A stretch of DNA of 52,803 bases from an uncultured Actinomycetes bacterium (GTDB taxonomy: Bacteria; Actinomycetota; Coriobacteriia; Coriobacteriales; Atopobiaceae): the NCBI GenBank assembly GCA_900313905.1, contig OMTG01000172.1:1-52803 (forward strand), written 5' to 3'. Of this stretch, positions 1 to 52,803 are shown piece after piece; within the stretch, counting starts at the first letter, position 1; the number at the start of each line of letters is the position of its first letter. Under the pieces are notes generated by a model. The model saw only the letters and a list, made by a program, of their open reading frames with translations, did no database searches and was not told the DNA's origin. The position numbers and the translations under genes were made by a program.

Positions 1-518
1 GCAGCGAACAGGGACTCCTTCGTGAAGTCGGCCTTCTCGAGTCCCGGCGCTGCCTTCAGGTTGAGATGGCTCTCGATCAGCATGACGGGAAGATCGTCGA
101 CCGAGCGGATGCGGGCCAGATAGAGATAGGGGTCTCCTGGCTCGAGCCCCAATGACTGGGCACAGAGCCCTTCTGCCTTCTCGACCCTCTGGACGACGAC
201 AGTGGTCGCATAGTCGATTGCCTGCGCGTTCATGGATTCGCCGAAGGAAAGGAGGCGGTTTCCCGAAGGTCGGGTCACGACCGGCTTCACGACGAAGGTG
301 CCCCTCCCCCGCTGCTGCACGAGGAGCCCTTCATCCACCAAGGCACGGATGCCTTTCTGCACCGTGCCCCGGGAGAGGTTCAGCATATGCATGAGCTCAT
401 GCTCGGAAGGGATGGGCTCGTCGACACCCCATTCGCGCGCATAGATCTTGTCGCGCACGAAGTCCGCCACTTTCACATGCAGAAGCCCTCCGCCTTGACG
501 GGAGAACTCAGGAGGCAT
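1..518 (-). CDS. GntR/HutC-family transcriptional regulator (3' part missing)
   Basis: The reading frame opens with an ATG at 518 and runs off the left edge after about 172 codons, so the C-terminus is missing. Residues about 10-75 form a winged helix-turn-helix of GntR type: the segment PIPSEHELMHMLNLSRGTVQ is the recognition region, followed by the wing GLLVQQRGRGTFVV. From about residue 85 onward the sequence resembles a UTRA effector domain (SLGLEPGDPYLYLARIR), the small-ligand sensing domain of HutC-type regulators. The start overlaps the 3' end of the upstream phospholipase-like gene by 11 bases, so the two are probably co-transcribed. The ligand cannot be told from the sequence; regulators of this class often sense sugar phosphates or amino acid derivatives. 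Confidence 0.88.
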   Translation of the reverse strand, partial: MPPEFSRQGGGLLHVKVADFVRDKIYAREWGVDEPIPSEHELMHMLNLSRGTVQKGIRALVDEGLLVQQRGRGTFVVKPVVTRPSGNRLLSFGESMNAQAIDYATTVVVQRVEKAEGLCAQSLGLEPGDPYLYLARIRSVDDLPVMLIESHLNLKAAPGLEKADFTKESLFA

Positions 519-1194
519 AGGGCACCTTCCCGCCGTGCGCAAAGAGCTCAAGGCCGCGCTTCAGGTCCTCATCCACCTGGTTGCCGCACTCCAGGAAGAA
601 CTGGGGCGTGAGCAGGCTATAGGTGGGCGTCTCTTCGAGATGCCGCGCATTGTTGCCCTCGACGATCCCATCGGCAGCCTCTACCGTCTTTGCGACGTCC
701 TCTGCCGCTATCGGGTACTGGGGAAAGGCAGCGCATTCACGGACCAGCTCATCGGTCAGGCTGACCGAAAGCGAAAGGAGATGCGTCCTGCCATAGAGCT
801 CGAAGTCGCCCTGCTTGCGGATGCGGGTCTCATCTCCTGGCTTCACGCCGATAGACGCGATATAGGCCCTCGTCGCCCCGTTGTAGCCGGCATCGCAGAC
901 CAGATGCGCCCAGGCACCGAGCGTCACATCTGAGACCTTGGAGGCATCGTGCCCTCCGATATAGCGGTCCCAGAACTTCTCGTGCCGCGGCACCGGAATG
1001 GGCGCCTGCTCGGCGAGATGCGTCTCGTTGTAGAGCAGCTTGTGCGACACATCGGGCACCATCCAACCGACATAGATGTCGGGCACGAAGTTCCCGAAGA
1101 GGAAGCAGTTGAGATCGCGTATGCCCAAGGCATCGGGCCCCTCTTCGCTAAGGAGCCTCTCGACGTGGGCAGTATGTATATTCCAGCTTGGCAT
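508..1194 (-). CDS. Zinc-dependent phospholipase C-like hypothetical protein
   Basis: A 228-residue protein without signal peptide or membrane segment. The N-terminus has SWNIHTAHV and then GNFVPDIYVGWMVPDVS, and the middle has GAWAHLVCDAGYN. His and Asp residues spaced this way, near the N-terminus and in a later W-x-H-x-x-x-D segment, recall the zinc-dependent phospholipase C / S1-P1 nuclease-like fold (PF00882-type) often annotated in Gram-positives. No enzymatic activity is proven by this and the substrate is unknown. It lies directly downstream of the pheT terminator and overlaps the GntR regulator gene. No Shine-Dalgarno site precedes the ATG; an extended -10 element lies so close that the transcript may start on the ATG itself. 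Confidence 0.6.
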   Translation of the reverse strand: MPSWNIHTAHVERLLSEEGPDALGIRDLNCFLFGNFVPDIYVGWMVPDVSHKLLYNETHLAEQAPIPVPRHEKFWDRYIGGHDASKVSDVTLGAWAHLVCDAGYNGATRAYIASIGVKPGDETRIRKQGDFELYGRTHLLSLSVSLTDELVRECAAFPQYPIAAEDVAKTVEAADGIVEGNNARHLEETPTYSLLTPQFFLECGNQVDEDLKRGLELFAHGGKVPYAS

Positions 1195-1200
1195 AGATTG

Positions 1201-1209
1201 ATTGTACCA
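1201..1209 (-). promoter_or_regulatory. Extended -10 promoter element, possible leaderless start
   Basis: On the minus strand TGG-TACAAT is followed by exactly six bases and then the ATG of the phospholipase-like gene at 1194. A TGn extension with TACAAT is a strong extended -10. A start point 6-7 bases downstream would fall on the ATG, giving a leaderless mRNA, in keeping with the lack of a ribosome binding site. No good -35 is visible. Confidence 0.5.
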
Positions 1210-1210
1210 A

Positions 1211-1246
1211 CCAAAGAAGCGGTGGCCGCAGGGCAGCCACCGCTTC
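1211..1246 (-). terminator. Rho-independent terminator of pheT
   Basis: Two 11-base arms, GAAGCGGTGGC and GCCACCGCTTC, pair around a 9-base loop and are followed on the minus strand by TTTGGTTGG. It lies 12 bases after the pheT stop codon. Confidence 0.8.
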
Positions 1247-1257
1247 GTAACAGAGTG

Positions 1258-3723
1258 CTAGCTTCTGACTTCGCCGTTCACGGCCTTCGTGACCTTCTTC
1301 ACGAGGCGCTCGTGGGCACGCTCCACCTCTTCGGAGGTCAGCGTGTGGTCGGCTGCGCGGTAGGTCAGCGAGAAGGCAAGGGATTTCTTGCCCTCGCCGA
1401 CGCGCTCCTTGTCGCGGAAGACGTCGAAGAGGCGCACCTCGGCGAGGAGCTTGCCGCCTGCAGACGAGATGCGCTGCTCGACGGTCTCAGCCGTGACATC
1501 CTCGTCGACGACGATGGCAAGGTCCACCGAGACGCCCGGGAGCGTCGGGACATCCACATAGGGGAGCTCGCGCTTGGCAAGACGGAGCAGGGCCTCGACG
1601 GAGAGCTCGAAGGCGACGACATCCTGCTCGACATCGAAGTTCCTGAGGACGGCAGGATGGATGTTGCCGACCCAGCCGATGAGCTCGCCGCCATGGGCAT
1701 AGACCTCGGCAGCACGGCCCGGCTGGAGCCAGCCATACTCCTCAGGGTCAGCAACCTTGAAGCGGACCTTCGTGATGCGCAGGGCCTTCAGGAGCTGCTC
1801 GACGCAGCCCTTCGCATCGAAGAAGTCGAGCTTCGGGTACTTCCTGTTCCACTGGTCATCATCCCAGGCACCCGACAGGACGCCGCAGACGAAGCGTGGC
1901 TCATCCGGCTGGGACTTGTGCTCGTGTCCGTAGAAGACGCGGCCGATCTCGTAGAGGGCGACATTCTTCACGCCGTGGCTGATGTTGTACTCGACCGAAC
2001 GGAGCAGGCCCGGCAGCATGCTGCGGCGCATCTGGCTCTGGTCGGCGACGAGCGGGTTGATGATCTGGACGGGGATGCCCCTGCCCTTCTCGCTCATGTG
2101 CAGGAGCTCGAGGTCGCGGGCATCGGCGAAGTTGTAGGTCTGGGTCTCGGAGAGGCCGCAGGCACGCAGGACCTGGCCGATTTTGCGGATGCGCTGCTGC
2201 TCGACCGTGAGGCCGCCAGCATGGTTGCGGGCGGCAGGCAGCGTGGCCTCCACCTCATCCTCGCCCCAGAGGCGCAGGATCTCCTCGATCAGATCGCACT
2301 CGCGCGTGAGGTCGGGACGGTTCGTCGGAGCCGTGACCGTGAAGCTCTCGCCGTCCTCGTTCTCCTCGACCGTGCAGCCGAGGCGGCGCAGGCGCTCTGC
2401 CATGAAGTCCTTCTCGATAGCGGCACCGCAAAGGGCACGGACACGGGCGACACGGAGCAGGATCGGTTCAGGCGTGGTCGGCGCCGGATAGTTGTCGACC
2501 TTGCCCGTGCAGACCTCAGCGCCGCAGCACTCCTCGAAGAGTGCAGCTGCGATATCGGAGACCCTGCCGCAGGCAGCAGCATCGACCTGGCGCTCGTAGC
2601 GGATCGAGGCCTCGCTCATCAGGTCGAGGTTGCGGGAGGTGCGGGAGATGTGGCCCTTATCGAAGCAGGCGCTCTCGAGCAGGACATCGGTCGTGCCCTC
2701 GTCGATCTCGGAGTTGAGGCCACCCATCACGCCCGCAAGGGCGACAGGGTCGTTCCCGTCGTCGGTGATCACGATCATATCGGAGGTGAGGTCGCGCTCG
2801 GTGTGGTCGAGCGTCGTGACCTTCTCCCCATCCTTCGCGGCGCGCACGACGATGTGGCGCTTGCCGTCACGGACGCTGAGCTTGTTCAGGTCGAAGGCAT
2901 GGAGCGGCTGCCCCGTGAGATACATCACATAGTTCGTCACGTCGACGACGTTGTTGATGGTGCGCGAGCCTGCTGCCTCGACACGGCGGGCAAGCCACTC
3001 AGGCGAGGGGCCGATCTTAACGTTCTTCACGACACGGGCCGTGTAGCGCGGGCAGAGCTCAGGATCGTCGATCGTGACATCGACGAGGTCTGCGGTCTTC
3101 TGGTCGATCTCCTGCTTGATGGCAGGCTCCGTGATGTGGGTGTCCTCGTCGAAGATGGCAGAGGTCTCGACGGCCATGCCCTCCATCGAGAGGCAGTCCG
3201 GACGATTCGGCGTGATCTCGCAGTCGATCACCGTGTCGCTCATGCCGTAATAGTCGGTGAAGTCCATGCCGACGGGGGCATCCTCTGGCAGGATCATGAT
3301 GCCTGAATGGTCGGAGCCCAGGCCGAGCTCGCGCTCGGAGCAGTTCATGCCATAGGACTCGACACCGCGGAGCTTCGACTTCTTGATCTTCACATCGCCC
3401 GGAAGCACAGCCCCGATCATCGCGACGACCACATGGTCGCCTGCATTGAAGTTCTGGGCGCCGCAGACGATCTGAAGCGGCTCAGGCTTGCCATCCTTGC
3501 CGAGGTTCTTCTCGCCCACATCGACGGTCGTGAGCCACATGTGGTCCGAATCAGGATGCGGCACCTTCGTCAGGATCTTGCCGGTCACGACATGCTCGAG
3601 GTTGGCGCCGACCTTCTCGACAGCCTCCACCTCGGTGCCCGTGTGGATGTATTCCTTAACGAGGGCCTTCGGATCCTCCGGGACATCCACCATGTCCTTC
3701 AGCCATTCATATGAAATGCGCAT
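1258..3723 (-). CDS. pheT: Phenylalanine-tRNA ligase beta subunit
   Basis: An 821-residue protein, the usual size for bacterial PheT (about 800). It forms the alpha2-beta2 enzyme with PheS that charges tRNA-Phe. The start MRISYEWLKDMVDVP is the family hallmark. It is followed by the tRNA-binding OB domain (about residues 40-150, with KIKKSKLRGVESYGMNCSE), the B3/B4 editing region (SRTINNVVDVTNYVMYLTGQ), the B5 region (TAPTNRPDLTRECDLIEEI), the catalytic-like core and a C-terminal ferredoxin-fold anticodon-binding domain (VDVPTLPGVSVDLAIVVDE). The gene follows pheS by 52 bases and is presumably controlled by the same upstream T-box. The family assignment is certain. Confidence 0.98.
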   Translation of the reverse strand: MRISYEWLKDMVDVPEDPKALVKEYIHTGTEVEAVEKVGANLEHVVTGKILTKVPHPDSDHMWLTTVDVGEKNLGKDGKPEPLQIVCGAQNFNAGDHVVVAMIGAVLPGDVKIKKSKLRGVESYGMNCSERELGLGSDHSGIMILPEDAPVGMDFTDYYGMSDTVIDCEITPNRPDCLSMEGMAVETSAIFDEDTHITEPAIKQEIDQKTADLVDVTIDDPELCPRYTARVVKNVKIGPSPEWLARRVEAAGSRTINNVVDVTNYVMYLTGQPLHAFDLNKLSVRDGKRHIVVRAAKDGEKVTTLDHTERDLTSDMIVITDDGNDPVALAGVMGGLNSEIDEGTTDVLLESACFDKGHISRTSRNLDLMSEASIRYERQVDAAACGRVSDIAAALFEECCGAEVCTGKVDNYPAPTTPEPILLRVARVRALCGAAIEKDFMAERLRRLGCTVEENEDGESFTVTAPTNRPDLTRECDLIEEILRLWGEDEVEATLPAARNHAGGLTVEQQRIRKIGQVLRACGLSETQTYNFADARDLELLHMSEKGRGIPVQIINPLVADQSQMRRSMLPGLLRSVEYNISHGVKNVALYEIGRVFYGHEHKSQPDEPRFVCGVLSGAWDDDQWNRKYPKLDFFDAKGCVEQLLKALRITKVRFKVADPEEYGWLQPGRAAEVYAHGGELIGWVGNIHPAVLRNFDVEQDVVAFELSVEALLRLAKRELPYVDVPTLPGVSVDLAIVVDEDVTAETVEQRISSAGGKLLAEVRLFDVFRDKERVGEGKKSLAFSLTYRAADHTLTSEEVERAHERLVKKVTKAVNGEVRS

Positions 3724-3775
3724 AGCATCTGCCTTTCTGTTGCGCAGGGAGCTTTTCTGCAGTGAGCTGCATGCC

Positions 3776-4843
3776 TTAGAACTGGGACAGGAAGCGCTCG
3801 TCGCCGGTCATGAGCATGCGGAGGTCCGGCAGGTTGTAGCGCAGCGCTGCCACGCGCTCGACGCCGATGCCGAAGGCGAAGCCCGTATACTTCTCCGGAT
3901 CGATGCCGCAGTAGCGGAAGACGTTCGGGTCGACCATGCCGCAGCCCAGGATCTCGAGCCAGCCGGTGTTCTTGCAGAAGCGGCAGCCCTTGCCACCGCA
4001 GACGCCGCAGGAGACGTCGACCTCGCAGCTCGGCTCCGTGAACGGGAAGAAGTGCGGACGGTAGCGGGTGGCGCGGTCCTTGCCGAAGATCTCGCGGGTG
4101 AAGTAGTCAAGCGTGCCCTTGAGGTCGGCGAAGGTGATTCCCTCATCGACGACGAGACCCTCGACCTGCGTGAACTGGGGCAGGTGGTTGGCGTCGGCCG
4201 TATCGGGACGGAAGACCGTGCCCGGGCAGATCATGTAGATGGGCGGCTTCTTCTCCTCCATCACATGAACCTGGACGCCCGAGGTCTGGGTGCGCAGCAG
4301 CACATCGGACTCGCCGAGCACGTGCTGCTCCTTGCCCTCAGGAGCATTGTCGACGACGTAGAAGGTGTCTTTCGAAGAGCGGCTGGGATGGTCCTCAGGC
4401 GCATTCAGGGCCGTGAAGTTGTAATAGGTCGTCTCGACGAAGGGACCATCCTCGACGGTATAGCCCATGCCGCAGAAGATGTCCTCGATCTCCTCGCGGA
4501 TCTGGGAAATCAGATGCTCGGTGCCGAGCGGCATGGAGCGTCCCGGCAGGGTGATGTCGGTCGTCTCAGAGGAGAAGCGGCTCTCCATGACCTCCTTGGC
4601 GATCTCGACCTTGCGCTTCTCGATGGCAGCCACGACCTGGGCGCGCACATCGTTTGCCATCTTGCCCATGGCAGGACGGTCCTCCGGCGCCACCTTCCCC
4701 ATCATGTGCATGACCTGGGTGAGGCGTCCCTTCCTGCCCAGGATCTCGATGCGCAGCTGCTCCAGCGCTTCGGGCGTCACAGCTTTCGCCACGCCCTCAG
4801 CAACCTGATCCTCAATCGACTTGAGGTCATCGCTCATTGCCAT
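3776..4843 (-). CDS. pheS: Phenylalanine-tRNA ligase alpha subunit
   Basis: A 355-residue class II aminoacyl-tRNA synthetase catalytic subunit. After an N-terminal coiled-coil (about residues 1-85) the catalytic domain carries motif 1 (HLISQIREEIEDIFCGMGY), motif 2 (YRPHFFPFTEPSCEVDVSC) and motif 3 (GFAFGIGVERVAALRY). The stretch CGVCGGKGCRFCKNTGWLEI is the usual PheS insertion. Two ATGs two codons apart (MAM) are possible starts; AGGGG lies about nine bases before the first. It is first in the pheST operon, 20 bases downstream of the T-box terminator. Confidence 0.98.
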   Translation of the reverse strand: MAMSDDLKSIEDQVAEGVAKAVTPEALEQLRIEILGRKGRLTQVMHMMGKVAPEDRPAMGKMANDVRAQVVAAIEKRKVEIAKEVMESRFSSETTDITLPGRSMPLGTEHLISQIREEIEDIFCGMGYTVEDGPFVETTYYNFTALNAPEDHPSRSSKDTFYVVDNAPEGKEQHVLGESDVLLRTQTSGVQVHVMEEKKPPIYMICPGTVFRPDTADANHLPQFTQVEGLVVDEGITFADLKGTLDYFTREIFGKDRATRYRPHFFPFTEPSCEVDVSCGVCGGKGCRFCKNTGWLEILGCGMVDPNVFRYCGIDPEKYTGFAFGIGVERVAALRYNLPDLRMLMTGDERFLSQF

Positions 4844-4863
4844 ACCTGCATACCCCTCTCATG

Positions 4864-4901
4864 AAAAAAGCCGTCCTCGAGCCATTACGCTCAAGGACGG
4901 C
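4864..4901 (-). terminator. T-box regulatory terminator upstream of pheS
   Basis: A GC-rich stem (GCCGTCCTTGAGC with GCTCGAGGACGGC, loop GTAATG) is followed by six T residues on the minus strand. It sits directly after the conserved T-box sequence, so it is the terminator that competes with the antiterminator. Confidence 0.92.
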
Positions 4902-5131
4902 CTGATCGACCGCGGTACCACCTTGATTGACACTGCACGCATGTTGCATCGCGAGCGCCCACTCGTTGAGCTCCGTTCCGTGGAGCATACGGCTTCCCTA
5001 CTTGCAGATGCGTTCAGGTTGCAGCTGCTGGAGTGAACTTCGTCCATCAACCTTCGTAGGAGCCTCTCAGCCGATGAGCTCCCTCTCTGTCCTCCAGTGA
5101 CGCGACGGGCGAACCTCTCCGTCATTGCCTG
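4864..5131 (-). promoter_or_regulatory. T-box leader sensing uncharged tRNA-Phe
   Basis: The minus strand carries the conserved T-box sequence AAGGTGGTACCGCG (core at 4911-4922) followed by an intrinsic terminator and then pheS. About 115 bases upstream, in the stem I specifier region (context ACGAAGTTCACTCC), the triplet TTC at 5035-5037 matches a phenylalanine codon and is followed by a purine, as T-box specifiers are. In this class uncharged tRNA pairs with the specifier and the T-box and stabilises the antiterminator, so pheST is expressed when phenylalanyl-tRNA is short. The 5' end is set by the promoter just upstream and is approximate. Confidence 0.93.
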
Positions 5132-5137
5132 CGTTGT

Positions 5138-5165
5138 AGCTTAGCACACACGGATGCGATGGCAA
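5138..5165 (-). promoter_or_regulatory. Promoter of the pheST T-box operon
   Basis: On the minus strand TTGCCA (5160-5165) and TAAGCT (5138-5143) are separated by 16 bases, and a TG one base before the -10 makes it an extended -10. The start point would lie near 5131. Confidence 0.6.
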
Positions 5166-5207
5166 GCACCTGAAGGCCCAAAACTGGAGAGGTCTCCATC
5201 TTTGGGG

Positions 5208-6047
5208 CTACTCCGTGAAGGGCCACACGCCCTGCGCCAGCTTCTCGATCGCGGCAGCCACTGCATCGTCTCTGCAAGCACCGATATGCCAGCGGGCAGC
5301 CTCGGCAGCCTCATCTGTCGCATTGGCGACGGCGACCGAGTTTGCCACCACATCGAACATCGTGAGGTCGTTGTTCGCATCGCCGAAGACGACCACATCG
5401 TCCGTCGTACAGCCGATCGCCTCGCAGAGCACCTTGATGCCCGTGCCCTTGTTCCAGCCAGCTGGCATCACATTGAGGAATCCTGCCATCGCAAGATCGA
5501 AGTCGAGCCCTTCCACCTCAGCATTCAGCTCATCGACGAGCTCCTGCGTCTCGGGACGGGTGAGATCCTGGAAGACATTGGTCTTCGTGACCTTCTCCTG
5601 GGGGAGCTCCGAGACGACCTCTGCTTCCTCAGCATAGGCAGGAAACCACTTGCCGAGCTCCTCGCGCGATCCGGCGACCACATAGGGCTTGTATCCCACG
5701 AAGCAGACGAGGCCAGCTCCCGGATGGCCTGCAAGCTTGGACCGGAGCCCTTCCAGAGCAGCGTGGTCGAAGTACTCGTGGTGGATGCACTCACCGTCGA
5801 GATAGACCTCGAGGCCGTTCGTCGCGACCGCGGTCCTGCAGCAGTCCTCGTCGCCCCCAAACATCGGCGGCACCCAGGAGAGGGCACGGCCTGATGAGGG
5901 GCCGATCCTGATGCCGGCATCGAGCGCTGCATGGAAGGCGGCGTGCGTCCTTGCGCTCACGGTCTTCTCGCCCTTGGGCAGGATGGTGTTGTCCATATCG
6001 GAAAGAATGAGGCGGCACGCATGCCCGGCCATTGCGTCTTCTCTCAT
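5208..6047 (-). CDS. Cof-type HAD-superfamily hydrolase
   Basis: A 279-residue haloacid dehalogenase phosphatase of the Cof/subfamily IIB kind, which usually dephosphorylates sugar phosphates or cofactors in the cytosol. Motif I is LILSDMDNTILP near the N-terminus, motif II is GPSSGRA, and motif IV is VVVFGDANNDLTMF near residue 230, with the Lys of WNKGTGIKVL as the likely motif III residue. A longer upstream frame exists, but GAGGAG seven bases before the ATG at 6047 marks that as the likely start. It is one of three Cof-like genes in the window and is divergent from the proline iminopeptidase gene. The substrate is unknown. Confidence 0.85.
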   Translation of the reverse strand: MREDAMAGHACRLILSDMDNTILPKGEKTVSARTHAAFHAALDAGIRIGPSSGRALSWVPPMFGGDEDCCRTAVATNGLEVYLDGECIHHEYFDHAALEGLRSKLAGHPGAGLVCFVGYKPYVVAGSREELGKWFPAYAEEAEVVSELPQEKVTKTNVFQDLTRPETQELVDELNAEVEGLDFDLAMAGFLNVMPAGWNKGTGIKVLCEAIGCTTDDVVVFGDANNDLTMFDVVANSVAVANATDEAAEAARWHIGACRDDAVAAAIEKLAQGVWPFTE

Positions 6048-6142
6048 CGCTCGCTCCTCGATCCTGGCAGCTCGCCTGAAGCTGCCTCCATGCATTACAG
6101 TATAGCTGCGCCTGTCACCTATCCAGGAAGGAAGCAGCCTCC

Positions 6143-7057
6143 ATGCACATCACCGAAGGGTACATGCCCTATCTCGGCTTCAGGACCTATTACCGCATCG
6201 TCGAGCCCGATGTCCTGAATCCAGCCCATCTCCCGCTCATCCTCCTGCACGGCGGACCAGGCTCCACCCATAACTACATGGAGGTCCTGGACGATGTCGC
6301 CGACAAGGACCAGCGCACGCTCGTGATGTATGACCAGATCGGCTGCGGCAATTCCTGGGACGATGCGATGGCAGGCAGAGACGACCTCTGGCACGACCTC
6401 GGCACCTGGGACCGGGAGCTCATCGCCCTGCGCGAGCATCTCGGCCTCGAGCATTGCCATCTTCTGGGCCAGAGCTGGGGCGGCATGCTCGCGATCGAGT
6501 ATCTCTGCAACTACCACCCAAAAGGCATCGCCTCGGTCGTCCTCTCTTCGACCCTGGCCTCCTCTCCCCTCTGGGAGAAGGAGCACCATCGCTGCCTCAA
6601 GTATCTGCTGCCTGAAGAGCAGGAGGCAGTGCATGAGGCAGACGCGACCGGCAACTACGACACGCCCGAGTTCCGTGCTGCCGAGGCTCACTTCATGGAC
6701 CTCTTCTGTGCAGGGCCGGTGACCGAGGATTCCCCCGAATGCTTGAGACGCCCCAAGCGTGCAGGGCGCGAAGCCTATCTTGCGACCCAGGGCGACAACG
6801 AGATCTCCGTGACCGGCATCTTCCGGACCTGGGACTACAGCGCAGAGATTGCAGGGATCCAGGAGCCTGCCCTTGTCATCTCAGGCACCGACGACCTCTG
6901 CACCCCGCTCATCGCCAAGCAGATGGCAGACACCATCCCCCATGCCACCTGGGAGCTCTTCGAAGGCTGCCGCCATATGTGCTATGTGGATGACAATCCC
7001 AAGTACGAGCGTGTCCTGATCGGGTGGCTCGACCGCCACGACAGCAATCAGAGATAG
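6143..7057 (+). CDS. Proline iminopeptidase-type alpha/beta hydrolase (S33)
   Basis: A 304-residue alpha/beta hydrolase of peptidase family S33. It has the oxyanion motif HGGPGSTH, the nucleophile elbow GQSWGG, the acid in SGTDDLCTP and the catalytic His in EGCRHMCYVDD, in the right order and spacing. The size matches lactobacillal PepI and other S33 proline iminopeptidases, which release N-terminal proline from short peptides. GGAAGG precedes the ATG by about 11 bases. The exact specificity (proline iminopeptidase versus another aminopeptidase of the family) is inferred from overall similarity. The 3' end overlaps the convergent HAD gene by 10 bases. Confidence 0.85.
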   Translation: MHITEGYMPYLGFRTYYRIVEPDVLNPAHLPLILLHGGPGSTHNYMEVLDDVADKDQRTLVMYDQIGCGNSWDDAMAGRDDLWHDLGTWDRELIALREHLGLEHCHLLGQSWGGMLAIEYLCNYHPKGIASVVLSSTLASSPLWEKEHHRCLKYLLPEEQEAVHEADATGNYDTPEFRAAEAHFMDLFCAGPVTEDSPECLRRPKRAGREAYLATQGDNEISVTGIFRTWDYSAEIAGIQEPALVISGTDDLCTPLIAKQMADTIPHATWELFEGCRHMCYVDDNPKYERVLIGWLDRHDSNQR

Positions 7058-7836
7058 CCGAAGTGCGCAAGGGCGTGAGCCACGCCGTCGTGGAAGACAT
7101 CGTCGGTCACGTAGGCAGCCACGCCCTTTGCCTCGTCAGTCCCGTTGCCCATAACGACAGGAAGGTCGACGCTCCTGAGGAGCGGTATGTCATTGGCCGA
7201 GTCGCCGAAGGCAAGCACCCGCCCTGGCTTTCCCTTCTTCTGCGCGATAGCGTCGATCAGGGCATGGGCTGCAACATCCTTGCCGACCCCTTTATGGACG
7301 AGCTCGAAGTAGTCCGGTGCCGACTGGTAGCAGGTGAAGCGCTCCCGGAGCACAGCGCTCGCGCGATAAGCCGGAATATCGTAATGGCGGAAGGCAAGCT
7401 TCCCCACTTCGAGCGAAGGCATGAGCTTCCTGAGCCCCGCCATATCGGCGATCGTCTCTGCATGCCAGTCGAAGTCGTGCGGATTGCCCGCAAAGGCACG
7501 GCCTTCGAGGCCGCTGAAGAGCAGGCCCATGCCGGTCTCTCGCGTGACCGCAAGTGCCGCTGCAAGGTCCTCTTTCTCGATGAAGCGCTCATAGATCCGC
7601 TCGCCCTCGAACAGGGCGAGCGACCCATCGAAAGCGACCATGCCCGAGAAGGGCAGCTCCTGGATGCAGGCAGGGACGCCCTGAGGGGCTCGTCCGGTCG
7701 AGAGCAGGGCGACATTCCCTTCCATGCAGAAGGTCATGATCGCTTCAGCGGTGGCCTCGGATATGGTGCTGCCCCAGCCGGTCACGGGGTCTCTGGACGT
7801 GAGCGTGTTGTCTATATCGAAGAAAGCGATATCCAT
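7048..7836 (-). CDS. Cof-type HAD-superfamily hydrolase
   Basis: A 262-residue HAD phosphatase with motif I FFDIDNTLTSRDP at the very N-terminus, motif II LLSTGRAPQG and motif IV VLAFGDSANDIPLL. The frame stays open further upstream, but GAGGAG eight bases before the ATG at 7836 and the position of motif I fix this start. It is clearly paralogous to the gene at 17071-17916, sharing the layout FFD-D-TL-RDP, STGRP, IAFDG and FGDS-ND. Substrate unknown. It ends inside the convergent iminopeptidase gene. Confidence 0.85.
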   Translation of the reverse strand: MDIAFFDIDNTLTSRDPVTGWGSTISEATAEAIMTFCMEGNVALLSTGRAPQGVPACIQELPFSGMVAFDGSLALFEGERIYERFIEKEDLAAALAVTRETGMGLLFSGLEGRAFAGNPHDFDWHAETIADMAGLRKLMPSLEVGKLAFRHYDIPAYRASAVLRERFTCYQSAPDYFELVHKGVGKDVAAHALIDAIAQKKGKPGRVLAFGDSANDIPLLRSVDLPVVMGNGTDEAKGVAAYVTDDVFHDGVAHALAHFGYL

Positions 7837-8300
7837 AGGGGCTCCTCGCATGTGGCCATCAGCTGCAGTATAGCCAAACAGGAGAGCTGGCCTTGCGCCA
7901 CAGGCACACACAGCTCTCGTCCACCAACCAAAGCTGATGAACCATGCAGCCACATAGCCCTCCCCCAGCATCTCCAGCAGCTACCTCGCCAATATTCCAT
8001 GGCAGGCCACGGAAACAGGAGGTGATGGATTGCATGCCTGCATTGGCTGGGCCGGGCTGCATCGCGGATGCGTTTCACGGCGGCAATGCAGACGCATCAC
8101 GTCGCAATGGGCGTACCGATCAATGCTGGACCAGCTCCGCCGGAGAGCCAGGAACACGCACTGCAAGCAGGGCATCTCTTTATTGAAGCACCTGGCAGGA
8201 ACCAGCGCTGCAGCAGTATCGCGCAGCCTTCGCGCCGCATTCTTGCAGGGGCCATTTTGCCGCGCATGCACTCCCTGCACTGTTAGATGGCCAAAGGCGA
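7837..8300. other. Gene-free stretch before the accessory island
   Basis: About 460 bases upstream of the HAD gene and before the first repeat. Open frames run through it on both strands, but none has codon use, motifs or a ribosome binding site that I would defend. It may hold decayed coding sequence. The HAD gene promoter probably lies near its left end, where TATACT is seen on the minus strand. Confidence 0.4.
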
Positions 8301-8306
8301 TACAAT
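8301..8306 (+). promoter_or_regulatory. Possible -10 element of the small hydrophobic peptide gene
   Basis: TACAAT lies about 60 bases before the ATG at 8366. There is no clear -35 at the right distance, so this is a weak call. Confidence 0.35.
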
Positions 8307-8308
8307 CC

Positions 8309-8635
8309 GCTTGCACCGTCGATGTCCCGGCGCGGGCGACGCTCCAAGCGATTGGAGATAAGCCTATGGACAATGTCCTCGAGATTATGGGCGCCCTCGC
8401 GCTCGTTGCGAGCATCGCAAAGGCCATAACTGACATCGTCAGGGAGGTCAATGAGATGAGCAAGGAGTTTCGGCACCGAAAGGGATGATGCTCAAATAAT
8501 GGAAGGAGCCCGGTGGCCACCGGGCTCCTGACATCGTTACACCAGCGTCGCCCGGCGCACCTTTACTGGCGGGCATCGCGGTGCACCTCTATTGTACCCC
8601 CTGCAGGGGCTCCCGGAACAGCAATCCCGAAGATC
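8309..8635 (+). repeat. Imperfect repeat, copy 1 (left flank of the FtsK-like operon)
   Basis: This block is related along most of its length to the block at 14180-14460. Shared segments in order are: the stretch around CGATGTCCCG and GCGGGCGA, the small peptide sequence around CTCGCGCTCGT, a 24-base GC-rich palindrome (arms GGAGCCCGGTGG and CCACCGGGCTCC, 8505-8528, perfect here), and a tail with GCATCGCGGTGCACC and TGCAGGG. Copy 1 has about 34 extra bases between the palindrome and the tail. The palindrome lies just after the peptide stop codon and could act as a terminator, although no T tract follows. Confidence 0.8.
8366..8488 (+). CDS. Small hydrophobic peptide, possible toxin-like (hypothetical)
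   Basis: A 40-residue frame starting MDNVLEIMGALALVASIAKA, with GGAG eight bases before the ATG. It has an acidic start, a hydrophobic helix at about residues 8-25, and a strongly charged tail ending HRKG. Size and layout resemble single-helix membrane peptides such as those of type I toxin-antitoxin loci, but no family is recognised. A related sequence exists at about 14232-14350, where the position of this start codon reads TAG. The conserved frame across two copies and the ribosome binding site favour real translation; function is unknown. Confidence 0.45.
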   Translation: MDNVLEIMGALALVASIAKAITDIVREVNEMSKEFRHRKG

Positions 8636-8669
8636 TGGCGCCTGGCCACATCCCGGCCACATCCCGGCA

Positions 8670-8850
8670 TGTTCGCTATCGCGGGCGATGAAGCTGGAAA
8701 AGATGGAGCCCGGTGGCGACCGGGCTCCGAGATTGGAGTGCGCCTACGGTGTCCGTCCTCGGATTTTGCGGACACCGCGGAGCATCTCTATTCTACCTTC
8801 TGCAGCGGCTCCCAGCACAGGAAGTCCGACGATAGAGGTGTCCGAGACCT
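8670..8850 (+). repeat. Imperfect repeat, short copy 2
   Basis: A shortened relative of copies 1 and 3. It keeps GCGGGCGATGA, the palindrome (8705-8728, one central mismatch, exactly 200 bases after the copy 1 palindrome) and a tail with ATCTCTATTCTACC and TGCAGCGGCTCC, but has no peptide frame. It lies 130-150 bases downstream of the stop codon of the J-domain-like gene, so its palindrome could end the FtsK-like operon. Confidence 0.65.
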
Positions 8851-8857
8851 CCAGAGC

Positions 8858-10213
8858 TCATGCTTCCTCGCTATTGCTCCGGTCATAGCCATACGACCTC
8901 AGCCATTCATCATAGCGGCCGCTGAGAAACATGCCGATGCCCAGCGCGGCCCACCTGAGCACAAGGAAGACCAGCCAAGGACCTCCTGTCTGCGTAGCTA
9001 TATAGGGGAACGTGACCACGCCGACAAGGCCGCCTCCAAGCGCCTTGACGATAAGAAAGAACTTCAGGCTCCCATAGAGACCTCTGTCTGCATCGCCTCG
9101 CAGTCCGGCGATGAAGAACACAGCCGCTATCGCCAAGCTGCATGCTATGCTCGCCGTTTCTGCTTCGGGATCGGAATGTCCGCTGCTATGGATGCTGGTG
9201 ATGAGGAAAAAGCACATAACGGCAATGATCCTGCCCACTATCTTGATGGCGCAGACTCCCCTATCCATATTGCGTGCGTGCTTCGCGCTCCTCTGCCGCT
9301 CCTCTTCGGCCTTCTTTCGTGCCTCTTCCTCAGCCTTCCTGCGCTCCTCCTCGGCCTTCAGGTATGCGGCCCGCTGCTCCTCCTGCAGCCTCTCTTCCTC
9401 CCTCTTCCGTGCGATATAGGCCTCCTGCGCTTCGGCCGACGTCTTGACAGTCAGCGCCACCTCGTTTGTGGGGTCGCATTCGAGGGCTTGTCCTGCAAGC
9501 TCTTTCGCCTTGTGCACGTCAAGAGGAATCCGCCGGAGATAGCTCTTGGCGAGAAGACCGAGGGCCTGGGACTTGCTCTTGTCGTCCTTCCTGCCTTCGG
9601 CCAGCTCTTTGGCCGTCTCGTAGTCACGCCGCGCCTCGGCGATCACGTCACGCTTCTCTCCCCACCGGGAGCCCGCTGACTTCTCGAAGATCTGCGCCCT
9701 GCAGATGCGGCTTGCAGGCCCATCGTCCAGCAGGATGGCCTGGTTGGCACACGTGATGGCCTCGTCGAACTGACCATCGGCATTTCTGCAGCTCTGCTCG
9801 ACGGCGAAGACCGTCGCCGCCAGAAGATAGGCATCGACCGCACGCTCGTCCGAGCGCCTGAGGTAGGTGAGCATCTCTCGTGCGGCACCGGCAGCGAGGT
9901 CATATTCGCCGGCATCTGCGTAACCGGACGCCCGCCGATACCACTCCTTCACGGACTGGAGGCGCGTCTCCTCCGGGCTGGGGCCACTCGTCCGTATGCC
10001 AAGCTTCTCATCGTACTCATCGCGCGCGCTCTCGGATGAGAAGGCTTCCCTGGCCCGGCTGATGAGGCTCGCGGCATCCGCCGCCTCATATTCGGTGAGG
10101 GTCCCCATGCCGATCTTCTGCATGAGGTCCTGGTCCAGAGCGTCAATCTTTGCCTTGATCTCATCCAGGCTGGCCGTCTGGTCGACACCCAGCTCCTCGT
10201 AGAGGTCTTCCAT
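8858..10213 (-). CDS. J-domain-like/TPR/coiled-coil membrane protein of the FtsK-like operon
   Basis: A 451-residue protein with four regions. Residues 1-72 resemble a DnaJ J-domain (YEELGVDQTASLDEIKAKI, then AREAFSSESARDEYDEKLG), but the HPD tripeptide needed to stimulate DnaK is absent. Residues about 85-265 are helical repeats of TPR type (YADAGEYDLAAGAAREML, ELAGQALECDPTNEVAL). Residues about 266-315 are a charged Glu/Arg/Lys coiled coil. Residues about 321-431 hold three or four hydrophobic segments, so the protein is membrane-anchored at its C-terminus. AAGGGAG precedes the ATG. It is the last gene of the six-gene operon and the only one with membrane segments, so it may provide the membrane link for the ATPase. 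Function not known. Confidence 0.75.
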   Translation of the reverse strand: MEDLYEELGVDQTASLDEIKAKIDALDQDLMQKIGMGTLTEYEAADAASLISRAREAFSSESARDEYDEKLGIRTSGPSPEETRLQSVKEWYRRASGYADAGEYDLAAGAAREMLTYLRRSDERAVDAYLLAATVFAVEQSCRNADGQFDEAITCANQAILLDDGPASRICRAQIFEKSAGSRWGEKRDVIAEARRDYETAKELAEGRKDDKSKSQALGLLAKSYLRRIPLDVHKAKELAGQALECDPTNEVALTVKTSAEAQEAYIARKREEERLQEEQRAAYLKAEEERRKAEEEARKKAEEERQRSAKHARNMDRGVCAIKIVGRIIAVMCFFLITSIHSSGHSDPEAETASIACSLAIAAVFFIAGLRGDADRGLYGSLKFFLIVKALGGGLVGVVTFPYIATQTGGPWLVFLVLRWAALGIGMFLSGRYDEWLRSYGYDRSNSEEA

Positions 10214-10261
10214 GAATCTCCCTTCTCGGCGCGTCCCGCCCTGCCGTGCAGGACGGTCCCA

Positions 10262-10519
10262 TCATCCCCTGATCGTATCCTGGTATTGATGGAGACACCT
10301 TGCCAGGTCCCTCATGGAGTCGATAGCATCGCGCAGGGAGAGACGCGCCTGCTGGACATCTTCGACTGCCTGCTCTCCCGTCCGGTTCCCCCTGACCAGC
10401 TCGGCCAGCTCCCGCTCCTCATCTCCGATGGTCTGCTCTGAGCTTGCGCAGGCATCGACCATCTCATTGGAATACTGCTCCATCTCGGATACCTGGCCCA
10501 AAAGCTCCTCTATCGGCAT
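10262..10519 (-). CDS. Small helical protein 4 of the FtsK-like operon (WXG100-sized)
   Basis: An 85-residue acidic, fully helical-looking protein (MPIEELLGQVSEMEQYSNEM at the start, DSMRDLARCLHQYQDTIRG at the end) without signal peptide or membrane segment. Length and predicted helical character recall WXG100/ESAT-6 proteins, but there is no W-x-G turn. A Cys occurs in each half. The upstream sequence GAGAGGATAGAAGGAT supplies a ribosome binding site. It follows the previous small gene by 48 bases in the operon. Not recognised as a named family; the relation to WXG100 proteins rests on size and context only. Confidence 0.65.
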   Translation of the reverse strand: MPIEELLGQVSEMEQYSNEMVDACASSEQTIGDEERELAELVRGNRTGEQAVEDVQQARLSLRDAIDSMRDLARCLHQYQDTIRG

Positions 10520-10567
10520 ATCCTTCTATCCTCTCTGCTCGTTCCTGCTCTCCGAGTCCTGCAGCGA

Positions 10568-10828
10568 TCAGGCCTGCGCCTCGTCGATGTAATCCTCTAG
10601 GCCCACTGTGGCCTCGCGGGCCTGGCCTGTGGCCGAATCGGCGCAATGGAGATAGCTCTCGAGATCGTCTATCAGCCACTGTCCTGCCTGCTGGTCGCCA
10701 AAGAGGCTCCTTGCCTTCCGGTCCATCGCCTCCACGTCATCTCCGTCCCGGACGATATCCTGCTCCAGACTCTCGATCTCAGAGGAGATGGCAGCCAGGC
10801 CGTTCACGAGGCTTGCAATGTCAGCCAT
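10568..10828 (-). CDS. Small helical protein 3 of the FtsK-like operon (WXG100-sized)
   Basis: An 86-residue acidic helical protein. It starts MADIASLVNGLAAISSEIES and has a central stretch FGDQQAGQWLIDDLESYL, where G-Q-W sits near the middle, the place of the turn in WXG100 proteins. The start codon overlaps the upstream stop codon by one base (TGATG), and GGAGG lies about eight bases ahead, so translation is probably coupled. The shared element DDLESY also occurs in the preceding small protein (IDDLESYVGG), a sign that these two derive from a common ancestor. Function unknown. Confidence 0.68.
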   Translation of the reverse strand: MADIASLVNGLAAISSEIESLEQDIVRDGDDVEAMDRKARSLFGDQQAGQWLIDDLESYLHCADSATGQAREATVGLEDYIDEAQA

Positions 10829-11124
10829 CAGAATCCGCCTCCCATCATGCCATCCACATCGGAATCCGGCTCTTCGACGTCGAGCTCTTCCGCTGCGGCC
10901 GCTGCACGGCTCAGGAATCCGACGGCCGACTCGATCTCCTGCCTGATGTTCCTGCAGGATTCGATGGCACGCTGCGCGCTGGCGCTTGGGCTTCCGCCGA
11001 CATAGGATTCGAGATCGTCGATGATCCTGTCAATCTGGCCCAGCCTGCCGCGGGCCGCCGTAAGGGCATTCCTGATGCCGTAGATCAGGTCGAGGCGCGC
11101 CCGTTCCTTTTCGCTGTCGATCAT
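10828..11124 (-). CDS. Small helical protein 2 of the FtsK-like operon (WXG100-sized)
   Basis: A 98-residue protein, helical and mostly acidic, starting MIDSEKERARLDLIYGIRNA, with IDDLESYVGGSPSAS in the centre and a flexible tail EEPDSDVDGMMGGGF. The tail of Asp, Gly and Met residues is unusual and could be an exposed signal, by analogy with the C-terminal signals of WXG100 substrates; this is a guess. GAGGAG stands nine bases before the ATG. It is 11 bases downstream of the first small gene and overlaps the next by one base. Confidence 0.68.
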   Translation of the reverse strand: MIDSEKERARLDLIYGIRNALTAARGRLGQIDRIIDDLESYVGGSPSASAQRAIESCRNIRQEIESAVGFLSRAAAAAEELDVEEPDSDVDGMMGGGF

Positions 11125-11135
11125 GGACGCGCTCC

Positions 11136-11396
11136 TCAGAGCTGGATCTGGATCCTGGAGAGGGAGTCCTTCGCGACCTCGAGGCTGTCGATGGCCTTCT
11201 GGACGCTCTGCTGCGTAGCCACGATTCTGTCGTTCATTTCCTCGTCCACGCCTGCCGCGCCTCCCTGGAGCGCAGCTTGGACCTGCTCCTGGAGCTCCTG
11301 CAACCTGCTCAGGTAGGTATCCAGGATCTGCTCTTCCGTCTCCACCGACCGGATGCTGCTGCTGATCGCACCAATCAGCTCTGTCACCATTGACAT
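11136..11396 (-). CDS. Small helical protein 1 of the FtsK-like operon (WXG100-sized)
   Basis: An 86-residue helical protein, MSMVTELIGAISSSIRSVET at the start. Its two amphipathic halves are separated by QGGAAGVDEE around residues 44-53, so a helical hairpin is likely. AAAGGG precedes the ATG by seven bases. The spacing from the ATPase gene is only 31 bases. In classical type VII systems small helical-hairpin proteins encoded beside the FtsK-like ATPase are its substrates or partners; whether that holds here is inference. Confidence 0.68.
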   Translation of the reverse strand: MSMVTELIGAISSSIRSVETEEQILDTYLSRLQELQEQVQAALQGGAAGVDEEMNDRIVATQQSVQKAIDSLEVAKDSLSRIQIQL

Positions 11397-11427
11397 GGGA
11401 TCGCCCTTTCTCTTGGAGCCATCAGAT

Positions 11428-13881
11428 TCATCGCTGCTTGCCCATGAAGCTCACGCACGTCTCTGCATCCTCCATCCTGATTGGGGCGAAGGGCACGAAC
11501 GTGCATTCATGGTCCATCTCCACCTCATCGGAGATGAGCGCCCGGTTGTCCTGCGGCGCCCACCGCACATAAGGGTTGGTGAGGCCCTTCACCGAACGCT
11601 CGGATATCCTCAGGAAGACCCTTGTGTTGAAGGCACTCAGGCCATCCGATCCGAATGCCCCCAGGGAGCGCTCGAAGGCATTCTCCTTGGTCCACCAGCC
11701 GATGAAGTGGATGCCGAGGGAGGGGCCCTTCTCCACGAGCTCCTTGAGCGGGCTCTGCCTGCCCTCGAAGGTCCAGCGGTCCATGAAGGCAGCAAAGACA
11801 TAGGTGCGCCGGTTCTGGGACGCTGCCGCCAGATCTGCGATCGTCTTTGCAAAATCTGCTGGAGCGATATCCTCGATCTGGCAGCCGCATGCCGCCATCG
11901 CCTTGCTGAAGGCCGGATGCCGCACGCTGTAAGCCTCCCTATCCGGGCTGAAGTCGCAGAAGAGGAACCGCTCATCGGATGCAGGATGCTGCAGTGCAAG
12001 CGAGACCGCCACGCTCTGGAGCATGCCTTGCGCATTGTTGCATCCATGGTCCGGGCTGCCCAGGATCGCGATGTTGCGTCCCGGCTCATCGGGAAGCGGA
12101 ATCGCCACCTCGGACTGGGGAACGGAGATGTGCTGGCCGAGGAATGCGGCAGGGACCACCGTCTTCTGCCCCCGTGCAGCGATGCTGGCAAGAGAAGAGG
12201 AGACGTATGCCCTGCGGTTGCGCTCGAAGACATAGGGCGCAGGATGCGCATCGCCGTCGAACACCCACCATTTCCGTCTGAGCGGCTTCAGGAAGCTCTC
12301 ATCCGCATAGGCGATCACGGTCTTCTGGTTCTGGGACGGCTCGCCGTAGTCCAGGTTCACGATCGCCTCGCGGGGGCGCAGGAATGCCGCCGCAGGATTG
12401 CTGAGCGAGAGCGTCTCCTGGGACTCCCGCACGGAATTCTTGAGGGCGATCCTGATGGGGATCTGGCTGAAGATGTTGTCACGGTGCTGCGTGAACTCGA
12501 CATTGCCGGACAGGGTCTGGGAGGCAAGGATGAAGTGGATGCCGGCAGCCCTGAAGAGCCGCACGGACTTCTCCAGGAGATCGGCTGCCTGCTCCGCAGA
12601 CTCCCGCGATCCCTCGAACATCATCTGGAACTCATCAATCACGATGAGGATGCGGGGCATCCGCTCATGCGTCTTGAGCCTGAACTCACGGATGCTTCTG
12701 ACATCGTTTCTCTTCAGCACCTCCATGCGCTGCCGGTATATCCTGAAGAGCGACTCCAGGACAGCGATGCCGAAGGGGATGTCGCTCTCAAGGCCCAGAG
12801 CGCGGGCATGCGGCAGATATTCCATCTGGCCGATATTGGCATAGGGCTTGAGCGAGACGCCCTCCTTGAAGTCAAGCATGTAGAGCTCGAGCTCATCAGG
12901 CGAATACCGCTCGCAGAGGCTATGGATGATCACGGAGATGAGGTTCGACTTGCCCTGCCCGACCGCACCGGTGATCACGGCATTGTGCCGCTGGTTCAGC
13001 TCATCGCCGATCGTGACCGACATATCATTGACACCACATTTGCCGATCGTGAACGTGAGGCCATCTATGCTGCTCTCGGTCCACGGCTTGCGGAAATCCT
13101 GGATGGACTCCATGGTGATGACAGGCATCTCCTGGTTCATGACGGAAGCCATGTATGAGGAGCAGTAGCTGATGATGGATTCGACAGGAAGATCTGGCAG
13201 CAGGGCCTGCGCCGCTTCGTTTCCTGCTTTGTGCTCGAGGTTCCACTGGGTCACCATCCCGCCCTTGGCGCTCAGAAGCTTTGTCTGCGTCTGAGGAGTG
13301 AAGAAATACCATGGCAGAAGGCTTTCTCCCCCATCCGAGCGTTTGGCGCTGACCTTCGAGCCAGAGACGATCACGAACGAGATGCCGGCAGCGGGGCCTG
13401 CACGGAAGAGGATCCTGAGCTCTTCGCGCATCTCGGAGGAAAGCCTGCTCATCTCCGCAGAGATCACCACGAGCCGATAGCCTTCGACCGGACGTCCGAC
13501 CGTCTCCCTGAACTCGACGAGCGAGCCCGCCCTTCCTTGGATAACGTTCTGGACATCCAGGATCTCCTGCTTCAGATAGCCGAGGTAGTCGGAGAGCCCT
13601 TTTGCGGAGCCGATGAAGGTGAGCTGGCGTGGCTCCCCCTGCGAGAGCTGCGCATAGGGGGCGAAGACGCCTGAGAGGTTGCTGTCATAGGCATCGATGC
13701 AGAGCTGTCCTGGCGCGGTGCCCGCAAGGGCGGAAAGGATCACGTACCGGACGAGCTTCATGGTATCGGCGTCGTATCCATTCTCGATCCAGATGTTCCC
13801 ATGGCCGATGAAGGGGATGGAGATTCTGCCTCTGTCGTCCCCGATTTCAAGCTTCTCGCATGTCTGAAGCAGATCTGCCAT
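11428..13881 (-). CDS. FtsK/SpoIIIE (EccC/EssC-like) ATPase without membrane anchor
   Basis: An 817-residue protein starting at the ATG at 13881 (GGAG seven bases upstream); a longer frame to 13956 would run through the operator. Three FtsK-like modules can be read. The first (about residues 1-260) lacks a P-loop but keeps the late strands (RLVVISAEMS, FRAGPAAGISFVIVSG). The second has an intact Walker A GAVGQGKSN (about 305-313), LDFKEGVS, Walker B ILIVIDEFQ (about 411-418) and FRAAGIHFILASQTLSGN. The third (about 575 to the end) has a degenerate P-loop GSPDHGCNN. This is the three-module plan of EccC/EssC, the motor of type VII secretion, but there is no N-terminal membrane segment and the active site lies in the middle module. 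It is the first gene of the six-gene operon. Confidence 0.85.
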   Translation of the reverse strand: MADLLQTCEKLEIGDDRGRISIPFIGHGNIWIENGYDADTMKLVRYVILSALAGTAPGQLCIDAYDSNLSGVFAPYAQLSQGEPRQLTFIGSAKGLSDYLGYLKQEILDVQNVIQGRAGSLVEFRETVGRPVEGYRLVVISAEMSRLSSEMREELRILFRAGPAAGISFVIVSGSKVSAKRSDGGESLLPWYFFTPQTQTKLLSAKGGMVTQWNLEHKAGNEAAQALLPDLPVESIISYCSSYMASVMNQEMPVITMESIQDFRKPWTESSIDGLTFTIGKCGVNDMSVTIGDELNQRHNAVITGAVGQGKSNLISVIIHSLCERYSPDELELYMLDFKEGVSLKPYANIGQMEYLPHARALGLESDIPFGIAVLESLFRIYRQRMEVLKRNDVRSIREFRLKTHERMPRILIVIDEFQMMFEGSRESAEQAADLLEKSVRLFRAAGIHFILASQTLSGNVEFTQHRDNIFSQIPIRIALKNSVRESQETLSLSNPAAAFLRPREAIVNLDYGEPSQNQKTVIAYADESFLKPLRRKWWVFDGDAHPAPYVFERNRRAYVSSSLASIAARGQKTVVPAAFLGQHISVPQSEVAIPLPDEPGRNIAILGSPDHGCNNAQGMLQSVAVSLALQHPASDERFLFCDFSPDREAYSVRHPAFSKAMAACGCQIEDIAPADFAKTIADLAAASQNRRTYVFAAFMDRWTFEGRQSPLKELVEKGPSLGIHFIGWWTKENAFERSLGAFGSDGLSAFNTRVFLRISERSVKGLTNPYVRWAPQDNRALISDEVEMDHECTFVPFAPIRMEDAETCVSFMGKQR

Positions 13882-14179
13882 GCCCTGGCTCCATCCTGAA
13901 AACAAGCTGCATCGGTACTTTAAGGATTCTATCAGTATTCTTAACCGATAGCCCATTGTTAACAGAATGCCGCAAGGATTTTCAGGCAGCTGCTCGAGAA
14001 TCTTGGCAGGCCAAGTCCCACGGAGCTGGCCGGAAGGCTGTCGGGAGAGATGGTCCAGAAGGGGCGCTCATCCTGTACGGGCTGACACTTCCCCGGAGTA
14101 CACCGAGCCTTTCCAAGGCCAGCCAGAAGCCTTGTTGGCTGCAGCCCCGCGCTGCCAGAAGCGTCTGGCACCATCCCGC
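13882..14179. other. Intergenic stretch upstream of the FtsK-like operon
   Basis: About 300 bases. It holds the dyad at 13920-13944 and otherwise no frame I would support. An alternative, longer start of the ATPase at 13956 would lie inside it. Confidence 0.4.
13920..13944 (-). promoter_or_regulatory. Dyad operator candidate of the FtsK-like operon
   Basis: On the minus strand TTAAGAATACT and AGAATCCTTAA are inverted around GAT, with nine of eleven bases pairing. It is AT-rich in a GC-rich setting and lies 39 bases before the ATPase ATG, where a promoter is expected. It could be a repressor site overlapping a TAGAAT -10 box. No regulator gene sits in the operon itself. Confidence 0.45.
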
Positions 14180-14460
14180 CTGCACCACCGATGTCCCGAT
14201 GCGGGCGATACTCCAGCAGCCAGGCGAGCAGCCTTAGGACAATGCCCTCGACAATATGGGCACCCTCGCGCTCGTCGCGAACATCGTAAAGGTCATGGCT
14301 GGCATTGCCAGGGAGACCACCGAGATGAGGAAGAGGTTGCCGAAGAGGATGATGTCCGGATCATGGAAGGAGCCCGGCGGCGACCGGGCTCCTGGCATCG
14401 CGGTGCACCCTTATTGCATCCATTGCAGGGACTCCAAGACAGCATCCAGCTCCTGCCGAG
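14180..14460 (+). repeat. Imperfect repeat, copy 3 (right flank of the FtsK-like operon)
   Basis: Related to copy 1 (8309-8635) in the same orientation, with the same order of elements: CGATGTCCCG and GCGGGCGA, peptide region, GC-rich palindrome (14369-14392, arms GGAGCCCGGCGG and CGACCGGGCTCC) and a tail GCATCGCGGTGCACCC. In the peptide region the bases matching the copy 1 ATG read TAG. A shorter frame from ATG 14256 (MGTLALVANIVKVMAGIARE) stays open for 79 codons through the palindrome. The palindrome lies 100 bases downstream of the TIR gene stop and may end its transcript. Confidence 0.78.
14232..14350 (+). pseudogene. Decayed or altered copy of the small hydrophobic peptide gene
   Basis: In the frame of the 8366 peptide this reads stop, then DNALDNMGTLALVANIVKVM and on to charged residues, against MDNVLEIMGALALVASIAKA in copy 1. 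The ATG has become TAG and the GGAG ribosome binding site is also lost. The hydrophobic core is conserved, so the frame was once coding. Initiation at the internal ATG 14256 would give a longer, different C-terminus, which I think unlikely. Confidence 0.45.
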
Positions 14461-14491
14461 AAAACCGAGAGCCTGGACACGACGCTGCTTC

Positions 14492-15493
14492 CTAGCAGAC
14501 AGTCACATCCTTGATCTCGAATGCGCCCTCGGAGCTCTTGAGGTCGTCGGGATGGATGACGAAGCAGATCTCGTTGACCGCTTCCAGCCTCCTGCTCCTC
14601 ACAGAGGACAGATCGACAACGAGCTTGTTGATGCCACCTGCAAGCTTGAAGCGGACGGGATCCAGGAGCATCTCCTTGTTCGGGCCAAACTTCAGCTCGA
14701 CCGAAATGCCGCGCAGGGAATCCGTGAAGTTGTCCAGCGTCAGCCAGATCTTTGGATAGTGCGAGAACATATGGGCGACATCCAGATCGAAGCCATCGAA
14801 GAAGTGCAGCACATAGCTGAAGAATGCAGGGCTCTGCACATGCTCCTTCCTGTCCGGATTCAGATTGAAGCTGGCCAGGATCTTCTTTCCATCTCTGGTC
14901 GCATGGAGCAGCTCTTCAGACGTCTTGTCCACGACGGCAAGATGCCTGTCATCACAATACGTGCCAAGCTTGTCGGCACCGCCGACAATATCCATCTTAT
15001 CGACGACGATCTGGCTGACTTCGGCGACGAAGGTGGAGACCCGCGCCTTTGTGGATGCAAGGCCGATATCGATGCCAAATCCCTCCAGAGACTTCAGAAC
15101 AGCAGCCGCGTCGACGAGCGAGTACACCTCCAGCGCAGACAGCGAAGTTCCCAGGAGCGCATCTCCAAGAGCGAGCGGAGGAAGGTAGTAGGGCTTGATG
15201 TAGCCTTCTCCCCTCCCGAAGCGGTAAAGATACAGCGCCGCTCCGCCAAGCTCCATCACGCAGAACCTGCTTGCATAGTATTCCTTGGTCAGCAGCGGAA
15301 TGAAGACCGCACTGTCATCGAGATTCCGGTAGATATCGTCGACGTAGTCTCTCCCGATCTCGATGGATCCTGGCGTGCTCGAGCAATATACCGTGTTCGT
15401 TTCCGAACCGGTCGTCGGACACCCCTCGATCAGCTCTTTGAGCTTCCCAGCTATCTCTGCATTTGCCGACGCGTGACTCAAGAAGATATGCAT
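14492..15493 (-). CDS. TIR-domain protein with C-terminal domain of unknown function
   Basis: A 333-residue protein. Residues 1-130 are a TIR domain: MHIFLSHASANAEIAGKLKE at the start, IEIGRDYVDDIYRNLDDSAV, and YYASRFCVMELGGAALYLY, where the Glu after Cys-Val-Met matches the catalytic Glu of NAD-cleaving TIR enzymes (S-x-x-C-x-x-E-L pattern). The remaining 200 residues look like a mixed alpha/beta sensor or binding domain of no recognised family. Bacterial TIR proteins commonly act as effectors in anti-phage defence. The gene stands alone between its own dyad and the repeat next to the FtsK-like operon, so a functional link with that operon is possible but unproven. Confidence 0.82.
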   Translation of the reverse strand: MHIFLSHASANAEIAGKLKELIEGCPTTGSETNTVYCSSTPGSIEIGRDYVDDIYRNLDDSAVFIPLLTKEYYASRFCVMELGGAALYLYRFGRGEGYIKPYYLPPLALGDALLGTSLSALEVYSLVDAAAVLKSLEGFGIDIGLASTKARVSTFVAEVSQIVVDKMDIVGGADKLGTYCDDRHLAVVDKTSEELLHATRDGKKILASFNLNPDRKEHVQSPAFFSYVLHFFDGFDLDVAHMFSHYPKIWLTLDNFTDSLRGISVELKFGPNKEMLLDPVRFKLAGGINKLVVDLSSVRSRRLEAVNEICFVIHPDDLKSSEGAFEIKDVTVC

Positions 15494-15524
15494 GTCAGAC
15501 CTGCCTTCTGTCGACCCGGCCCCA

Positions 15525-15558
15525 TAACTTGAATCTTCAGAAACTGACTTAAGTTATC
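15525..15558 (-). promoter_or_regulatory. Inverted repeat upstream of the TIR gene
   Basis: ATAACTTGAAT and ACTTAAGTTAT lie as imperfect inverted arms (outer seven bases perfect) around a 12-base centre, 31 bases before the TIR ATG. AT-rich and well placed for an operator or a promoter dyad. Confidence 0.4.
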
Positions 15559-15749
15559 TGAATTCTAGCATTCGCCCTGTCAGCACAAGCCAGCGGCACC
15601 CTGTCGTGTCTCCACCAATAGGCCGGCGGCAGCATCGGGAACCTGGGCGTAGATGCCCGTGTGGAAGCGGCGCTGTGGCGCAAGCCACTATATCCATCCC
15701 GAGACGATGCCATCGGCCTCCCGTCATGCACCTGCTGCGAGAAGACAGC
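15559..15749. other. Stretch between TIR gene and arcA remnant
   Basis: About 190 bases with no supportable gene. Open frames on the minus strand across this region are shadows of the arcA remnant and lack starts with ribosome binding sites. Confidence 0.35.
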
Positions 15750-15960
15750 TGCCATGAGATCGGACGCCTGCGCAAGGTGATGCTCCATCGTCCCGGACCT
15801 GAGCTTGACCGGATGCTCCCCTCGCCGACATGCTTTTCGGGGATACGCCCTGCCTGGCAGAGGCTCAGAAGGAGCATGATGCATTCGCGAAGACCCTGAC
15901 CGATGCCGGCGTGGAGGTCCTCTGCCTCACCAGCCTCAGGGAGCCGGCCTTCCGCATCCC
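15750..15960 (+). pseudogene. Remnant of the 5' end of an arginine deiminase gene
   Basis: From ATGAGATCGGACGCCTGCG onward this matches the first about 200 bases of arcA at 25086-25296 at high identity; the translated core IGRLRKVMLHRPGPELDR is the same. About seven bases are missing relative to arcA (after CTCCCCTCG, where arcA has CAGCTCGGC), which breaks the frame. After about 15960 similarity stops. It is therefore a truncated, frameshifted copy, not a working gene. Confidence 0.85.
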
Positions 15961-16014
15961 CTTGCAGTGCTCGCAGAGCAGGAGTCCCAAGCATCTGAGT
16001 ACCTGCTTCGTTCG

Positions 16015-17004
16015 TCATCCAATAGTGTCAAGCGTATATTTGAGGTCGCTGCCGAACTGGTAGATGTTCCGGGTGTACATGGCACGGCCAAACCAATCGA
16101 TCTTTCGGTCATGCCAGTCAGGATGGGCAAGGATATTGTCCGCAGCATCCCTGATGTAATTCAGGGTCACGGGGTGGAGATCGAAAGTCCCATGCCCGGG
16201 AAAGACACCGGAAATCTCCTCTCCATGTCGCTCGACGATATCATTGATATGGTCACGAAGCGACCTGATGGTGCAGAGCTCAGGATGCGGCTCGCCCTCC
16301 TCTCTGAGAGCGCTCGTCGCATCTCCCAGGAAGAAGCATCCGGTCTCGAAATCGAAGATTCCCGACTCTCCTGCCGTATGACCCGAGACAAGGTTCACCT
16401 CCACCTGATACTGCCCGCCATCAGCCTTCTTGCCCAGATCGAAACGGTACCCTGACGGAACGCCGACAATCTCATATGGCCTGAAAGGCATGAGATCTGC
16501 AGGATCGAAATCGGACGCGCTTGGTTTGCCATCTGCATCAAGCAGAAAGCCCGCCATATACTCCGGCGTCATCTGGCGCTCCAGCAGCTCTGCGTCATAT
16601 TCATTGATATAGACCCTATCGAAACAGACATTGCCCCCAATATGGTCGACATGGCGATGGGTATCGAAACAGACAGCCTCTTTTCCAGGCGCCAAGAATT
16701 CGCAGAGCTTCTTCAGATCGCCAAGGCCAAATGCCGTATCGATCAGAAGCGCGCGTTCGGGACCGATGATGAGATAGCTCCAGACATCGCCGCAGCCTGC
16801 CATGATGGAAGGATTGAAGAGCGCATAGGTATTGGGACGTACCTTGTAGCACTCCACGAAAGGATTGACCTCCGGATAGTATTCCTTGAGGTCGGAATGC
16901 TCACGGAGCACCTTCATGAAGGACCAGCGTGACACTTTCTCGTGCTCGGGCTTGAAATTATGGACGGGGATGCTGCTTTGTATCGGACGTGGATCGAGAT
17001 TCAT
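16015..17004 (-). CDS. MBL-fold metallo-hydrolase
   Basis: A 329-residue metallo-beta-lactamase-fold protein. The metal motif THRHVDHIGG (H-x-H-x-D-H) is present, with further ligands expected at VSGHTAGESG and in the segment FPGHGTFDLHPV. ALLIDTAFGLGDLKK precedes the motif as in most family members. AGGAG six bases before the ATG at 17004 sets the start; a longer frame to 17061 lacks a site. The fold covers many hydrolases and the substrate cannot be named. It is the last gene of a minus-strand run that includes HAD, Nif3-like and PTS genes. Confidence 0.82.
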   Translation of the reverse strand: MNLDPRPIQSSIPVHNFKPEHEKVSRWSFMKVLREHSDLKEYYPEVNPFVECYKVRPNTYALFNPSIMAGCGDVWSYLIIGPERALLIDTAFGLGDLKKLCEFLAPGKEAVCFDTHRHVDHIGGNVCFDRVYINEYDAELLERQMTPEYMAGFLLDADGKPSASDFDPADLMPFRPYEIVGVPSGYRFDLGKKADGGQYQVEVNLVSGHTAGESGIFDFETGCFFLGDATSALREEGEPHPELCTIRSLRDHINDIVERHGEEISGVFPGHGTFDLHPVTLNYIRDAADNILAHPDWHDRKIDWFGRAMYTRNIYQFGSDLKYTLDTIG

Positions 17005-17070
17005 GTCTGCTCCTTTGCCTTCGGAATCCTGTTTATGATGAATGAAGCTGCAGAGCCACAACGCGGCTGC

Positions 17071-17916
17071 TCAGATGAGGCCAAGATGCTCCAGCCCGTA
17101 CGCCACGCCATCCTCGGCGCTTGGAAGCGTCACGAAATCGGCAGCGGCGCGTACGCGCTCAGGTGCCTGCCCCATTGCAACAGCAACATCGGCAATTTCG
17201 AGCAGCGAAAGGTCATTATCAGAGTCGCCAAATGCATAGATGCAGTTCGGGCCCCTGCCTTTCTGCCGAGCCATCTCGTCCAGCAACACCATGGCTCCAG
17301 CGCCTTTATTGACGCCAGGCATGGCAAGCTCATGGTATCCATCGCCTACGTCGTAATAGGTGAAGTTCTCCACCAGATAATTGCTTGAACGGTAAGCTTC
17401 ATAGCTCTCCTGCTCGAAATCGATCTTGCCGAAATGGAGGCCCGGAGAATGCGCACGCATGGCATCGAGGCTCGAAACAGCAGGCAGCCCATAATAATCA
17501 GAACGTGTCCTGCTGATTGCGACTTGTCCTTCGGTCCCCTCGAAGAGCGCAGTCATGCCGACGCGCAGCATCTCAGAAACCATCCTCGCAAGCACCTCAG
17601 GCGGAAAGGACCTGTCGAGTATGGTCTTTCCATCGAGCGTCACGTACGCGCCGTCCTGCGAGACATAGCCATCGAATGCGATGAGCCTGCTGAGCTCCTG
17701 GACACCGGCAAGCGGACGTCCAGTCGATAGGATTGCCTCGCCACCCCGGCCAATAAAGGCATTCACCGCCTTCGCCACACGCACGCTCGGAACCTGTCCC
17801 GGCCCCGCATCAGGATCGCGGTGGACAAGCGTCCCATCGACATCGAAGAACGCGACGCTATAGCCGCCCTGCTGCTTTGGAACGAATGCATCAGGACCAT
17901 CCAGACGAGAATCTAT
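17071..17916 (-). CDS. Cof-type HAD-superfamily hydrolase with ATA or other unusual start
   Basis: Motif I VAFFDVDGTLVHRD lies upstream of the first conventional start (GTG 17784), which would remove it. So translation must begin further up. The open frame after the stop TAG at 17926-17928 contains no ATG, GTG or TTG before motif I. An ATA codon at 17914-17916 stands five bases after a perfect AGGAGG. Initiation at ATA (as mutated ATG) gives 281 residues; a CTG four codons later is the other option. Remaining motifs AILSTGRPLAG, LIAFDGYVS and YAFGDSDNDLSLLE are intact. It is paralogous to the HAD gene at 7048-7836. The gene is either expressed poorly or on the way to being a pseudogene. Confidence 0.72.
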   Translation of the reverse strand: MDSRLDGPDAFVPKQQGGYSVAFFDVDGTLVHRDPDAGPGQVPSVRVAKAVNAFIGRGGEAILSTGRPLAGVQELSRLIAFDGYVSQDGAYVTLDGKTILDRSFPPEVLARMVSEMLRVGMTALFEGTEGQVAISRTRSDYYGLPAVSSLDAMRAHSPGLHFGKIDFEQESYEAYRSSNYLVENFTYYDVGDGYHELAMPGVNKGAGAMVLLDEMARQKGRGPNCIYAFGDSDNDLSLLEIADVAVAMGQAPERVRAAADFVTLPSAEDGVAYGLEHLGLI

Positions 17917-17928
17917 GCCTGCCTCCTA

Positions 17929-18175
17929 AACTCCTCCGGCAGATATTCAAGCCATCCCTAGGTGTTCTTTGCAGCAAATGGCCTTTGGCTTGCTCCGCTG
18001 AAACCATCTGCGAGATGTTCGGCAAGGGCCGTGCCACGCACTGCAGCCTGCGGGCCTTCCTCATGCTGATAGCCGGTGACGAGCGCTTCCTGCCTTGCTT
18101 CATGCGCAAATGGCTCCAAGGCCAGAAAGATGCCGCACTCATGCAGAGAGGCTGGCGGATGCCGCCTCCATGGCG
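17929..18175. other. Spacer between HAD and Nif3-like genes
   Basis: About 250 bases. A 100-codon plus-strand frame crosses it but has no family resemblance and overlaps the HAD start. I see no terminator or promoter that I can support. Confidence 0.3.
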
Positions 18176-19051
18176 CTAGTCCCCTGCAAGAACATACTGG
18201 TAGGTATCACCCATGGGGACGAATGTGGCTGGAACATCAGTGGTCCCCAGTGCGTCAGGCAGCCACTTCGCCATGTATTCCATGCCAGGCTCCTCGAGAT
18301 TGAAGTGGCCAATCGTGATGGCGCATTTCCCCTGGCCCAGCATTGCAGCGTCGCGGATGTATTCGCTCGTCGTGAAGTCGATGAACTCCATGGTCATGAG
18401 GCAATCCACATCGTTCTTGTCCGCATATTCAATCTCATGCGTATCGCTTCTGGCATCTCCCATGACATGCATGGGAATGTGGACATGCTTCACGCGGGCA
18501 TCGGCGTCTCCGATGATGCGGGTCCCATTGAGGCCCAGCTTCTCGACGAGATAGCGTGCGAGCTCATGCCCGCTCGTCTCTGGGATATGGAAATCAAGTC
18601 GGAACTGCTCGCCTTCGTCGTAATAGTCGATCCAGTCAAGCTTCCAGGCAAGGCCGTAGAAGATGCCATCGACCAATGCACCGCCTTCTGCGATAGGCAC
18701 ACGGGAATGGATGTAGTCGTGGCAGCGCCATACGGTACCGCCCCATTCATCGAGCAATGCCTTCTTGGCAAGATATGTCTTGTTGTCCGCAATGACATCC
18801 TGATGGTCGCCGTGGTTCCAGAACAGCGCCTCGTGCGGGATGATCAGGTTTGCTCCGAGCTCCTGTGCCTTGCGGATCACATCGGCATTCGCCCAGAGGC
18901 AGGTGACGATGCCCGTGCACTCCTCATCCAGATGCTCCGCACCATACGTGACCTGGTCGCGCGTGGTCTCATCATCGATAGGCTTCCCCGTATCGAAGGC
19001 AATGCCTCGACAGAAGCGCTTGATGTGCTCGATGGCTTCTGACTTCTTCAT
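18176..19051 (-). CDS. Nif3-like dinuclear metal-centre protein
   Basis: A 291-residue protein of the NIF3 / YbgI-YqfO family, whose members form ring-shaped hexamers with a dinuclear metal site. Supporting segments are YGAEHLDEECTGIVTCLWAN near the N-terminus, NLIIPHEALFWNHG (metal-binding His residues) and the C-terminal CAITIGHFNLEEPGMEYMAKW, with the His and Glu ligands in their usual places. The biochemical role of the family is unsettled; GTP cyclohydrolase I type 2 is only a traditional label. The gene follows the PTS EIIA gene by 12 bases, so it is probably part of the PTS operon. The start at 19051 has GGGAGGATTCA ahead. Confidence 0.85.
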   Translation of the reverse strand: MKKSEAIEHIKRFCRGIAFDTGKPIDDETTRDQVTYGAEHLDEECTGIVTCLWANADVIRKAQELGANLIIPHEALFWNHGDHQDVIADNKTYLAKKALLDEWGGTVWRCHDYIHSRVPIAEGGALVDGIFYGLAWKLDWIDYYDEGEQFRLDFHIPETSGHELARYLVEKLGLNGTRIIGDADARVKHVHIPMHVMGDARSDTHEIEYADKNDVDCLMTMEFIDFTTSEYIRDAAMLGQGKCAITIGHFNLEEPGMEYMAKWLPDALGTTDVPATFVPMGDTYQYVLAGD

Positions 19052-19063
19052 TGAATCCTCCCG

Positions 19064-19465
19064 TCATTCATCGTCTTCATCTACAGCAGGAGCAAAGGTA
19101 TTGACCAGCTGCATGGACCGCCGGCCCATCTCCAGCACATCCTCGATGCCCTGGATGCTCAGCTCCTCTGGCGAGAGGCAGAGCTCTAGCGCGGTCGGCA
19201 CATTGATGCCCGCCACCAGGAACACATGCGGCCCTATGAACGGAGCGAATGCCTGGTTGACGCTTCCCTGCAGGATATCCGTCAGGATGAGCACCTCATC
19301 TTCCGGAGCGATGGCGCTGAAGATCTCCCGGACCTGCTTGTCAAGCGGCGTCGAATCCACGTAGGCGCAGACAACTTCGAGCGGCTGCTTGTTGCCGAGA
19401 AAATCAAGGGTATCCCGGAGGCCTTCAGCAAACCGGTGATGGGAGGCCAAAATGACATGTCTCAT
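19064..19465 (-). CDS. PTS mannose-family EIIA component
   Basis: A 133-residue cytosolic protein of the ManX-type EIIA fold. The N-terminus MRHVILASHHRFAEGLRDTL carries His at positions 9 and 10; the one at the usual place of the ManX phosphorylation site is the second. DEVLILTDILQGSVNQAF is the strand and Asp region typical of the family. It receives phosphate from HPr and passes it to EIIB. The gene lies downstream of EIID with 160 bases between, in which two stem-loops occur. Confidence 0.9.
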   Translation of the reverse strand: MRHVILASHHRFAEGLRDTLDFLGNKQPLEVVCAYVDSTPLDKQVREIFSAIAPEDEVLILTDILQGSVNQAFAPFIGPHVFLVAGINVPTALELCLSPEELSIQGIEDVLEMGRRSMQLVNTFAPAVDEDDE

Positions 19466-19543
19466 GGATGCTCACTTCCTATCGAATCCCTGGTGCGGCA
19501 GAGCCTGAAAGCACCTAATGCAGAACAGGGATTTGCACATTCC

Positions 19544-19614
19544 CTATCAGGGAGGTGCGGCACGCCGCATCTTCCTGATAGAGGCTCTTCGCCCATACAG
19601 GCCGGGCGAAGAGC
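19544..19614 (-). other. Two stem-loops between EIID and EIIA genes
   Basis: Reading the minus strand, the first is an 11-base perfect stem GCTCTTCGCCC / GGGCGAAGAGC (19584-19614). The second, at 19544-19581, is a near-perfect dyad with outer arms CTATCAGG / CCTGATAG. Neither is followed by a T run. They look like mRNA processing or stability elements that let EIIA be expressed at a level different from EIIB, EIIC and EIID. Confidence 0.55.
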
Positions 19615-19625
19615 ATTTCTTGAAG

Positions 19626-20519
19626 CTAAGCAGCCGGGGCGACGCCGAGGATGCCGAAAGCAGCGCATATCCAGCTGATCACGATGATGCCGAGGATGAT
19701 CCAGTTGAGCTTGACGCCCTTCTTGATGAGACGATACGTCACAGCTGCTGCAATCACGCCGAGAAGGTTCGGGAAGATCTGATCGAGCACGCCGGTCTGG
19801 AGCGACAGGGAGATCTCTCCGAAGGTGAAGGTGAGCGGGGTATAGACCGTGACCGCGGAGTAGATGAGCGAGCCTACGACCGTGAGTCCCAGGATCGAAG
19901 CTGCATCGGTCAGGATGGAGATCTTGTCGGCCATGCTGGTGATGACCTTGGCACCGGCCTCATAGCCTTGGATATAGTTCTGGAGACGCCAGACGAGGAT
20001 GGCTGCCCAGATAGCGACCCAGAGCAGGATGCCCACCGGATTGCCCTGCATGGCCATGTATCCTGCAATCGAGCCGAGGATTGTCATCGGCAGGATCCAG
20101 ATCAGGACATCGCCGACGCCAGAGAGCGGGCCCATGAGGCCGACCTTGAGGTCGTTCTCTGCAGCCATGCCGCCGAGATGCCCACGATCCTCGATAGCGA
20201 GGCCTGCACCGAGGAGGAGGCCCGAGACCGGGGGCGTCGCATTGAAGACGCAGTCGAGCTGGTTCAGGATGGCCTTGTTGAAGCCTTCGCGGTCATTGCC
20301 ATACATCTTGCGGAGCGCATAGTAGGCGGCAAAGGTGCAGCACGGGGCGTTCTGCGTGGCGTAGGAATAGGAGACCGTATCCATCAGGAGCATGCGGTGG
20401 CTGCAAATCTTGAGGTCTTCCTTCGTGAGCACCGGCTCATACGATCCATCAGGAAGCTGCACTGGTGCCGGAGCCTCATCGAAGTCCTTGAAGTCCTTGG
20501 GTTTCAGGAAATTACTCAT
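19626..20519 (-). CDS. PTS mannose-family EIID membrane component
   Basis: A 297-residue protein of the ManZ/EIID family. It contains QNAPCCTFAAYYALRKMYG, the conserved central VGLMGPLSGVGDVLIW motif, and C-terminal hydrophobic segments. With EIIC it forms the membrane channel for the sugar. I chose the ATG at 20519, which overlaps the EIIC stop (GAAGATGAGTAA), over a start eight codons further up. GGAGG lies about 11 bases ahead. The sugar cannot be decided from sequence. Confidence 0.93.
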   Translation of the reverse strand: MSNFLKPKDFKDFDEAPAPVQLPDGSYEPVLTKEDLKICSHRMLLMDTVSYSYATQNAPCCTFAAYYALRKMYGNDREGFNKAILNQLDCVFNATPPVSGLLLGAGLAIEDRGHLGGMAAENDLKVGLMGPLSGVGDVLIWILPMTILGSIAGYMAMQGNPVGILLWVAIWAAILVWRLQNYIQGYEAGAKVITSMADKISILTDAASILGLTVVGSLIYSAVTVYTPLTFTFGEISLSLQTGVLDQIFPNLLGVIAAAVTYRLIKKGVKLNWIILGIIVISWICAAFGILGVAPAA

Positions 20520-21300
20520 CTTCGAGCTCGCCTCCATTGTCATTCGCTGCCGCCGTAGCCTGCGGCGCGGTGCTCTTCAGCCTGAAGTATTCGATAGCGA
20601 TTGCGCAGCCCAGAAGGGCGATTGGCAGGACCGAGAGATTGAGGTATGCCGCAAGCACATAGCCGACAATCAGGAAGGCATAGAACTTGTTGACCGGCAT
20701 GAAAGTCAGGAGCATCGCGAAGCCGGTGACTGGCAGGATTCCTGCAGCGATGGTGAGGCCAGTCGTGAACCAGTCAGGCATGACGGCAAGCACGGCATCG
20801 ACTGCCTGCTGCCCGAAGGCAAGCACGAGCGCCATGGGGAGCGCGCCCTGGAGGAAGAGCCACAGGTGCGAGAGGAAGAAGGAGCGGAGCATCTTGTCAT
20901 ACTCCTCCTTGACAGCATGCCCGCGGATGACCTTGTAGACCCAGGAGTTGTAGATCTTGAACATGACATCAAGCTGGACATAGAGCATAGCGACGGCGAC
21001 GCCGACTGCAAGGCCGACGGAGATGTCGCTCGAACCGGTGATGCAGGCAAGCACTGTCGCTACCATGCCTGCCATGCCGTAATCAGGCGCGGACGATCCG
21101 CCAAGGCCTGCCGCACCCATGCTCATGAGCTGGATGGTACCGCCGACAATGAGCCCTGTATTGGGGTCTCCCAGAATGATGCCGGTCAGCCAGCACATGA
21201 GCGCATGCTGGAATGGAAAGAGCTGTGTAGAATACTGGTCCATTGCCCTGAAACCTGACAGGAGGACAATGAGGATGAACTGAAGCGCATTCACTGTCAT
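20512..21300 (-). CDS. PTS mannose-family EIIC membrane component
   Basis: A 262-residue, strongly hydrophobic protein of the ManY/EIIC family. Signature segments are PFQHALMCWLTGIILGDPNT near the N-terminus and GAAGLGGSSAPDYGMAGMVAT. It lies 15 bases downstream of the EIIB gene and overlaps EIID by eight bases. It forms the substrate-binding part of the transporter with EIID. Confidence 0.93.
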   Translation of the reverse strand: MTVNALQFILIVLLSGFRAMDQYSTQLFPFQHALMCWLTGIILGDPNTGLIVGGTIQLMSMGAAGLGGSSAPDYGMAGMVATVLACITGSSDISVGLAVGVAVAMLYVQLDVMFKIYNSWVYKVIRGHAVKEEYDKMLRSFFLSHLWLFLQGALPMALVLAFGQQAVDAVLAVMPDWFTTGLTIAAGILPVTGFAMLLTFMPVNKFYAFLIVGYVLAAYLNLSVLPIALLGCAIAIEYFRLKSTAPQATAAANDNGGELEDE

Positions 21301-21315
21301 GGCAATCCCCTCTCG

Positions 21316-21804
21316 TTAGACGTCGATATATTCAGAGATGGGAACCGGCTTGTCGGTGGTCATATAGCGGACCTCGACTCTCGTTCCCGCCTGGACGATC
21401 TTGCGGTAGACCGGGATGTCCTCTTCCTTGATGAAGGCACGCCGTCCTGCCTGGACGCCAGGGGTGCCTTCAGGAGGAAGCTCGGTCAGCCCCAGCGTGA
21501 GCACCGGAATCTTCTGGCCAATCTCGATCAGATCGAGGAAGGTCTGGGGGTCGCGGGCGATAACGAAGACCGTGTGGTTGTCGTATTTGCCCGCCTTGAA
21601 GTTCGTGAATGCCTTTTCGTGGGTGATGATGGAGAGCGCCTGCCCCGAGGGTTTCGACATCCTCATCGCCGCCTTGCGCACCTCATCTTCCGCGGTTGCA
21701 TCGTCGATGATCATCGTGCGCTGCGTTGCAAAGGTCGGGCACCAGAAGCCCTGCACGATGCCATGGAGGAGGCGATAATCGATCCTGCCTGCCGTGATGC
21801 TCAT
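21316..21804 (-). CDS. PTS mannose-family EIIB component
   Basis: A 162-residue cytosolic EIIB of the sorbose/mannose type. The start MSITAGRIDYRLLHGIVQGF carries the phosphorylated His in RLLHG; most relatives read HGQV where this one has HGIV. AAAGGAG seven bases before the ATG at 21804 fixes the start; the frame extends to 21870 without a site. It heads the EIIB-EIIC-EIID-EIIA run. Confidence 0.92.
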   Translation of the reverse strand: MSITAGRIDYRLLHGIVQGFWCPTFATQRTMIIDDATAEDEVRKAAMRMSKPSGQALSIITHEKAFTNFKAGKYDNHTVFVIARDPQTFLDLIEIGQKIPVLTLGLTELPPEGTPGVQAGRRAFIKEEDIPVYRKIVQAGTRVEVRYMTTDKPVPISEYIDV

Positions 21805-22034
21805 CTGCACTCCTTTCTCGAATCCGAAGAACATGGCTCCGAGGTGAATCGGGGCTCGAAGCCATTCCATCAGCTGACAGGAAGAACTTTAGATTCGTGC
21901 AGGGCGTCCTGGAGCAAGATCCGGATCTCTCGCCAGCACGCAGCGACTTTCGACAGCGCAAGCGGATTCAAAAGCGGGGCAAGCGGCAGCCTCGACACTT
22001 GATTTCGACACTCGTAATCTGGATCGGAGTGCAG
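21805..22034. other. Intergenic region between LevR-type regulator and PTS genes
   Basis: About 230 bases that must hold the PTS operon promoter if it has its own. I searched for a sigma-54 type element (TGGCAC-N5-TTGCA) on the minus strand and found none with the right GG-GC spacing. A sigma-70-like pair is not convincing either. Confidence 0.4.
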
Positions 22035-24779
22035 CTACTCATCTTCGAGGATCAGGTTGGCGATAGCGTTCTGATAGCCCCGTGCCGCCTGCGGTGCAAT
22101 GAGCATGTGGTGCACATAGGCAATCTCCGATACCGGAATCTCGACACGGTAGCGCCGACACATCTCGCCGAATGCCTGGCGGAACCAGCCGATGAAGTCT
22201 TGGTGGTCGCGCTCGAATGCGGCAGCATCCGGATAGGTATCGACGAAATTCTTGGTCACAAGGCGCTCGATCAGGCCACAGAGATGCACATAGAGGGCTA
22301 TCTGCCTGCGGGCGTCGATGCTTCTGCCGCTCAGGGCAGCAAGCTTCTGCATGGCGCGGTCCGCCTCGAGGTAGAGCATCTCGGGATTCAGGATGGTGAT
22401 GGACTCCACCACGTTCCTGAGGGTCAGGTTCCGGAGCAGCTTCTGGTGGAAAAGGGCAATGCCATCAGGTCCGAGCGCTGGCCTGAGCGCCGCATCAAGC
22501 GCATCGGATGAGCCAGCATAGAGTATGTCCTCGAGCGCAACGAACGGCACATCAGCCACACCTGGATCCATCGTGCCGACAATGGCGCGCACGCAGTAGC
22601 TGCTGAAGGAGGGCGCCTGGCTGCCCATGCGCTCAAGCTCATGATAGTCGCAGGTCACAAGGCGGATGGGCAGCTGCTCGGGCAGAGAATCCGACATGAG
22701 CTTCCTCAGCTTGTCGGCCGCAGACGCACCTGCCTCGGAGCAGAAGAGTATCGCTTCCTCTCCGTGCGCCGCCTCGATTGTCTTGACTGAGGGCGCGCAG
22801 GTTCCGACGATGCGCTCCAGCGCATCCCCGATGTTTTCGTGCGCCATGAGGGAGGTGCCTATCTCCAAGGCAAGTCCTGTCGACACATTGCTGATGATAT
22901 GGACAGTGGTGCCCGCCATCTGAGGAAGGACATCTGCTACCTGGGAAAGCGAGCCCATATCGACCAGGATCGCGACTTCGCGGGCAAATGAATAGTGCCC
23001 AAGGATGCGCTTCAGGGGTGAGACGACATCTGCCACCTGCTGGTCATACGTCATGTCGATCGCTTCGTACACCCGCTTGTGCAGGATGCGGTTCACGGCA
23101 TCGGCAATCGAGGTGGCTGTCGCATACCCATGGCAGAGGATGACCCCGCAGAAATCGCGGACATCGGTGCTGGCATCGACGACTTCCTTGACATCGACCA
23201 GGAGCACGACTGTCGTGAGCTCATCCATCTCGACCCCGAGCGTGCTTCTGACCTTGGCTGCGATCTGCTCGACAATGACCGTGGCCATCCGTGAGCTCTG
23301 GGAGAGAGCGGATGCCATCCGTGAAAGCACATCGCGCTTTTTCCGTCTCCATTGGGAGAAGCGCAGCCCTCCCCAAAGCTGCAGGGTGAGCGCCTGTGCC
23401 AGGGCACGGGCGGTCTTCCGCGTCAGCTCTATGCCGTAAGCGCTGTCAATCTCCTCGATGATGGGGTTCAGCACCTGTTCATAGGTGCCTACCCGAGGGT
23501 TCGTCACCTTTCCATCGAAATTGAGGAAGTCCTCATAATCGTGGATGGTCTCGAGCGCCGCATGCAGAAACTCGTCGAATGTTATATCGCCCGCCTCATG
23601 GGATACATAGAAGTCTGCAAGGCGCTGGAAGTAGGCCAGGATGCGGGCATTGGGGCTCACCAGCGCACGCTTGCTGCTCGAGACCAGCTGATCGTCATCT
23701 GCATGCGATGATGTCCCACCCAGAAGATGCAGAGGCAGATGGTATTGGCGGATGACCAGCCGGCTATCGCTGGAGGCGATATAGGCATTTGCGCAGCAGG
23801 TGACAACGCATGATTTCAGGCCATCGATGTTCTCATCGAAATCCGCTTCGACAAGCGCCCTGAGCGCACCACGGGAAATGGATACATCCGCCGCGACACG
23901 CCTGCCCTCCGCTCTCAGGAAATGCATGACAAGGACCGTGCGCTCATTCTCGTCGCGCTCCGCATAGCGGGGAAGGTTGACGGTGATGGGCAGCACACGT
24001 GAAAGCGCAAGCACCTGAGACGAGTTCGCCTGCCGTGCGGTTGCCAGGATGAACCTCACCGGCGCCACGCCGGAATCCCTGCCTGGCGCAGACACGCCTT
24101 CAAGAATGCGTGATACTATGCGGTCGGCTACCGTCCGGGACAGATGGTCGAAGCGATGGAGGTAGACCACTCCTCCCTGTGCCTGCTGGATAGCTCCTTC
24201 CCTGCTCCCGCTGCCAAAGATATCGGCCTCTGCACCCGAATCGTTCTCCTCATAGCGGGAAGCATCGACCTCCACGAAACGGGCCCCTTTTGGCAGAGCA
24301 CCAGAATTGACGCCGTATTCGAAGGTCAGGCTGGCCAGAAGCTCCTTTCCCGTGCCATGGTCGCCGACCAGCAGCACCGGAAGCCCCTGCGGAGGATAGG
24401 CGACAGCGCTCTTCAGCTCCTCGATGCAGACGCTCAGGCTCAGATCGTGGCCAATCGCCTTCTCGAAGTCCTGATGCTCAAGAGCGCCGCCACGTGCGAG
24501 AAGCTCTTCCATCGATGCATATTCACCGCTAGCGAGCTTGCACTGGAGAAAGCGTTCCATAGCGGCGTGATGGAAGAAGAGCTTGGGGCGGGCATCGACC
24601 TTTACGACAAGCCCTTCACGTACCAGCTCATTCAGATACTGGCTTGCAAGATTTCGGCTCACATGGCACTCAGAGGCAATGCGCATCGTCGTGAAAGGCC
24701 CAAAAGAGCCAAGAGACAGCTCCCGCGTCACACGGTCCAGATACCGGAGCAGGTCCCCTTTTGTATCCGATGATGCCAT
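22035..24779 (-). CDS. LevR/DagR-type PRD transcriptional activator of the PTS operon
   Basis: A 914-residue regulator. Domains in order are: winged helix-turn-helix (1-72, ASECHVSRNLASQYLNELVR); AAA+ domain (about 100-300) with Walker A GDHGTGKE and a Walker B-like VVYLHRFDHLSR; a PRD region (about 375-480); a ManX-like EIIA domain (about 535-680, GVILCHGYATAT with the His); an EIIB-like part; and a final PRD (about 790-905, LYVHLCGLIERLV). In the place of the sigma-54-contacting GAFTGA loop it reads GSGSREGAIQQAQ, so it probably does not act through sigma-54. GAGGAGG precedes the ATG. It lies upstream of the PTS genes in the same direction and most likely controls them through PTS-dependent phosphorylation of its His residues. 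Confidence 0.88.
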   Translation of the reverse strand: MASSDTKGDLLRYLDRVTRELSLGSFGPFTTMRIASECHVSRNLASQYLNELVREGLVVKVDARPKLFFHHAAMERFLQCKLASGEYASMEELLARGGALEHQDFEKAIGHDLSLSVCIEELKSAVAYPPQGLPVLLVGDHGTGKELLASLTFEYGVNSGALPKGARFVEVDASRYEENDSGAEADIFGSGSREGAIQQAQGGVVYLHRFDHLSRTVADRIVSRILEGVSAPGRDSGVAPVRFILATARQANSSQVLALSRVLPITVNLPRYAERDENERTVLVMHFLRAEGRRVAADVSISRGALRALVEADFDENIDGLKSCVVTCCANAYIASSDSRLVIRQYHLPLHLLGGTSSHADDDQLVSSSKRALVSPNARILAYFQRLADFYVSHEAGDITFDEFLHAALETIHDYEDFLNFDGKVTNPRVGTYEQVLNPIIEEIDSAYGIELTRKTARALAQALTLQLWGGLRFSQWRRKKRDVLSRMASALSQSSRMATVIVEQIAAKVRSTLGVEMDELTTVVLLVDVKEVVDASTDVRDFCGVILCHGYATATSIADAVNRILHKRVYEAIDMTYDQQVADVVSPLKRILGHYSFAREVAILVDMGSLSQVADVLPQMAGTTVHIISNVSTGLALEIGTSLMAHENIGDALERIVGTCAPSVKTIEAAHGEEAILFCSEAGASAADKLRKLMSDSLPEQLPIRLVTCDYHELERMGSQAPSFSSYCVRAIVGTMDPGVADVPFVALEDILYAGSSDALDAALRPALGPDGIALFHQKLLRNLTLRNVVESITILNPEMLYLEADRAMQKLAALSGRSIDARRQIALYVHLCGLIERLVTKNFVDTYPDAAAFERDHQDFIGWFRQAFGEMCRRYRVEIPVSEIAYVHHMLIAPQAARGYQNAIANLILEDE

Positions 24780-24978
24780 GGATCATCCTCCTCGCCCTGA
24801 CCCCCTGCAGAAACAGATTTCCGTGCAGGCATGCAGTCCATGGTATCCGTTCATGTCCTTTTCTGAATCAGGATTCGGATGTACGGAGTCCCTCAGGCAT
24901 CCTCATGCCTCTTCCTGCACGGACTCCATCCCGAAATGATGCCGTTGGGCGTCTGTCACATAGCCGCTACGAAAAGGT

Positions 24979-25029
24979 AACTGCTATGGCTACCACATCT
25001 TCATACCTTTAGGATAGGGTATAGCAGTT
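24979..25029 (+). promoter_or_regulatory. Inverted repeat in the arcA promoter region
   Basis: AACTGCTAT (24979-24987) and ATAGCAGTT (25021-25029) are perfect inverted arms 33 bases apart; ATACC and GGTAT pair inside them. The downstream arm lies just before a TATAGA box at 25033-25038, so a regulator bound at both arms could loop or block the arcA promoter. Confidence 0.45.
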
Positions 25030-25032
25030 CTG

Positions 25033-25038
25033 TATAGA
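25033..25038 (+). promoter_or_regulatory. Likely -10 box of arcA
   Basis: TATAGA about 32 bases before the arcA ATG; the best -35 at 17 bases spacing (TAGGAT) is poor, as would suit an activated promoter. Confidence 0.4.
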
Positions 25039-25069
25039 TACAGCTCGGACCAGATTTCGGAGGCTAGAG

Positions 25070-26278
25070 ATGACACAGGTCTATTCAGAGATCGGACGTT
25101 TGCGCAAGGTGATGCTCCACCGTCCCGGACCTGAGCTTGACCGGGTGCTCCCTTCGCAGCTCGGCGACATGCTCTTCGAGGACACGCCCTATCTGGCAGA
25201 GGCCCAGAAGGAGCATGATGCGTTCGCGAAGATCCTGACCGACGCCGGCGTGGAGGTCCTCTATCTCACCGATCTGATGGAATCGGCCTTCCAGTCCCCG
25301 AAGGTCCGCTATGAGTTCGTGACCGAGTTCCTCGATGCCTCCCATATCACGAGCCCCGCGCTCGTCGAGAAGCTCGAGGACCTCTATCTGCGCATGGCAC
25401 CGAAGGAGCTTGTGCAGACCGCGCTCTCCGGCATCAGGACCGACGATCCCCGCCTTGCCGACATGACGTCGTTCGGCAACCTCGGTGCGAGGGAGGCGGT
25501 CTTTGCCGTGAAGCCCCTTCCGAACATCTACTTCATGCGCGACAACTCGATCTCGGTCGGCCACGATGTGATCTACTCCCACATGGAGAAGCGGGTCCGC
25601 AAGCGCGAGTCCATCATCCTGCGCTTCGTCCGCCGCTACGCCGAGGAGTTCAAGGACTCGAACGAGGAGGACCTCTACGACCTCTCGCTCCCCCAGAGGA
25701 TCGAGGGCGGCGATGTCCTCGTGCTCTCCGACCACTCGGTGATCATCGGCTGCTCCGAGCGCACGAGCCCCGTTGCAATCGAATACATCGCCCACAGCCT
25801 CTTCGAGAAGGGCTACGACGAGGTCTATGCCTTCGATATCGGCATGCACCGCGCTTCGATGCACCTCGATATCAGCCTCTCGATGGTGGATGTGGACACC
25901 TTCCTCTACAACCCCCTGATCGATGGGACGACCGAGATCTACCGCCTCTTCCCGAGCCCCACAGGCGTCGGCTATGACTACATCGGGAAGGACTGGCACG
26001 AGGCCCTGGCGCAGGCCACGAAGAACCCCGATGTCCGCCTCATCCCCTGCGGCGGCAAGGACGATCCGCTCGATGCGGAATGGGAGCTCTGGAACCTTGG
26101 CGCCAATGTCCTCACAATCCAGCCGGGCGAGGTCATCGGCTACGAGCGCACTCCCATCACGCTTGACCTCCTCGACAAAGCGGGCATCACGGTCCACACC
26201 TTCCCCTCGGGCGAGCTTTCCCGTGGCCGTGGCGGCACCCACTGCATGAGCATGCCGATCGAGCGCGACCTGCTCTGA
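25070..26278 (+). CDS. arcA: Arginine deiminase
   Basis: A 402-residue arginine deiminase, the usual length, converting arginine to citrulline and ammonia in the cytosol. Family motifs are SEIGRLRKVMLHRPGPELDR at the N-terminus, PNIYFMRDNSISVG (Asp for guanidinium binding), RIEGGDVLVLS, GMHRASMHLDISLS (catalytic His region) and the C-terminal GGTHCMSMPIERD with the nucleophilic Cys. GGAGG stands eight bases before the ATG. No arcB or arcC follows here; the next gene is convergent. A decayed 5' copy lies at 15750. Confidence 0.97.
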   Translation: MTQVYSEIGRLRKVMLHRPGPELDRVLPSQLGDMLFEDTPYLAEAQKEHDAFAKILTDAGVEVLYLTDLMESAFQSPKVRYEFVTEFLDASHITSPALVEKLEDLYLRMAPKELVQTALSGIRTDDPRLADMTSFGNLGAREAVFAVKPLPNIYFMRDNSISVGHDVIYSHMEKRVRKRESIILRFVRRYAEEFKDSNEEDLYDLSLPQRIEGGDVLVLSDHSVIIGCSERTSPVAIEYIAHSLFEKGYDEVYAFDIGMHRASMHLDISLSMVDVDTFLYNPLIDGTTEIYRLFPSPTGVGYDYIGKDWHEALAQATKNPDVRLIPCGGKDDPLDAEWELWNLGANVLTIQPGEVIGYERTPITLDLLDKAGITVHTFPSGELSRGRGGTHCMSMPIERDLL

Positions 26279-26301
26279 ATCAAGACATGCACCAGAGAAG
26301 C

Positions 26302-26336
26302 AGGATGGTCGCAGCCCCGAGAGCTGCGACCATCCT
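26302..26336. terminator. Bidirectional terminator between arcA and the glucokinase gene
   Basis: A perfect 14-base stem (AGGATGGTCGCAGC / GCTGCGACCATCCT, 7-base loop) lies between two convergent genes and is followed by CTTCTTTC on the plus strand. Confidence 0.85.
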
Positions 26337-26363
26337 CTTCTTTCGCTGAATTCTGGCTCTTCC

Positions 26364-27308
26364 CTACTCGTCTTCGACCTGAAGGGCGCAGAGCGCGGCG
26401 CCATACATTCCTGCCTGGTTGCCAAGCGCTGCCGGGACGATCTTCGTGTTCCGGCAGATGGGCAGGCAATGGTTCTGGAAGCGCTCGGTCAGCTCATCCT
26501 TGAAGACATCGAAGGAGCCGACCACGCCACCGCCAATCACGAACATCTCGGGATCGACTGCGCAGGAGAGCTGCGCCATGGCACGTGCCAGGTACTCGAG
26601 CATCTGGCTGATGGCCTCACGGGCACACACATCGCCTGCTGCCATGGCCTTGAAGACGGAATAGGAGTCGGAGCGGCCCGAGAGCTCGCAGGGAGTCGCC
26701 CCTGCCTTCGCGCAAGCATCCTTGTAGAGCGTCACGATGCCGGAGGCGCTTGCATACTGTTCGAGGCAGCCACGACGTCCGCAGCCACAGGTGCGGGTCT
26801 CCTCGTAGTTCATCGTGAGGTGGCCAAGCTCGCCGCCTGCACCCACCGCTCCTGCCACCAGCTGGCCATTCAGCACGACACCGCCGCCGACGCCGGTGCC
26901 CAAGGTGAGCATGATGAAGTTCTTGACACCCTTGGCGCCGCCCATCCACATCTCGCCCAGAGCCGCGGCGTTCGCATCGTTCACGAAGGCGAGCTTCGCG
27001 TTCATGAAAGTGGAACGCAGGGCATTCTTGAAGCCATCGGGATCGAGCTTGATGTTCGGAAGGAATCCGACCTTGCCCTCAGCATCCACCGGTCCCGGGA
27101 TATCGAGGCCCACGGCAGCCACATCGGCAATCGTCGCATCCACCGCAGAGACCAGGTTGGAGAGTCCATCGGTCACCTCGTCGAAGGCCTCCGGCTTCGT
27201 GAGGTCGGACGTCGGGATGGTACGGACCTCCTTCAGCTGTCCGTCGAGCGTGAAGATTCCCGCCTTGATCGAGGTGCCGCCCACATCGATGCCAAGCACA
27301 TATTGCAT
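26364..27308 (-). CDS. ROK-family glucokinase
   Basis: A 314-residue sugar kinase. ATP-binding motif VLGIDVGGTSIKAGIFT is at the N-terminus, followed by the sugar-binding VNDANAAALGE, the glycine-rich TLGTGVGGGVVLNG, and the ROK zinc motif ELGHLTMN with CGCGRRGCLEQYAS. AAGGA before the ATG at 27308 gives the start; the frame is open to 27482 but without support. This set is typical of Gram-positive glucokinases (GlkA type) which phosphorylate glucose from intracellular sugar breakdown. N-acetylmannosamine or fructose kinase activity cannot be fully excluded. Confidence 0.9.
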   Translation of the reverse strand: MQYVLGIDVGGTSIKAGIFTLDGQLKEVRTIPTSDLTKPEAFDEVTDGLSNLVSAVDATIADVAAVGLDIPGPVDAEGKVGFLPNIKLDPDGFKNALRSTFMNAKLAFVNDANAAALGEMWMGGAKGVKNFIMLTLGTGVGGGVVLNGQLVAGAVGAGGELGHLTMNYEETRTCGCGRRGCLEQYASASGIVTLYKDACAKAGATPCELSGRSDSYSVFKAMAAGDVCAREAISQMLEYLARAMAQLSCAVDPEMFVIGGGVVGSFDVFKDELTERFQNHCLPICRNTKIVPAALGNQAGMYGAALCALQVEDE

Positions 27309-27537
27309 AGGACATTCCTTTCCTGGAGGAGACAATCTGCAACCAGTATGCACCATCTCCGGCAGCAGGGCCCGTTTATATCCAGAAGCGGCACGAGAGA
27401 CCGCCAGAGCGGCCCGCCCGGCCTCCCAGCGCTCCGGGACACCTGTTCTTTCGAAGAGCGCCCACAGGCGCGACAGGTTCACGGTACACTGATTGATGTT
27501 GCATATAGCGCTCCGAGCGCCTGAGAGGAGTCTTCAC

Positions 27538-29184
27538 ATGGCAGAAGCTACCAATGAACCGAAGAAGCAGACAGAGAGCACCCTGCCGGAAGCCGCTGCA
27601 GAGCCTTCCCGCCAAGAGGTGCAGGCCCCGGCCCAGCCCGCAGTTCCGGGCGTCCCGGATGAGGCCGCCCCAGCCGGCGTCTCGAATCCGAAGGCCGATA
27701 TCGCAGCCCTGAACTCGCTTGAGATGCACCTCTATGCCCACCGCTACGCCGAGACGATGATGGGCTGCTTCGGCCCCTCGATCGACCCGGTGAAGGCCAC
27801 CCATGACCGGGGCGAGGCCCAGGCCATCCTCGACGAGGAGGACCAGGAGCTGCTCTGCGCCAAGAACACCGGCGAGCTCCTCGAGCGCCTCCAGCGCGAG
27901 TCCCCGATGCTCTCCCGCACCCAGCGTGCCCAGGTCAGGATCCTGCGCCGCGAGCGCTCCCGCCTCATGGATGTCCCGCCCAAGGAGCAGGCAGCCTTCA
28001 CGCGCCTTCTGGCCGAGTCCGGTGCCGTCTGGCACAAGGCGAAGGCAGCGAATGACTGGGCAAGCTTCGAGCCCTATCTCGACCGTGTCGTCAATGCGAT
28101 GCGCCATATCGCGAACTGCCAGAATCCGGGCAAGAACCCCTACGATGTGTGGCTCGACTACTATGAGCAGGGCACAAGCCGCGCCTTCTACAACCACTTC
28201 TTCCGCGAAGTGAAGAAGACCGTCGTGCCGCTCCTCCAGGAGATCTCCCAGCGTCCTCAGCTCTCCCGCAGGGTCGTCGAGGGACGCTTCGAGGCTGAGC
28301 GCCAGTGGGCCCTCGCCCGCGACCTCATGGACCTCGAGGGGCTCGATCCGGATGTGATGGTGCTCACGAAGACCGAGCACCCCTACTCTGATGGCATCAC
28401 CACGAACTATGCGATGATCGCCGCCCATGTCTACGAGGACGATGTACTCTCGAACCTCTACACGATGCTCCATGAGGGAGGGCACGCCCTCTACGAGACC
28501 GGCGTGAACCCCGAGTTCAACTACACCTCCCTCAAGGGCGGCACCTCGATGGGCATGCATGAAGGGCAGTCCCGCTTCTTCGAGAACTACGTGGGCCGTT
28601 CCGAAGCCTTCGCGCCGGCCCTCCTGAAGCTCCTGCGCAAGCACTTCCCCGGCCAGTTCTCCCGCGTGAGCGCCCGCCAGTTCTACATGGCCGCGAACCG
28701 CGTGGAGCCGAGCCTCATCCGCACCGAGGCCGATGAGCTCACCTATCCCCTCCACATCATTGTCCGCTACGAGATCGAGCAGCTCCTGATGGAGGGCGAC
28801 ATCTCCGCGCAGCAGGTGCCGATGCTCTGGGCCGACCGCTACAAGAAGTACCTCGGCATCCGCGTCCCCGACTACACCCATGGATGCCTGCAGGACACCC
28901 ATTGGGCAGATGGCCTGATCGGCTACTTCCCGACCTATGCCCTGGGCGGCGCCTATGGCGCACAGCTCCGCCACCAGATGATCGCTGATGGGATGGATTT
29001 CGACGGCGTGCTCGCGACGGGCGACATCGCCCCGATCCGCAGCTGGCTGAAGAAGCATGTCTGGCAGTGGGGCCGTGCCTTCGACCCGCAGGAGATCATC
29101 CAGAACGCCTGCGGCGAGCCCTTCAATGTGGCCTACTACACCGACTACCTGACCCAGAAGTTCTCGTCCCTCTACGAGCTCTGA
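27538..29184 (+). CDS. Carboxypeptidase Taq-type metallopeptidase (M32)
   Basis: A 548-residue M32 carboxypeptidase. The zinc motif MLHEGGHALYETG (H-E-x-x-H) sits near residue 320, followed by GMHEGQSRFFENYVGRS with the third ligand Glu, and IRTEADELTYPLHIIVRYE, all family hallmarks. The first about 50 residues (Glu-, Ala- and Pro-rich) are an extension not seen in the about 500-residue type enzymes. GGAG precedes the ATG at 27538. The enzyme trims C-terminal residues from peptides in the cytosol. The next gene, dtd, follows after six bases. Confidence 0.94.
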   Translation: MAEATNEPKKQTESTLPEAAAEPSRQEVQAPAQPAVPGVPDEAAPAGVSNPKADIAALNSLEMHLYAHRYAETMMGCFGPSIDPVKATHDRGEAQAILDEEDQELLCAKNTGELLERLQRESPMLSRTQRAQVRILRRERSRLMDVPPKEQAAFTRLLAESGAVWHKAKAANDWASFEPYLDRVVNAMRHIANCQNPGKNPYDVWLDYYEQGTSRAFYNHFFREVKKTVVPLLQEISQRPQLSRRVVEGRFEAERQWALARDLMDLEGLDPDVMVLTKTEHPYSDGITTNYAMIAAHVYEDDVLSNLYTMLHEGGHALYETGVNPEFNYTSLKGGTSMGMHEGQSRFFENYVGRSEAFAPALLKLLRKHFPGQFSRVSARQFYMAANRVEPSLIRTEADELTYPLHIIVRYEIEQLLMEGDISAQQVPMLWADRYKKYLGIRVPDYTHGCLQDTHWADGLIGYFPTYALGGAYGAQLRHQMIADGMDFDGVLATGDIAPIRSWLKKHVWQWGRAFDPQEIIQNACGEPFNVAYYTDYLTQKFSSLYEL

Positions 29185-29190
29185 TCTGCC

Positions 29191-29643
29191 ATGCGCGCGC
29201 TCATCCAGGTCGTGGATCAGGCAGAGGTCACAGTCGACAGCATGGCCGTAGGCTCCTGCGGAGCTGGCCTCTGCATCTTTGTCGGCGTCGTCCCCACCGA
29301 CACGGAGGGGGTGGCAGACCGCCTCTGGCACAAGATCTCGCACCTGCGCATCTTCGCGGACGGCCAGGGCAAGACGAACCTCTCCGTGCATGATGTGAAG
29401 GGATCGGTCCTGCTCGTGAGCCAGTTCACGCTCTGCGCCGATGTCTCACGCGGGATGCGGCCCTCCTTCACGGGTGCCGCAAAGCCCGATCTGGCACGTC
29501 GCCTCTTCGACCATCTCGTGGACGAGGCCCGGCGCGACCTTGGAGAGGACCGGGTCGGAGAGGGTGTTTTCGGCGCCCACATGAAGGTCTCCCTCACGAA
29601 CAATGGACCCTTCACGATCTGGCTTGATACGGAGACGCTCTGA
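29191..29643 (+). CDS. dtd: D-aminoacyl-tRNA deacylase
   Basis: A 150-residue protein matching DTD over its whole length. It has MRALIQVVDQAEVTVD at the start, the catalytic SQFTL motif (LLVSQFTLCADVSRGMRPSF) and the C-terminal NNGPFTIWLDT, where most relatives read N-x-G-P-V-T. It removes D-amino acids (and glycine from tRNA-Ala) from mischarged tRNA. It lies six bases downstream of the carboxypeptidase gene in one operon. Confidence 0.95.
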   Translation: MRALIQVVDQAEVTVDSMAVGSCGAGLCIFVGVVPTDTEGVADRLWHKISHLRIFADGQGKTNLSVHDVKGSVLLVSQFTLCADVSRGMRPSFTGAAKPDLARRLFDHLVDEARRDLGEDRVGEGVFGAHMKVSLTNNGPFTIWLDTETL

Positions 29644-29660
29644 CACCTTTGAGCCACCAA

Positions 29661-29692
29661 GAAGGGGCCCTGCCGGCTGGCAGGGCCCCTTC
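29661..29692. terminator. Terminator after dtd
   Basis: A perfect 14-base stem GAAGGGGCCCTGCC / GGCAGGGCCCCTTC with a four-base loop, between dtd and the convergent LytTR gene. It may serve both strands. Confidence 0.8.
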
Positions 29693-29717
29693 CCCATATC
29701 CCGTGCATGTCCGCTTC

Positions 29718-30482
29718 TCAGATGCGCAGCGCCCGTCTGAGGAGGGCCTTTACCTCCCCCACCCGGCGTGCTGGCACCGGCAGGCTCGTCCCCTCATCCA
29801 GGATCACGTATCCGGGACGCATGCCCACCACATGGCTGACATTCACCGCATAGCCACGATGGATGCGGATGAAGCAGCCGTCGAGACGCTCCAGGAGATG
29901 GCTGATGCCCTCGCTCATGCGGAACGTGCCTGTCTCAGTATGGACGAATGTCGACTGGCGGTTCGCCTCCACATAGACGATATCGCTGAGGTTCAGGAAG
30001 TGCGAGACGCCTTGCGCATCGCGCAGGGCGATCGATTCACGCACTGGACGGGGAATCGATTGGGCCTCGGCAGCAGGCTCTGCCTCCCCTTCATCCCGCG
30101 CGCCGGCAACCGCTTCGGAGAGATGGAGATGGACGCATGCGATCCGTCCCTCCTCCTCCTCCCATACCATGGTGAGGCGGCACGCCACCAGCTCGCCCCG
30201 GATGGTGGCGACAAAGCGGCTTGCCGTGATGCAGGCATCGCCTGCAAGCGGATAGGGATGCGTCTCGATATCCTTCACCGAGCTGACCGCATGCTCCATC
30301 CCGAGGGATGCAAGGGCCACTTCGAGCTTGTCCTTGCCGAGCAGCCAGTCACGCTCCAAGGGGCCGATTGCCACGGCCCTGTCGGAGAGGAAGGAGTCCA
30401 TCTCCTGCGGATCTGGGTTCGCAAGACTGCCTATGAGCCTCTCCGCCATGCGGATGGCGTCTTCCTGCAGCTGCTTTCTCAT
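29718..30482 (-). CDS. NTF2-like (SnoaL) / LytTR DNA-binding regulator, paralogue A
   Basis: A 254-residue protein with two parts. Residues about 1-120 resemble a SnoaL/NTF2-like cone (MAERLIGSLANPDPQEMDSF ... ACRLTMVWEEEEGRIACVHL). Residues about 155-254 are a LytTR DNA-binding domain (SDIVYVEANRQSTFVHTETG, GCFIRIHRGYAVNVSHV). There is no receiver domain and no membrane segment, so it is not a response regulator in the usual sense; the NTF2-like part may bind a small ligand or another protein. It is paralogous to the gene at 30744-31550. The ribosome binding site is an unusually full match to the 16S end and lies in a small hairpin. Confidence 0.85.
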   Translation of the reverse strand: MRKQLQEDAIRMAERLIGSLANPDPQEMDSFLSDRAVAIGPLERDWLLGKDKLEVALASLGMEHAVSSVKDIETHPYPLAGDACITASRFVATIRGELVACRLTMVWEEEEGRIACVHLHLSEAVAGARDEGEAEPAAEAQSIPRPVRESIALRDAQGVSHFLNLSDIVYVEANRQSTFVHTETGTFRMSEGISHLLERLDGCFIRIHRGYAVNVSHVVGMRPGYVILDEGTSLPVPARRVGEVKALLRRALRI

Positions 30483-30486
30483 TGCA

Positions 30487-30499
30487 GGAGATCACCTCC
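30487..30499 (-). promoter_or_regulatory. Extended Shine-Dalgarno within a small hairpin
   Basis: On the minus strand GGAGGTGATCTCC lies seven bases before the ATG. GGAGGTGATC is a ten-base complement to the 16S rRNA end, and GGAG pairs with CTCC around five bases, so the site could partly mask itself. Confidence 0.4.
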
Positions 30500-30685
30500 A
30501 TCCTCGATGTCCACCACAAGAGCAATGCGGATCCCGCTAGGAATCGTTGCATCGCTTTACTAAATAAGTTGATATTTGAGTTTAGCCGGCTTGAGCAGCA
30601 AAAACACGAGGCTCACACGAAAGACCAACCACATTGAACAGAAACTTCCAGGACTGCTGCGAAGGGCGCAGGGGTGTCCACAGAT

Positions 30686-30715
30686 GGGCCCCGCCCCGTG
30701 CTGAGGGCAGGACCC
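30686..30715 (-). terminator. Putative terminator of LytTR paralogue B
   Basis: Arms GGGTCCTGCCC and GGGGCGGGGCCC pair imperfectly around a 7-base loop, 29 bases after the stop codon at 30744. No T run, so moderate confidence. Confidence 0.45.
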
Positions 30716-30743
30716 AATGACACGCGATGCCGCATCCCTGCGC

Positions 30744-31550
30744 TCAGAGCGTCCCCAAGGCGCGGATCGCGTTCTCCACGTCCTTGCGCACCTGGACCGA
30801 GCGACGCTCCGGCATCGGGATGGAGGTCCCATCGTCGAGCAGAATCGTGCGGGTATGGATCTCCCGCACATGGGAGACATTGATCACGAAGCCACGATGG
30901 ACCCTGAGGAAGCAGGGCGGAAGCTCTGCTGCCGCCTTGCCGAGGACCTTCGCGAGGCGGAAGATGCCTTCTGTCGTATGCACCATCGTGTACTGGCGCT
31001 CAGCCTCCAGATAGACCACCGCATCCGCTTCGAGGAAATGGGCGATGCCCGATGAGTCACGCATGACAAGGGGCTGCGACGGCGCATGCATGAGGGGCGC
31101 ATGCTGCACCGCCACCTCATCGCCACGCCCATCGGTGGCCTTCTGCCGCGACTGCCAGGTCGGCGTCGAGATATGGAGATGGAGGAGCTTCAGCTTGTCG
31201 TCCTCCATCGTCCAGAGGCAGGTGAGCCTGAACCGATAGGAGACAAACTGCTTCGGGGCGGTCGAGTAGCTCGCCAGCACATGGCCGCAGACCAGGACAG
31301 CCCGGTCGCTTTCCGCACGTACCTGGAAATAGTCCTCGGAGATCTTCTTGTCCTGGAAGGCGTCAAACGAGACGTAGGAGAAATAGGACATGAGCGCTTG
31401 GTCGCTCAGGCAATATTCGTCAGCGCTCGGACCGATGAAGGTGAAGCCTGCAGCCAGATACGGCCGGCATATATCCATGTCCTGTGCCCACAAGGCGCGG
31501 ACGAACTCTTCGGAATATCGAAGTGCCTTCTCCGAGAGCGTACCCTTCAT
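30744..31550 (-). CDS. NTF2-like (SnoaL) / LytTR DNA-binding regulator, paralogue B
   Basis: A 268-residue relative of the gene downstream of it, with the same architecture: an NTF2-like domain (about 1-140, YSEEFVRALWAQDMDICRPY, FIGPSADEYC, LTCLWTMEDDKLKLLHLHIS) and a LytTR domain (about 165-268, ADAVVYLEAERQYTMVHTTE, PCFLRVHRGFVINVSHV). The ATG at 31550 with GAGGG nine bases upstream is preferred to a GTG three codons earlier. An ACAGTTCAT sequence, a match to the LytTR half-site pattern, lies upstream of it, so self-control is possible. Confidence 0.85.
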   Translation of the reverse strand: MKGTLSEKALRYSEEFVRALWAQDMDICRPYLAAGFTFIGPSADEYCLSDQALMSYFSYVSFDAFQDKKISEDYFQVRAESDRAVLVCGHVLASYSTAPKQFVSYRFRLTCLWTMEDDKLKLLHLHISTPTWQSRQKATDGRGDEVAVQHAPLMHAPSQPLVMRDSSGIAHFLEADAVVYLEAERQYTMVHTTEGIFRLAKVLGKAAAELPPCFLRVHRGFVINVSHVREIHTRTILLDDGTSIPMPERRSVQVRKDVENAIRALGTL

Positions 31551-31907
31551 GGCAACCACCCTCTTCGCCCACCCTATCTCAGGAGCTGAGCAGATGAACT
31601 GTCATTACAGATATACCAATTCTCAGACATGATGTTGCGATGACTGCACGAACGATGTTTTATTACGAACAGATGCATCATCGAAGCCCATCAACGGTCG
31701 GTGAGCGTCGAAGTGCAGGAAACATGCAGGCCTGCCAGACAGAAGCATAGTGAATCTGTCCCCCTGAATGGGGCTGAAAGCACATCCGATGATTTTCCGT
31801 TGAGCGAATGGAATCCTGCAGCCAAAAGCGGCTGTGCCTTCCCCGTCTATCATTGAGGCAGGCAGCGTTGCTGCATCGTTCCATACCTTCCTTCCGAGGA
31901 GGCAGCC
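31551..31907. other. Intergenic region between divergent LytTR and small-protein genes
   Basis: About 357 bases. It holds one LytTR-like half-site (ACAGTTCAT read on the minus strand near 31592), a short stem GCAGCC / GGCTG near 31819-31833, and a TATCAT -10-like box near 31850 for the rightward genes. No supportable coding frame. Confidence 0.4.
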
Positions 31908-32402
31908 ATGCGAAGACCGGCAAAGATTGCAGCTGCAGGCATAGCGTTGTCCATTGCCGCGCTCGCCCTTGCTGCAGCCGCGATCCTCTGGAGCTCTCAG
32001 TCCTCAGACAACGTCTCGAACCTCATACCACCGGCCATCGTAGGGGGAGTCGTCGAAGAGATCGGGAGCGTCCCGGATTCCGCTTCGGCGAATGGAGATA
32101 TTTCCTATATCGAGATACGCGTGATCGGAGCGGATCAATACGACGATCACCTGCTGGGAAAGGGATATGCCTTCATGCCCGCAGAAGGCGATATGCTAAC
32201 CCTTATCCGCAGCGAGCACACTGCCGGCTTGTACGGGCCAGAGCCGCAGGTTGGCGATGCGATAGAGGCGATGGTCTGGTACTACAGGAAAGAGATGCAG
32301 ATCGACGGCGAAAGCCGGTGCGCATACGATGCCTACACCATCGACACATACAGCCACATCCTCGAAATGGGTCATGAACCCCGTTACCCCTTGGGCTCAT
32401 GA
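31908..32402 (+). CDS. Membrane-anchored small hypothetical protein A
   Basis: A 164-residue protein with an N-terminal hydrophobic segment (about residues 8-29, Ala-rich) after Arg-Arg-Pro-Ala-Lys, then an extracytoplasmic domain of about 130 residues with VVEEIGSVPDSAS, ISYIEIRVIGAD and DAIEAMVWYYRKE. No Cys follows the anchor, so it is not a lipoprotein. GAGGAGG lies before the ATG. It is related to the next gene: both have a hydrophobic N-terminus, a G-x-V-x-x-I segment and GDAI-x-AMV. The family is not recognised. Confidence 0.7.
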   Translation: MRRPAKIAAAGIALSIAALALAAAAILWSSQSSDNVSNLIPPAIVGGVVEEIGSVPDSASANGDISYIEIRVIGADQYDDHLLGKGYAFMPAEGDMLTLIRSEHTAGLYGPEPQVGDAIEAMVWYYRKEMQIDGESRCAYDAYTIDTYSHILEMGHEPRYPLGS

Positions 32403-32452
32403 CTGTACCCGTAGCAGAGGCCCATCACTTCATCGGCCGAAAGGAGCACGCA

Positions 32453-32986
32453 ATGCCGAAAACGATGCAGAGGGCGCTTGTCCTCTTCTCCCTTGCCACC
32501 CTGGCCGCAGCAGCGCCCCTCATCTTCCGTGCCAGCGGAAGCTTTGAGGAGTATTGCGGCAGAAGCGATGCCCTGCCGCCGATGCTGCTCGACGGCACGG
32601 TCACAGACATCGTCCCTGCCGGCTCAGACAGTGACCCGACCTACATCTTCGTCGAGGTCACAAGCTGCAGCTGGGATACGCTTCCCCAGTCTGGAGAGAC
32701 CGCCTGTCTCTCCTATACAGCAGGCCGCCTCCAAGGGCCTGCTCCCGCCACAGGAGACGCTATCTCGGCCATGGTCGACAAGGACATGGCCGAAGCCACC
32801 GTCGAAGGCGAGCGCCGAAGCGTCGTAAAGGTCCACACGATCGCAACTGACGCATACTATGAAGAACAGAGGCGCGCAGAAGAAGAGCGCCGCGAGGACT
32901 ACGAGAAGAGCCAGAAGGCCTACGAAGAGCTCGACCAGCAGCTCAAAGAACAGGCCCAGACCATGCAGTCGCCGCAGCTTTTCTGA
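32453..32986 (+). CDS. Exported small hypothetical protein B with C-terminal coiled coil
   Basis: A 177-residue protein starting MPKTMQRALVLFSLATLAAA (AGGAG six bases upstream), with a signal-like hydrophobic segment and an extracytoplasmic domain resembling that of its upstream neighbour (LLDGTVTDIVPAGSDSDP, YIFVEVT, TGDAISAMVD). It ends in a charged Glu/Arg/Lys/Gln-rich coiled coil of about 45 residues (YYEEQRRAEEERREDYEKSQ) that the neighbour lacks. A longer frame starting at 32399 overlaps the previous stop but has no ribosome site. Function unknown; the two form an operon. Confidence 0.7.
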   Translation: MPKTMQRALVLFSLATLAAAAPLIFRASGSFEEYCGRSDALPPMLLDGTVTDIVPAGSDSDPTYIFVEVTSCSWDTLPQSGETACLSYTAGRLQGPAPATGDAISAMVDKDMAEATVEGERRSVVKVHTIATDAYYEEQRRAEEERREDYEKSQKAYEELDQQLKEQAQTMQSPQLF

Positions 32987-33018
32987 AAGCCCTGCACAGC
33001 CGCCCAAAGGCTCCAGAA

Positions 33019-33053
33019 GGAAGGAGGGCACCCCCACGGGATGTCCTCCTTCT
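33019..33053. terminator. Terminator between protein B and livF
   Basis: AAGGAGGGCA and TGTCCTCCTT pair with one mismatch around an 11-base loop, between two convergent transcripts. Confidence 0.6.
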
Positions 33054-33077
33054 GCAGCTTGCTCTATGCCTTTCTGC

Positions 33078-33785
33078 TCAGCCGCCGAGATAGGCGCTCT
33101 TCACGGCGCTGTTGTTCAGCAGCTCCTCGCCGGTGCCGGTGAGGACGATGTTGCCGACCTCGAGGACATAGCCCCGGTCTGCGATGGAAAGCGCCATCTG
33201 GGCGTTCTGCTCGACCAGCAGGATGGTCGTGCCTTCCTTGTTCAAGGTCTCGATGATATCGAAGATCTCGTCGACCAGGATGGGTGCGAGTCCCATGGAC
33301 GGCTCGTCGAGCATCAGGAGCTTCGGGTGGCTCATGAGAGCACGTCCCATAGCGAGCATCTGCTGCTCGCCGCCGGAGAGCGTGCCAGCCACCTGGCTGC
33401 GGCGCTCCTGGAGGCGCGGGAAGTACTTGAAGATGAGCTCCATCGTCTTCTCGTTCTCATCGTTCGTGCGGAGATAGCCGCCCATCTCGAGGTTCTCCTG
33501 CACGGTCAGGTTCGAGAAGACGCGGCGTCCCTCCGGGCAGAGTGCCATGCCCTTCGCGACGACCTTGTGGGCTGCAAGGCCCGTGATGTCCTCGTCCTGG
33601 TAGACGATCTTGCCCGACCGCGGCTTGATGAGGCCAGCGATCGTGTTCATCGTCGTCGACTTGCCGGCACCGTTGGCACCGATCAGGGAGACGATCTCGC
33701 CTTCGTTGACCTCGAAGGAGATGCCCTTCACGGCGTGGATGGCGCCGTAGTAGACCTGGAGGTCCTGGACAGTCAGCATGCTCAT
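33078..33785 (-). CDS. livF: Branched-chain amino acid ABC transporter ATP-binding protein LivF
   Basis: A 235-residue ATPase of the HAAT family. Walker A GANGAGKSTT, signature TLSGGEQQML, Walker B LLMLDEPSMGLAP and the switch His in VEQNAQ region are all present. The start overlaps the livG stop by four bases (ATGA). It is the last of livHMGF and energises uptake with LivG. Confidence 0.95.
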   Translation of the reverse strand: MSMLTVQDLQVYYGAIHAVKGISFEVNEGEIVSLIGANGAGKSTTMNTIAGLIKPRSGKIVYQDEDITGLAAHKVVAKGMALCPEGRRVFSNLTVQENLEMGGYLRTNDENEKTMELIFKYFPRLQERRSQVAGTLSGGEQQMLAMGRALMSHPKLLMLDEPSMGLAPILVDEIFDIIETLNKEGTTILLVEQNAQMALSIADRGYVLEVGNIVLTGTGEELLNNSAVKSAYLGG

Positions 33786-34675
33786 TTGTCGGCCCCCTTC
33801 TTCGCAGCCTTGGCGCCCTGCTTGCCGAGGTAGGCCTCGATGACGCGGGGATCGGACTGGACCTCTTCCGGCGTGCCCTTGCAGATGATCTTGCCGTAGT
33901 CGAGGACGCCGACGATCTCGCAGATGCCCATAACGAGGGACATGTCGTGCTCGATCAGGAGGATGGCGATCTGGAAGTCGTCACGGATCTTCTGGATGTT
34001 CTCCATCAGCTCGGCGGTCTCGTTCGGGTTCATGCCTGCTGCCGGCTCGTCGAGGAGCAGGAGCTTCGGGCCGGTGCCGAGGGCACGGAGGATCTCGAGG
34101 CGGCGCTGTGCGCCGTACGGGAGGTTGCCAGCGAGCTCCTTGGCATACTTCTGCATATTGAAGATGCCAAGCAGGTCCATGGCCTTGTCGTGGAACTCTG
34201 CCTCCTGCTTCCAGTGGGCTGGCAGGCGCAGGATGTCCTGCGGCAGCTTCGTCGTCATATGGTTGTTCATGCCGACAAGGATGTTCTGCTCCACCGTCAT
34301 CTGGGTGAAGAGACGGATGTTCTGGAAGGTGCGGGCGATGCCGAGGCGGGACACCTGGATCGTGTTCATGCCGGCCGTATCCACACCGTTCAGCATGATG
34401 GTGCCACGGGTCGGCTGGTAGACCTTCGTGAGCAGGTTGAAGATCGTGGTCTTGCCTGCGCCATTCGGGCCGATGATGCCGGCGATCTCGGTCGGGCCCA
34501 TTGCGATGTTGAAGTCATCGACAGCGGTGAGGCCGCCGAAATCGATGCCGAGGTGCTCGACCTCGAGGACGAGCGGCTTGCCGAAGTCGCGCTCCGTGAC
34601 CAGGTTCGGGGTCGGGACGGGCAGCAGCACTTCGCTCTTGCGCTTGCGCTTGATCTCTGCGGGGCTATCGGCCAT
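33782..34675 (-). CDS. livG: Branched-chain amino acid ABC transporter ATP-binding protein LivG
   Basis: A 297-residue ATPase. It has Walker A GPNGAGKTTI, signature LPYGAQRRLEILRAL (the LivG-type variant of the ABC signature), Walker B LLLLDEPAAGMNPNET and IEHDMSLVMGIC. An extension of about 30 charged residues precedes the domain. It overlaps livM by 11 bases and livF by four. Confidence 0.95.
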   Translation of the reverse strand: MADSPAEIKRKRKSEVLLPVPTPNLVTERDFGKPLVLEVEHLGIDFGGLTAVDDFNIAMGPTEIAGIIGPNGAGKTTIFNLLTKVYQPTRGTIMLNGVDTAGMNTIQVSRLGIARTFQNIRLFTQMTVEQNILVGMNNHMTTKLPQDILRLPAHWKQEAEFHDKAMDLLGIFNMQKYAKELAGNLPYGAQRRLEILRALGTGPKLLLLDEPAAGMNPNETAELMENIQKIRDDFQIAILLIEHDMSLVMGICEIVGVLDYGKIICKGTPEEVQSDPRVIEAYLGKQGAKAAKKGADK

Positions 34676-35783
34676 TGCTCTGCGCCTCCTTCGGAGTCTG
34701 TGCGTCCGGATCCTCGTCCTTCTTCTGCTTCTTCCACGGCAGCTGGCCGTTCATGAGCTTCTCGATCGTGTCGCCCATCGAGAAGTCGTAGGTGCCCAAG
34801 AGGCCCTGCGGACGGAAGATCATAACGACGATGAGGACGACTGCATAGACGACCATGCGGTAGTCAGAGAAGGCACGCAGCGCCTCAGGCAGGATCGTGA
34901 GGACGGTCGCAGACAGGACGGAGCCGAGCATGGAGCCCATGCCGCCGAGGACGACCATAACAAGAATCTCGATCGACTTCATGAAGCCGAACTTGGCCGG
35001 CATCATGACGCCGATGCAGCCTGCATAGAGGCCGCCGCCGACACCGGCGAAGAAGGCGGAGACGACGAAGGCGAGCGTCTTGTAGTAGGTGGTGTTGACA
35101 CCGACGGACTCTGCCGCGATCTCATTGTCGCGGATCGAGAGGATGCAGCGGCCGTGCCTGCTCTTCATCATCGTGTGGATCAGGAAGAGCGAGATCGCGA
35201 CGACGATGAAGGTGTTCAGGAAGTTCGTGTAGGACGGGATGCCCGTGAGGCCCTTGGCGCCGCCCGTGAGCTGGAAGCCCAGGACATCGTCGATGTTGAG
35301 CATCACGACGCGGATGATCTCGGCGAAGCCGAGGGTGATGATGGCAAGGTAGTCGCCCTTGAGGCGCAGGGCCGGAATGCCGATGATGAGGCCGGCAAGC
35401 GCGGCGCAGAGGCCGCCGAAGATGATGCCGAGGATGAAGAGCAGGATCGCTGCAGGAGACCCGGTCACGAAGTCGCGAGCGCCGACGCCCATCACATCAG
35501 CCATGCGCATAATGAAGATGGCGCAGGAGTAGCCGCCGACGGACATGAAGCCGGCGTGGCCCAAAGGAAGCTGTCCCAGGTAGCCGGTCGCGATGTTCAG
35601 CGAGACGGCCATGATGATGTAGATGCCGACCTGCTCGATGACCGTGGTCTGGTAGCGAGTGATCGCACCGGAGTCGATCATGAGCTCGCCGACGATAAGG
35701 AAGATGACGACAAGGATCGCATTGATCAGGTAGCGCTGCTTGATGGAGAGCGTACGGTATGCCTTGTTGATTGCTTCAGCCAT
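34665..35783 (-). CDS. livM: Branched-chain amino acid ABC transporter permease LivM
   Basis: A 372-residue permease with eight or more hydrophobic segments. It carries the LivM signatures GYLGQLPLGHAGFMSVGGYS and GLTGIPSY, and the EAA-like loop GRCILSIRDNEIAAESVGVN. A charged tail (KKQKKDEDPDAQ) ends in the cytosol. GAGGGGAGAGA precedes the ATG at 35783. Confidence 0.94.
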   Translation of the reverse strand: MAEAINKAYRTLSIKQRYLINAILVVIFLIVGELMIDSGAITRYQTTVIEQVGIYIIMAVSLNIATGYLGQLPLGHAGFMSVGGYSCAIFIMRMADVMGVGARDFVTGSPAAILLFILGIIFGGLCAALAGLIIGIPALRLKGDYLAIITLGFAEIIRVVMLNIDDVLGFQLTGGAKGLTGIPSYTNFLNTFIVVAISLFLIHTMMKSRHGRCILSIRDNEIAAESVGVNTTYYKTLAFVVSAFFAGVGGGLYAGCIGVMMPAKFGFMKSIEILVMVVLGGMGSMLGSVLSATVLTILPEALRAFSDYRMVVYAVVLIVVMIFRPQGLLGTYDFSMGDTIEKLMNGQLPWKKQKKDEDPDAQTPKEAQSNGR

Positions 35784-35796
35784 TCTCTCTCCCCTC

Positions 35797-36672
35797 CTAG
35801 ACCTTCTCCGTCATCGGGCGGCCGAGGATGCCAGTCGGCTTCACGATGAGGACGACGATGAGGATGAGATAGACGACTGCATCCTTCCAGACCGAGAGGC
35901 CGATAGCGGAGACGGCAACCTCAGCAAAGCCGACGAGCAGGCCACCGATGACGGCACCAGGAATGGATCCGATGCCGCCCAGGACGGCAGCGACGAAGGC
36001 CTTGGTGCCGAGCATGATGCCCATGGTCGGCGTTGCCTGGCTATAGGCCATCGAATACAGGATGGCGCCGATGCCAGCAAGGGCGGAGCCGACAGCGAAG
36101 GTGAATGAGATCGTGTTGTTCACGTTGATGCCCATGAGGCGGGCGGCGCCCATGTCCTCAGAAACGGCGCGCATGGCCTTGCCGAGCTTCGTCTTGTTGA
36201 CAAGCACCGTCAGCACGATTGTGGAGATGGCGGTCACGAGGATCGTGAGCAGAGCGACAGACGAGAGCTGCATGCCGCCGATCTCGATGGTCGTGGAGTC
36301 GATGAAGGACGGGACGACCTTTGCGTCAGCGCCAAAGACGAGCTGGGCGCCATTCTCGAGGAAGTACGATACGCCGATTGCCGTGATCAGGATCGACAGA
36401 CGCGGAGCGTTGCGCAGAGGCGCATAGGCAACCTTGTCGATCAGGACGCCCAGAAGCGTGCAGCCTGCAATCGAAAGGATGACAGCCACGAAAGGCGGCA
36501 TCCCCAGCTGCGACATGACTATCCAGGAAATGTAGGCACCTACCATGATGATGTCGCCGTGGGCGAAGTTGAGCAGCAGAATGATGCCATACACCATTGT
36601 GTAGCCCAGAGCGACCAGTGCGTAAACGCTTCCCAGCTGCAGGCCATTCAGGACCTGCGTGACAAACGTCAT
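35797..36672 (-). CDS. livH: Branched-chain amino acid ABC transporter permease LivH
   Basis: A 291-residue permease, LivH-like throughout. It has QVLNGLQLGSVYALVALGYT at the N-terminus, LLNFAHGDIIMVGAY, and the EAA-like loop TKLGKAMRAVSEDMGAARLM. The ATG at 36672 is preferred over a GTG three codons upstream. It is the first gene after the livJ terminator, so membrane and ATPase genes are expressed by readthrough or from a promoter in the about 150 bases upstream. Confidence 0.94.
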   Translation of the reverse strand: MTFVTQVLNGLQLGSVYALVALGYTMVYGIILLLNFAHGDIIMVGAYISWIVMSQLGMPPFVAVILSIAGCTLLGVLIDKVAYAPLRNAPRLSILITAIGVSYFLENGAQLVFGADAKVVPSFIDSTTIEIGGMQLSSVALLTILVTAISTIVLTVLVNKTKLGKAMRAVSEDMGAARLMGINVNNTISFTFAVGSALAGIGAILYSMAYSQATPTMGIMLGTKAFVAAVLGGIGSIPGAVIGGLLVGFAEVAVSAIGLSVWKDAVVYLILIVVLIVKPTGILGRPMTEKV

Positions 36673-36813
36673 GCCGACCACCCCTTTCAGTTCCGATGGT
36701 TAAATACTCTATGGCTAGCATAGCGTGAGGAAGAGCAAATGCCGCAGATTGAGCGAGTCCGTCGCTCAATAGTAACAGGGCGTTTACCTGCTTCTCTTTC
36801 CAACAGCATGCTC

Positions 36814-36853
36814 AAAAGAGAAGGGCACCCGAGGTGAGAGCCCCGGGCGCCCA
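36814..36853 (-). terminator. Attenuating terminator between livJ and livH
   Basis: GGGCGCCCGGGG and CCTCGGGTGCCC pair around CTCTCA with mild mismatches, and TTCTCTTTT follows on the minus strand. It lies 23 bases after the livJ stop. As in many binding-protein operons it would let the binding protein be made in excess over the membrane parts. Confidence 0.75.
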
Positions 36854-36876
36854 GTGTGCGCGAGCTTGCGCAGATG

Positions 36877-38061
36877 CTACTCTGCCTCGACCGTCTTGAA
36901 GACCTTCTGGGAGCCATTCTCGAAGGTGATGACCAGGGTCGGCTTGACAGGGTCGCCGGTGCCCTCGTACTTGATCGTGCCGGTGACGCCGTCGACGGTG
37001 CCAGAAGCGATGGCATCGATGACCGCCTGCTTGTAGTCGTCAGAGCCAGCCTTTGCCTTGCCGTCCTTCTCGACGGTCTCGATTGCGTTGGCGATGACCA
37101 TGGCCGCATCGTAGCCGAGGGCGCAGAAGTTCGACGGCTCCTCGTTGAACTTGGCCTTGTAGTCGGAGATGAACTTCTGGACCTTCTCGTCCTCATTCTC
37201 GGAGACGAAGGAGCAGTCATAGAAGCAGCCCTCGAGGTCCTCAGCGCTTGCGTACTCCTCGGAGCCGCCCACGATGTTGGACCAGCCGTCGGCGCCCATG
37301 AAGGCACCCTTGTAGCCCTGCTGGCGAGCCTGGGTGACGATCTTGCCGTCGTCCTGGTAGTAGTTCGGGCAGAAGACGGCGTCCGGGTTGCCGGAGATGA
37401 TGGTGGTCAGCTGACCATTGAAGTCGACATCGCCTGCAGCGTAGCCCTGCTGGGTGGTGATGGTGATGCCCTTGTTGCCAGCCTCCTCGACGAATGCGTC
37501 GTTCACGCCCTTCTCGTAGTCGCCGCCGGAGTTGTAGATGGTGCCAACGGTCTTGTAGCCCTGGTCGGCTGCGAAGTCGGCCATCAGCTTGCCCTGATAC
37601 GGGTCGGTGATGCAGGCACGGAAGGCATTGCTGCCGTACTTGATGAAGTCCGCAGCGGTAGCGGAAGCGGAGACGAGCGGCATGTTGTCGTTCACGGACT
37701 GCTGTGCGACAGCGATGGACGGCGTGGAGGTAACATCGCCCAGGATTGCGACAACACCGGCCTCGACCATCTTGTTGTAGGCGTTCACAGCCTCGGTCGC
37801 GTCACCCTTCTCGTCCTCTTCGTCGAGCTCGACCTTCTTGCCGTTGATCTCAGGGTTCAGCTCGAAATAGAGCTCTGCGCCATTGCGGACAGCAAGGCCA
37901 TACTGGGCGACATCGCCGGAGAACGGGCCAAGGACGCCAATCTTGATGGTGTCAGAGCCGGAATCGGAGCTGGAGCCTGAATTGCCGCAGGCTGCGAGGC
38001 CGAGGGCAGCGGCAGAGGCGCCAGTTGCCTTCAGGAATGAACGACGCGAGATGTTTGCCAT
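36877..38061 (-). CDS. livJ: Branched-chain amino acid-binding lipoprotein LivJ
   Basis: A 394-residue periplasmic-type binding protein. The signal region MANISRRSFLKATGASAAAL carries a twin-arginine-like RRSFLK motif, followed by the lipobox LAAC; then a Ser/Gly/Asp linker, and the mature domain with IKIGVLGPFSGDVAQYGLAV. The start at 38061 (GGGAG eight bases upstream) is fixed by the signal peptide; the frame extends to 38145 over the promoter. The protein captures branched-chain or related amino acids for LivHMGF. Whether export is by Tat or Sec is not certain. Confidence 0.95.
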   Translation of the reverse strand: MANISRRSFLKATGASAAALGLAACGNSGSSSDSGSDTIKIGVLGPFSGDVAQYGLAVRNGAELYFELNPEINGKKVELDEEDEKGDATEAVNAYNKMVEAGVVAILGDVTSTPSIAVAQQSVNDNMPLVSASATAADFIKYGSNAFRACITDPYQGKLMADFAADQGYKTVGTIYNSGGDYEKGVNDAFVEEAGNKGITITTQQGYAAGDVDFNGQLTTIISGNPDAVFCPNYYQDDGKIVTQARQQGYKGAFMGADGWSNIVGGSEEYASAEDLEGCFYDCSFVSENEDEKVQKFISDYKAKFNEEPSNFCALGYDAAMVIANAIETVEKDGKAKAGSDDYKQAVIDAIASGTVDGVTGTIKYEGTGDPVKPTLVITFENGSQKVFKTVEAE

Positions 38062-38134
38062 AACAGATTCTCCCTTTCTGTTGTGTCTGCAAATCCCTTT
38101 CAGGACTTGTTCATAGAATAATGGCTTGGAAGCC

Positions 38135-38162
38135 AGAATAGACAAATATTGATATCTGTGAA
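38135..38162 (-). promoter_or_regulatory. livJ promoter
   Basis: TTCACA (38157-38162) and TATTCT (38135-38140) on the minus strand with 16 bases between; the start point would be near 38128, leaving a leader of about 67 bases. Confidence 0.6.
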
Positions 38163-38563
38163 ACTTTTGAATTTCTTTCGAAACAAATCATCTGCCAGTG
38201 GCTGCCTGGAGCGACGGGAATCCACGTTCAGAAGGACTCTATGGCAAGATCTCGGCCCATGCGTCAGCGTCCTGCATCCTTCCGCTGCCCCTTGGACATA
38301 GGTGCAGCTGCATGGACATCTTCGCTTTCGCTATGCCCGAAGGCGGTCTGAACCCGCGTTTGCCTTCTGGACCAGATGCAATGTCCCCATGGAGGCAATC
38401 CATGCCCAGTTAAAGGAGCAGCGCAGTTTTCGGAGAATTGCATCCCGAAGTGCAATTGCAGGTAGCGCCACGGCGGCATCGATAGCTTCTTCGGTGGAAC
38501 AGGTACCTTCAAAGATAACTGGCTCAAACAGGCCCGACGCATGAAACTTGGCTAGAAGTTTTC
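38163..38563. other. Gene-poor stretch left of the AAA/TOPRIM island
   Basis: About 400 bases. On the minus strand a frame without ATG reads LAKFHASGLFEPVIFEGTCS and on to LPAIALRDAILRKLR (about 38342-38600). It has plausible codon use but no start and no family that I recognise; it may be a decayed gene linked to the neighbouring repeat. Confidence 0.35.
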
Positions 38564-38690
38564 TTGGTTTTAGTGCGACGAAAGACCCTGAAGCAGTTTG
38601 ATCCCAGTCAACCTTAAGGAATTATCCCCCTTTCCCATCGCATCCAATGGGCTCATTCCTGAGGCCTCATGCCGTGCCAGATTCCTTGCC
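38564..38690 (+). repeat. Direct repeat, left flank of the AAA/TOPRIM pair
   Basis: Matches 41007-41130 in the same orientation at perhaps 70-75 per cent. Best segments are GGGCTCATTCCTGAGGCCTC and GTGCCAGAT (GCGCCAGAT in the other copy), preceded by AGTTTGATCCCAGTCAA versus AGTTTAATCCTAGTCAA. Read on the minus strand both copies keep ARHEASGMSP in one frame, which hints at an old coding origin. Confidence 0.75.
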
Positions 38691-38736
38691 GTCCAGACAG
38701 ACATATTGATGCCACGACGGTGCCGTGCTGCATCCA

Positions 38737-39426
38737 TCAATTTGGAGCGAACAGAGTCCCCAGATTCGAATGACGCTGGAGAGAGTTGTCGCCCGTCTCT
38801 ATGAATTGCCAAGTCTCCTTGCGAGTGCCCATCACCGAAAACAAGGAATGGCAGATGAAATCCAGAAATCCAGCAATATCGTCATGGTATCTACGTGCAA
38901 AACGTATTGCCTCGTCTTCCTTTTCAGAATCGCTCAGGTTTCGTTTGTCATAGAGCACATGGTCAAGATTGCAGGACATGTAGTACGGTTCATAAGGAAT
39001 GCTTTTCTATATTTTGTAAGTCCCGCAGAGCTTCTGCATTACTGCTGACTTCTGCTCATTCCTATGAACAATTGCCTCGAAATTATGGCACCGAATCTCA
39101 TTATCGAAGTACCGTGCCCGATCCACCTTATCGTCTTCGAACACTCTGGAGCTATCGACAAAGGCGCCATCAGTGTCCATAAGATGAATGACCTTTATGA
39201 AGTCCCCTTGTCTCAGTCCGTTGCGCGTCGCATATGTCTTCACCATGTCGGCAATCTTTCGAAGCACATTGCCTACGTTGGTGTTCTTGTCCGATGTTAT
39301 GTCCCCATGCACAACATGAACGTAGACCTCCGCGCCATCCTTTTTGAGCGCGTGGTCAAACATGACATGTAGCGCCTCATCATCTGAAGGCCCTTCCAGT
39401 ATCACGAAAGCAATCTTCCTACTCAA
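38737..39426 (-). pseudogene. TOPRIM-domain effector gene interrupted by an in-frame TAG
   Basis: The frame begins with TTG at 39426, which overlaps the AAA gene stop by eight bases (ATTGAGTAG) and has AGGTGA just ahead, so translation is coupled. Residues 1-139 hold a TOPRIM-like pattern: KIAFVILEGPSDDEALHVMF with the Glu, and KVIHLMDTDGAFV with Asp-x-Asp at about 84-86. A TAG at 39007-39009 follows GTYKI. Without any frame change the sequence continues SIPYEPYYMSCNLDHVLYDK and on through SLFSVMGTRKETWQFIETGD to a stop at 38737. The complete product would be 229 residues; as written, only the 139-residue N-terminal part is made unless the amber codon is read through. Partner of the AAA ATPase in an OLD/PARIS-like pair. 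Confidence 0.72.
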
Positions 39427-40846
39427 TGCTCTCACCTGCCTGGCGCATGGCATAGGCAATTTCCCCGTTGCTTGTATGCTCGTAGAGCTCATCGGACGAT
39501 TCACCAAGAATGATGCTCCTGAAATACATATTCCTGAGATTGTTCGTCTCCTTTGCTCCCTTCAAACGCACATACCGATTGCTTGGATCCGTGCTCGTAA
39601 ATACGATGAACCGCTTGTCCAAAGTCTCAAGAGGCCTCAGGTTATGCGACGTGAAGATCAGCTGTCCCCTTCCTCCATTCGCAATAATCGCGAGGAGCTC
39701 TCCCAATAGATATTCGAATATGCCGGAGTCGAGCTCATCAATCGCGACAGTGACTGACGGCTCGTTATACATGAGAATCAGTACCTGCAGTACCGATACG
39801 ATCTTCTTGATTCCCTCTGATTCACAGTCAAGAGGCAGGACAACGTCTCCACGCCTAGAGAGAAGCTGTATGCGCTGGCCTTCGCTGCCATCGTCGAGAA
39901 TGACTTTGCCAAATTCCCTAATCTCCATCTCAAGACCAGGCACAATCTGTCTTAGCACGATATTGAGACTTGCGATGATCTTCTTCGTGACCGCCAGCTG
40001 CTTTTCAGGTATGTTGGTCGGCACATCGGCTCTCAGCATCTCATGGCCGGAGATTCTTGTCCCCTCGGATGTTTCCATGCGGAAAACCAGAGGCAAAGCC
40101 GAGAGCCCGATGGAGTCAACCAACGAGGTTTCGACGACAAAGAGTCCATCCATCCCATAGAAGGCAAGCGCATCAATTACATCTGCGCAGGCATCAATGA
40201 TGCCGCATGTCTGATCCGAAGATTGGCCATCATCACTATTGGGTTTCATATCTTCCCTGAATTCCCGTGAGAAGATGAAGGATCTCGACTCTCTGATGGC
40301 CACCCGCTTCGCAACAACAAGATTGAGGAAAGACTCTTTTCTATCTCCGACAAATCGACGCAGCATGGTATCAGGGCCGAAAGCGTCTCCCTGCCCCGTA
40401 TCAATTACCCTGCGCAGGCGGCCAGAAGATGCAGTTCCGGAAACCGCAATCTTGAGAACCTCGCGCGAGACATAGACAGACAGAAGCCCCTGCGCATCAG
40501 CAGCTTCGACAGCAGCGTCGGAATTGCGCCGCGTCAGGGTCACCTCATAGACCGCCCGATACGTTTTGGAGCCATCAGTGATATTGAAAATGTACTCAAT
40601 TGTCGCAGAGGCATACCCGAATTCAATGAATGTCTGTGCTTTGGAAGACAGACGATCTCCCGTCAGAGAGCTCTTGAGAACTCCCATGGCATTGATAAGC
40701 GAAGTCTTGCCCGATCCATTCTGCCCGTACACAGCAAGAATGTCCGCAGAGCGACTCTGCGCTTTCCCCATTTCGATGATGCCTTTCTGGACATTCTTGA
40801 AGTTGGTCAGCGAAACACTGCAAAGCCTCACGGTCCAGCGGCTCAT
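39419..40846 (-). CDS. AAA ATPase of the AAA_15/AAA_21 (OLD/RloA/AriA-like) type
   Basis: A 475-residue SMC/ABC-like ATPase. It has LTNFKNVQKG at the N-terminus, Walker A VYGQNGSGKTSLINAM (about 41-49), a long middle region, then Walker B SVTVAIDELDSGIFEYLL and QLIFTSHNLRPLETLDKRF, the usual ABC-type D-loop and switch His. Such ATPases paired with a TOPRIM protein are known as anti-phage systems (PARIS, Gabija, RloAB and relatives). The start at 40846 has GGGAG seven bases before it. The good promoter and dyad upstream, the lower GC and the flanking repeats suggest acquisition as a unit. Confidence 0.85.
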   Translation of the reverse strand: MSRWTVRLCSVSLTNFKNVQKGIIEMGKAQSRSADILAVYGQNGSGKTSLINAMGVLKSSLTGDRLSSKAQTFIEFGYASATIEYIFNITDGSKTYRAVYEVTLTRRNSDAAVEAADAQGLLSVYVSREVLKIAVSGTASSGRLRRVIDTGQGDAFGPDTMLRRFVGDRKESFLNLVVAKRVAIRESRSFIFSREFREDMKPNSDDGQSSDQTCGIIDACADVIDALAFYGMDGLFVVETSLVDSIGLSALPLVFRMETSEGTRISGHEMLRADVPTNIPEKQLAVTKKIIASLNIVLRQIVPGLEMEIREFGKVILDDGSEGQRIQLLSRRGDVVLPLDCESEGIKKIVSVLQVLILMYNEPSVTVAIDELDSGIFEYLLGELLAIIANGGRGQLIFTSHNLRPLETLDKRFIVFTSTDPSNRYVRLKGAKETNNLRNMYFRSIILGESSDELYEHTSNGEIAYAMRQAGESIE

Positions 40847-40878
40847 AATCTTGCTCCCATGCATCAATATTGGGGATG

Positions 40879-40894
40879 TTCAATCGTGATTGAA
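40879..40894. promoter_or_regulatory. Palindromic operator candidate at the AAA/TOPRIM promoter
   Basis: TTCAATC-GT-GATTGAA is a perfect dyad with seven-base arms, placed right at the expected transcription start downstream of the -10 box. Confidence 0.55.
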
Positions 40895-40923
40895 ATATTA
40901 AATGTCATTTTCTGCGATGTAAA
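40895..40923 (-). promoter_or_regulatory. Promoter of the AAA/TOPRIM operon
   Basis: TTTACA (40918-40923) and TAATAT (40895-40900) on the minus strand with exactly 17 bases between, five of six matches each. Confidence 0.75.
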
Positions 40924-41283
40924 CCCAATTTAGACCTATCAAAGGGTATTCATTGTCAAGATGTCTCAGATTAAATAATATGGGCTCCCCACAAAGTTAT
41001 CTTTGGTTTACTATTGACGAAGCTGCACAGAAGTAGTTTAATCCTAGTCAAGCGATAGGAATTAGCCCCTTCCCCTCGCATACATAGGGCTCATTCCTGA
41101 GGCCTCGTGCCGCGCCAGATCCAGCAGACCCTCTCCCTGCTGGATCTTTTTTGTGCCGAGCGTGCTTCCTTGCAGGGACTGCATCGCAGCATGGAAAAAG
41201 CACCGGTACACGTAGCCATGCCATGCTTCGCATACCAGTGCTCTTCTTCTTGGCAGCGCCCTCTCCCTCCCAGGAGCGGGATG
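40924..41283. other. Stretch right of the AAA promoter
   Basis: About 360 bases, AT-rich at first, then the right-hand repeat copy; beyond it there are only frames without motifs or ribosome sites. Confidence 0.4.
41007..41130 (+). repeat. Direct repeat, right flank of the AAA/TOPRIM pair
   Basis: Second copy of the element at 38564-38690, same orientation. Here the minus-strand frame shared with the first copy contains several stops, so it is decayed more strongly. Confidence 0.75.
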
Positions 41284-41775
41284 CTATGCAACCTCTTCTG
41301 CCCCCTGCTGGTCGATGCAGCTCAGAAGCAGCGGAAGCGTCTCGTCGATGACATCAGCCATGCGCTGCGCGATGGTGACGCACGCATCGCTTGCACCATG
41401 CCCCTGCAGGAGCAGATCGTAATGGCCGACGATGTAATCTGAGGAGTTCAGATTGAACTTGATCCAGCGCTGCTGGTTGTTGGCAGCGTTGCAGACCGCC
41501 AGAGCCTGTGCGGACTGGCTCTGCGGAACCTTCACCAGAGGCGAGGACTGGAAATGGACCTCTTCCCCGTCCGAGCTGAAGATGGCATAGACATACAGCT
41601 GCGGAAGCGGCTTCGTGCCCACATGCTCGAACTTCTCCGAATGGCCGGAGCGCGGCTTCTCGCCGAAAGCGATGGACACGATGGGCGACTTCCCCATTCT
41701 CAGTACGTCATATACGTAGTCGGAATTGTCCAGCTTGAGTATAAAGGATTGAAAGCGTTTCTCTGCGGACGACAT
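41284..41775 (-). CDS. YbjN-like hypothetical protein
   Basis: A 163-residue soluble protein starting MSSAEKRFQSFILKLDNSDY (AGGAGG seven bases before the ATG at 41775). The C-terminal half, with VCNAANNQQRWIKFNLNSSD, YIVGHYDLLLQG and a final helix of about 25 residues, resembles the YbjN / type III chaperone-like fold. Function unknown. It lies just outside the right-hand repeat of the AAA/TOPRIM island. Confidence 0.65.
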   Translation of the reverse strand: MSSAEKRFQSFILKLDNSDYVYDVLRMGKSPIVSIAFGEKPRSGHSEKFEHVGTKPLPQLYVYAIFSSDGEEVHFQSSPLVKVPQSQSAQALAVCNAANNQQRWIKFNLNSSDYIVGHYDLLLQGHGASDACVTIAQRMADVIDETLPLLLSCIDQQGAEEVA

Positions 41776-41990
41776 AGCTTGCCTCCTTCGTCTCATATTC
41801 CCGCCATGACTTTCGCCCCTCGCTTCTCCTAGTCTTGCCTAAAATTCTTTCAGCTTCGTTTTGGCCTCGTAACCACTACGTGGATGGTTGGTCTTTTTCT
41901 GTAAACGGTTCATACCACGAGGGGTCCTGATGCAGTTGTAGCGATGCAAAGGCAGAAACTATACAGTTTTCTTGCAGAATGATACCAATT
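41776..41990. other. AT-richer intergenic region
   Basis: About 215 bases between the YbjN-like gene and the dipeptidase terminator; it should contain the promoter of the YbjN-like gene. No frame supported. Confidence 0.3.
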
Positions 41991-42032
41991 ATGAAATATG
42001 GCAGCTCAAATATCAGAGCTGCCATATTTCAT
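41991..42032 (-). terminator. Strong stem-loop after the C69 dipeptidase gene
   Basis: A perfect 17-base inverted repeat (ATGAAATATGGCAGCTC and its complement) with an eight-base loop, 26 bases after the stop codon. No long T run follows but the base of the stem is AT-rich. Confidence 0.65.
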
Positions 42033-42057
42033 TAAATTATATGCCTTATTGTACAGC

Positions 42058-43554
42058 TTACATATCATCCTTGGAGAAGGCGTTTTTCATGCCCATGCTG
42101 GCGCAGAAGAGGACCTTGTCGAGGAGGTCGTCCGTCTCCTTCCTGAGGAGGCCTGCCATCCTCTCGTTCGCTGCCTCGAGCACAGCATGGACATCGGCTG
42201 CTGAAGCGGCTGCAGCGTCAGTCTCCTTCAGCATATGGTGCCCCATGCCGCCGACCTTCTCCTGGTAGCGCTCCACATCGGCCATCGCCTCATGGTAATG
42301 GGCATCGGCAAGCGCTGCGATGACGCGGTTCTCCCAGTAGAAATTCTCGGTCGTGACGCGGTCGTCTGTGCCAGCGAGATAGGCAGGGGTCGTCGTGACA
42401 TTCGCATAGAAGGGCACGAGGGCATTGAACACGTTGCTTCCGAAGGCGATCCACTGCACCGCACGATAGGCCTCGTCCCTATAGGGGCGCAGCTGCACGA
42501 CAGAGAGCTGGCTGTTGCGGTTGATGCCGATGGGACGGTAGATCCCATGGTCCGAACGGTGGCCGCGGCGGCTGTAGGGATCGAAGGGCGTCCCCTGGTA
42601 ATGGAGCGACAGGGCATACTTCACATCCTCGATCGTGAGCTTGCGCTCCGGCACGCGGCACCAGGGGATGTCATCGGATTCCGGCGTGAAGTCGGCATCA
42701 GGCCCATCCCAGCGGCAGGTGCGGGGATTGAGGAAGCGCTGGATGGCCCAGGCGCGCGGCGTGTTGTAGACATGGTCCGAATCGGAATGGCTGCCGAAGG
42801 CGTCGCGAGGGTTCATCTCCCCCTCCCCGAGCGTGAGGTCGAGATGGTTCTCCTCCACGAACTCCTTGAGGTCGGGGCAGCACATGAAGTCCTTCTGCTC
42901 CCCATAGGCGTCCTCGAAGCTGAAGCGGTCGACACCGAGCTCGTTCGGCATCGTCACATAGGCATCGTCCGGCACGCGGCGTGCATACCACCGGTGGCCG
43001 CCCACGGTCTCGAGCCACCAGATCTCGTCCACATCGGAGAAGGCGATGCCATTCATCTCGTAGGTGCCGTACTGCTCGAGAAGGGCCCCGAGGCGCTTCA
43101 CGCCTTCGCGAGCGGAGGAGATGTACGGGAGCACGATCGTGACCATGTCCTCCTCGCCGATGCCGCCCGGCTGCTCTGCGACATAGCCCTCCTCGCCTGG
43201 CTTTCCCTGCGCAGGCACATATTCCACGAAGGGATCCGCGCCGAGCACCCGCTCGTTCGTCGTGAGCGTCTCGGTCGCGCTCATGGAGACGTTCTTCTCG
43301 TTCACGCCGGCCTCGGCCCAGATGCCCTTGTCCAGAAGCGCATTCGGGAGGGCCGTATAGCGCTGCGGGTTGTCCGGCAGCTCGATCGCAAGATGCGAGA
43401 GCACCGATACATAGTGGCGTGGCTGGTCTTCAGGCTTCACGACGACAAAGCGCTTGGGCTCGAAGCTGCCGCTTCCCGAGTCCTCGTTGCGGGCGACGAT
43501 GGTCGACCCATCGTATGAGGCATCTTTGCCGATGAGCAACGTCGTACAAGGCAT
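42058..43554 (-). CDS. C69-family dipeptidase
   Basis: A 498-residue Ntn-hydrolase of peptidase family C69 (PepD type). The N-terminus MPCTTLLIGKDASYDGSTIV has the catalytic Cys at position 3 with the C-T-T and D-G-S-T signature, and ARNEDSGSG follows. The segment GVNEKNVSMSATETLTTNER and the Trp-rich IWWLETVGGHRWYARRVPDD are conserved in the family. AGGAG precedes the ATG at 43554; the frame is open to 43626 without support. It cleaves many dipeptides in the cytosol, in keeping with the peptide-based metabolism suggested by the window. Confidence 0.94.
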   Translation of the reverse strand: MPCTTLLIGKDASYDGSTIVARNEDSGSGSFEPKRFVVVKPEDQPRHYVSVLSHLAIELPDNPQRYTALPNALLDKGIWAEAGVNEKNVSMSATETLTTNERVLGADPFVEYVPAQGKPGEEGYVAEQPGGIGEEDMVTIVLPYISSAREGVKRLGALLEQYGTYEMNGIAFSDVDEIWWLETVGGHRWYARRVPDDAYVTMPNELGVDRFSFEDAYGEQKDFMCCPDLKEFVEENHLDLTLGEGEMNPRDAFGSHSDSDHVYNTPRAWAIQRFLNPRTCRWDGPDADFTPESDDIPWCRVPERKLTIEDVKYALSLHYQGTPFDPYSRRGHRSDHGIYRPIGINRNSQLSVVQLRPYRDEAYRAVQWIAFGSNVFNALVPFYANVTTTPAYLAGTDDRVTTENFYWENRVIAALADAHYHEAMADVERYQEKVGGMGHHMLKETDAAAASAADVHAVLEAANERMAGLLRKETDDLLDKVLFCASMGMKNAFSKDDM

Positions 43555-43628
43555 AAGTTCTGCTCCTTCGATCATGTATCCGGCGGCCATGTGCCGCACA
43601 GGCTTCCTATCGTAGCGCATAGCCATGG

Positions 43629-43663
43629 AAAAGGGAGGCCAGCCTCATGGCCAGCCTCCCCTC
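43629..43663 (-). terminator. Terminator of the DAHP synthase gene
   Basis: GGGAGGC ... GCCTCCC stem (43633-43660) with inner pairing, followed by CTTTTCC on the minus strand, 25 bases after the stop codon. Confidence 0.75.
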
Positions 43664-43684
43664 GGTGCTGCGTTCTGGCCCGCC

Positions 43685-44716
43685 TTAGATGCGGTCTGCG
43701 ATGTGCATGATCAGATTCTGCGTCTTTGCCCAGCCGAGGCAGGGATCGGTGATGGACTTGCCGTAGACGCCGCCACCGATGGGCTGGTTGCCGTCCTCGA
43801 TGTAGGACTCGATCATGAAGCCACGGAAGAGCTTGCCGATCTCCTCGTTCCGGTGGGCAGAATCGAGCACCTCGTTGCAGATGCGGACCTGCTCGAACGG
43901 ACGCTTGCCGGAGTTGTCGTGGTTCGTGTCGATGATGACAGCAGGGTTCTGGTACTTCTCGTTCTCCTCATAGGACGCAGCAAGGCGCTCAAGGAACTCG
44001 TAGTGGTAGTTCGGGTAGTTGATATCGTCGAGGCCGCGGTAGCCGCGCAGGATGCAGTGGGCCAGCGGGTTGCCGGTCGTCTCGACCTCCCAGTTGCGGT
44101 AGATGAAGGTCTGCGGATGCTGGGCAGCATAGACGGAGTTCAGCATCACGGACATGGAGCCGCCCGTCGGGTTCTTCATGCCAACCGGGACCTCGATGCC
44201 GGAGGCGACAAGGCGGTGCTGCTGGTTCTCGACCGAGCGGGCACCCACAGCCACATAGGCCAGAAGGTCATTCAGGAAGCGGTCGTTCTCGGGGTAGAGC
44301 ATCTCGTCAGCCGTGAAGAGGCCGGTCTCCTCGATGACACGCATATGCATGTGGCGGATGGCCTTGAGGCCCTCGAGCAGGTCGGGAGCCGCCTCAGGGT
44401 TCGGCTGGTGGAGAAGGCCCTTGTAGCCCGTGCCATTCGTGCGGGGCTTGTTCGTGTAGACGCGCATCACGATAACGAGCTTGTCCTGGACGCATTCCTG
44501 AAGGACGGAGAGGCGGTGGGCGTAGTCGAGCACGGCGTCCTCATTGTCAGCCGAGCAGGGGCCGACGATGATGAGCTTCTTGTCAGACTCGCCGCGGATG
44601 ATCGATGCGACCTCCGCATCTACCTCCTTCTTGCGCGCAGCGCTCTCCTCGGAGAGCGGCATCTCCTTCTTCAGGTCCTGGGGGATGGGCAGGCGCCTCT
44701 TGAAGTTCGCAGACAT
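43685..44716 (-). CDS. 3-deoxy-7-phosphoheptulonate (DAHP) synthase, class I
   Basis: A 343-residue class I alpha (AroF/G/H-like) DAHP synthase, the first step of the shikimate pathway. Motifs are IIVGPCSADNEDAVLDYAHR near residue 60, VIVMRVYTNKPRTNGTGYKG (PEP-binding), GARSVENQQHRLVASG, GMKNPTGGSMSVM and VIIDTNHDNSGK, all as in the E. coli enzymes. GCGAGGATCC precedes the ATG at 44716; longer frames to 44812 are not supported. Which aromatic amino acid inhibits it cannot be told. Confidence 0.95.
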   Translation of the reverse strand: MSANFKRRLPIPQDLKKEMPLSEESAARKKEVDAEVASIIRGESDKKLIIVGPCSADNEDAVLDYAHRLSVLQECVQDKLVIVMRVYTNKPRTNGTGYKGLLHQPNPEAAPDLLEGLKAIRHMHMRVIEETGLFTADEMLYPENDRFLNDLLAYVAVGARSVENQQHRLVASGIEVPVGMKNPTGGSMSVMLNSVYAAQHPQTFIYRNWEVETTGNPLAHCILRGYRGLDDINYPNYHYEFLERLAASYEENEKYQNPAVIIDTNHDNSGKRPFEQVRICNEVLDSAHRNEEIGKLFRGFMIESYIEDGNQPIGGGVYGKSITDPCLGWAKTQNLIMHIADRI

Positions 44717-44868
44717 GGATCCTCGCTTTCGGGCATTGCAGGAGGAATGCACCCTCCGGCAGATATGTTCAGAAGGAATGCCGCAATGGTACGTTAAGAG
44801 CTCCACCCGCATCTGATTTGTAAAGAAGCGGAAACCTACCTGAAGCCAGGCTGTCAGAAACTGGCTGC
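44717..44868. other. Leader and promoter region of the DAHP synthase gene
   Basis: About 150 bases. Inverted segments GCATTGC / GCAATG and GGAATGC / GCATTCC could fold in the leader. I see no T-box sequence and no clear leader peptide rich in aromatic codons. Confidence 0.3.
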
Positions 44869-45582
44869 TTACAGGGAGCAGGACCAGCGCTGGCTCTCCT
44901 CGTCGTCGAGGGCGGAGCCCTTCTGGGGACCCAGGATGCTCTCCACGGCCTCTTCGCCGTCCACGAGCGTGAACTGGGGAATCTCCCAGCAGCGGTGATC
45001 CTTCACGATATGGGCAGGAATGCCTGCGACCGTGACATCTGCCGGCACGTCCTCGAGGACGACCGCATTGGCGCCGACCTTCACGTTGTCGCCGATCGTG
45101 ATGTTGCCGAGTATCGTCGCGCGGGCACCGACCATCACATTGTTGCCCAAGGTGGGATGGCGCTTGCCGGCATGGTGTCCTGTCATGCCCAAGGTCACGC
45201 CCTGATAGAGCATGCAGTCATCGCCCAGGATCGCCGTGGATCCCACGACGATGCCGATGCCATGGTCGATCACGAAGCGGCGGCCAATCGTTGCGGCAGG
45301 ATGGATGTCGATCGCATAGCGCTTGCGGGTATGGCTCTGCGACCACATCGCAAGGGCGTGCATCCCATGCGTCCACATCCAGTGCTGGCGCCTATACGCC
45401 CAGACAGCCCGAAGGCCCGCTGCAAAGAAGACGACCTCCCGCACCGAGGACACGCTGGGATCGCGTGCCACGACCGCACGGGCATCCTCCCTCATCATCT
45501 TGAAGAGCCCGATGGAGCCATGCTCCCGGCTCATCTCCTCGGGTGCATCGAGATAGCCATTGTCCGCTACTTCTATATCCAT
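44869..45582 (-). CDS. cysE: Serine O-acetyltransferase
   Basis: A 237-residue protein: an N-terminal helical domain (IGLFKMMREDARAVVARDPS, the start typical of short CysE) and a left-handed beta-helix of hexapeptide repeats (IDIHPAATIGRRFVIDHGIG with the active-site His, then GVTLGMTGHHAGKRHPTLGN and VVLEDVPADVTVAGIPAHIV). It makes O-acetylserine from serine and acetyl-CoA for cysteine synthesis. A regulatory region and then cysK lie upstream. The tail of about 35 residues is acidic and ends WSCSL. Confidence 0.95.
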   Translation of the reverse strand: MDIEVADNGYLDAPEEMSREHGSIGLFKMMREDARAVVARDPSVSSVREVVFFAAGLRAVWAYRRQHWMWTHGMHALAMWSQSHTRKRYAIDIHPAATIGRRFVIDHGIGIVVGSTAILGDDCMLYQGVTLGMTGHHAGKRHPTLGNNVMVGARATILGNITIGDNVKVGANAVVLEDVPADVTVAGIPAHIVKDHRCWEIPQFTLVDGEEAVESILGPQKGSALDDEESQRWSCSL

Positions 45583-45750
45583 TGCCTCTCCGTATGAATG
45601 CTGGTTTCCTGTGATGCCTTATGGCAGGGGCCAAGACCCCATATGCCTCTCTACAGGAAAGCCGGACAGGCTGCGCCAGGGCAGGTCTCAGGTGCCAAGC
45701 TAGCGCGTGCATCATCCTCGAGCACCATGTGGCACCTCCTGTCCCCTTAA

Positions 45751-45756
45751 ATCATA
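45751..45756 (-). promoter_or_regulatory. -10 box candidate of cysE
   Basis: TATGAT on the minus strand, about 170 bases before the cysE ATG; the leader would be long. No good -35. Confidence 0.35.
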
Positions 45757-45764
45757 CTTGCGCG

Positions 45765-45785
45765 ACGGTATTTACTGTAGACCGT
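45765..45785 (-). promoter_or_regulatory. Dyad upstream of cysE
   Basis: ACGGT and ACCGT are inverted around 11 bases at about the -35 position of the TATGAT box, suiting a repressor or activator of cysteine genes. Confidence 0.35.
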
Positions 45786-45834
45786 TATACTCCCCCTGCG
45801 CCCCATCAGTCAACCTCTCCGGCGCTCCAAAAGA

Positions 45835-45868
45835 AGCAGGGAGGGCATCCAGCTGAGGGTGCCCTCCC
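45835..45868 (-). terminator. Terminator of cysK
   Basis: GGGAGGGCACCC and GGATGCCCTCCC pair around TCAGCT and are followed on the minus strand by CTGCTTCTTTT, 25 bases after the cysK stop. Confidence 0.8.
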
Positions 45869-45892
45869 CATCACAGGCTATGGAAGCAGGTC

Positions 45893-46804
45893 CTAGAGGT
45901 CCATCGAGAGGTAGCGCTCGCCGGTATCCGGAAGGATCGCGACGATGGTCTTGCCGGCATACTCAGGACGATTGCCGAGCTCGACAGCTGCGGCGACGGC
46001 AGCGCCCGAGGAGATGCCCACGAGCAGGCCGAAATCATCGGAGAGCTTCTTCTTCGTGTCGATGGCATCCTGCGAAGCGACCGGCACGATCTCGTCCACG
46101 ACGGAGCGGTCGAAGGTCTTCGGGACGAATCCTGCGCCGATGCCCTGGATCTTGTGGGCGCCTGCCGGCTTGCCAGCAAGCACCTGGGACTCTGCCGGCT
46201 CGACGGCGATGCCCTTGACGGAAGGCTTCTGCTCCTTCAGGAACTTGGCCGTGCCGGAGATGGTGCCGCCCGTGCCGACGCCTGCGACGACCGCATCGAC
46301 GGTGCCCTCGGTGTCGCGCCAGATCTCGGGGCCGGTGGTCTGGTAGTGGGCCTTCGGGTTCGCAGGGTTCACGAACTGGCCAGCGACGATCGATCCCGGG
46401 GTCTGGGCCTTGATCTCGTCTGCCTTCGCGACAGCGCCCTTCATGCCATCCTTGCCCGGCGTGAGCACGATCTCTGCGCCATAGGAGGCAGCGAGCTTGC
46501 GGCGCTCCACGGACATGGTCTCGGGCATGACAAGGATCATGCGGTAGCCGCGGGCAGCTGCGAGCATGGCGAGGCCGACGCCTGTGTTGCCGCTTGTCGG
46601 CTCGATCACGGTGCCACCCGGCTTGAGGGACCCATCGGCCTCCGCAGCATCGAGCATGGCCTTCGCGATGCGGTCCTTGATCGATCCGCCGGGGTTCGTG
46701 GCCTCATACTTGCCCAGGATCTTCGCCTTGCCGTCCACGAGGGCGGAGAGGTCGACGAGTGGCGTTGTTCCGATCAGTGCCTCAACATGATTTGCGACCT
46801 TCAT
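45893..46804 (-). CDS. cysK: Cysteine synthase A
   Basis: A 303-residue PLP enzyme that makes cysteine from O-acetylserine and sulfide. The PLP lysine is in NPGGSIKDRIAKAM, the substrate loop is EPTSGNTGVGLAM, the phosphate-binding glycines are VAGVGTGGTISGTAKFL, and SSGAAVAAAVEL is near the C-terminus. All are as in CysK; length is normal. AAAGG lies before the ATG. cysE lies downstream on the same strand with a terminator between. Confidence 0.96.
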   Translation of the reverse strand: MKVANHVEALIGTTPLVDLSALVDGKAKILGKYEATNPGGSIKDRIAKAMLDAAEADGSLKPGGTVIEPTSGNTGVGLAMLAAARGYRMILVMPETMSVERRKLAASYGAEIVLTPGKDGMKGAVAKADEIKAQTPGSIVAGQFVNPANPKAHYQTTGPEIWRDTEGTVDAVVAGVGTGGTISGTAKFLKEQKPSVKGIAVEPAESQVLAGKPAGAHKIQGIGAGFVPKTFDRSVVDEIVPVASQDAIDTKKKLSDDFGLLVGISSGAAVAAAVELGNRPEYAGKTIVAILPDTGERYLSMDL

Positions 46805-46906
46805 TGCTCAAACCTTTCTCACAGAACGTGACTGGAGACGAGGGTGGTTGGCCGCTATGCCTATCTGGTGGCCTGCAAGCTCGTCAGCGCTAAGCATGCC
46901 ACTTAT

Positions 46907-46930
46907 AATCCCACCAATCAAGTGGGAATT
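46907..46930 (-). promoter_or_regulatory. Palindromic operator candidate upstream of cysK
   Basis: AATTCCCAC and GTGGGATT form a nearly perfect dyad around TTGATTG, overlapping a TATAAG -10-like box. It resembles sites of Rrf2-type cysteine regulators (CymR class) in spacing and AT edges, but no such regulator gene is in view. Confidence 0.5.
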
Positions 46931-46994
46931 ACGATTTCCACCTGTTAAATCCTAGTTTCTTGCGGGTATTATCAAAGAACCCCAGTTCAAAGCC

Positions 46995-47447
46995 CTATTT
47001 CTCGGCTTTCGTTTCCACCTTGTCCTTGACGGGGGCAAGCCCGAAGCCAAGAAGGCAGGCGGGGACGATCATCACAGCAGCATAGCGGGCAGCCACGAGC
47101 ACGCAGGCGACAACAAGGATCTGGAGCGCCTCCGGCAGGAAGGCGGCGACGAGCGGACCCACCACGACGAGGGCCGTGAAAAGGATGCCGAGGATGAGGA
47201 GGACCGTCTTTGCGATCCGCCCGATATGGAGCTTCGCGAAATGGACGATCGAGATGGCCGCAGCGAAGACCGCCGTCCCTACCATGAGGGGAAGGCAGAG
47301 GATGTAGCCATACTGGAGAGCTGCTGGCCCAGTGAGCACGATCTCGTCCGATGCGTCGGTGGTCAGAAACCAGATATAGATGGCAAGCGATGCCACAAAG
47401 ATGATGGCCGTCACGATGAGGGCAGCCAGATAGCGCTTCTTCTCCAT
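46995..47447 (-). CDS. Four-helix membrane protein (hypothetical)
   Basis: A 150-residue protein with four hydrophobic segments (about 8-28, 43-66, 80-101 and 108-137) separated by short charged loops, starting MEKKRYLAALIVTAIIFVAS and ending in a charged tail. No family recognised. AAAGGAA precedes the ATG. It stands alone. Confidence 0.7.
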   Translation of the reverse strand: MEKKRYLAALIVTAIIFVASLAIYIWFLTTDASDEIVLTGPAALQYGYILCLPLMVGTAVFAAAISIVHFAKLHIGRIAKTVLLILGILFTALVVVGPLVAAFLPEALQILVVACVLVAARYAAVMIVPACLLGFGLAPVKDKVETKAEK

Positions 47448-47597
47448 GTGTTCCTTTCTGATGCAGGCACGTGCGAGCCAGCTTTGGGGCCCATCCTGCC
47501 CACTTTCCCAGAAAGCAGGCCGCCAGCCCGCCTTCCGTGCGCAGAAACCACAAAGGCTTGCAGAACCTGTCTATTCCCTAAAAGCGGCAGCTCCAGC

Positions 47598-48272
47598 TCA
47601 GGCATCGATGATGCCCTCGTCGAGCAGATCTGCCACCTCCGAGAGGTCCTGGCAGATGAAGCTCGCAAGATGGCGCATCTCATCTGTCACTGGCGAGAGG
47701 TCAGGCACCATCACCGTGATGAAGCCGCCAGCCGCCCCTGCCGTGACACCGCTATAGGAGTCCTCGAGCACGAGCGTGCGCGAAGGGTCGCTGCCAAGCC
47801 GGTGCGCTGTCTCGAGGAAGATGTCTGGTGCCGGCTTGCTGTGCGGGATATGGTCATCCTTCGTGGAGACGAGCTCCTGGAAGGCGTCGTCCAGATGGAG
47901 ATGGGCCATGTTGTGCCTGATCAGGTCGAGCGACGAGGAGGACGCGACCGCCCGGGGGATGTGCCAGCCCGCGAGATAGTTCATCAGCTCATAGAGCCCA
48001 GGCTTCGCATCGGCAGGATGCTCCCACATGGCAGCGTAGGCTTTGTCGTGGAGGAGCTGCAGGAGCGCATCGGCATCGAAGGGCATGAAGTCGCGATAGA
48101 CCTCCTCGACGACCTTGATGCCTTCCTTGCGTGCGGTGCCCCGGATGCGGTCTGCAGCCTCGGGACGGAACGGCAGCCCGAAGGCCTCAGCTGTTGAGGG
48201 CCACTGGGCAAGCCAGATCCTCTCGGAATCGACCATGAGGCCATCCATATCGAAGATGGCGGCATCGATCAT
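47598..48272 (-). CDS. HAD-superfamily subfamily IA phosphatase (beta-phosphoglucomutase-like)
   Basis: A 224-residue HAD protein with cap insertion after motif I. It has AIFDMDGLMVDSERIW at the start, AVASSSSLDLIRHNM (motif II), HSKPAPDIFLETAHRLG (motif III Lys) and LVLEDSYSGVTAGAAGG (motif IV), which is the pattern of beta-phosphoglucomutase and related sugar-phosphate phosphatases. Two ATGs two codons apart overlap the murI end; the second (48272) has AGGAGG at seven bases and is preferred. Substrate unknown. Confidence 0.88.
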   Translation of the reverse strand: MIDAAIFDMDGLMVDSERIWLAQWPSTAEAFGLPFRPEAADRIRGTARKEGIKVVEEVYRDFMPFDADALLQLLHDKAYAAMWEHPADAKPGLYELMNYLAGWHIPRAVASSSSLDLIRHNMAHLHLDDAFQELVSTKDDHIPHSKPAPDIFLETAHRLGSDPSRTLVLEDSYSGVTAGAAGGFITVMVPDLSPVTDEMRHLASFICQDLSEVADLLDEGIIDA

Positions 48273-48274
48273 CT

Positions 48275-49054
48275 TCATGCCTCCTTTGCGAAGAACCAGC
48301 GGTAGAGATCGAGCTCTGCGGGCGTGTCCTTGCTCGAGCGGAACTCGACCGTTCCAGCCTCCTGCTTCGGATTGAGAGCACCCTTCTCCTTGAGGCGACG
48401 ATGAAGCTCGCGGGCTGTCCCCTCCCCCGCATCATAGAGCGGCACATCCCCCAGCACTTCGCGGATCGTGTGCTTGATGAAAGGATAGTGGGTGCAGCCA
48501 AGCACGACCGAATCGATGGTGCCGGCATATTTCCCGACAAGGCCACGGACAAGCTCTGTCAGATCGGGGGCATCGAGATTGCCCTTCTCGATCCTCGCGG
48601 CCAGGCCCGGGCAGGGCACGCTCAGGACCTCCGAGTCGCTTCCCCAGGTCTCCGCCAGCTTGTGGTACTTGTCGAGCCTCAGCGTGATCGGTGTCGCCAT
48701 CACGAGGATGCGCCTGTGGTGGGGAGCCAGGGTGGCCGGCTTGAGCGCCGGCTCCACGCCGATGATCGGGTAGTCGGGATGCGCAGCGCGCAGCGTCGGC
48801 GCCGCGACCGAGGTGGCAGTGTTGCAGGCGATCACGACCGCCTTGCAGCCCTCCGCGATGAGGCCCTCGACCGCAGCGGTCGAGAGCTCCAGCACCTCCT
48901 CGTCGGTCTTCTCGCCGTAGGGGGCATGGGCAGAGTCGCCGAAGAAGACATAGTCCTCGTGGGGAAGCTCATGCACCAGGTGCTGGAGTATGCTGATGCC
49001 TCCCACACCCGAGTCGAAGACGCCGACCCATCCTTCATGCGTACGTTCTGGCAT
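48275..49054 (-). CDS. murI: Glutamate racemase
   Basis: A 259-residue racemase making D-glutamate for peptidoglycan. Catalytic Cys residues are in VIACNTATSVAAPTL and VLGCTHYPFIKHTI; the N-terminal GVFDSGVGGISILQHLV and FFGDSAHAPYGEK are family hallmarks. The ATG at 49054 gives the canonical N-terminus; AGGAGG lies 12 bases ahead, a long spacing. The frame opens further up, inside the ferredoxin gene. It forms an operon with that gene and the HAD gene (four-base overlap with the latter's first ATG). Confidence 0.95.
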   Translation of the reverse strand: MPERTHEGWVGVFDSGVGGISILQHLVHELPHEDYVFFGDSAHAPYGEKTDEEVLELSTAAVEGLIAEGCKAVVIACNTATSVAAPTLRAAHPDYPIIGVEPALKPATLAPHHRRILVMATPITLRLDKYHKLAETWGSDSEVLSVPCPGLAARIEKGNLDAPDLTELVRGLVGKYAGTIDSVVLGCTHYPFIKHTIREVLGDVPLYDAGEGTARELHRRLKEKGALNPKQEAGTVEFRSSKDTPAELDLYRWFFAKEA

Positions 49055-49077
49055 AGCCTTGGTCTTCCTCCTCATGC

Positions 49078-49704
49078 CTACAGCTTCACGATTGCGTGAT
49101 AGGGGCATTTCTCGTAGCAGGTCCCGCAGTGGATGCAGCTCACCTGGTTGATCACCACAGGGCTCTTTGTCATATCGATGCAGAGCTGGGGGCAGGCAGC
49201 GACGCAGATGGCGCATCCGGTGCAGGAGTTCGTGACATAGTAGTTGACCTGCGGCAGCTCCTGGCCGACCGGGAAGGCGAGCTCCTCTTCCTCCGTGCGC
49301 CAGAGCCCCTTGCCGTCGAAGAGGATGAAGGCCGCAAGCCCCTCAGCCTTGATGCGTTCCGCAAGATCGGCAAACGCCGGCACCGATGAGATGCGCTCTC
49401 TCGCATCGCTCTCGGCGAGCTCGTGGACCCTGCCGGAGAAGCCGACCAGCGGATGCCCTTCTGCCTTCTCCAGCCTCCCCATGCAGGAGAGATAGCGCCG
49501 GTGCCTGAGGTAGGTGGCAAGCGGGCAGCCTCCTGCCACGAGGACGACCAAGCCATCGCGGTCGAGGCTCACGAAGCGCACCTCGTCGGTGACGGGCTTG
49601 CCATCCGCATCGACGGCCGACCCGATGAGTGCAGGCGCCTCCTCGAAGAGGCTCTGCTGGATAGCCGGCATCTCGGCCGGCTCTGCCTCACGTATCTTCT
49701 GCAT
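49078..49704 (-). CDS. Flavin-barrel (PNPOx-like) protein fused to 2[4Fe-4S] ferredoxin
   Basis: A 208-residue protein. The first about 140 residues resemble an FMN-binding split barrel of the pyridoxamine phosphate oxidase type (DEVRFVSLDRDGLVVLVAGG, YLRHRRYLSCMGRLEKAEGH). The last 60 residues are a ferredoxin with two clusters, CTGCAICVAACP and CIHCGTCYEKCP. Such fusions occur in anaerobes and are thought to transfer electrons to or from flavin; the partner is unknown. The start at 49704 has GAGGGG six bases upstream. First gene of the operon with murI and a HAD gene; divergent from the macro-domain gene. Confidence 0.85.
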   Translation of the reverse strand: MQKIREAEPAEMPAIQQSLFEEAPALIGSAVDADGKPVTDEVRFVSLDRDGLVVLVAGGCPLATYLRHRRYLSCMGRLEKAEGHPLVGFSGRVHELAESDARERISSVPAFADLAERIKAEGLAAFILFDGKGLWRTEEEELAFPVGQELPQVNYYVTNSCTGCAICVAACPQLCIDMTKSPVVINQVSCIHCGTCYEKCPYHAIVKL

Positions 49705-49749
49705 GCGTTCCCCTCTCCGGAAGCCTGCATCCATTGCATTGCCTATAGT

Positions 49750-49769
49750 GTCTCATAGTAGTATGAGAC
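49750..49769. promoter_or_regulatory. Perfect palindrome between divergent ferredoxin and macro-domain genes
   Basis: GTCTCATA-GTAG-TATGAGAC has eight-base perfect arms and lies 21 bases before the macro gene ATG and 46 before the ferredoxin gene ATG. A TATAG box on the minus strand touches it. One regulator could control both directions. Confidence 0.6.
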
Positions 49770-49789
49770 ATCCAGATGAGGTGGCCGCA

Positions 49790-50347
49790 ATGCTCGAACT
49801 CCTTCATGCTTCCGTCGTGGACCAGAAAACCGATGCGATCGTGAATGCCGCAAACCGTGCCCTGGCAGGCGGAGGCGGCGTCGACGGGGCGATCCACACC
49901 GCTTGTGGCCCTGAGCTCGACCGTGCCTGCCGGAAGATCGGCTTCTGCCCCACCGGCTCTGCCGTGATCACCCCGAGCTTCGATCTGGAGAGGCGGACAG
50001 GCTGCCGTTTCATCATCCATACGGTCGGCCCCATCTATTTCCGCGAGACGCCCGAGCATGCATCCGAGCTCCTCGCCTCCTGCTACCGGAGCTCCTGCAG
50101 GCTTGCCGAAGAGCACGGCATCCGCACGATCTCCTTCTGCTCGATCTCGACCGGCGTCTATGGCTACCCTATGGAGGATGCTCTGCCCATCGCCTTCAGG
50201 GAGCTGCTGGCAGCCTCCCCCGCCTTCGAGAAGATCGCCTTCTGCCTCTTCACCGATGAGGAATATGCACGGGGACGTACAATCGCAGAGGCTGTAGCAA
50301 ACACCCACAAGGAAGGCAGTGCCCTCATTGTCGACGCCATGCGCTAG
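49790..50347 (+). CDS. Macro-domain protein
   Basis: A 185-residue single macro domain. It has VVDQKTDAIVNAANRALAGG, then GGVDGAIHTACGPELDRAC, and FCSISTGVYGYPMEDALPIA, the motifs that bind the ADP-ribose of O-acetyl-ADP-ribose or ADP-ribosylated targets (Asn in NAAN, Gly-rich loop). GAGG is eight bases before the ATG at 49790; an in-frame ATG at 49763 sits in the palindrome. It probably removes ADP-ribose from a substrate. The 3' end overlaps the convergent LysR gene by four bases. Confidence 0.92.
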   Translation: MLELLHASVVDQKTDAIVNAANRALAGGGGVDGAIHTACGPELDRACRKIGFCPTGSAVITPSFDLERRTGCRFIIHTVGPIYFRETPEHASELLASCYRSSCRLAEEHGIRTISFCSISTGVYGYPMEDALPIAFRELLAASPAFEKIAFCLFTDEEYARGRTIAEAVANTHKEGSALIVDAMR

Positions 50348-51225
50348 GCAGCTGGCGCCGCATCGTCGCGATATCTGAGGTATCCCATGAACTTCGAGGC
50401 GACCTTCGACATGCCTGGACGCGATATCACGCGGATATCACGGAATGCCGGCATCTCGAGGTGCTTTGCCACGATGCGATAGGGATTGCGTCGCAGGATC
50501 AGGCTCGGCAGGACCGAGACCCCCAGCCCATGCTCCACCATTGCCATGATCGCATAGTCATCCCAGGTGACGAAGCGCACCTGGGGCTTCAGGCCGGCAT
50601 GCTCGAAGATGCCGGAGACCTCGGTATCCCCGCTCTGCTTCAGCATCATGAAAGGCTCGGCGCAGAGCGCCTCCAGAGGACAGCTCGCGAGCTGCGCGAG
50701 CGGATGGCCTTCCGGCACGACCGCAAGCATCTCATCGCGGTCGAGGAGCATGTCATCGAGCTTGCTGCGGGACTTTCCTGCGATGAAGCCGCAGTCGACC
50801 CTGCCGTCCATCACCCAGCGCTCGATCTCGGCATAGTCGCCCATCACAAGCTCGTAGTCCACATGGGGATAGTCCTTCTCGAAGCGCTCGATGATCTGTG
50901 GCAGCCAGTGCGTGGCGACGCTCGAGAAGGTGCCGATGCGGATCGTGCCCACATCGAGCCCATTCACATCGTCGATCCTTGCATGGAGCAGGCGGTCCTC
51001 CTCGACGACACGGCGCACATAGGGCATAATCTTCTCGCCCTCGGAAGTGAGCGTGACACCGCTGCGTCCGCGCTCCACGAGGCGCACGCCCCAGTCATGC
51101 TCCAGGTCCGCTATCATGCGGCTCACGCCCGGCTGCGAGTATTCGAGCACTTCGGCAGCACGCGAGAAGCTTCCCTGGTCGACCGCTTCGATGAGGGCAC
51201 GGTACTTCTGAATGTTGGTATCCAA
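50344..51225 (-). CDS. LysR-family transcriptional regulator, TTG start
   Basis: A 293-residue LysR protein: winged helix-turn-helix at residues 1-65 (ALIEAVDQGSFSRAAEVLEY, SQPGVSRMIADLEHDWGVRL) and a type 2 periplasmic-binding-like effector domain from about 90 (VGTIRIGTFSSVATHWLPQI). AGGAG six bases before a TTG at 51225 and the fit to the family N-terminus make TTG the likely start; the frame opens much further up. It is divergent from an EamA transporter gene, the usual arrangement for a LysR regulator and its target. Confidence 0.92.
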   Translation of the reverse strand: MDTNIQKYRALIEAVDQGSFSRAAEVLEYSQPGVSRMIADLEHDWGVRLVERGRSGVTLTSEGEKIMPYVRRVVEEDRLLHARIDDVNGLDVGTIRIGTFSSVATHWLPQIIERFEKDYPHVDYELVMGDYAEIERWVMDGRVDCGFIAGKSRSKLDDMLLDRDEMLAVVPEGHPLAQLASCPLEALCAEPFMMLKQSGDTEVSGIFEHAGLKPQVRFVTWDDYAIMAMVEHGLGVSVLPSLILRRNPYRIVAKHLEMPAFRDIRVISRPGMSKVASKFMGYLRYRDDAAPAA

Positions 51226-51340
51226 CGCCCACTCCTTTCTATACTTATTCATCATACTACATATTTGATATATGCGCTTTTCTTTCATTGTGAAGGCTGC
51301 AAGAATGGTAGCGGTACACATCGAACGGGATTGGGCGCAT
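51226..51340. promoter_or_regulatory. Shared LysR/EamA promoter region
   Basis: About 115 bases between divergent genes, with an AT-rich core (TACTTATTCATCATACTACATATTT region near 51243-51267) where LysR-type T-N11-A sites are expected. I cannot single out one site. Confidence 0.4.
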
Positions 51341-52267
51341 ATGCAGAAATCTCTGGTCCGCTATCTCTCATCGCTTCTGCTCTTCGGGATGAATGGCATC
51401 GTCGCCGCGCATATCCTGCTTCCGTCGACGCAGATCGTGCTGGTCCGCACGCTTCTCGGCAGCATGCTGCTTGTAGTCATCCTCACGGCAAGCATCGTGC
51501 GCCACAAGGGAAGCCTCCAGAGCACGGCTCATCCTGCCCAGGCGCTCTACCTGTTCCTTTCCGGTGCGGCACTGGGCGGCGGCTGGATCTTCCTCTTCCA
51601 GGCCTACAAGCTCATCGGTGTCGGCATCGCATCGCTCACCTATTACTGCGGTCCCGTCCTTGTGATGGCCCTCTCCCCGATTCTCTTCCACACACACCTC
51701 GGCGCGAAGAAGCTCCTGGGCTTTGCTGCGGTCGTCTTGGGCGCCTTCCTCGTCGTCGGCCAGGGCGCAGGAGCTGCCCTCTCGCCTCTGGGGCTTGCCT
51801 GCGGCTTCATGTCCGCCGTGATGTATGCCCTGATGGTCATCTTCTCGAAGAAGGTCACCGATATCAGCGGCCTCGAGAATTCGGCAGTCCAGCTCCTCGG
51901 CAGCTTCGCCGCAGCCTTTGCCTATGCTCTTGCCACCGCACAGGCGCTCCCTGCCTTTGCCCCGACGGATATCGTGCCGTCGCTCCTCCTCGGCCTGGTG
52001 AACACCGGCCTTGGCTGCTACCTCTACTTCAGCGCGATGCATGACCTGTCGGTCCAGACCGTCTCGGTCTGCGGCTATCTCGAGCCGCTCTCCGCCGTCG
52101 TCTTCTCTGTGCTGCTGCTCCAGGAGCCGATGAGCACGCTTCAGGTGCTGGGCGCTGTCCTTATCCTCGGTGGCGCCGCCTGGTGCGAGCTCTCGGGCCA
52201 GATTGCATTCCCGCGCCGCACCTTGGAGCGCACATCCCACGGCGCAGCGGTGCACCAGAGCCTCTAG
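51341..52267 (+). CDS. EamA/DMT-family transporter
   Basis: A 308-residue membrane protein with about ten hydrophobic segments in two EamA halves. The first begins SSLLLFGMNGIVAAHILLPS, and the second ends with YLEPLSAVVFSVLLLQEPMS, the typical P-x-x-A and E-P motif, followed by GAVLILGGAAW. DMT transporters export or import metabolites such as amino acids or nucleotides; the substrate is unknown. The ATG at 51341 gives the natural N-terminus, but upstream in-frame ATGs at 51272 and 51305 exist and no start has a good ribosome site. Confidence 0.88.
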   Translation: MQKSLVRYLSSLLLFGMNGIVAAHILLPSTQIVLVRTLLGSMLLVVILTASIVRHKGSLQSTAHPAQALYLFLSGAALGGGWIFLFQAYKLIGVGIASLTYYCGPVLVMALSPILFHTHLGAKKLLGFAAVVLGAFLVVGQGAGAALSPLGLACGFMSAVMYALMVIFSKKVTDISGLENSAVQLLGSFAAAFAYALATAQALPAFAPTDIVPSLLLGLVNTGLGCYLYFSAMHDLSVQTVSVCGYLEPLSAVVFSVLLLQEPMSTLQVLGAVLILGGAAWCELSGQIAFPRRTLERTSHGAAVHQSL

Positions 52268-52292
52268 CCACAAGAACGCTATCGACCTTTGG

Positions 52293-52318
52293 GGGGTCCG
52301 GACAATCGTCCGGACCCC
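52293..52318 (+). terminator. Terminator of the EamA gene
   Basis: A perfect 11-base stem GGGGTCCGGAC / GTCCGGACCCC with loop AATC, followed by TCTCTTCTT, 26 bases after the stop codon. Confidence 0.85.
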
Positions 52319-52532
52319 TCTCTTCTTGGTATTGCTGGCAGCATCTGCTGGCTGAGGCCTTGATGCAGCGAAGCCTGAAGAGAGGGCTCGGCGGCGATGA
52401 TGGCCCCTGATTGCAAGGACAGATGCTGGACGGACGGCTGCTGCGCACTTCTTCCCCATGCTCCCTGGAGAATCTGACCGGGGACGGGTATGCCTGCCTG
52501 GCGGTTCTCCACAAGAAGGCAGAACGATATAG
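52319..52532. other. Gene-free stretch at the right end
   Basis: About 210 bases between two terminators; several shadow frames, none with support. Confidence 0.35.
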
Positions 52533-52569
52533 AAGATGGGCGGCGCCCTATTGCGGCTCCGCCCATCTT
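52533..52569 (-). terminator. Terminator of the small hypothetical gene
   Basis: AAGATGGGCGG and CCGCCCATCTT pair at the base of a stem with an interrupted upper part, 29 bases after the stop at 52599. Confidence 0.7.
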
Positions 52570-52598
52570 GCTGCACTCATGAACTATGAAGACCTCAG

Positions 52599-52790
52599 CT
52601 ACTCCTCGTAGATCTCGTACTCGAGGGTACCGTTATCGTAGCTCCTGCCCATGTCTTCGAGAATCTCTGCCCCTGTGGCAAAGCCGAGGACACCATCCTC
52701 AGCGGCATCCTTCGCCCTGTCATAGGTCTCGTAGCCGCCCTCGCATTCCACTTCTCCGTCGGGATACAGGTACTTGACTCCGTAGCTCAT
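52599..52790 (-). CDS. Small hypothetical acidic protein
   Basis: A 63-residue protein, MSYGVKYLYPDGEVECEGGY at the start, ending with an acidic YDNGTLEYEIYEE. The alternation of aromatic and charged residues suggests a small alpha/beta domain. AAAGGGG lies before the ATG at 52790 and a terminator follows, both favouring a real gene. Family not recognised. Confidence 0.65.
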   Translation of the reverse strand: MSYGVKYLYPDGEVECEGGYETYDRAKDAAEDGVLGFATGAEILEDMGRSYDNGTLEYEIYEE

Positions 52791-52803
52791 CGCGACCCCT
52801 TTC

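What the first reader, a model, noticed from the sequence alone, without database searches (positions are those of the whole stretch)
8858..13881. Six-gene operon: FtsK/EccC-like ATPase, four WXG100-sized helical proteins, and an HPD-less J-domain/TPR membrane protein
Seen: a tightly packed minus-strand operon (gaps of 31, 11, -1, 48 and 48 bases). It encodes an ATPase with one intact FtsK Walker A/B pair, four 85-98 residue helical proteins without W-x-G, and a C-terminal membrane protein with a J-like N-terminus lacking HPD, TPR-like helices and a long coiled coil. Known: type VII secretion pairs an EccC/EssC ATPase with small helical-hairpin proteins. Inference: this is a divergent type VII-like or conflict apparatus in which the J/TPR protein replaces the missing membrane components. 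I know of no described system with this set.
Basis: partly seen in the sequence, partly recalled or inferred. Interest (0 to 1): 0.85.

Follow-up and report, generated by a model that had tools for sequence, protein, structure and literature searches.

The report
Type VII-like ATPase, hairpins, J/TPR protein
A six-gene bacterial operon pairs a motor enzyme of the type VII secretion kind with four small hairpin-like proteins and a membrane protein resembling a chaperone partner; in other bacteria the same set carries interchangeable toxin-like domains, so it is probably a stripped-down, untested relative of a known toxin-export machine.

Summary
The six genes are a real module: the J/TPR membrane gene lies beside the same ATPase in 11 loci, and two Actinomyces genomes carry ATPase, TPR/membrane protein and four small proteins in a row. 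The ATPase is EccC-like by profile. It has no membrane helix, and only its central P-loop site is intact. Small protein 1 is predicted as a helical hairpin (pLDDT 92), and all four carry hydrophobic-x-Gly at residues 41-46, where ESAT-6 has W-x-G; sequence homology to WXG100 could not be shown. In Actinomyces the fourth small gene carries unrelated C-terminal domains on a conserved N-terminus (one EndoU-like), the mark of polymorphic toxins. Four other relatives add Hsp70 and GrpE, which the window lacks. Best reading: a minimal type VII-like system in which small hairpins act as substrates or export partners, the ATPase pumps them, and the J/TPR protein docks it at the membrane. Export is inferred. 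The general kind (soluble ATPase with three FtsK domains, only the middle one active, plus WXG proteins) was described computationally in 2012; I found no description of the J/TPR-Hsp70-GrpE branch. New variant of a known kind.

The parts
11428..13881 (-). EccC-like FtsK/HerA ATPase, 817 aa, three FtsK-like units by alignment, soluble (no hydrophobic segment)
   Evidence: Pfam FtsK_SpoIIIE 1.7e-19; NCBIfam EccCa 4e-19; PDB profile best hit chain 4nh0 (FtsK/SpoIIIE, EccC type), then EccC5, ahead of FtsK translocases; no TM segment
12946..12969 (-). Walker A GAVGQGKS (residues 305-312), the only intact one
12625..12645 (-). Walker B IVIDEFQ (residues 413-419)
11136..11396 (-). small protein 1 (86 aa), helical hairpin H2-44/H48-85, L43-Q-G45 at the turn; orthologous to first small protein of Actinomyces, Rhodococcus and G055 loci
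   Evidence: AF2 pLDDT 92; BLASTP 2e-10 to L113_1 in a 29-sequence set
10828..11124 (-). small protein 2 (98 aa), with acidic/glycine tail; weakly matches third small protein (also tailed) of Actinomyces
   Evidence: BLASTP 0.001-0.005 in a 29-sequence set
10568..10828 (-). small protein 3 (86 aa), LFG at residues 42-44; no assigned orthologue, by elimination the counterpart of the fourth (toxin-carrying) position
10262..10519 (-). small protein 4 (85 aa), VRGNRTGEQAV; orthologous to second small protein of Actinomyces and G055
   Evidence: BLASTP 6e-8 to L113_2 in a 29-sequence set
8858..10213 (-). J-like/TPR/membrane protein, 451 aa: J-like residues 1-71 without HPD, TPR-like helices 80-246, long helix 251-344, hydrophobic segments 320-432
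   Evidence: Pfam TPR_2 7e-7, DnaJ 0.0039; AF2; Foldseek hits are TPR domains; hydropathy; BLASTP 1e-7 to L113 and 2e-8 to L037 homologues
13934..13962 (-). sigma-70-like promoter match upstream of the ATPase (TTAACA-17-AATACT)
   Evidence: consensus match only
8705..8728 (-). terminator-like hairpin downstream of the J/TPR gene
   Evidence: consensus match only

Best explanation
A minimal, type VII-like protein-translocation module. The soluble EccC-like ATPase (one active P-loop site between two degenerate ones) would assemble as a ring and engage small helical-hairpin proteins, which act as substrates or as export partners for a hairpin-toxin encoded at the fourth small-gene position in some relatives. 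The J-like/TPR protein, held in the membrane by its C-terminus, would dock the ATPase or receive cargo there and so do part of the work of the missing Ecc/Ess membrane subunits. In several relatives a dedicated Hsp70 and GrpE work with it; in the window and in Actinomyces those are gone. The window copy carries four solo hairpins and no toxin in the operon. Shown: gene set, domain content, conservation of the set, predicted fold of one hairpin, toxin-like fusions in relatives. Inferred: ring assembly, hairpin dimers, docking, export, antagonism.
For: ATPase nearest to EccC/EssC with only the central site intact in all 18 sequences examined. J/TPR/membrane gene adjacent to the ATPase in 11 loci: window, L032-L035, L037, L044, L060, L066, L113, L114. 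ATPase plus TPR/membrane gene plus four small genes in L113 and L114. Small proteins 1 and 4 have position-specific orthologues. Small protein 1 is a hairpin turning at L43-x-G45. All four window small proteins have hydrophobic-x-Gly at residues 41-46, shuffle product 7e-5, and 18 of 29 family members against 2.6 expected. Fourth-position fusions in Actinomyces: N-terminal 92 aa about 70% identical, C-termini unrelated; L033 C-terminus matches EndoU at 5.7e-5, just under Pfam's cut-off; L032 has a third C-terminus. A more distant relative, the Helicobacter plasmid locus L047, has a WXG100-like protein (4.6e-5), a WHH/colicin-DNase protein and a SUKH partner next to its ATPase. Hsp70, GrpE and J-like partners in L037, L044, L060 and an Hsp70 fragment plus GrpE-like gene in L066.
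Against: No conduit subunit (EccB/D/E, EssA/B, EsaA type) is recognisable in the operon, and the J/TPR protein has only one to four predicted membrane segments. The window lacks a toxin and an immunity gene, and no convincing orphan hairpin-toxin was found in its genome. Profile-profile comparison of the small proteins with true WXG100 proteins scored no better than rotated or reversed decoys, and structure matches are unspecific. Small protein 3 has no detectable orthologue. Nothing here tests secretion.
Confidence: 0.55

Rival explanations
1. Intracellular conflict or defence module: the ATPase/hairpin/J-TPR set assembles inside the cell in response to phage or stress and releases or activates effectors (here perhaps the neighbouring TIR protein; in relatives the fused nucleases) without export.
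For: No export conduit in the operon. More distant ATPase relatives sit with TerY-P triads, ubiquitin-like/JAB/E1-like genes and a CARF gene, settings that the CoCoNuT paper ties to defence (PMC11090510). A TIR gene lies upstream. Hsp70/GrpE partners in relatives fit a cytosolic role.
Against: The TIR protein has no homologue at E<=1e-10 in 148 other genomes of the class, so it does not travel with the module. Fourth-position fusions have the conserved-N/variable-C layout of exported polymorphic toxins. The conserved C-terminal hydrophobic segment places the J/TPR protein at a membrane.
Confidence: 0.25
2. Membrane-associated chaperone/quality-control machine: ATPase and hairpins act as a protein-remodelling device recruited by a divergent J protein, unrelated to toxin traffic.
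For: Hsp70, GrpE and a J/TPR protein are encoded next to the ATPase in four relatives.
Against: HPD, which J domains need to stimulate Hsp70 (established knowledge), is missing in every family member read, also where Hsp70 is present. Patchy distribution (4 of 396 phylum genomes at E<=1e-80) is unlike housekeeping. Toxin-like fusions in Actinomyces.
Confidence: 0.1
3. A DNA-handling FtsK/HerA system (plasmid or conflict related).
For: FtsK/SpoIIIE fold; SspH and mad8 matches of the ATPase domain; one relative is on a plasmid.
Against: EccC/EssC models and structures score well above FtsK translocases. No relaxase or nuclease in the operon.
Confidence: 0.05

Closest known systems
'Mobile' T7SS: YueA-like ATPase with three HerA/FtsK domains, only the middle one active, plus solo WXG proteins (Zhang et al. 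2012, PMC3482391; CoCoNuT-associated EssC-like ATPases, PMC11090510)
   Same: Soluble ATPase with three FtsK-like units and one active central site, next to small helical proteins; patchy distribution; nuclease/toxin-like partners in relatives
   Different: Here a J-like/TPR membrane protein (and Hsp70/GrpE in relatives) takes the place of TerY-P or other partners; four small proteins; no W-x-G; only a short N-terminus before the first FtsK-like unit, not a long coiled coil
Helicobacter pylori 'WXG100 secretion system' cluster: DnaK homologue, WXG100-family protein (HP0062, hairpin dimer with WRD in the bend), FtsK/SpoIIIE, HNH nuclease (PMC4978471, PMC3397514)
   Same: FtsK-type ATPase with a WXG-degenerate hairpin and an Hsp70 homologue (the last only in the window's relatives)
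   Different: The ATPase of the related Helicobacter plasmid locus L047 lies in another branch of the tree; it has a WXG100-like protein; no J/TPR membrane protein seen in L047
T7SSb with LXG or EsaD toxins and small helical export partners (EsxB/C/D, PMC10653861; dual targeting factors, PMC9600955)
   Same: Several small helical proteins encoded beside an EccC/EssC-type ATPase; in Actinomyces three of them precede a hairpin-toxin candidate
   Different: No FHA-EssC, EssA/B or EsaA in the operon; ATPase not membrane anchored; window lacks the toxin
T7SSa-T7SSj (Garrett et al. 2024, PMC11217815)
   Same: EccC/EssC-type ATPase plus small helical proteins
   Different: Those have a membrane-bound ATPase, WXG100 TsxA and mostly ubiquitin-like TsxB; the paper's text does not mention DnaJ or Hsp70, and a tetratricopeptide domain only in TsjD

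Membership tests
Type VII secretion system (EccC/EssC-WXG100) | EccC/EssC-type ATPase with tandem FtsK domains | tested here: met
   EccCa 4e-19, EssC 1e-18 (far below the equivalog cut-offs); best PDB matches are EccC-type chains
Type VII secretion system (EccC/EssC-WXG100) | ATPase anchored by N-terminal transmembrane helices | tested here: not met
   no hydrophobic segment in 817 aa
Type VII secretion system (EccC/EssC-WXG100) | WXG100 partner with W-x-G, recognised by profile | tested here: not met
   PF06013 only 0.017 for small protein 1, below cut-off, none for the others; none in the genome at E<=0.001; profile-profile score within decoy range
Type VII secretion system (EccC/EssC-WXG100) | small partners fold as helical hairpins | tested here: met
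   small protein 1 only: two helices, turn at 45-47, pLDDT 92; the other three were not folded
Type VII secretion system (EccC/EssC-WXG100) | membrane conduit subunits (EccB/D/E or EssA/EssB/EsaA) | tested here: inconclusive
   none among the operon's Pfam matches; EccB search of the genome empty but its control did not ring
Type VII secretion system (EccC/EssC-WXG100) | secretion of the small proteins | not testable with these tools
   needs culture fractionation
Mobile T7SS with YueA-like ATPase (PMC3482391) | three FtsK-like domains, only the middle one active | tested here: met
   single Walker A/B pair in the central unit; flanking units align within the family but lack it
Mobile T7SS with YueA-like ATPase (PMC3482391) | solo WXG-domain partner | tested here: inconclusive
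   hairpin with hydrophobic-x-Gly in the place of W-x-G; homology to WXG not shown
DnaJ co-chaperones | J domain with HPD motif | tested here: not met
   HPD absent in the window and in all family members read; Rhodococcus has only HPNPD; J-domain profile weak in the window (0.0039) but good in the Rhodococcus relative (1.3e-8)
Polymorphic toxin system | conserved N-terminus with variable toxin C-terminus and adjacent immunity gene | tested here: not met
   not in the window; the layout is met in Actinomyces relatives
T7SSa-T7SSj (PMC11217815) | subtype-specific parts (FHA, kinase, TsxB, mycosin, EsaA/TsdI) | tested here: not met
   none among Pfam/NCBIfam matches of the six proteins

The most novel reading that the evidence does not exclude
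A distinct branch of type VII-like translocation in which a soluble EccC-type ATPase is docked to the membrane by an HPD-less J/TPR protein and fed by a set of four hairpin partners, with an ancestral dedicated Hsp70/GrpE pair: a chaperone-coupled, conduit-poor T7SS, with the fourth hairpin as an exchangeable toxin carrier.
Probability: 0.3. Interest if true: 0.75.

Novelty: new variant of a known kind. Interest (0 to 1): 0.52.

Why it matters
It would show that EccC-type motors can work with an entirely different membrane partner and with a chaperone system, and would give a small, six-gene setting in which to test how T7SS motors recognise hairpins without the Ecc/Ess scaffold. The soluble 'middle-domain-only' ATPases have been known from sequence since 2012, and I found no experimental paper on them; this compact version makes the question testable.

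Tried and rejected
WXG100 homology by sequence: Pfam 0.017, PDB profile EsxA at E=0.34 behind many designed coiled coils, hhalign 14.5 against rotated decoys 11.0+-2.2 (max 14.8) and reversed decoys 19.3+-4.0: not shown. Fold searches of the hairpin: no match at E<=0.001; ESAT-6/EsxB-type chains are among the top 50 but so are SMC, ESCRT-III and seryl-tRNA synthetase hairpins: unspecific. Fold search of the J/TPR model returned TPR and other helical-repeat proteins; the J part was not folded alone. TIR gene as part of the module: rejected. Phage origin: no relative in viral contigs; phage hits were short ATPase-domain matches only. J/TPR protein on plasmids: only the Rhodococcus plasmid, and only with the Rhodococcus query. 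Foreign base composition: operon G+C 0.606 against 0.598 for the flanks, no sign. The Ter-systems paper of Anantharaman et al. 2012 is not held, so its content is known here only through citing papers.
Full report
Observation. The six ORFs are present at the stated coordinates, all on the minus strand and tightly packed (gaps 31, 11, -1, 48, 48). The window's genome (G000, 2.78 Mb) holds no second copy: the only other match is a 26% match over the motor domain, consistent with the housekeeping FtsK.

ATPase. Pfam finds FtsK_SpoIIIE (1.7e-19) at residues 295-458. NCBIfam finds EccCa (4e-19) and EssC (1e-18), both far below their equivalog cut-offs. A profile of the family against PDB ranks chain 4nh0 (an EccC-type FtsK/SpoIIIE protein) first (4e-35), followed by EccC5 and YukB, and FtsK DNA translocases only at 3e-14. 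Flanking units align through the family (residues about 20-170 and 580-800) but only the central one keeps Walker A/B; this holds for all 18 sequences examined. No membrane segment is predicted. This is the layout that Zhang et al. 2012 noted in a table footnote as 'mobile versions of T7SS' (PMC3482391) and that the CoCoNuT paper describes as EssC-like with only D2 active and no transmembrane helices (PMC11090510).

Recurrence. Searches of genomes and plasmids gave a clade of relatives. The J-like/TPR/membrane gene stands next to the ATPase in 11 loci: the window, Actinomyces L032-L035, L113 and L114 (genomes of the same genus), genomes G055 (L037), G311 (L060), G576 (L066), and a Rhodococcus plasmid (L044) (gene calls outside L044 come from a home-made caller and ORF lists; in L037, L044, L060 and L066 a GrpE-like gene lies between the two). 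In L034 an insertion sequence interrupts the J gene; in L114 the frame read holds only the TPR/membrane part. In the other loci the order is J-ATPase-hairpins; in the window the J gene has moved to the end. L113 has exactly J, ATPase and four small genes (85, 86, 104, 95 aa), L114 the same with 84, 87, 95, 111 aa. In L037, L044 and L060 a complete Hsp70 and GrpE precede the ATPase; L066 shows the end of an Hsp70 gene and a GrpE-like gene at its contig edge. A maximum-likelihood tree groups the window with G055 and Actinomyces (100/99), then Rhodococcus and G311 (100/99). Relatives without a J gene seen (L036, L067, L115, L116, L038) are more distant. The system is rare: 4 of 396 phylum genomes at E<=1e-80, 11 of 398 class genomes at 1e-40, most of those being other branches.

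Small proteins. Within a 29-sequence set, small protein 1 matches the first small gene of Actinomyces, Rhodococcus and G055 (best 2e-10), and small protein 4 the second small gene (best 6e-8); small protein 2 weakly matches the third, which like it has a C-terminal tail (0.001-0.005); small protein 3 matches nothing. AlphaFold2 gives small protein 1 as a clean hairpin, helices 2-44 and 48-85, pLDDT 92. The turn contains L43-Q-G45; the other three have a hydrophobic residue, any residue, then Gly at 41-46. From my own knowledge of ESAT-6, its W-x-G occupies residues 43-45. Shuffling gives 0.07-0.13 per protein, product 7e-5, and 18 of 29 family members carry it against 2.6 expected; these are related sequences, so the figures describe a conserved feature and are not independent probabilities. 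Homology to WXG100 could not be shown: decoys with kept periodicity score as well or better, and fold matches are unspecific. 'Works like' is therefore better supported than 'is a'.

Toxin-like fusions in relatives. In L033, L034, L035 and L032 the fourth position holds a longer protein. Its first 92 residues are about 70% identical between L033 and L034 while the C-termini do not align. L033's C-terminus matches EndoU nuclease at 5.7e-5, just under the gathering cut-off, L034/L035 share a different one, and L032 has a third. L034/L035 have a following 193-aa gene in the place of an immunity gene, of unknown family. The more distant Helicobacter plasmid locus L047 has a WXG100-like 89-aa protein (4.6e-5), a WHH/colicin-DNase protein and a SUKH partner. 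No toxin is encoded in the window operon, and in the whole genome only the four known hairpins match the family strongly.

J/TPR protein. The window's own DnaJ match is weak (0.0039, residues 3-22), but homologues reach 1.3e-8 (Rhodococcus), 1.6e-6 (L066) and 1.9e-5 (L060), and the window protein matches the L037 and L113 homologues at 2e-8 and 1e-7 over the J/TPR part. The model has J-like helices 4-8, 16-36, 41-57, 61-70, TPR-like helices to 246, and a long helix (mean pLDDT 72, poor beyond residue 315). HPD is absent in all members read, including those beside Hsp70; Rhodococcus has HPNPD. A C-terminal hydrophobic segment is present in all seven family members scanned.

Mechanism. The parts fit a type VII-like motor that handles hairpins, with the J/TPR protein as its membrane partner. 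The analogy is with T7SSb, where three small proteins bind the transport domain of the nuclease EsaD and are needed for its export (PMC10653861); Actinomyces has three small proteins before the hairpin fusion. Export, docking and ring assembly are inference. The strongest objection is the lack of a conduit, which keeps the intracellular rival at 0.25.

Novelty. The kind is known from sequence. None of the papers found describes the J/TPR-Hsp70-GrpE branch: searches combining these terms found none, and the paper on the ten T7SS subtypes does not mention DnaJ or Hsp70 (PMC11217815). Only open-licence papers were searched, and the 2012 Ter-systems paper was not readable.

Noticed in passing
8307-8613 and 14176-14435 (+): A direct repeat of about 260-300 bp (77-84% identical pieces) flanks the operon; each copy encodes a short hydrophobic peptide (MDNVLEIMGALALVASIAKAI.. 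and ..MGTLALVANIVKVMAGIARE..) followed by a strong GC hairpin, like a type I toxin-antitoxin unit. Three further copies lie on other contigs (89%, 85%, 69%).
   Followed up: partly
14492-15493 (-): TIR-domain protein (Pfam TIR_2 2.7e-5, PADLOC spbK 9e-9) upstream of the operon, lower G+C (0.556); no homologue at 1e-10 in 148 other genomes of the class.
   Followed up: partly
15756-16060 (+): 5' fragment of an arginine-deiminase-like gene, 86-93% identical to the start of the intact gene at 25070-26278: a partial duplication.
   Followed up: no
L039, L041, L062, L063: A related ATPase in other genomes of the order stands in a conserved block with JAB-like and E1/ThiF-like genes, a short ubiquitin-like candidate and EWND/EWDD hairpins (Sel1-type repeat genes in L039 and L041): a ubiquitin-like-associated branch of the same motor family.
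   Followed up: no
L042 3127-14216: Another branch with kinase, vWA and PP2C genes (TerY-P triad) next to the ATPase and an EWND hairpin.
   Followed up: no
L115 4103-10258, L116 7845-13542: Two Actinomyces genomes carry a further ATPase branch with a coiled-coil/membrane protein of about 185 aa and a 576-582 aa partner, no J gene.
   Followed up: no
L034 6406-7530: An insertion sequence (transposase) interrupts the J/TPR gene of Actinomyces oris CCUG 34288 while the rest of the module is intact.
   Followed up: no

Follow-up and report, generated by a model that had tools for sequence, protein, structure and literature searches.

Proteins of the Pfam families SnoaL_3 and DUF4440 mostly stand alone, and the sensor of the LytTR regulator RcoM is a PAS domain. 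RcoM and CoxC are one-component proteins in which a sensor, such as a membrane MHYT domain, is fused to the LytTR DNA-binding domain, with an operator of three direct repeats, and LytTR sites are described as 9-bp direct repeats 10-13 bp apart (PMC11347149, available in part). The LRS regulators HdrR and BrsR of Streptococcus mutans are LytTR proteins without a receiver; they are encoded together with a membrane inhibitor, activate their own transcription and use a pair of direct repeats placed some 10 bp ahead of the -35 (PMC6193735, in the part available). According to the same source, the repeats at autoregulated LytTR promoters are strongly biased to a position 10 bp before the -35 and lie 11-13 bp apart. 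Outside these regulators, the CaMKII hub is an NTF2-like domain whose best-known role is oligomerisation (PMC9120016, available in part), and conserved charged residues lie inside its cavity (PMC4859805, available in part).

The two genes studied here, A (P0001) and B (P0002), lie on the minus strand of the window, which is the whole stretch of 52,803 nt that was analysed and comes from a gut Actinomycetota bacterium. Like RcoM and CoxC, their products join a putative sensor domain to LytTR in one-component form and have a predicted direct-repeat operator, but the domain is soluble and NTF2-like and the repeats are two. Like the LRS regulators, they have LytTR without a receiver and, if the weak promoter hexamers are right, a predicted pair of direct repeats some 10 bp ahead of the -35; their positive autoregulation is presumed, and in place of a downstream membrane partner there are an NTF2-like domain and a tandem paralogue. 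The gap between repeats also differs, being 8 bp against the 11-13 bp given for LRS in the accessible text (PMC6193735). Compared with response regulators of the AgrA/LytR type, A and B have the LytTR domain, with its fold modelled in B, and six of the seven positions of the FhRhHRS motif, the last S being G, whereas no receiver was detected and no kinase gene was recognised beside the pair. With the CaMKII hub their N-terminal domain shares the NTF2-like fold, as modelled for B, and the motif TxVW...HxHxS, but it is bacterial, N-terminal and fused to DNA binding. SnoaL_3 and DUF4440 are its Pfam families; here a domain of these families would serve as an input domain.

Gene A occupies 29718..30482 (254 aa) and gene B 30744..31550 (268 aa; a GTG at 31559 is a second possible start), both with intact frames. 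In A, the NTF2-like, CaMKII-hub-like domain covers residues 1-122 (30117..30482, minus strand; Pfam DUF4440, E 2e-5, and a match to the profile in its own genome) and the LytTR domain residues 161-248 (29739..30002, minus strand; PF04397, E 2.2e-15). In B, the corresponding domains cover residues 1-130 (31161..31550, minus strand; identified by an AlphaFold2 model, structure matches and a profile search of the PDB) and residues 171-256 (30783..31040, minus strand; PF04397, E 6e-14). The LytTR scores of 57.1 bits in A and 52.5 bits in B are far above the curated cut-off of 22.6. The N-terminal halves score closer to the limits: A reaches 25.4 bits with DUF4440 (cut-off 25.2) and stays below the cut-off of 22 with SnoaL_3 (19.1 bits), while B reaches 25.9 bits with SnoaL_3 and stays below the DUF4440 cut-off (22.4 bits). 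The two proteins align end to end with 28% identity (E 8e-37). Thus the description of the genes as adjacent paralogues, each with an NTF2-like and a LytTR domain, given by the first-pass annotation from the letters alone, was confirmed by Pfam, by this alignment and by the fold model of B. A Pfam scan at E 1 found no receiver domain in A or B and no transmembrane segment was predicted in either, which together with the NTF2-like input domain and LytTR is the anatomy of one-component regulators, as had also been supposed. The DNA-contact motif of LytTR domains, FhRhHRS (PMC4227749, available in part), reads FIRIHRG in A and FLRVHRG in B, matching at six of seven positions. Since both keep FhRhHR, A and B would be predicted to recognise one common site.

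The genome from which the window comes has eight LytTR matches, and its only matches to the NTF2 profile are A and B; by eye, five of the other six frames have a receiver-like start and one a short unrelated start. That LytTR is mostly joined to receivers or membrane domains, as previously noted for this locus, is compatible with the parts of the literature available. Yet the combination with an NTF2-like domain appears frequent in this bacterial family, with NTF2-profile matches in 44 of 140 genomes and 13 of 35 genera; LytTR was checked for part of these, and most of the frames are close to the fusion in length. A phylum-wide profile of the whole protein (149 genomes) was rejected as a count of the architecture, its matches being mostly to LytTR only.

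The AlphaFold2 model of B was built from 17 aligned sequences (mean pLDDT 84.8, pTM 0.56) and contains a low-confidence linker at residues 132-157. In comparisons with Foldseek and VIA-align, residues 159-260 superposed over 102 residues on the LytTR domain 3d6w_B (Z 13.7, 2.3 A), and residues 1-130 matched NTF2-like folds, the best being a CaMKII hub (Z 15.6, 2.7 A, 128 residues), although other NTF2-like folds lay within 1 Z of the CaMKII hubs, which amounts to a tie. The earlier assignment of the N-terminal part to the NTF2-like fold therefore stood up on the model of B. Because of the tie, the term CaMKII-hub-like rests on Foldseek, VIA and a sequence profile jointly. When the PDB was searched with the profile, which was made from 19 N-terminal domains, CaMKII hubs were matched at the sequence level (best E 1.6e-8) and the motif TxVW...HxHxS was aligned; PF08332, the CaMKII association domain, was absent from the Pfam listing of A and B at E 1. 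Judged from the model and the profile, the N-terminal domain of B is NTF2-like, and that of both proteins probably belongs to the CaMKII-association-domain branch. Among 34 distinct N-domain sequences, W113 was invariant and R108, T110, L122, H124, H126, S128 and P130 each exceeded 3 bits. The polar residues of this set, R108, T110, H124, H126 and S128, alternate along strands 4 and 5, and in strand 5 the even positions averaged 3.01 bits against 1.59 for the odd ones. This alternation suggests that the conserved polar face lines a pocket.

The NTF2-like domain may be an assembly hub only, which holds the LytTR domains together constitutively and leaves regulation to protein level through autoregulation, with no ligand. 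We regard this as possible but doubtful. CaMKII hubs, the closest structures, are best known for oligomerisation, and no ligand-processing gene was recognised adjoining the A-B pair. On the other hand, the five conserved polar residues point to a pocket, the CaMKII hub itself has a cavity with conserved charged residues according to the accessible part of the source (PMC4859805), and the structure matches include hub entries that are ligand-bound by their titles (7rec and 9eoy). Furthermore, two genomes of the order encode a related N-terminal domain joined to GGDEF (L227 and L228, with SnoaL_3 above the cut-off in the former and below it in the latter), a PAS domain standing between the two in one of them. 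Because it occurs both on LytTR and on GGDEF, the domain behaves as an input domain does. Small-molecule sensing by the NTF2-like domain of A and B would thus fit the fold, the conserved polar face and the GGDEF fusions.

The regions upstream of A and B were aligned between the window genome and the congener G015, and the conserved blocks were searched for a common site. The best two-block match common to the four upstream sequences was TYTGTTC-N11-TCNTTCGT, with 13 of 16 columns identical; it was reached by none of 2000 column permutations and none of 2000 block permutations, and a reversed or reverse-complemented partner as control gave 8 identical columns. The predicted operator of B, TCTGTTC-N11-TCGTTCGT, lies at 31648..31673 and that of A, TCTGTTC-N11-TCTTTCGT, at 30617..30642, both on the minus strand, conserved in G015 and exact matches in the genome. 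Within a single genome the similarity of the A and B upstream regions lacked significance (equalled by 30 of 300 shuffles in the window and by 195 of 300 in G015), so the case for the site rests on the four-way conservation. The 2.78-Mb window genome has three exact matches, two of them at A and B, with none at one mismatch, and G015 has only the two at A and B; those at A and B are the sequences from which the pattern was derived. At two mismatches there are 8 matches in the window genome and 18 in G015. The backwards control reaches 26 and 34, respectively, within two mismatches, and the weak matches are therefore noise. The sole new exact match in the window genome (contig C176, position 10473) has a WYL regulator on one side and a protein with a transmembrane anchor on the other and is a candidate only; it is absent from the G015 orthologue, where the best match is 10 of 14.

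The first-pass annotation had proposed a search for paired LytTR half-sites upstream of 31550 and 31908. Canonical pairs (9-base repeats with at least 8 of 9 matches and a period of 19-24) were absent from the four upstream stretches. Upstream of A and of B there was a related pair whose repeats stand closer together, and no pair faced 31908. The repeats found are direct, centred on GTTC and TTTC, with a period of 17 bp and an 8-bp gap between the 9-base half-sites. This gap is outside the 10-13 bp of LytTR sites and counts against the reading as a LytTR operator.

Sites at the two genes have similar surroundings. The putative weak promoter of B (31610..31637, minus strand) has a -35 of CAACAT, 16 bp and a -10 of TATATC, and that of A (30579..30606, minus strand) has TGTTTT, 16 bp and TAAACT; each begins 10 bp after the operator. 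All four putative promoters, two from the window and two from G015, have the order site, 10 bp, poor -35, 16 bp and -10-like hexamer, and in all four the distance from the end of the site to the -10-like hexamer is 32 nt. The distance to the putative promoters resembles that at autoregulated LytTR promoters, as far as the accessible part of that work describes them (PMC6193735). However, the hexamers TAAACT and TATATC match the consensus at four of six positions, and there are competing hexamers: TGTAAT (5/6) at 38 nt in the B promoter of the window, and two others of equal score in its A promoter. The poor -35s, the 4/6 -10s and these competitors count against the promoter geometry. There were no consensus sigma-70 promoters at 29600-33100. 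No terminator-like site was found between B and A, so read-through from B to A is possible.

The evidence as a whole leans towards A and B being soluble NTF2-LytTR one-component activators, autoregulated and cross-regulated through the shared predicted site and probably sensing a ligand. In each protein the NTF2-like domain would stand where ordinary LytTR response regulators have their receiver, and would probably both dimerise the protein and accommodate a small ligand in a cone-shaped pocket, while the LytTR domain would bind the two direct repeats of TYTGTTC-N11-TCNTTCGT. Since at both genes the repeats end about 10 bp before the weak -35, A and B are most likely self- and cross-activating: each protein would activate its own transcription and that of its partner, and the two together would form a self-regulating switch. 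The output would include cell-surface proteins, namely the divergent anchored pair at this locus and sortase pili in some relatives. Mixed dimers of A and B, which had been suggested before, are compatible with the shared predicted operator and with tandem pairs in two further genomes. That of G130 adjoins a radical-SAM gene and an ABC transporter; the other is in G247, from another family of the order, where Pfam gave LytTR only and the NTF2 part came from the whole-protein profile.

We then consider the site at related regulators. In a transfer test, the motif derived from the window genus only was scored upstream of 18 other NTF2-LytTR genes, L053 being omitted as a near-copy of L050. Seven of them (L042, L046, L047, L048, L052, L055 and L056) scored 11-13 of 14 with 0/100 shuffles, and the other eleven had no clear match. 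Among 11 further regions, G121 scored 12 with 0/100 shuffles, two scored 11-12 with 1-2/100, and eight had no clear match, so the predicted site is not universal. Six of the seven matching loci and G121 represent one orthologous neighbourhood with lipase-like and glycerol-kinase-like genes (named by eye), in which the orientation of the site is opposite to that of the regulator. At L042 and L056 the gene on the side to which the site points encodes a DUF3592 protein and lies on the regulator's own strand, so the site does not simply face a divergent promoter. When the pattern was loosened after the matching regions had been seen and searched for in 12 genomes, 24 exact matches were obtained against 9 for the backwards control, and 10 of them lay upstream of an NTF2-LytTR gene. 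These ten fell one in each of the ten g27/g32 genomes, with none in the two g9 genomes, and four of the regions (G097, G104, G107 and G113) were new to the scoring.

These counts can be read in another way. TYTGTTC-N11-TCNTTCGT may be bound by some other regulator, or be part of a lineage-specific promoter, with A and B acting elsewhere. The site pointing away from the regulator in the lipase/glycerol-kinase neighbourhood agrees with this, as do the third exact site, which precedes another anchored protein, and the 19 of 29 other NTF2-LytTR upstream regions without a clear match, two of the remaining ten being borderline. We nevertheless consider it unlikely, as the site recurs at NTF2-LytTR genes (10 of the 24 matches of the loosened pattern in the 12 genomes) and its distance from the putative promoter resembles that of LytTR activators in the part of the source available (PMC6193735).

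The gene order ABC transporter, anchored protein, B, A and Tyr-deacylase is kept in G015, the transporter being liv-like by context. Identity to G015 is 88-94% for the transporter genes, carboxypeptidase M32, ROK and arginine deiminase, 69% for the deacylase, 68% for B, 54% for A and 45% for the anchored protein. Downstream of A, the convergent Tyr-deacylase gene follows directly with nothing intervening. The faster divergence of A than of B, together with its weaker SnoaL_3 similarity, could mean that A is an inactive or antagonistic copy that only titrates B. We think this quite improbable: the frame of A is intact and keeps WxxxxxxxxxxxHLHxS and FhRhHRG in the window, the motifs are near-intact in G015 (HAHFS), and A has a conserved predicted site of its own.

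On the other side of B lie two plus-strand genes for proteins with an N-terminal hydrophobic segment, P0003 (31908..32402), with an outer domain weakly predicted to be OB-like, and its paralogue P0004 (32453..32986; 33% identity, E 5e-9). The model of P0003 has low confidence (pLDDT 70.9, 3 sequences), and its top Foldseek rows, mostly OB folds with every E above 1e-3, are a weak lead. The EspC and MFS_MOT1 matches to P0004 and P0003 were below cut-off and were dismissed. G015 has a single P0003 homologue, which is separated from B by the gene of a 124-aa protein predicted to have four transmembrane segments. Control of the divergent anchored pair by A and B, as proposed earlier, is possible. 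Homologues of P0003 occur in two of the 140 family genomes, the same two that have the A-B pair, and a third genome of the genus has neither; this co-occurrence and the adjacency constitute a genetic link. However, no site faces 31908 within the window at up to three mismatches. The operator of B lies in the divergent gap, oriented towards B and about 235 bp from the anchored gene. At this tolerance the window has six site matches, the two exact ones at A and B and four elsewhere, and 31 of 100 shuffles give at least six. Alignment by eye of the upstream region of P0003 with that of the four-segment gene of G015 gave no clear shared element. The output of A and B may thus include the divergent anchored proteins, on the strength of the genetic link.

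A connection with surface proteins also appears in relatives, although the A-B pair of the window has no adjoining pilus operon. Among 19 regulator loci (L040-L058), six adjoin pilus genes (VWA tip-pilin-like or FctA) and one adjoins a sortase, and an S26 signal peptidase gene lies beside three of the six; of these six loci, L050 and L053 are nearly identical to each other. This call was made from a scan of 20 proteins, 18 of them from L040-L058, with the pilin of L053 coming from a separate scan. Across 14 genomes, an FctA pilin domain is encoded at most 5 kb away from 9 of 29 NTF2-type genes (0.33 expected at random) and at most 8 kb away from 10 of 29 (0.52 expected), which corresponds to about four or five independent pilus-adjacent cases, as the genomes were partly chosen for such loci and several copies are orthologous. 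We tentatively suggest, with more doubt than confidence, that the hub-like NTF2 domain is a general ligand sensor of gut Coriobacteriia, with LytTR outputs for transcription and GGDEF outputs for c-di-GMP, that switches surface structures such as sortase pili, and that mixed oligomers of A and B bind the operator with its short 17-bp repeat spacing in a new mode of LytTR recognition.

No paper was found in which LytTR occurs together with SnoaL, "nuclear transport factor 2" or Olsenella, in a search that had most subscription papers outside it, and a co-mention of LytTR and NTF2 was, in the part of the text available, unrelated to such a fusion. This is weak evidence that the combination is undescribed in the literature searched, and automatic annotation will list it, since the Pfam families themselves are known. 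What appears new among LytTR one-component regulators is a soluble input domain of the NTF2/CaMKII-hub type, common in one family of host-associated bacteria, for which an exact predicted site is now available to test. Some of these regulators stand beside sortase pilus loci, so that a surface-remodelling signal could be searched for in commensals as the ligand of a small domain, and the finding bears on the use of CaMKII-type hub domains outside the kinase. Outside the family, the NTF2-LytTR fusion was found in Longicatena, in Enterocloster, Bacillota and Cryptoclostridium MAGs and in Bifidobacterium myosotis, and also in a record titled Murimonas that is marked unverified.

In G015, the congener that holds the pair of tandem NTF2-like and LytTR regulator genes (A and B), a gene at L039:7075-7449, between B and the homologue of the anchored protein P0003, encodes a protein of 124 aa that lacks a Pfam match and for which four TM segments are predicted. 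In the window, the genes called in the corresponding gap, from B to P0003, include no counterpart. Further along the window, the GC content falls to about 50% at 38000-42000, against about 60% in the flanks; this stretch contains an AAA_21-type ATPase gene (39419-40867) and is possibly a mobile or defence island.

Elsewhere in the genome of the window (G000), a third exact match to the predicted operator was located at C176:10473 (L152:1501-1526), with the gene of a WYL-domain regulator on one side and that of a TM-anchored protein on the other. Adjoining it is a TGTCCCAT / ATGGGACAG repeat, which is kept in G015 and could be the site of the WYL regulator itself.

Among relatives with the same domain fusion, about 230 bp 5' of a pilus-adjacent NTF2-LytTR gene were nearly identical in L049 (G051) and L062 (G090). 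The identity ended sharply at the far side of this stretch, as if the module next to it had been swapped. At L229:1-7958, a tandem NTF2-LytTR pair neighbours genes for a radical-SAM protein and an ABC transporter, together with two short peptides that resemble each other and have a GGCDID stretch in common; this is a possible RiPP cluster. In G279, an NTF2-LytTR gene has as its divergent neighbour the gene (L231:6630-10319) of a protein of 1229 aa, which carries a subtilase domain and for which TM segments are predicted.
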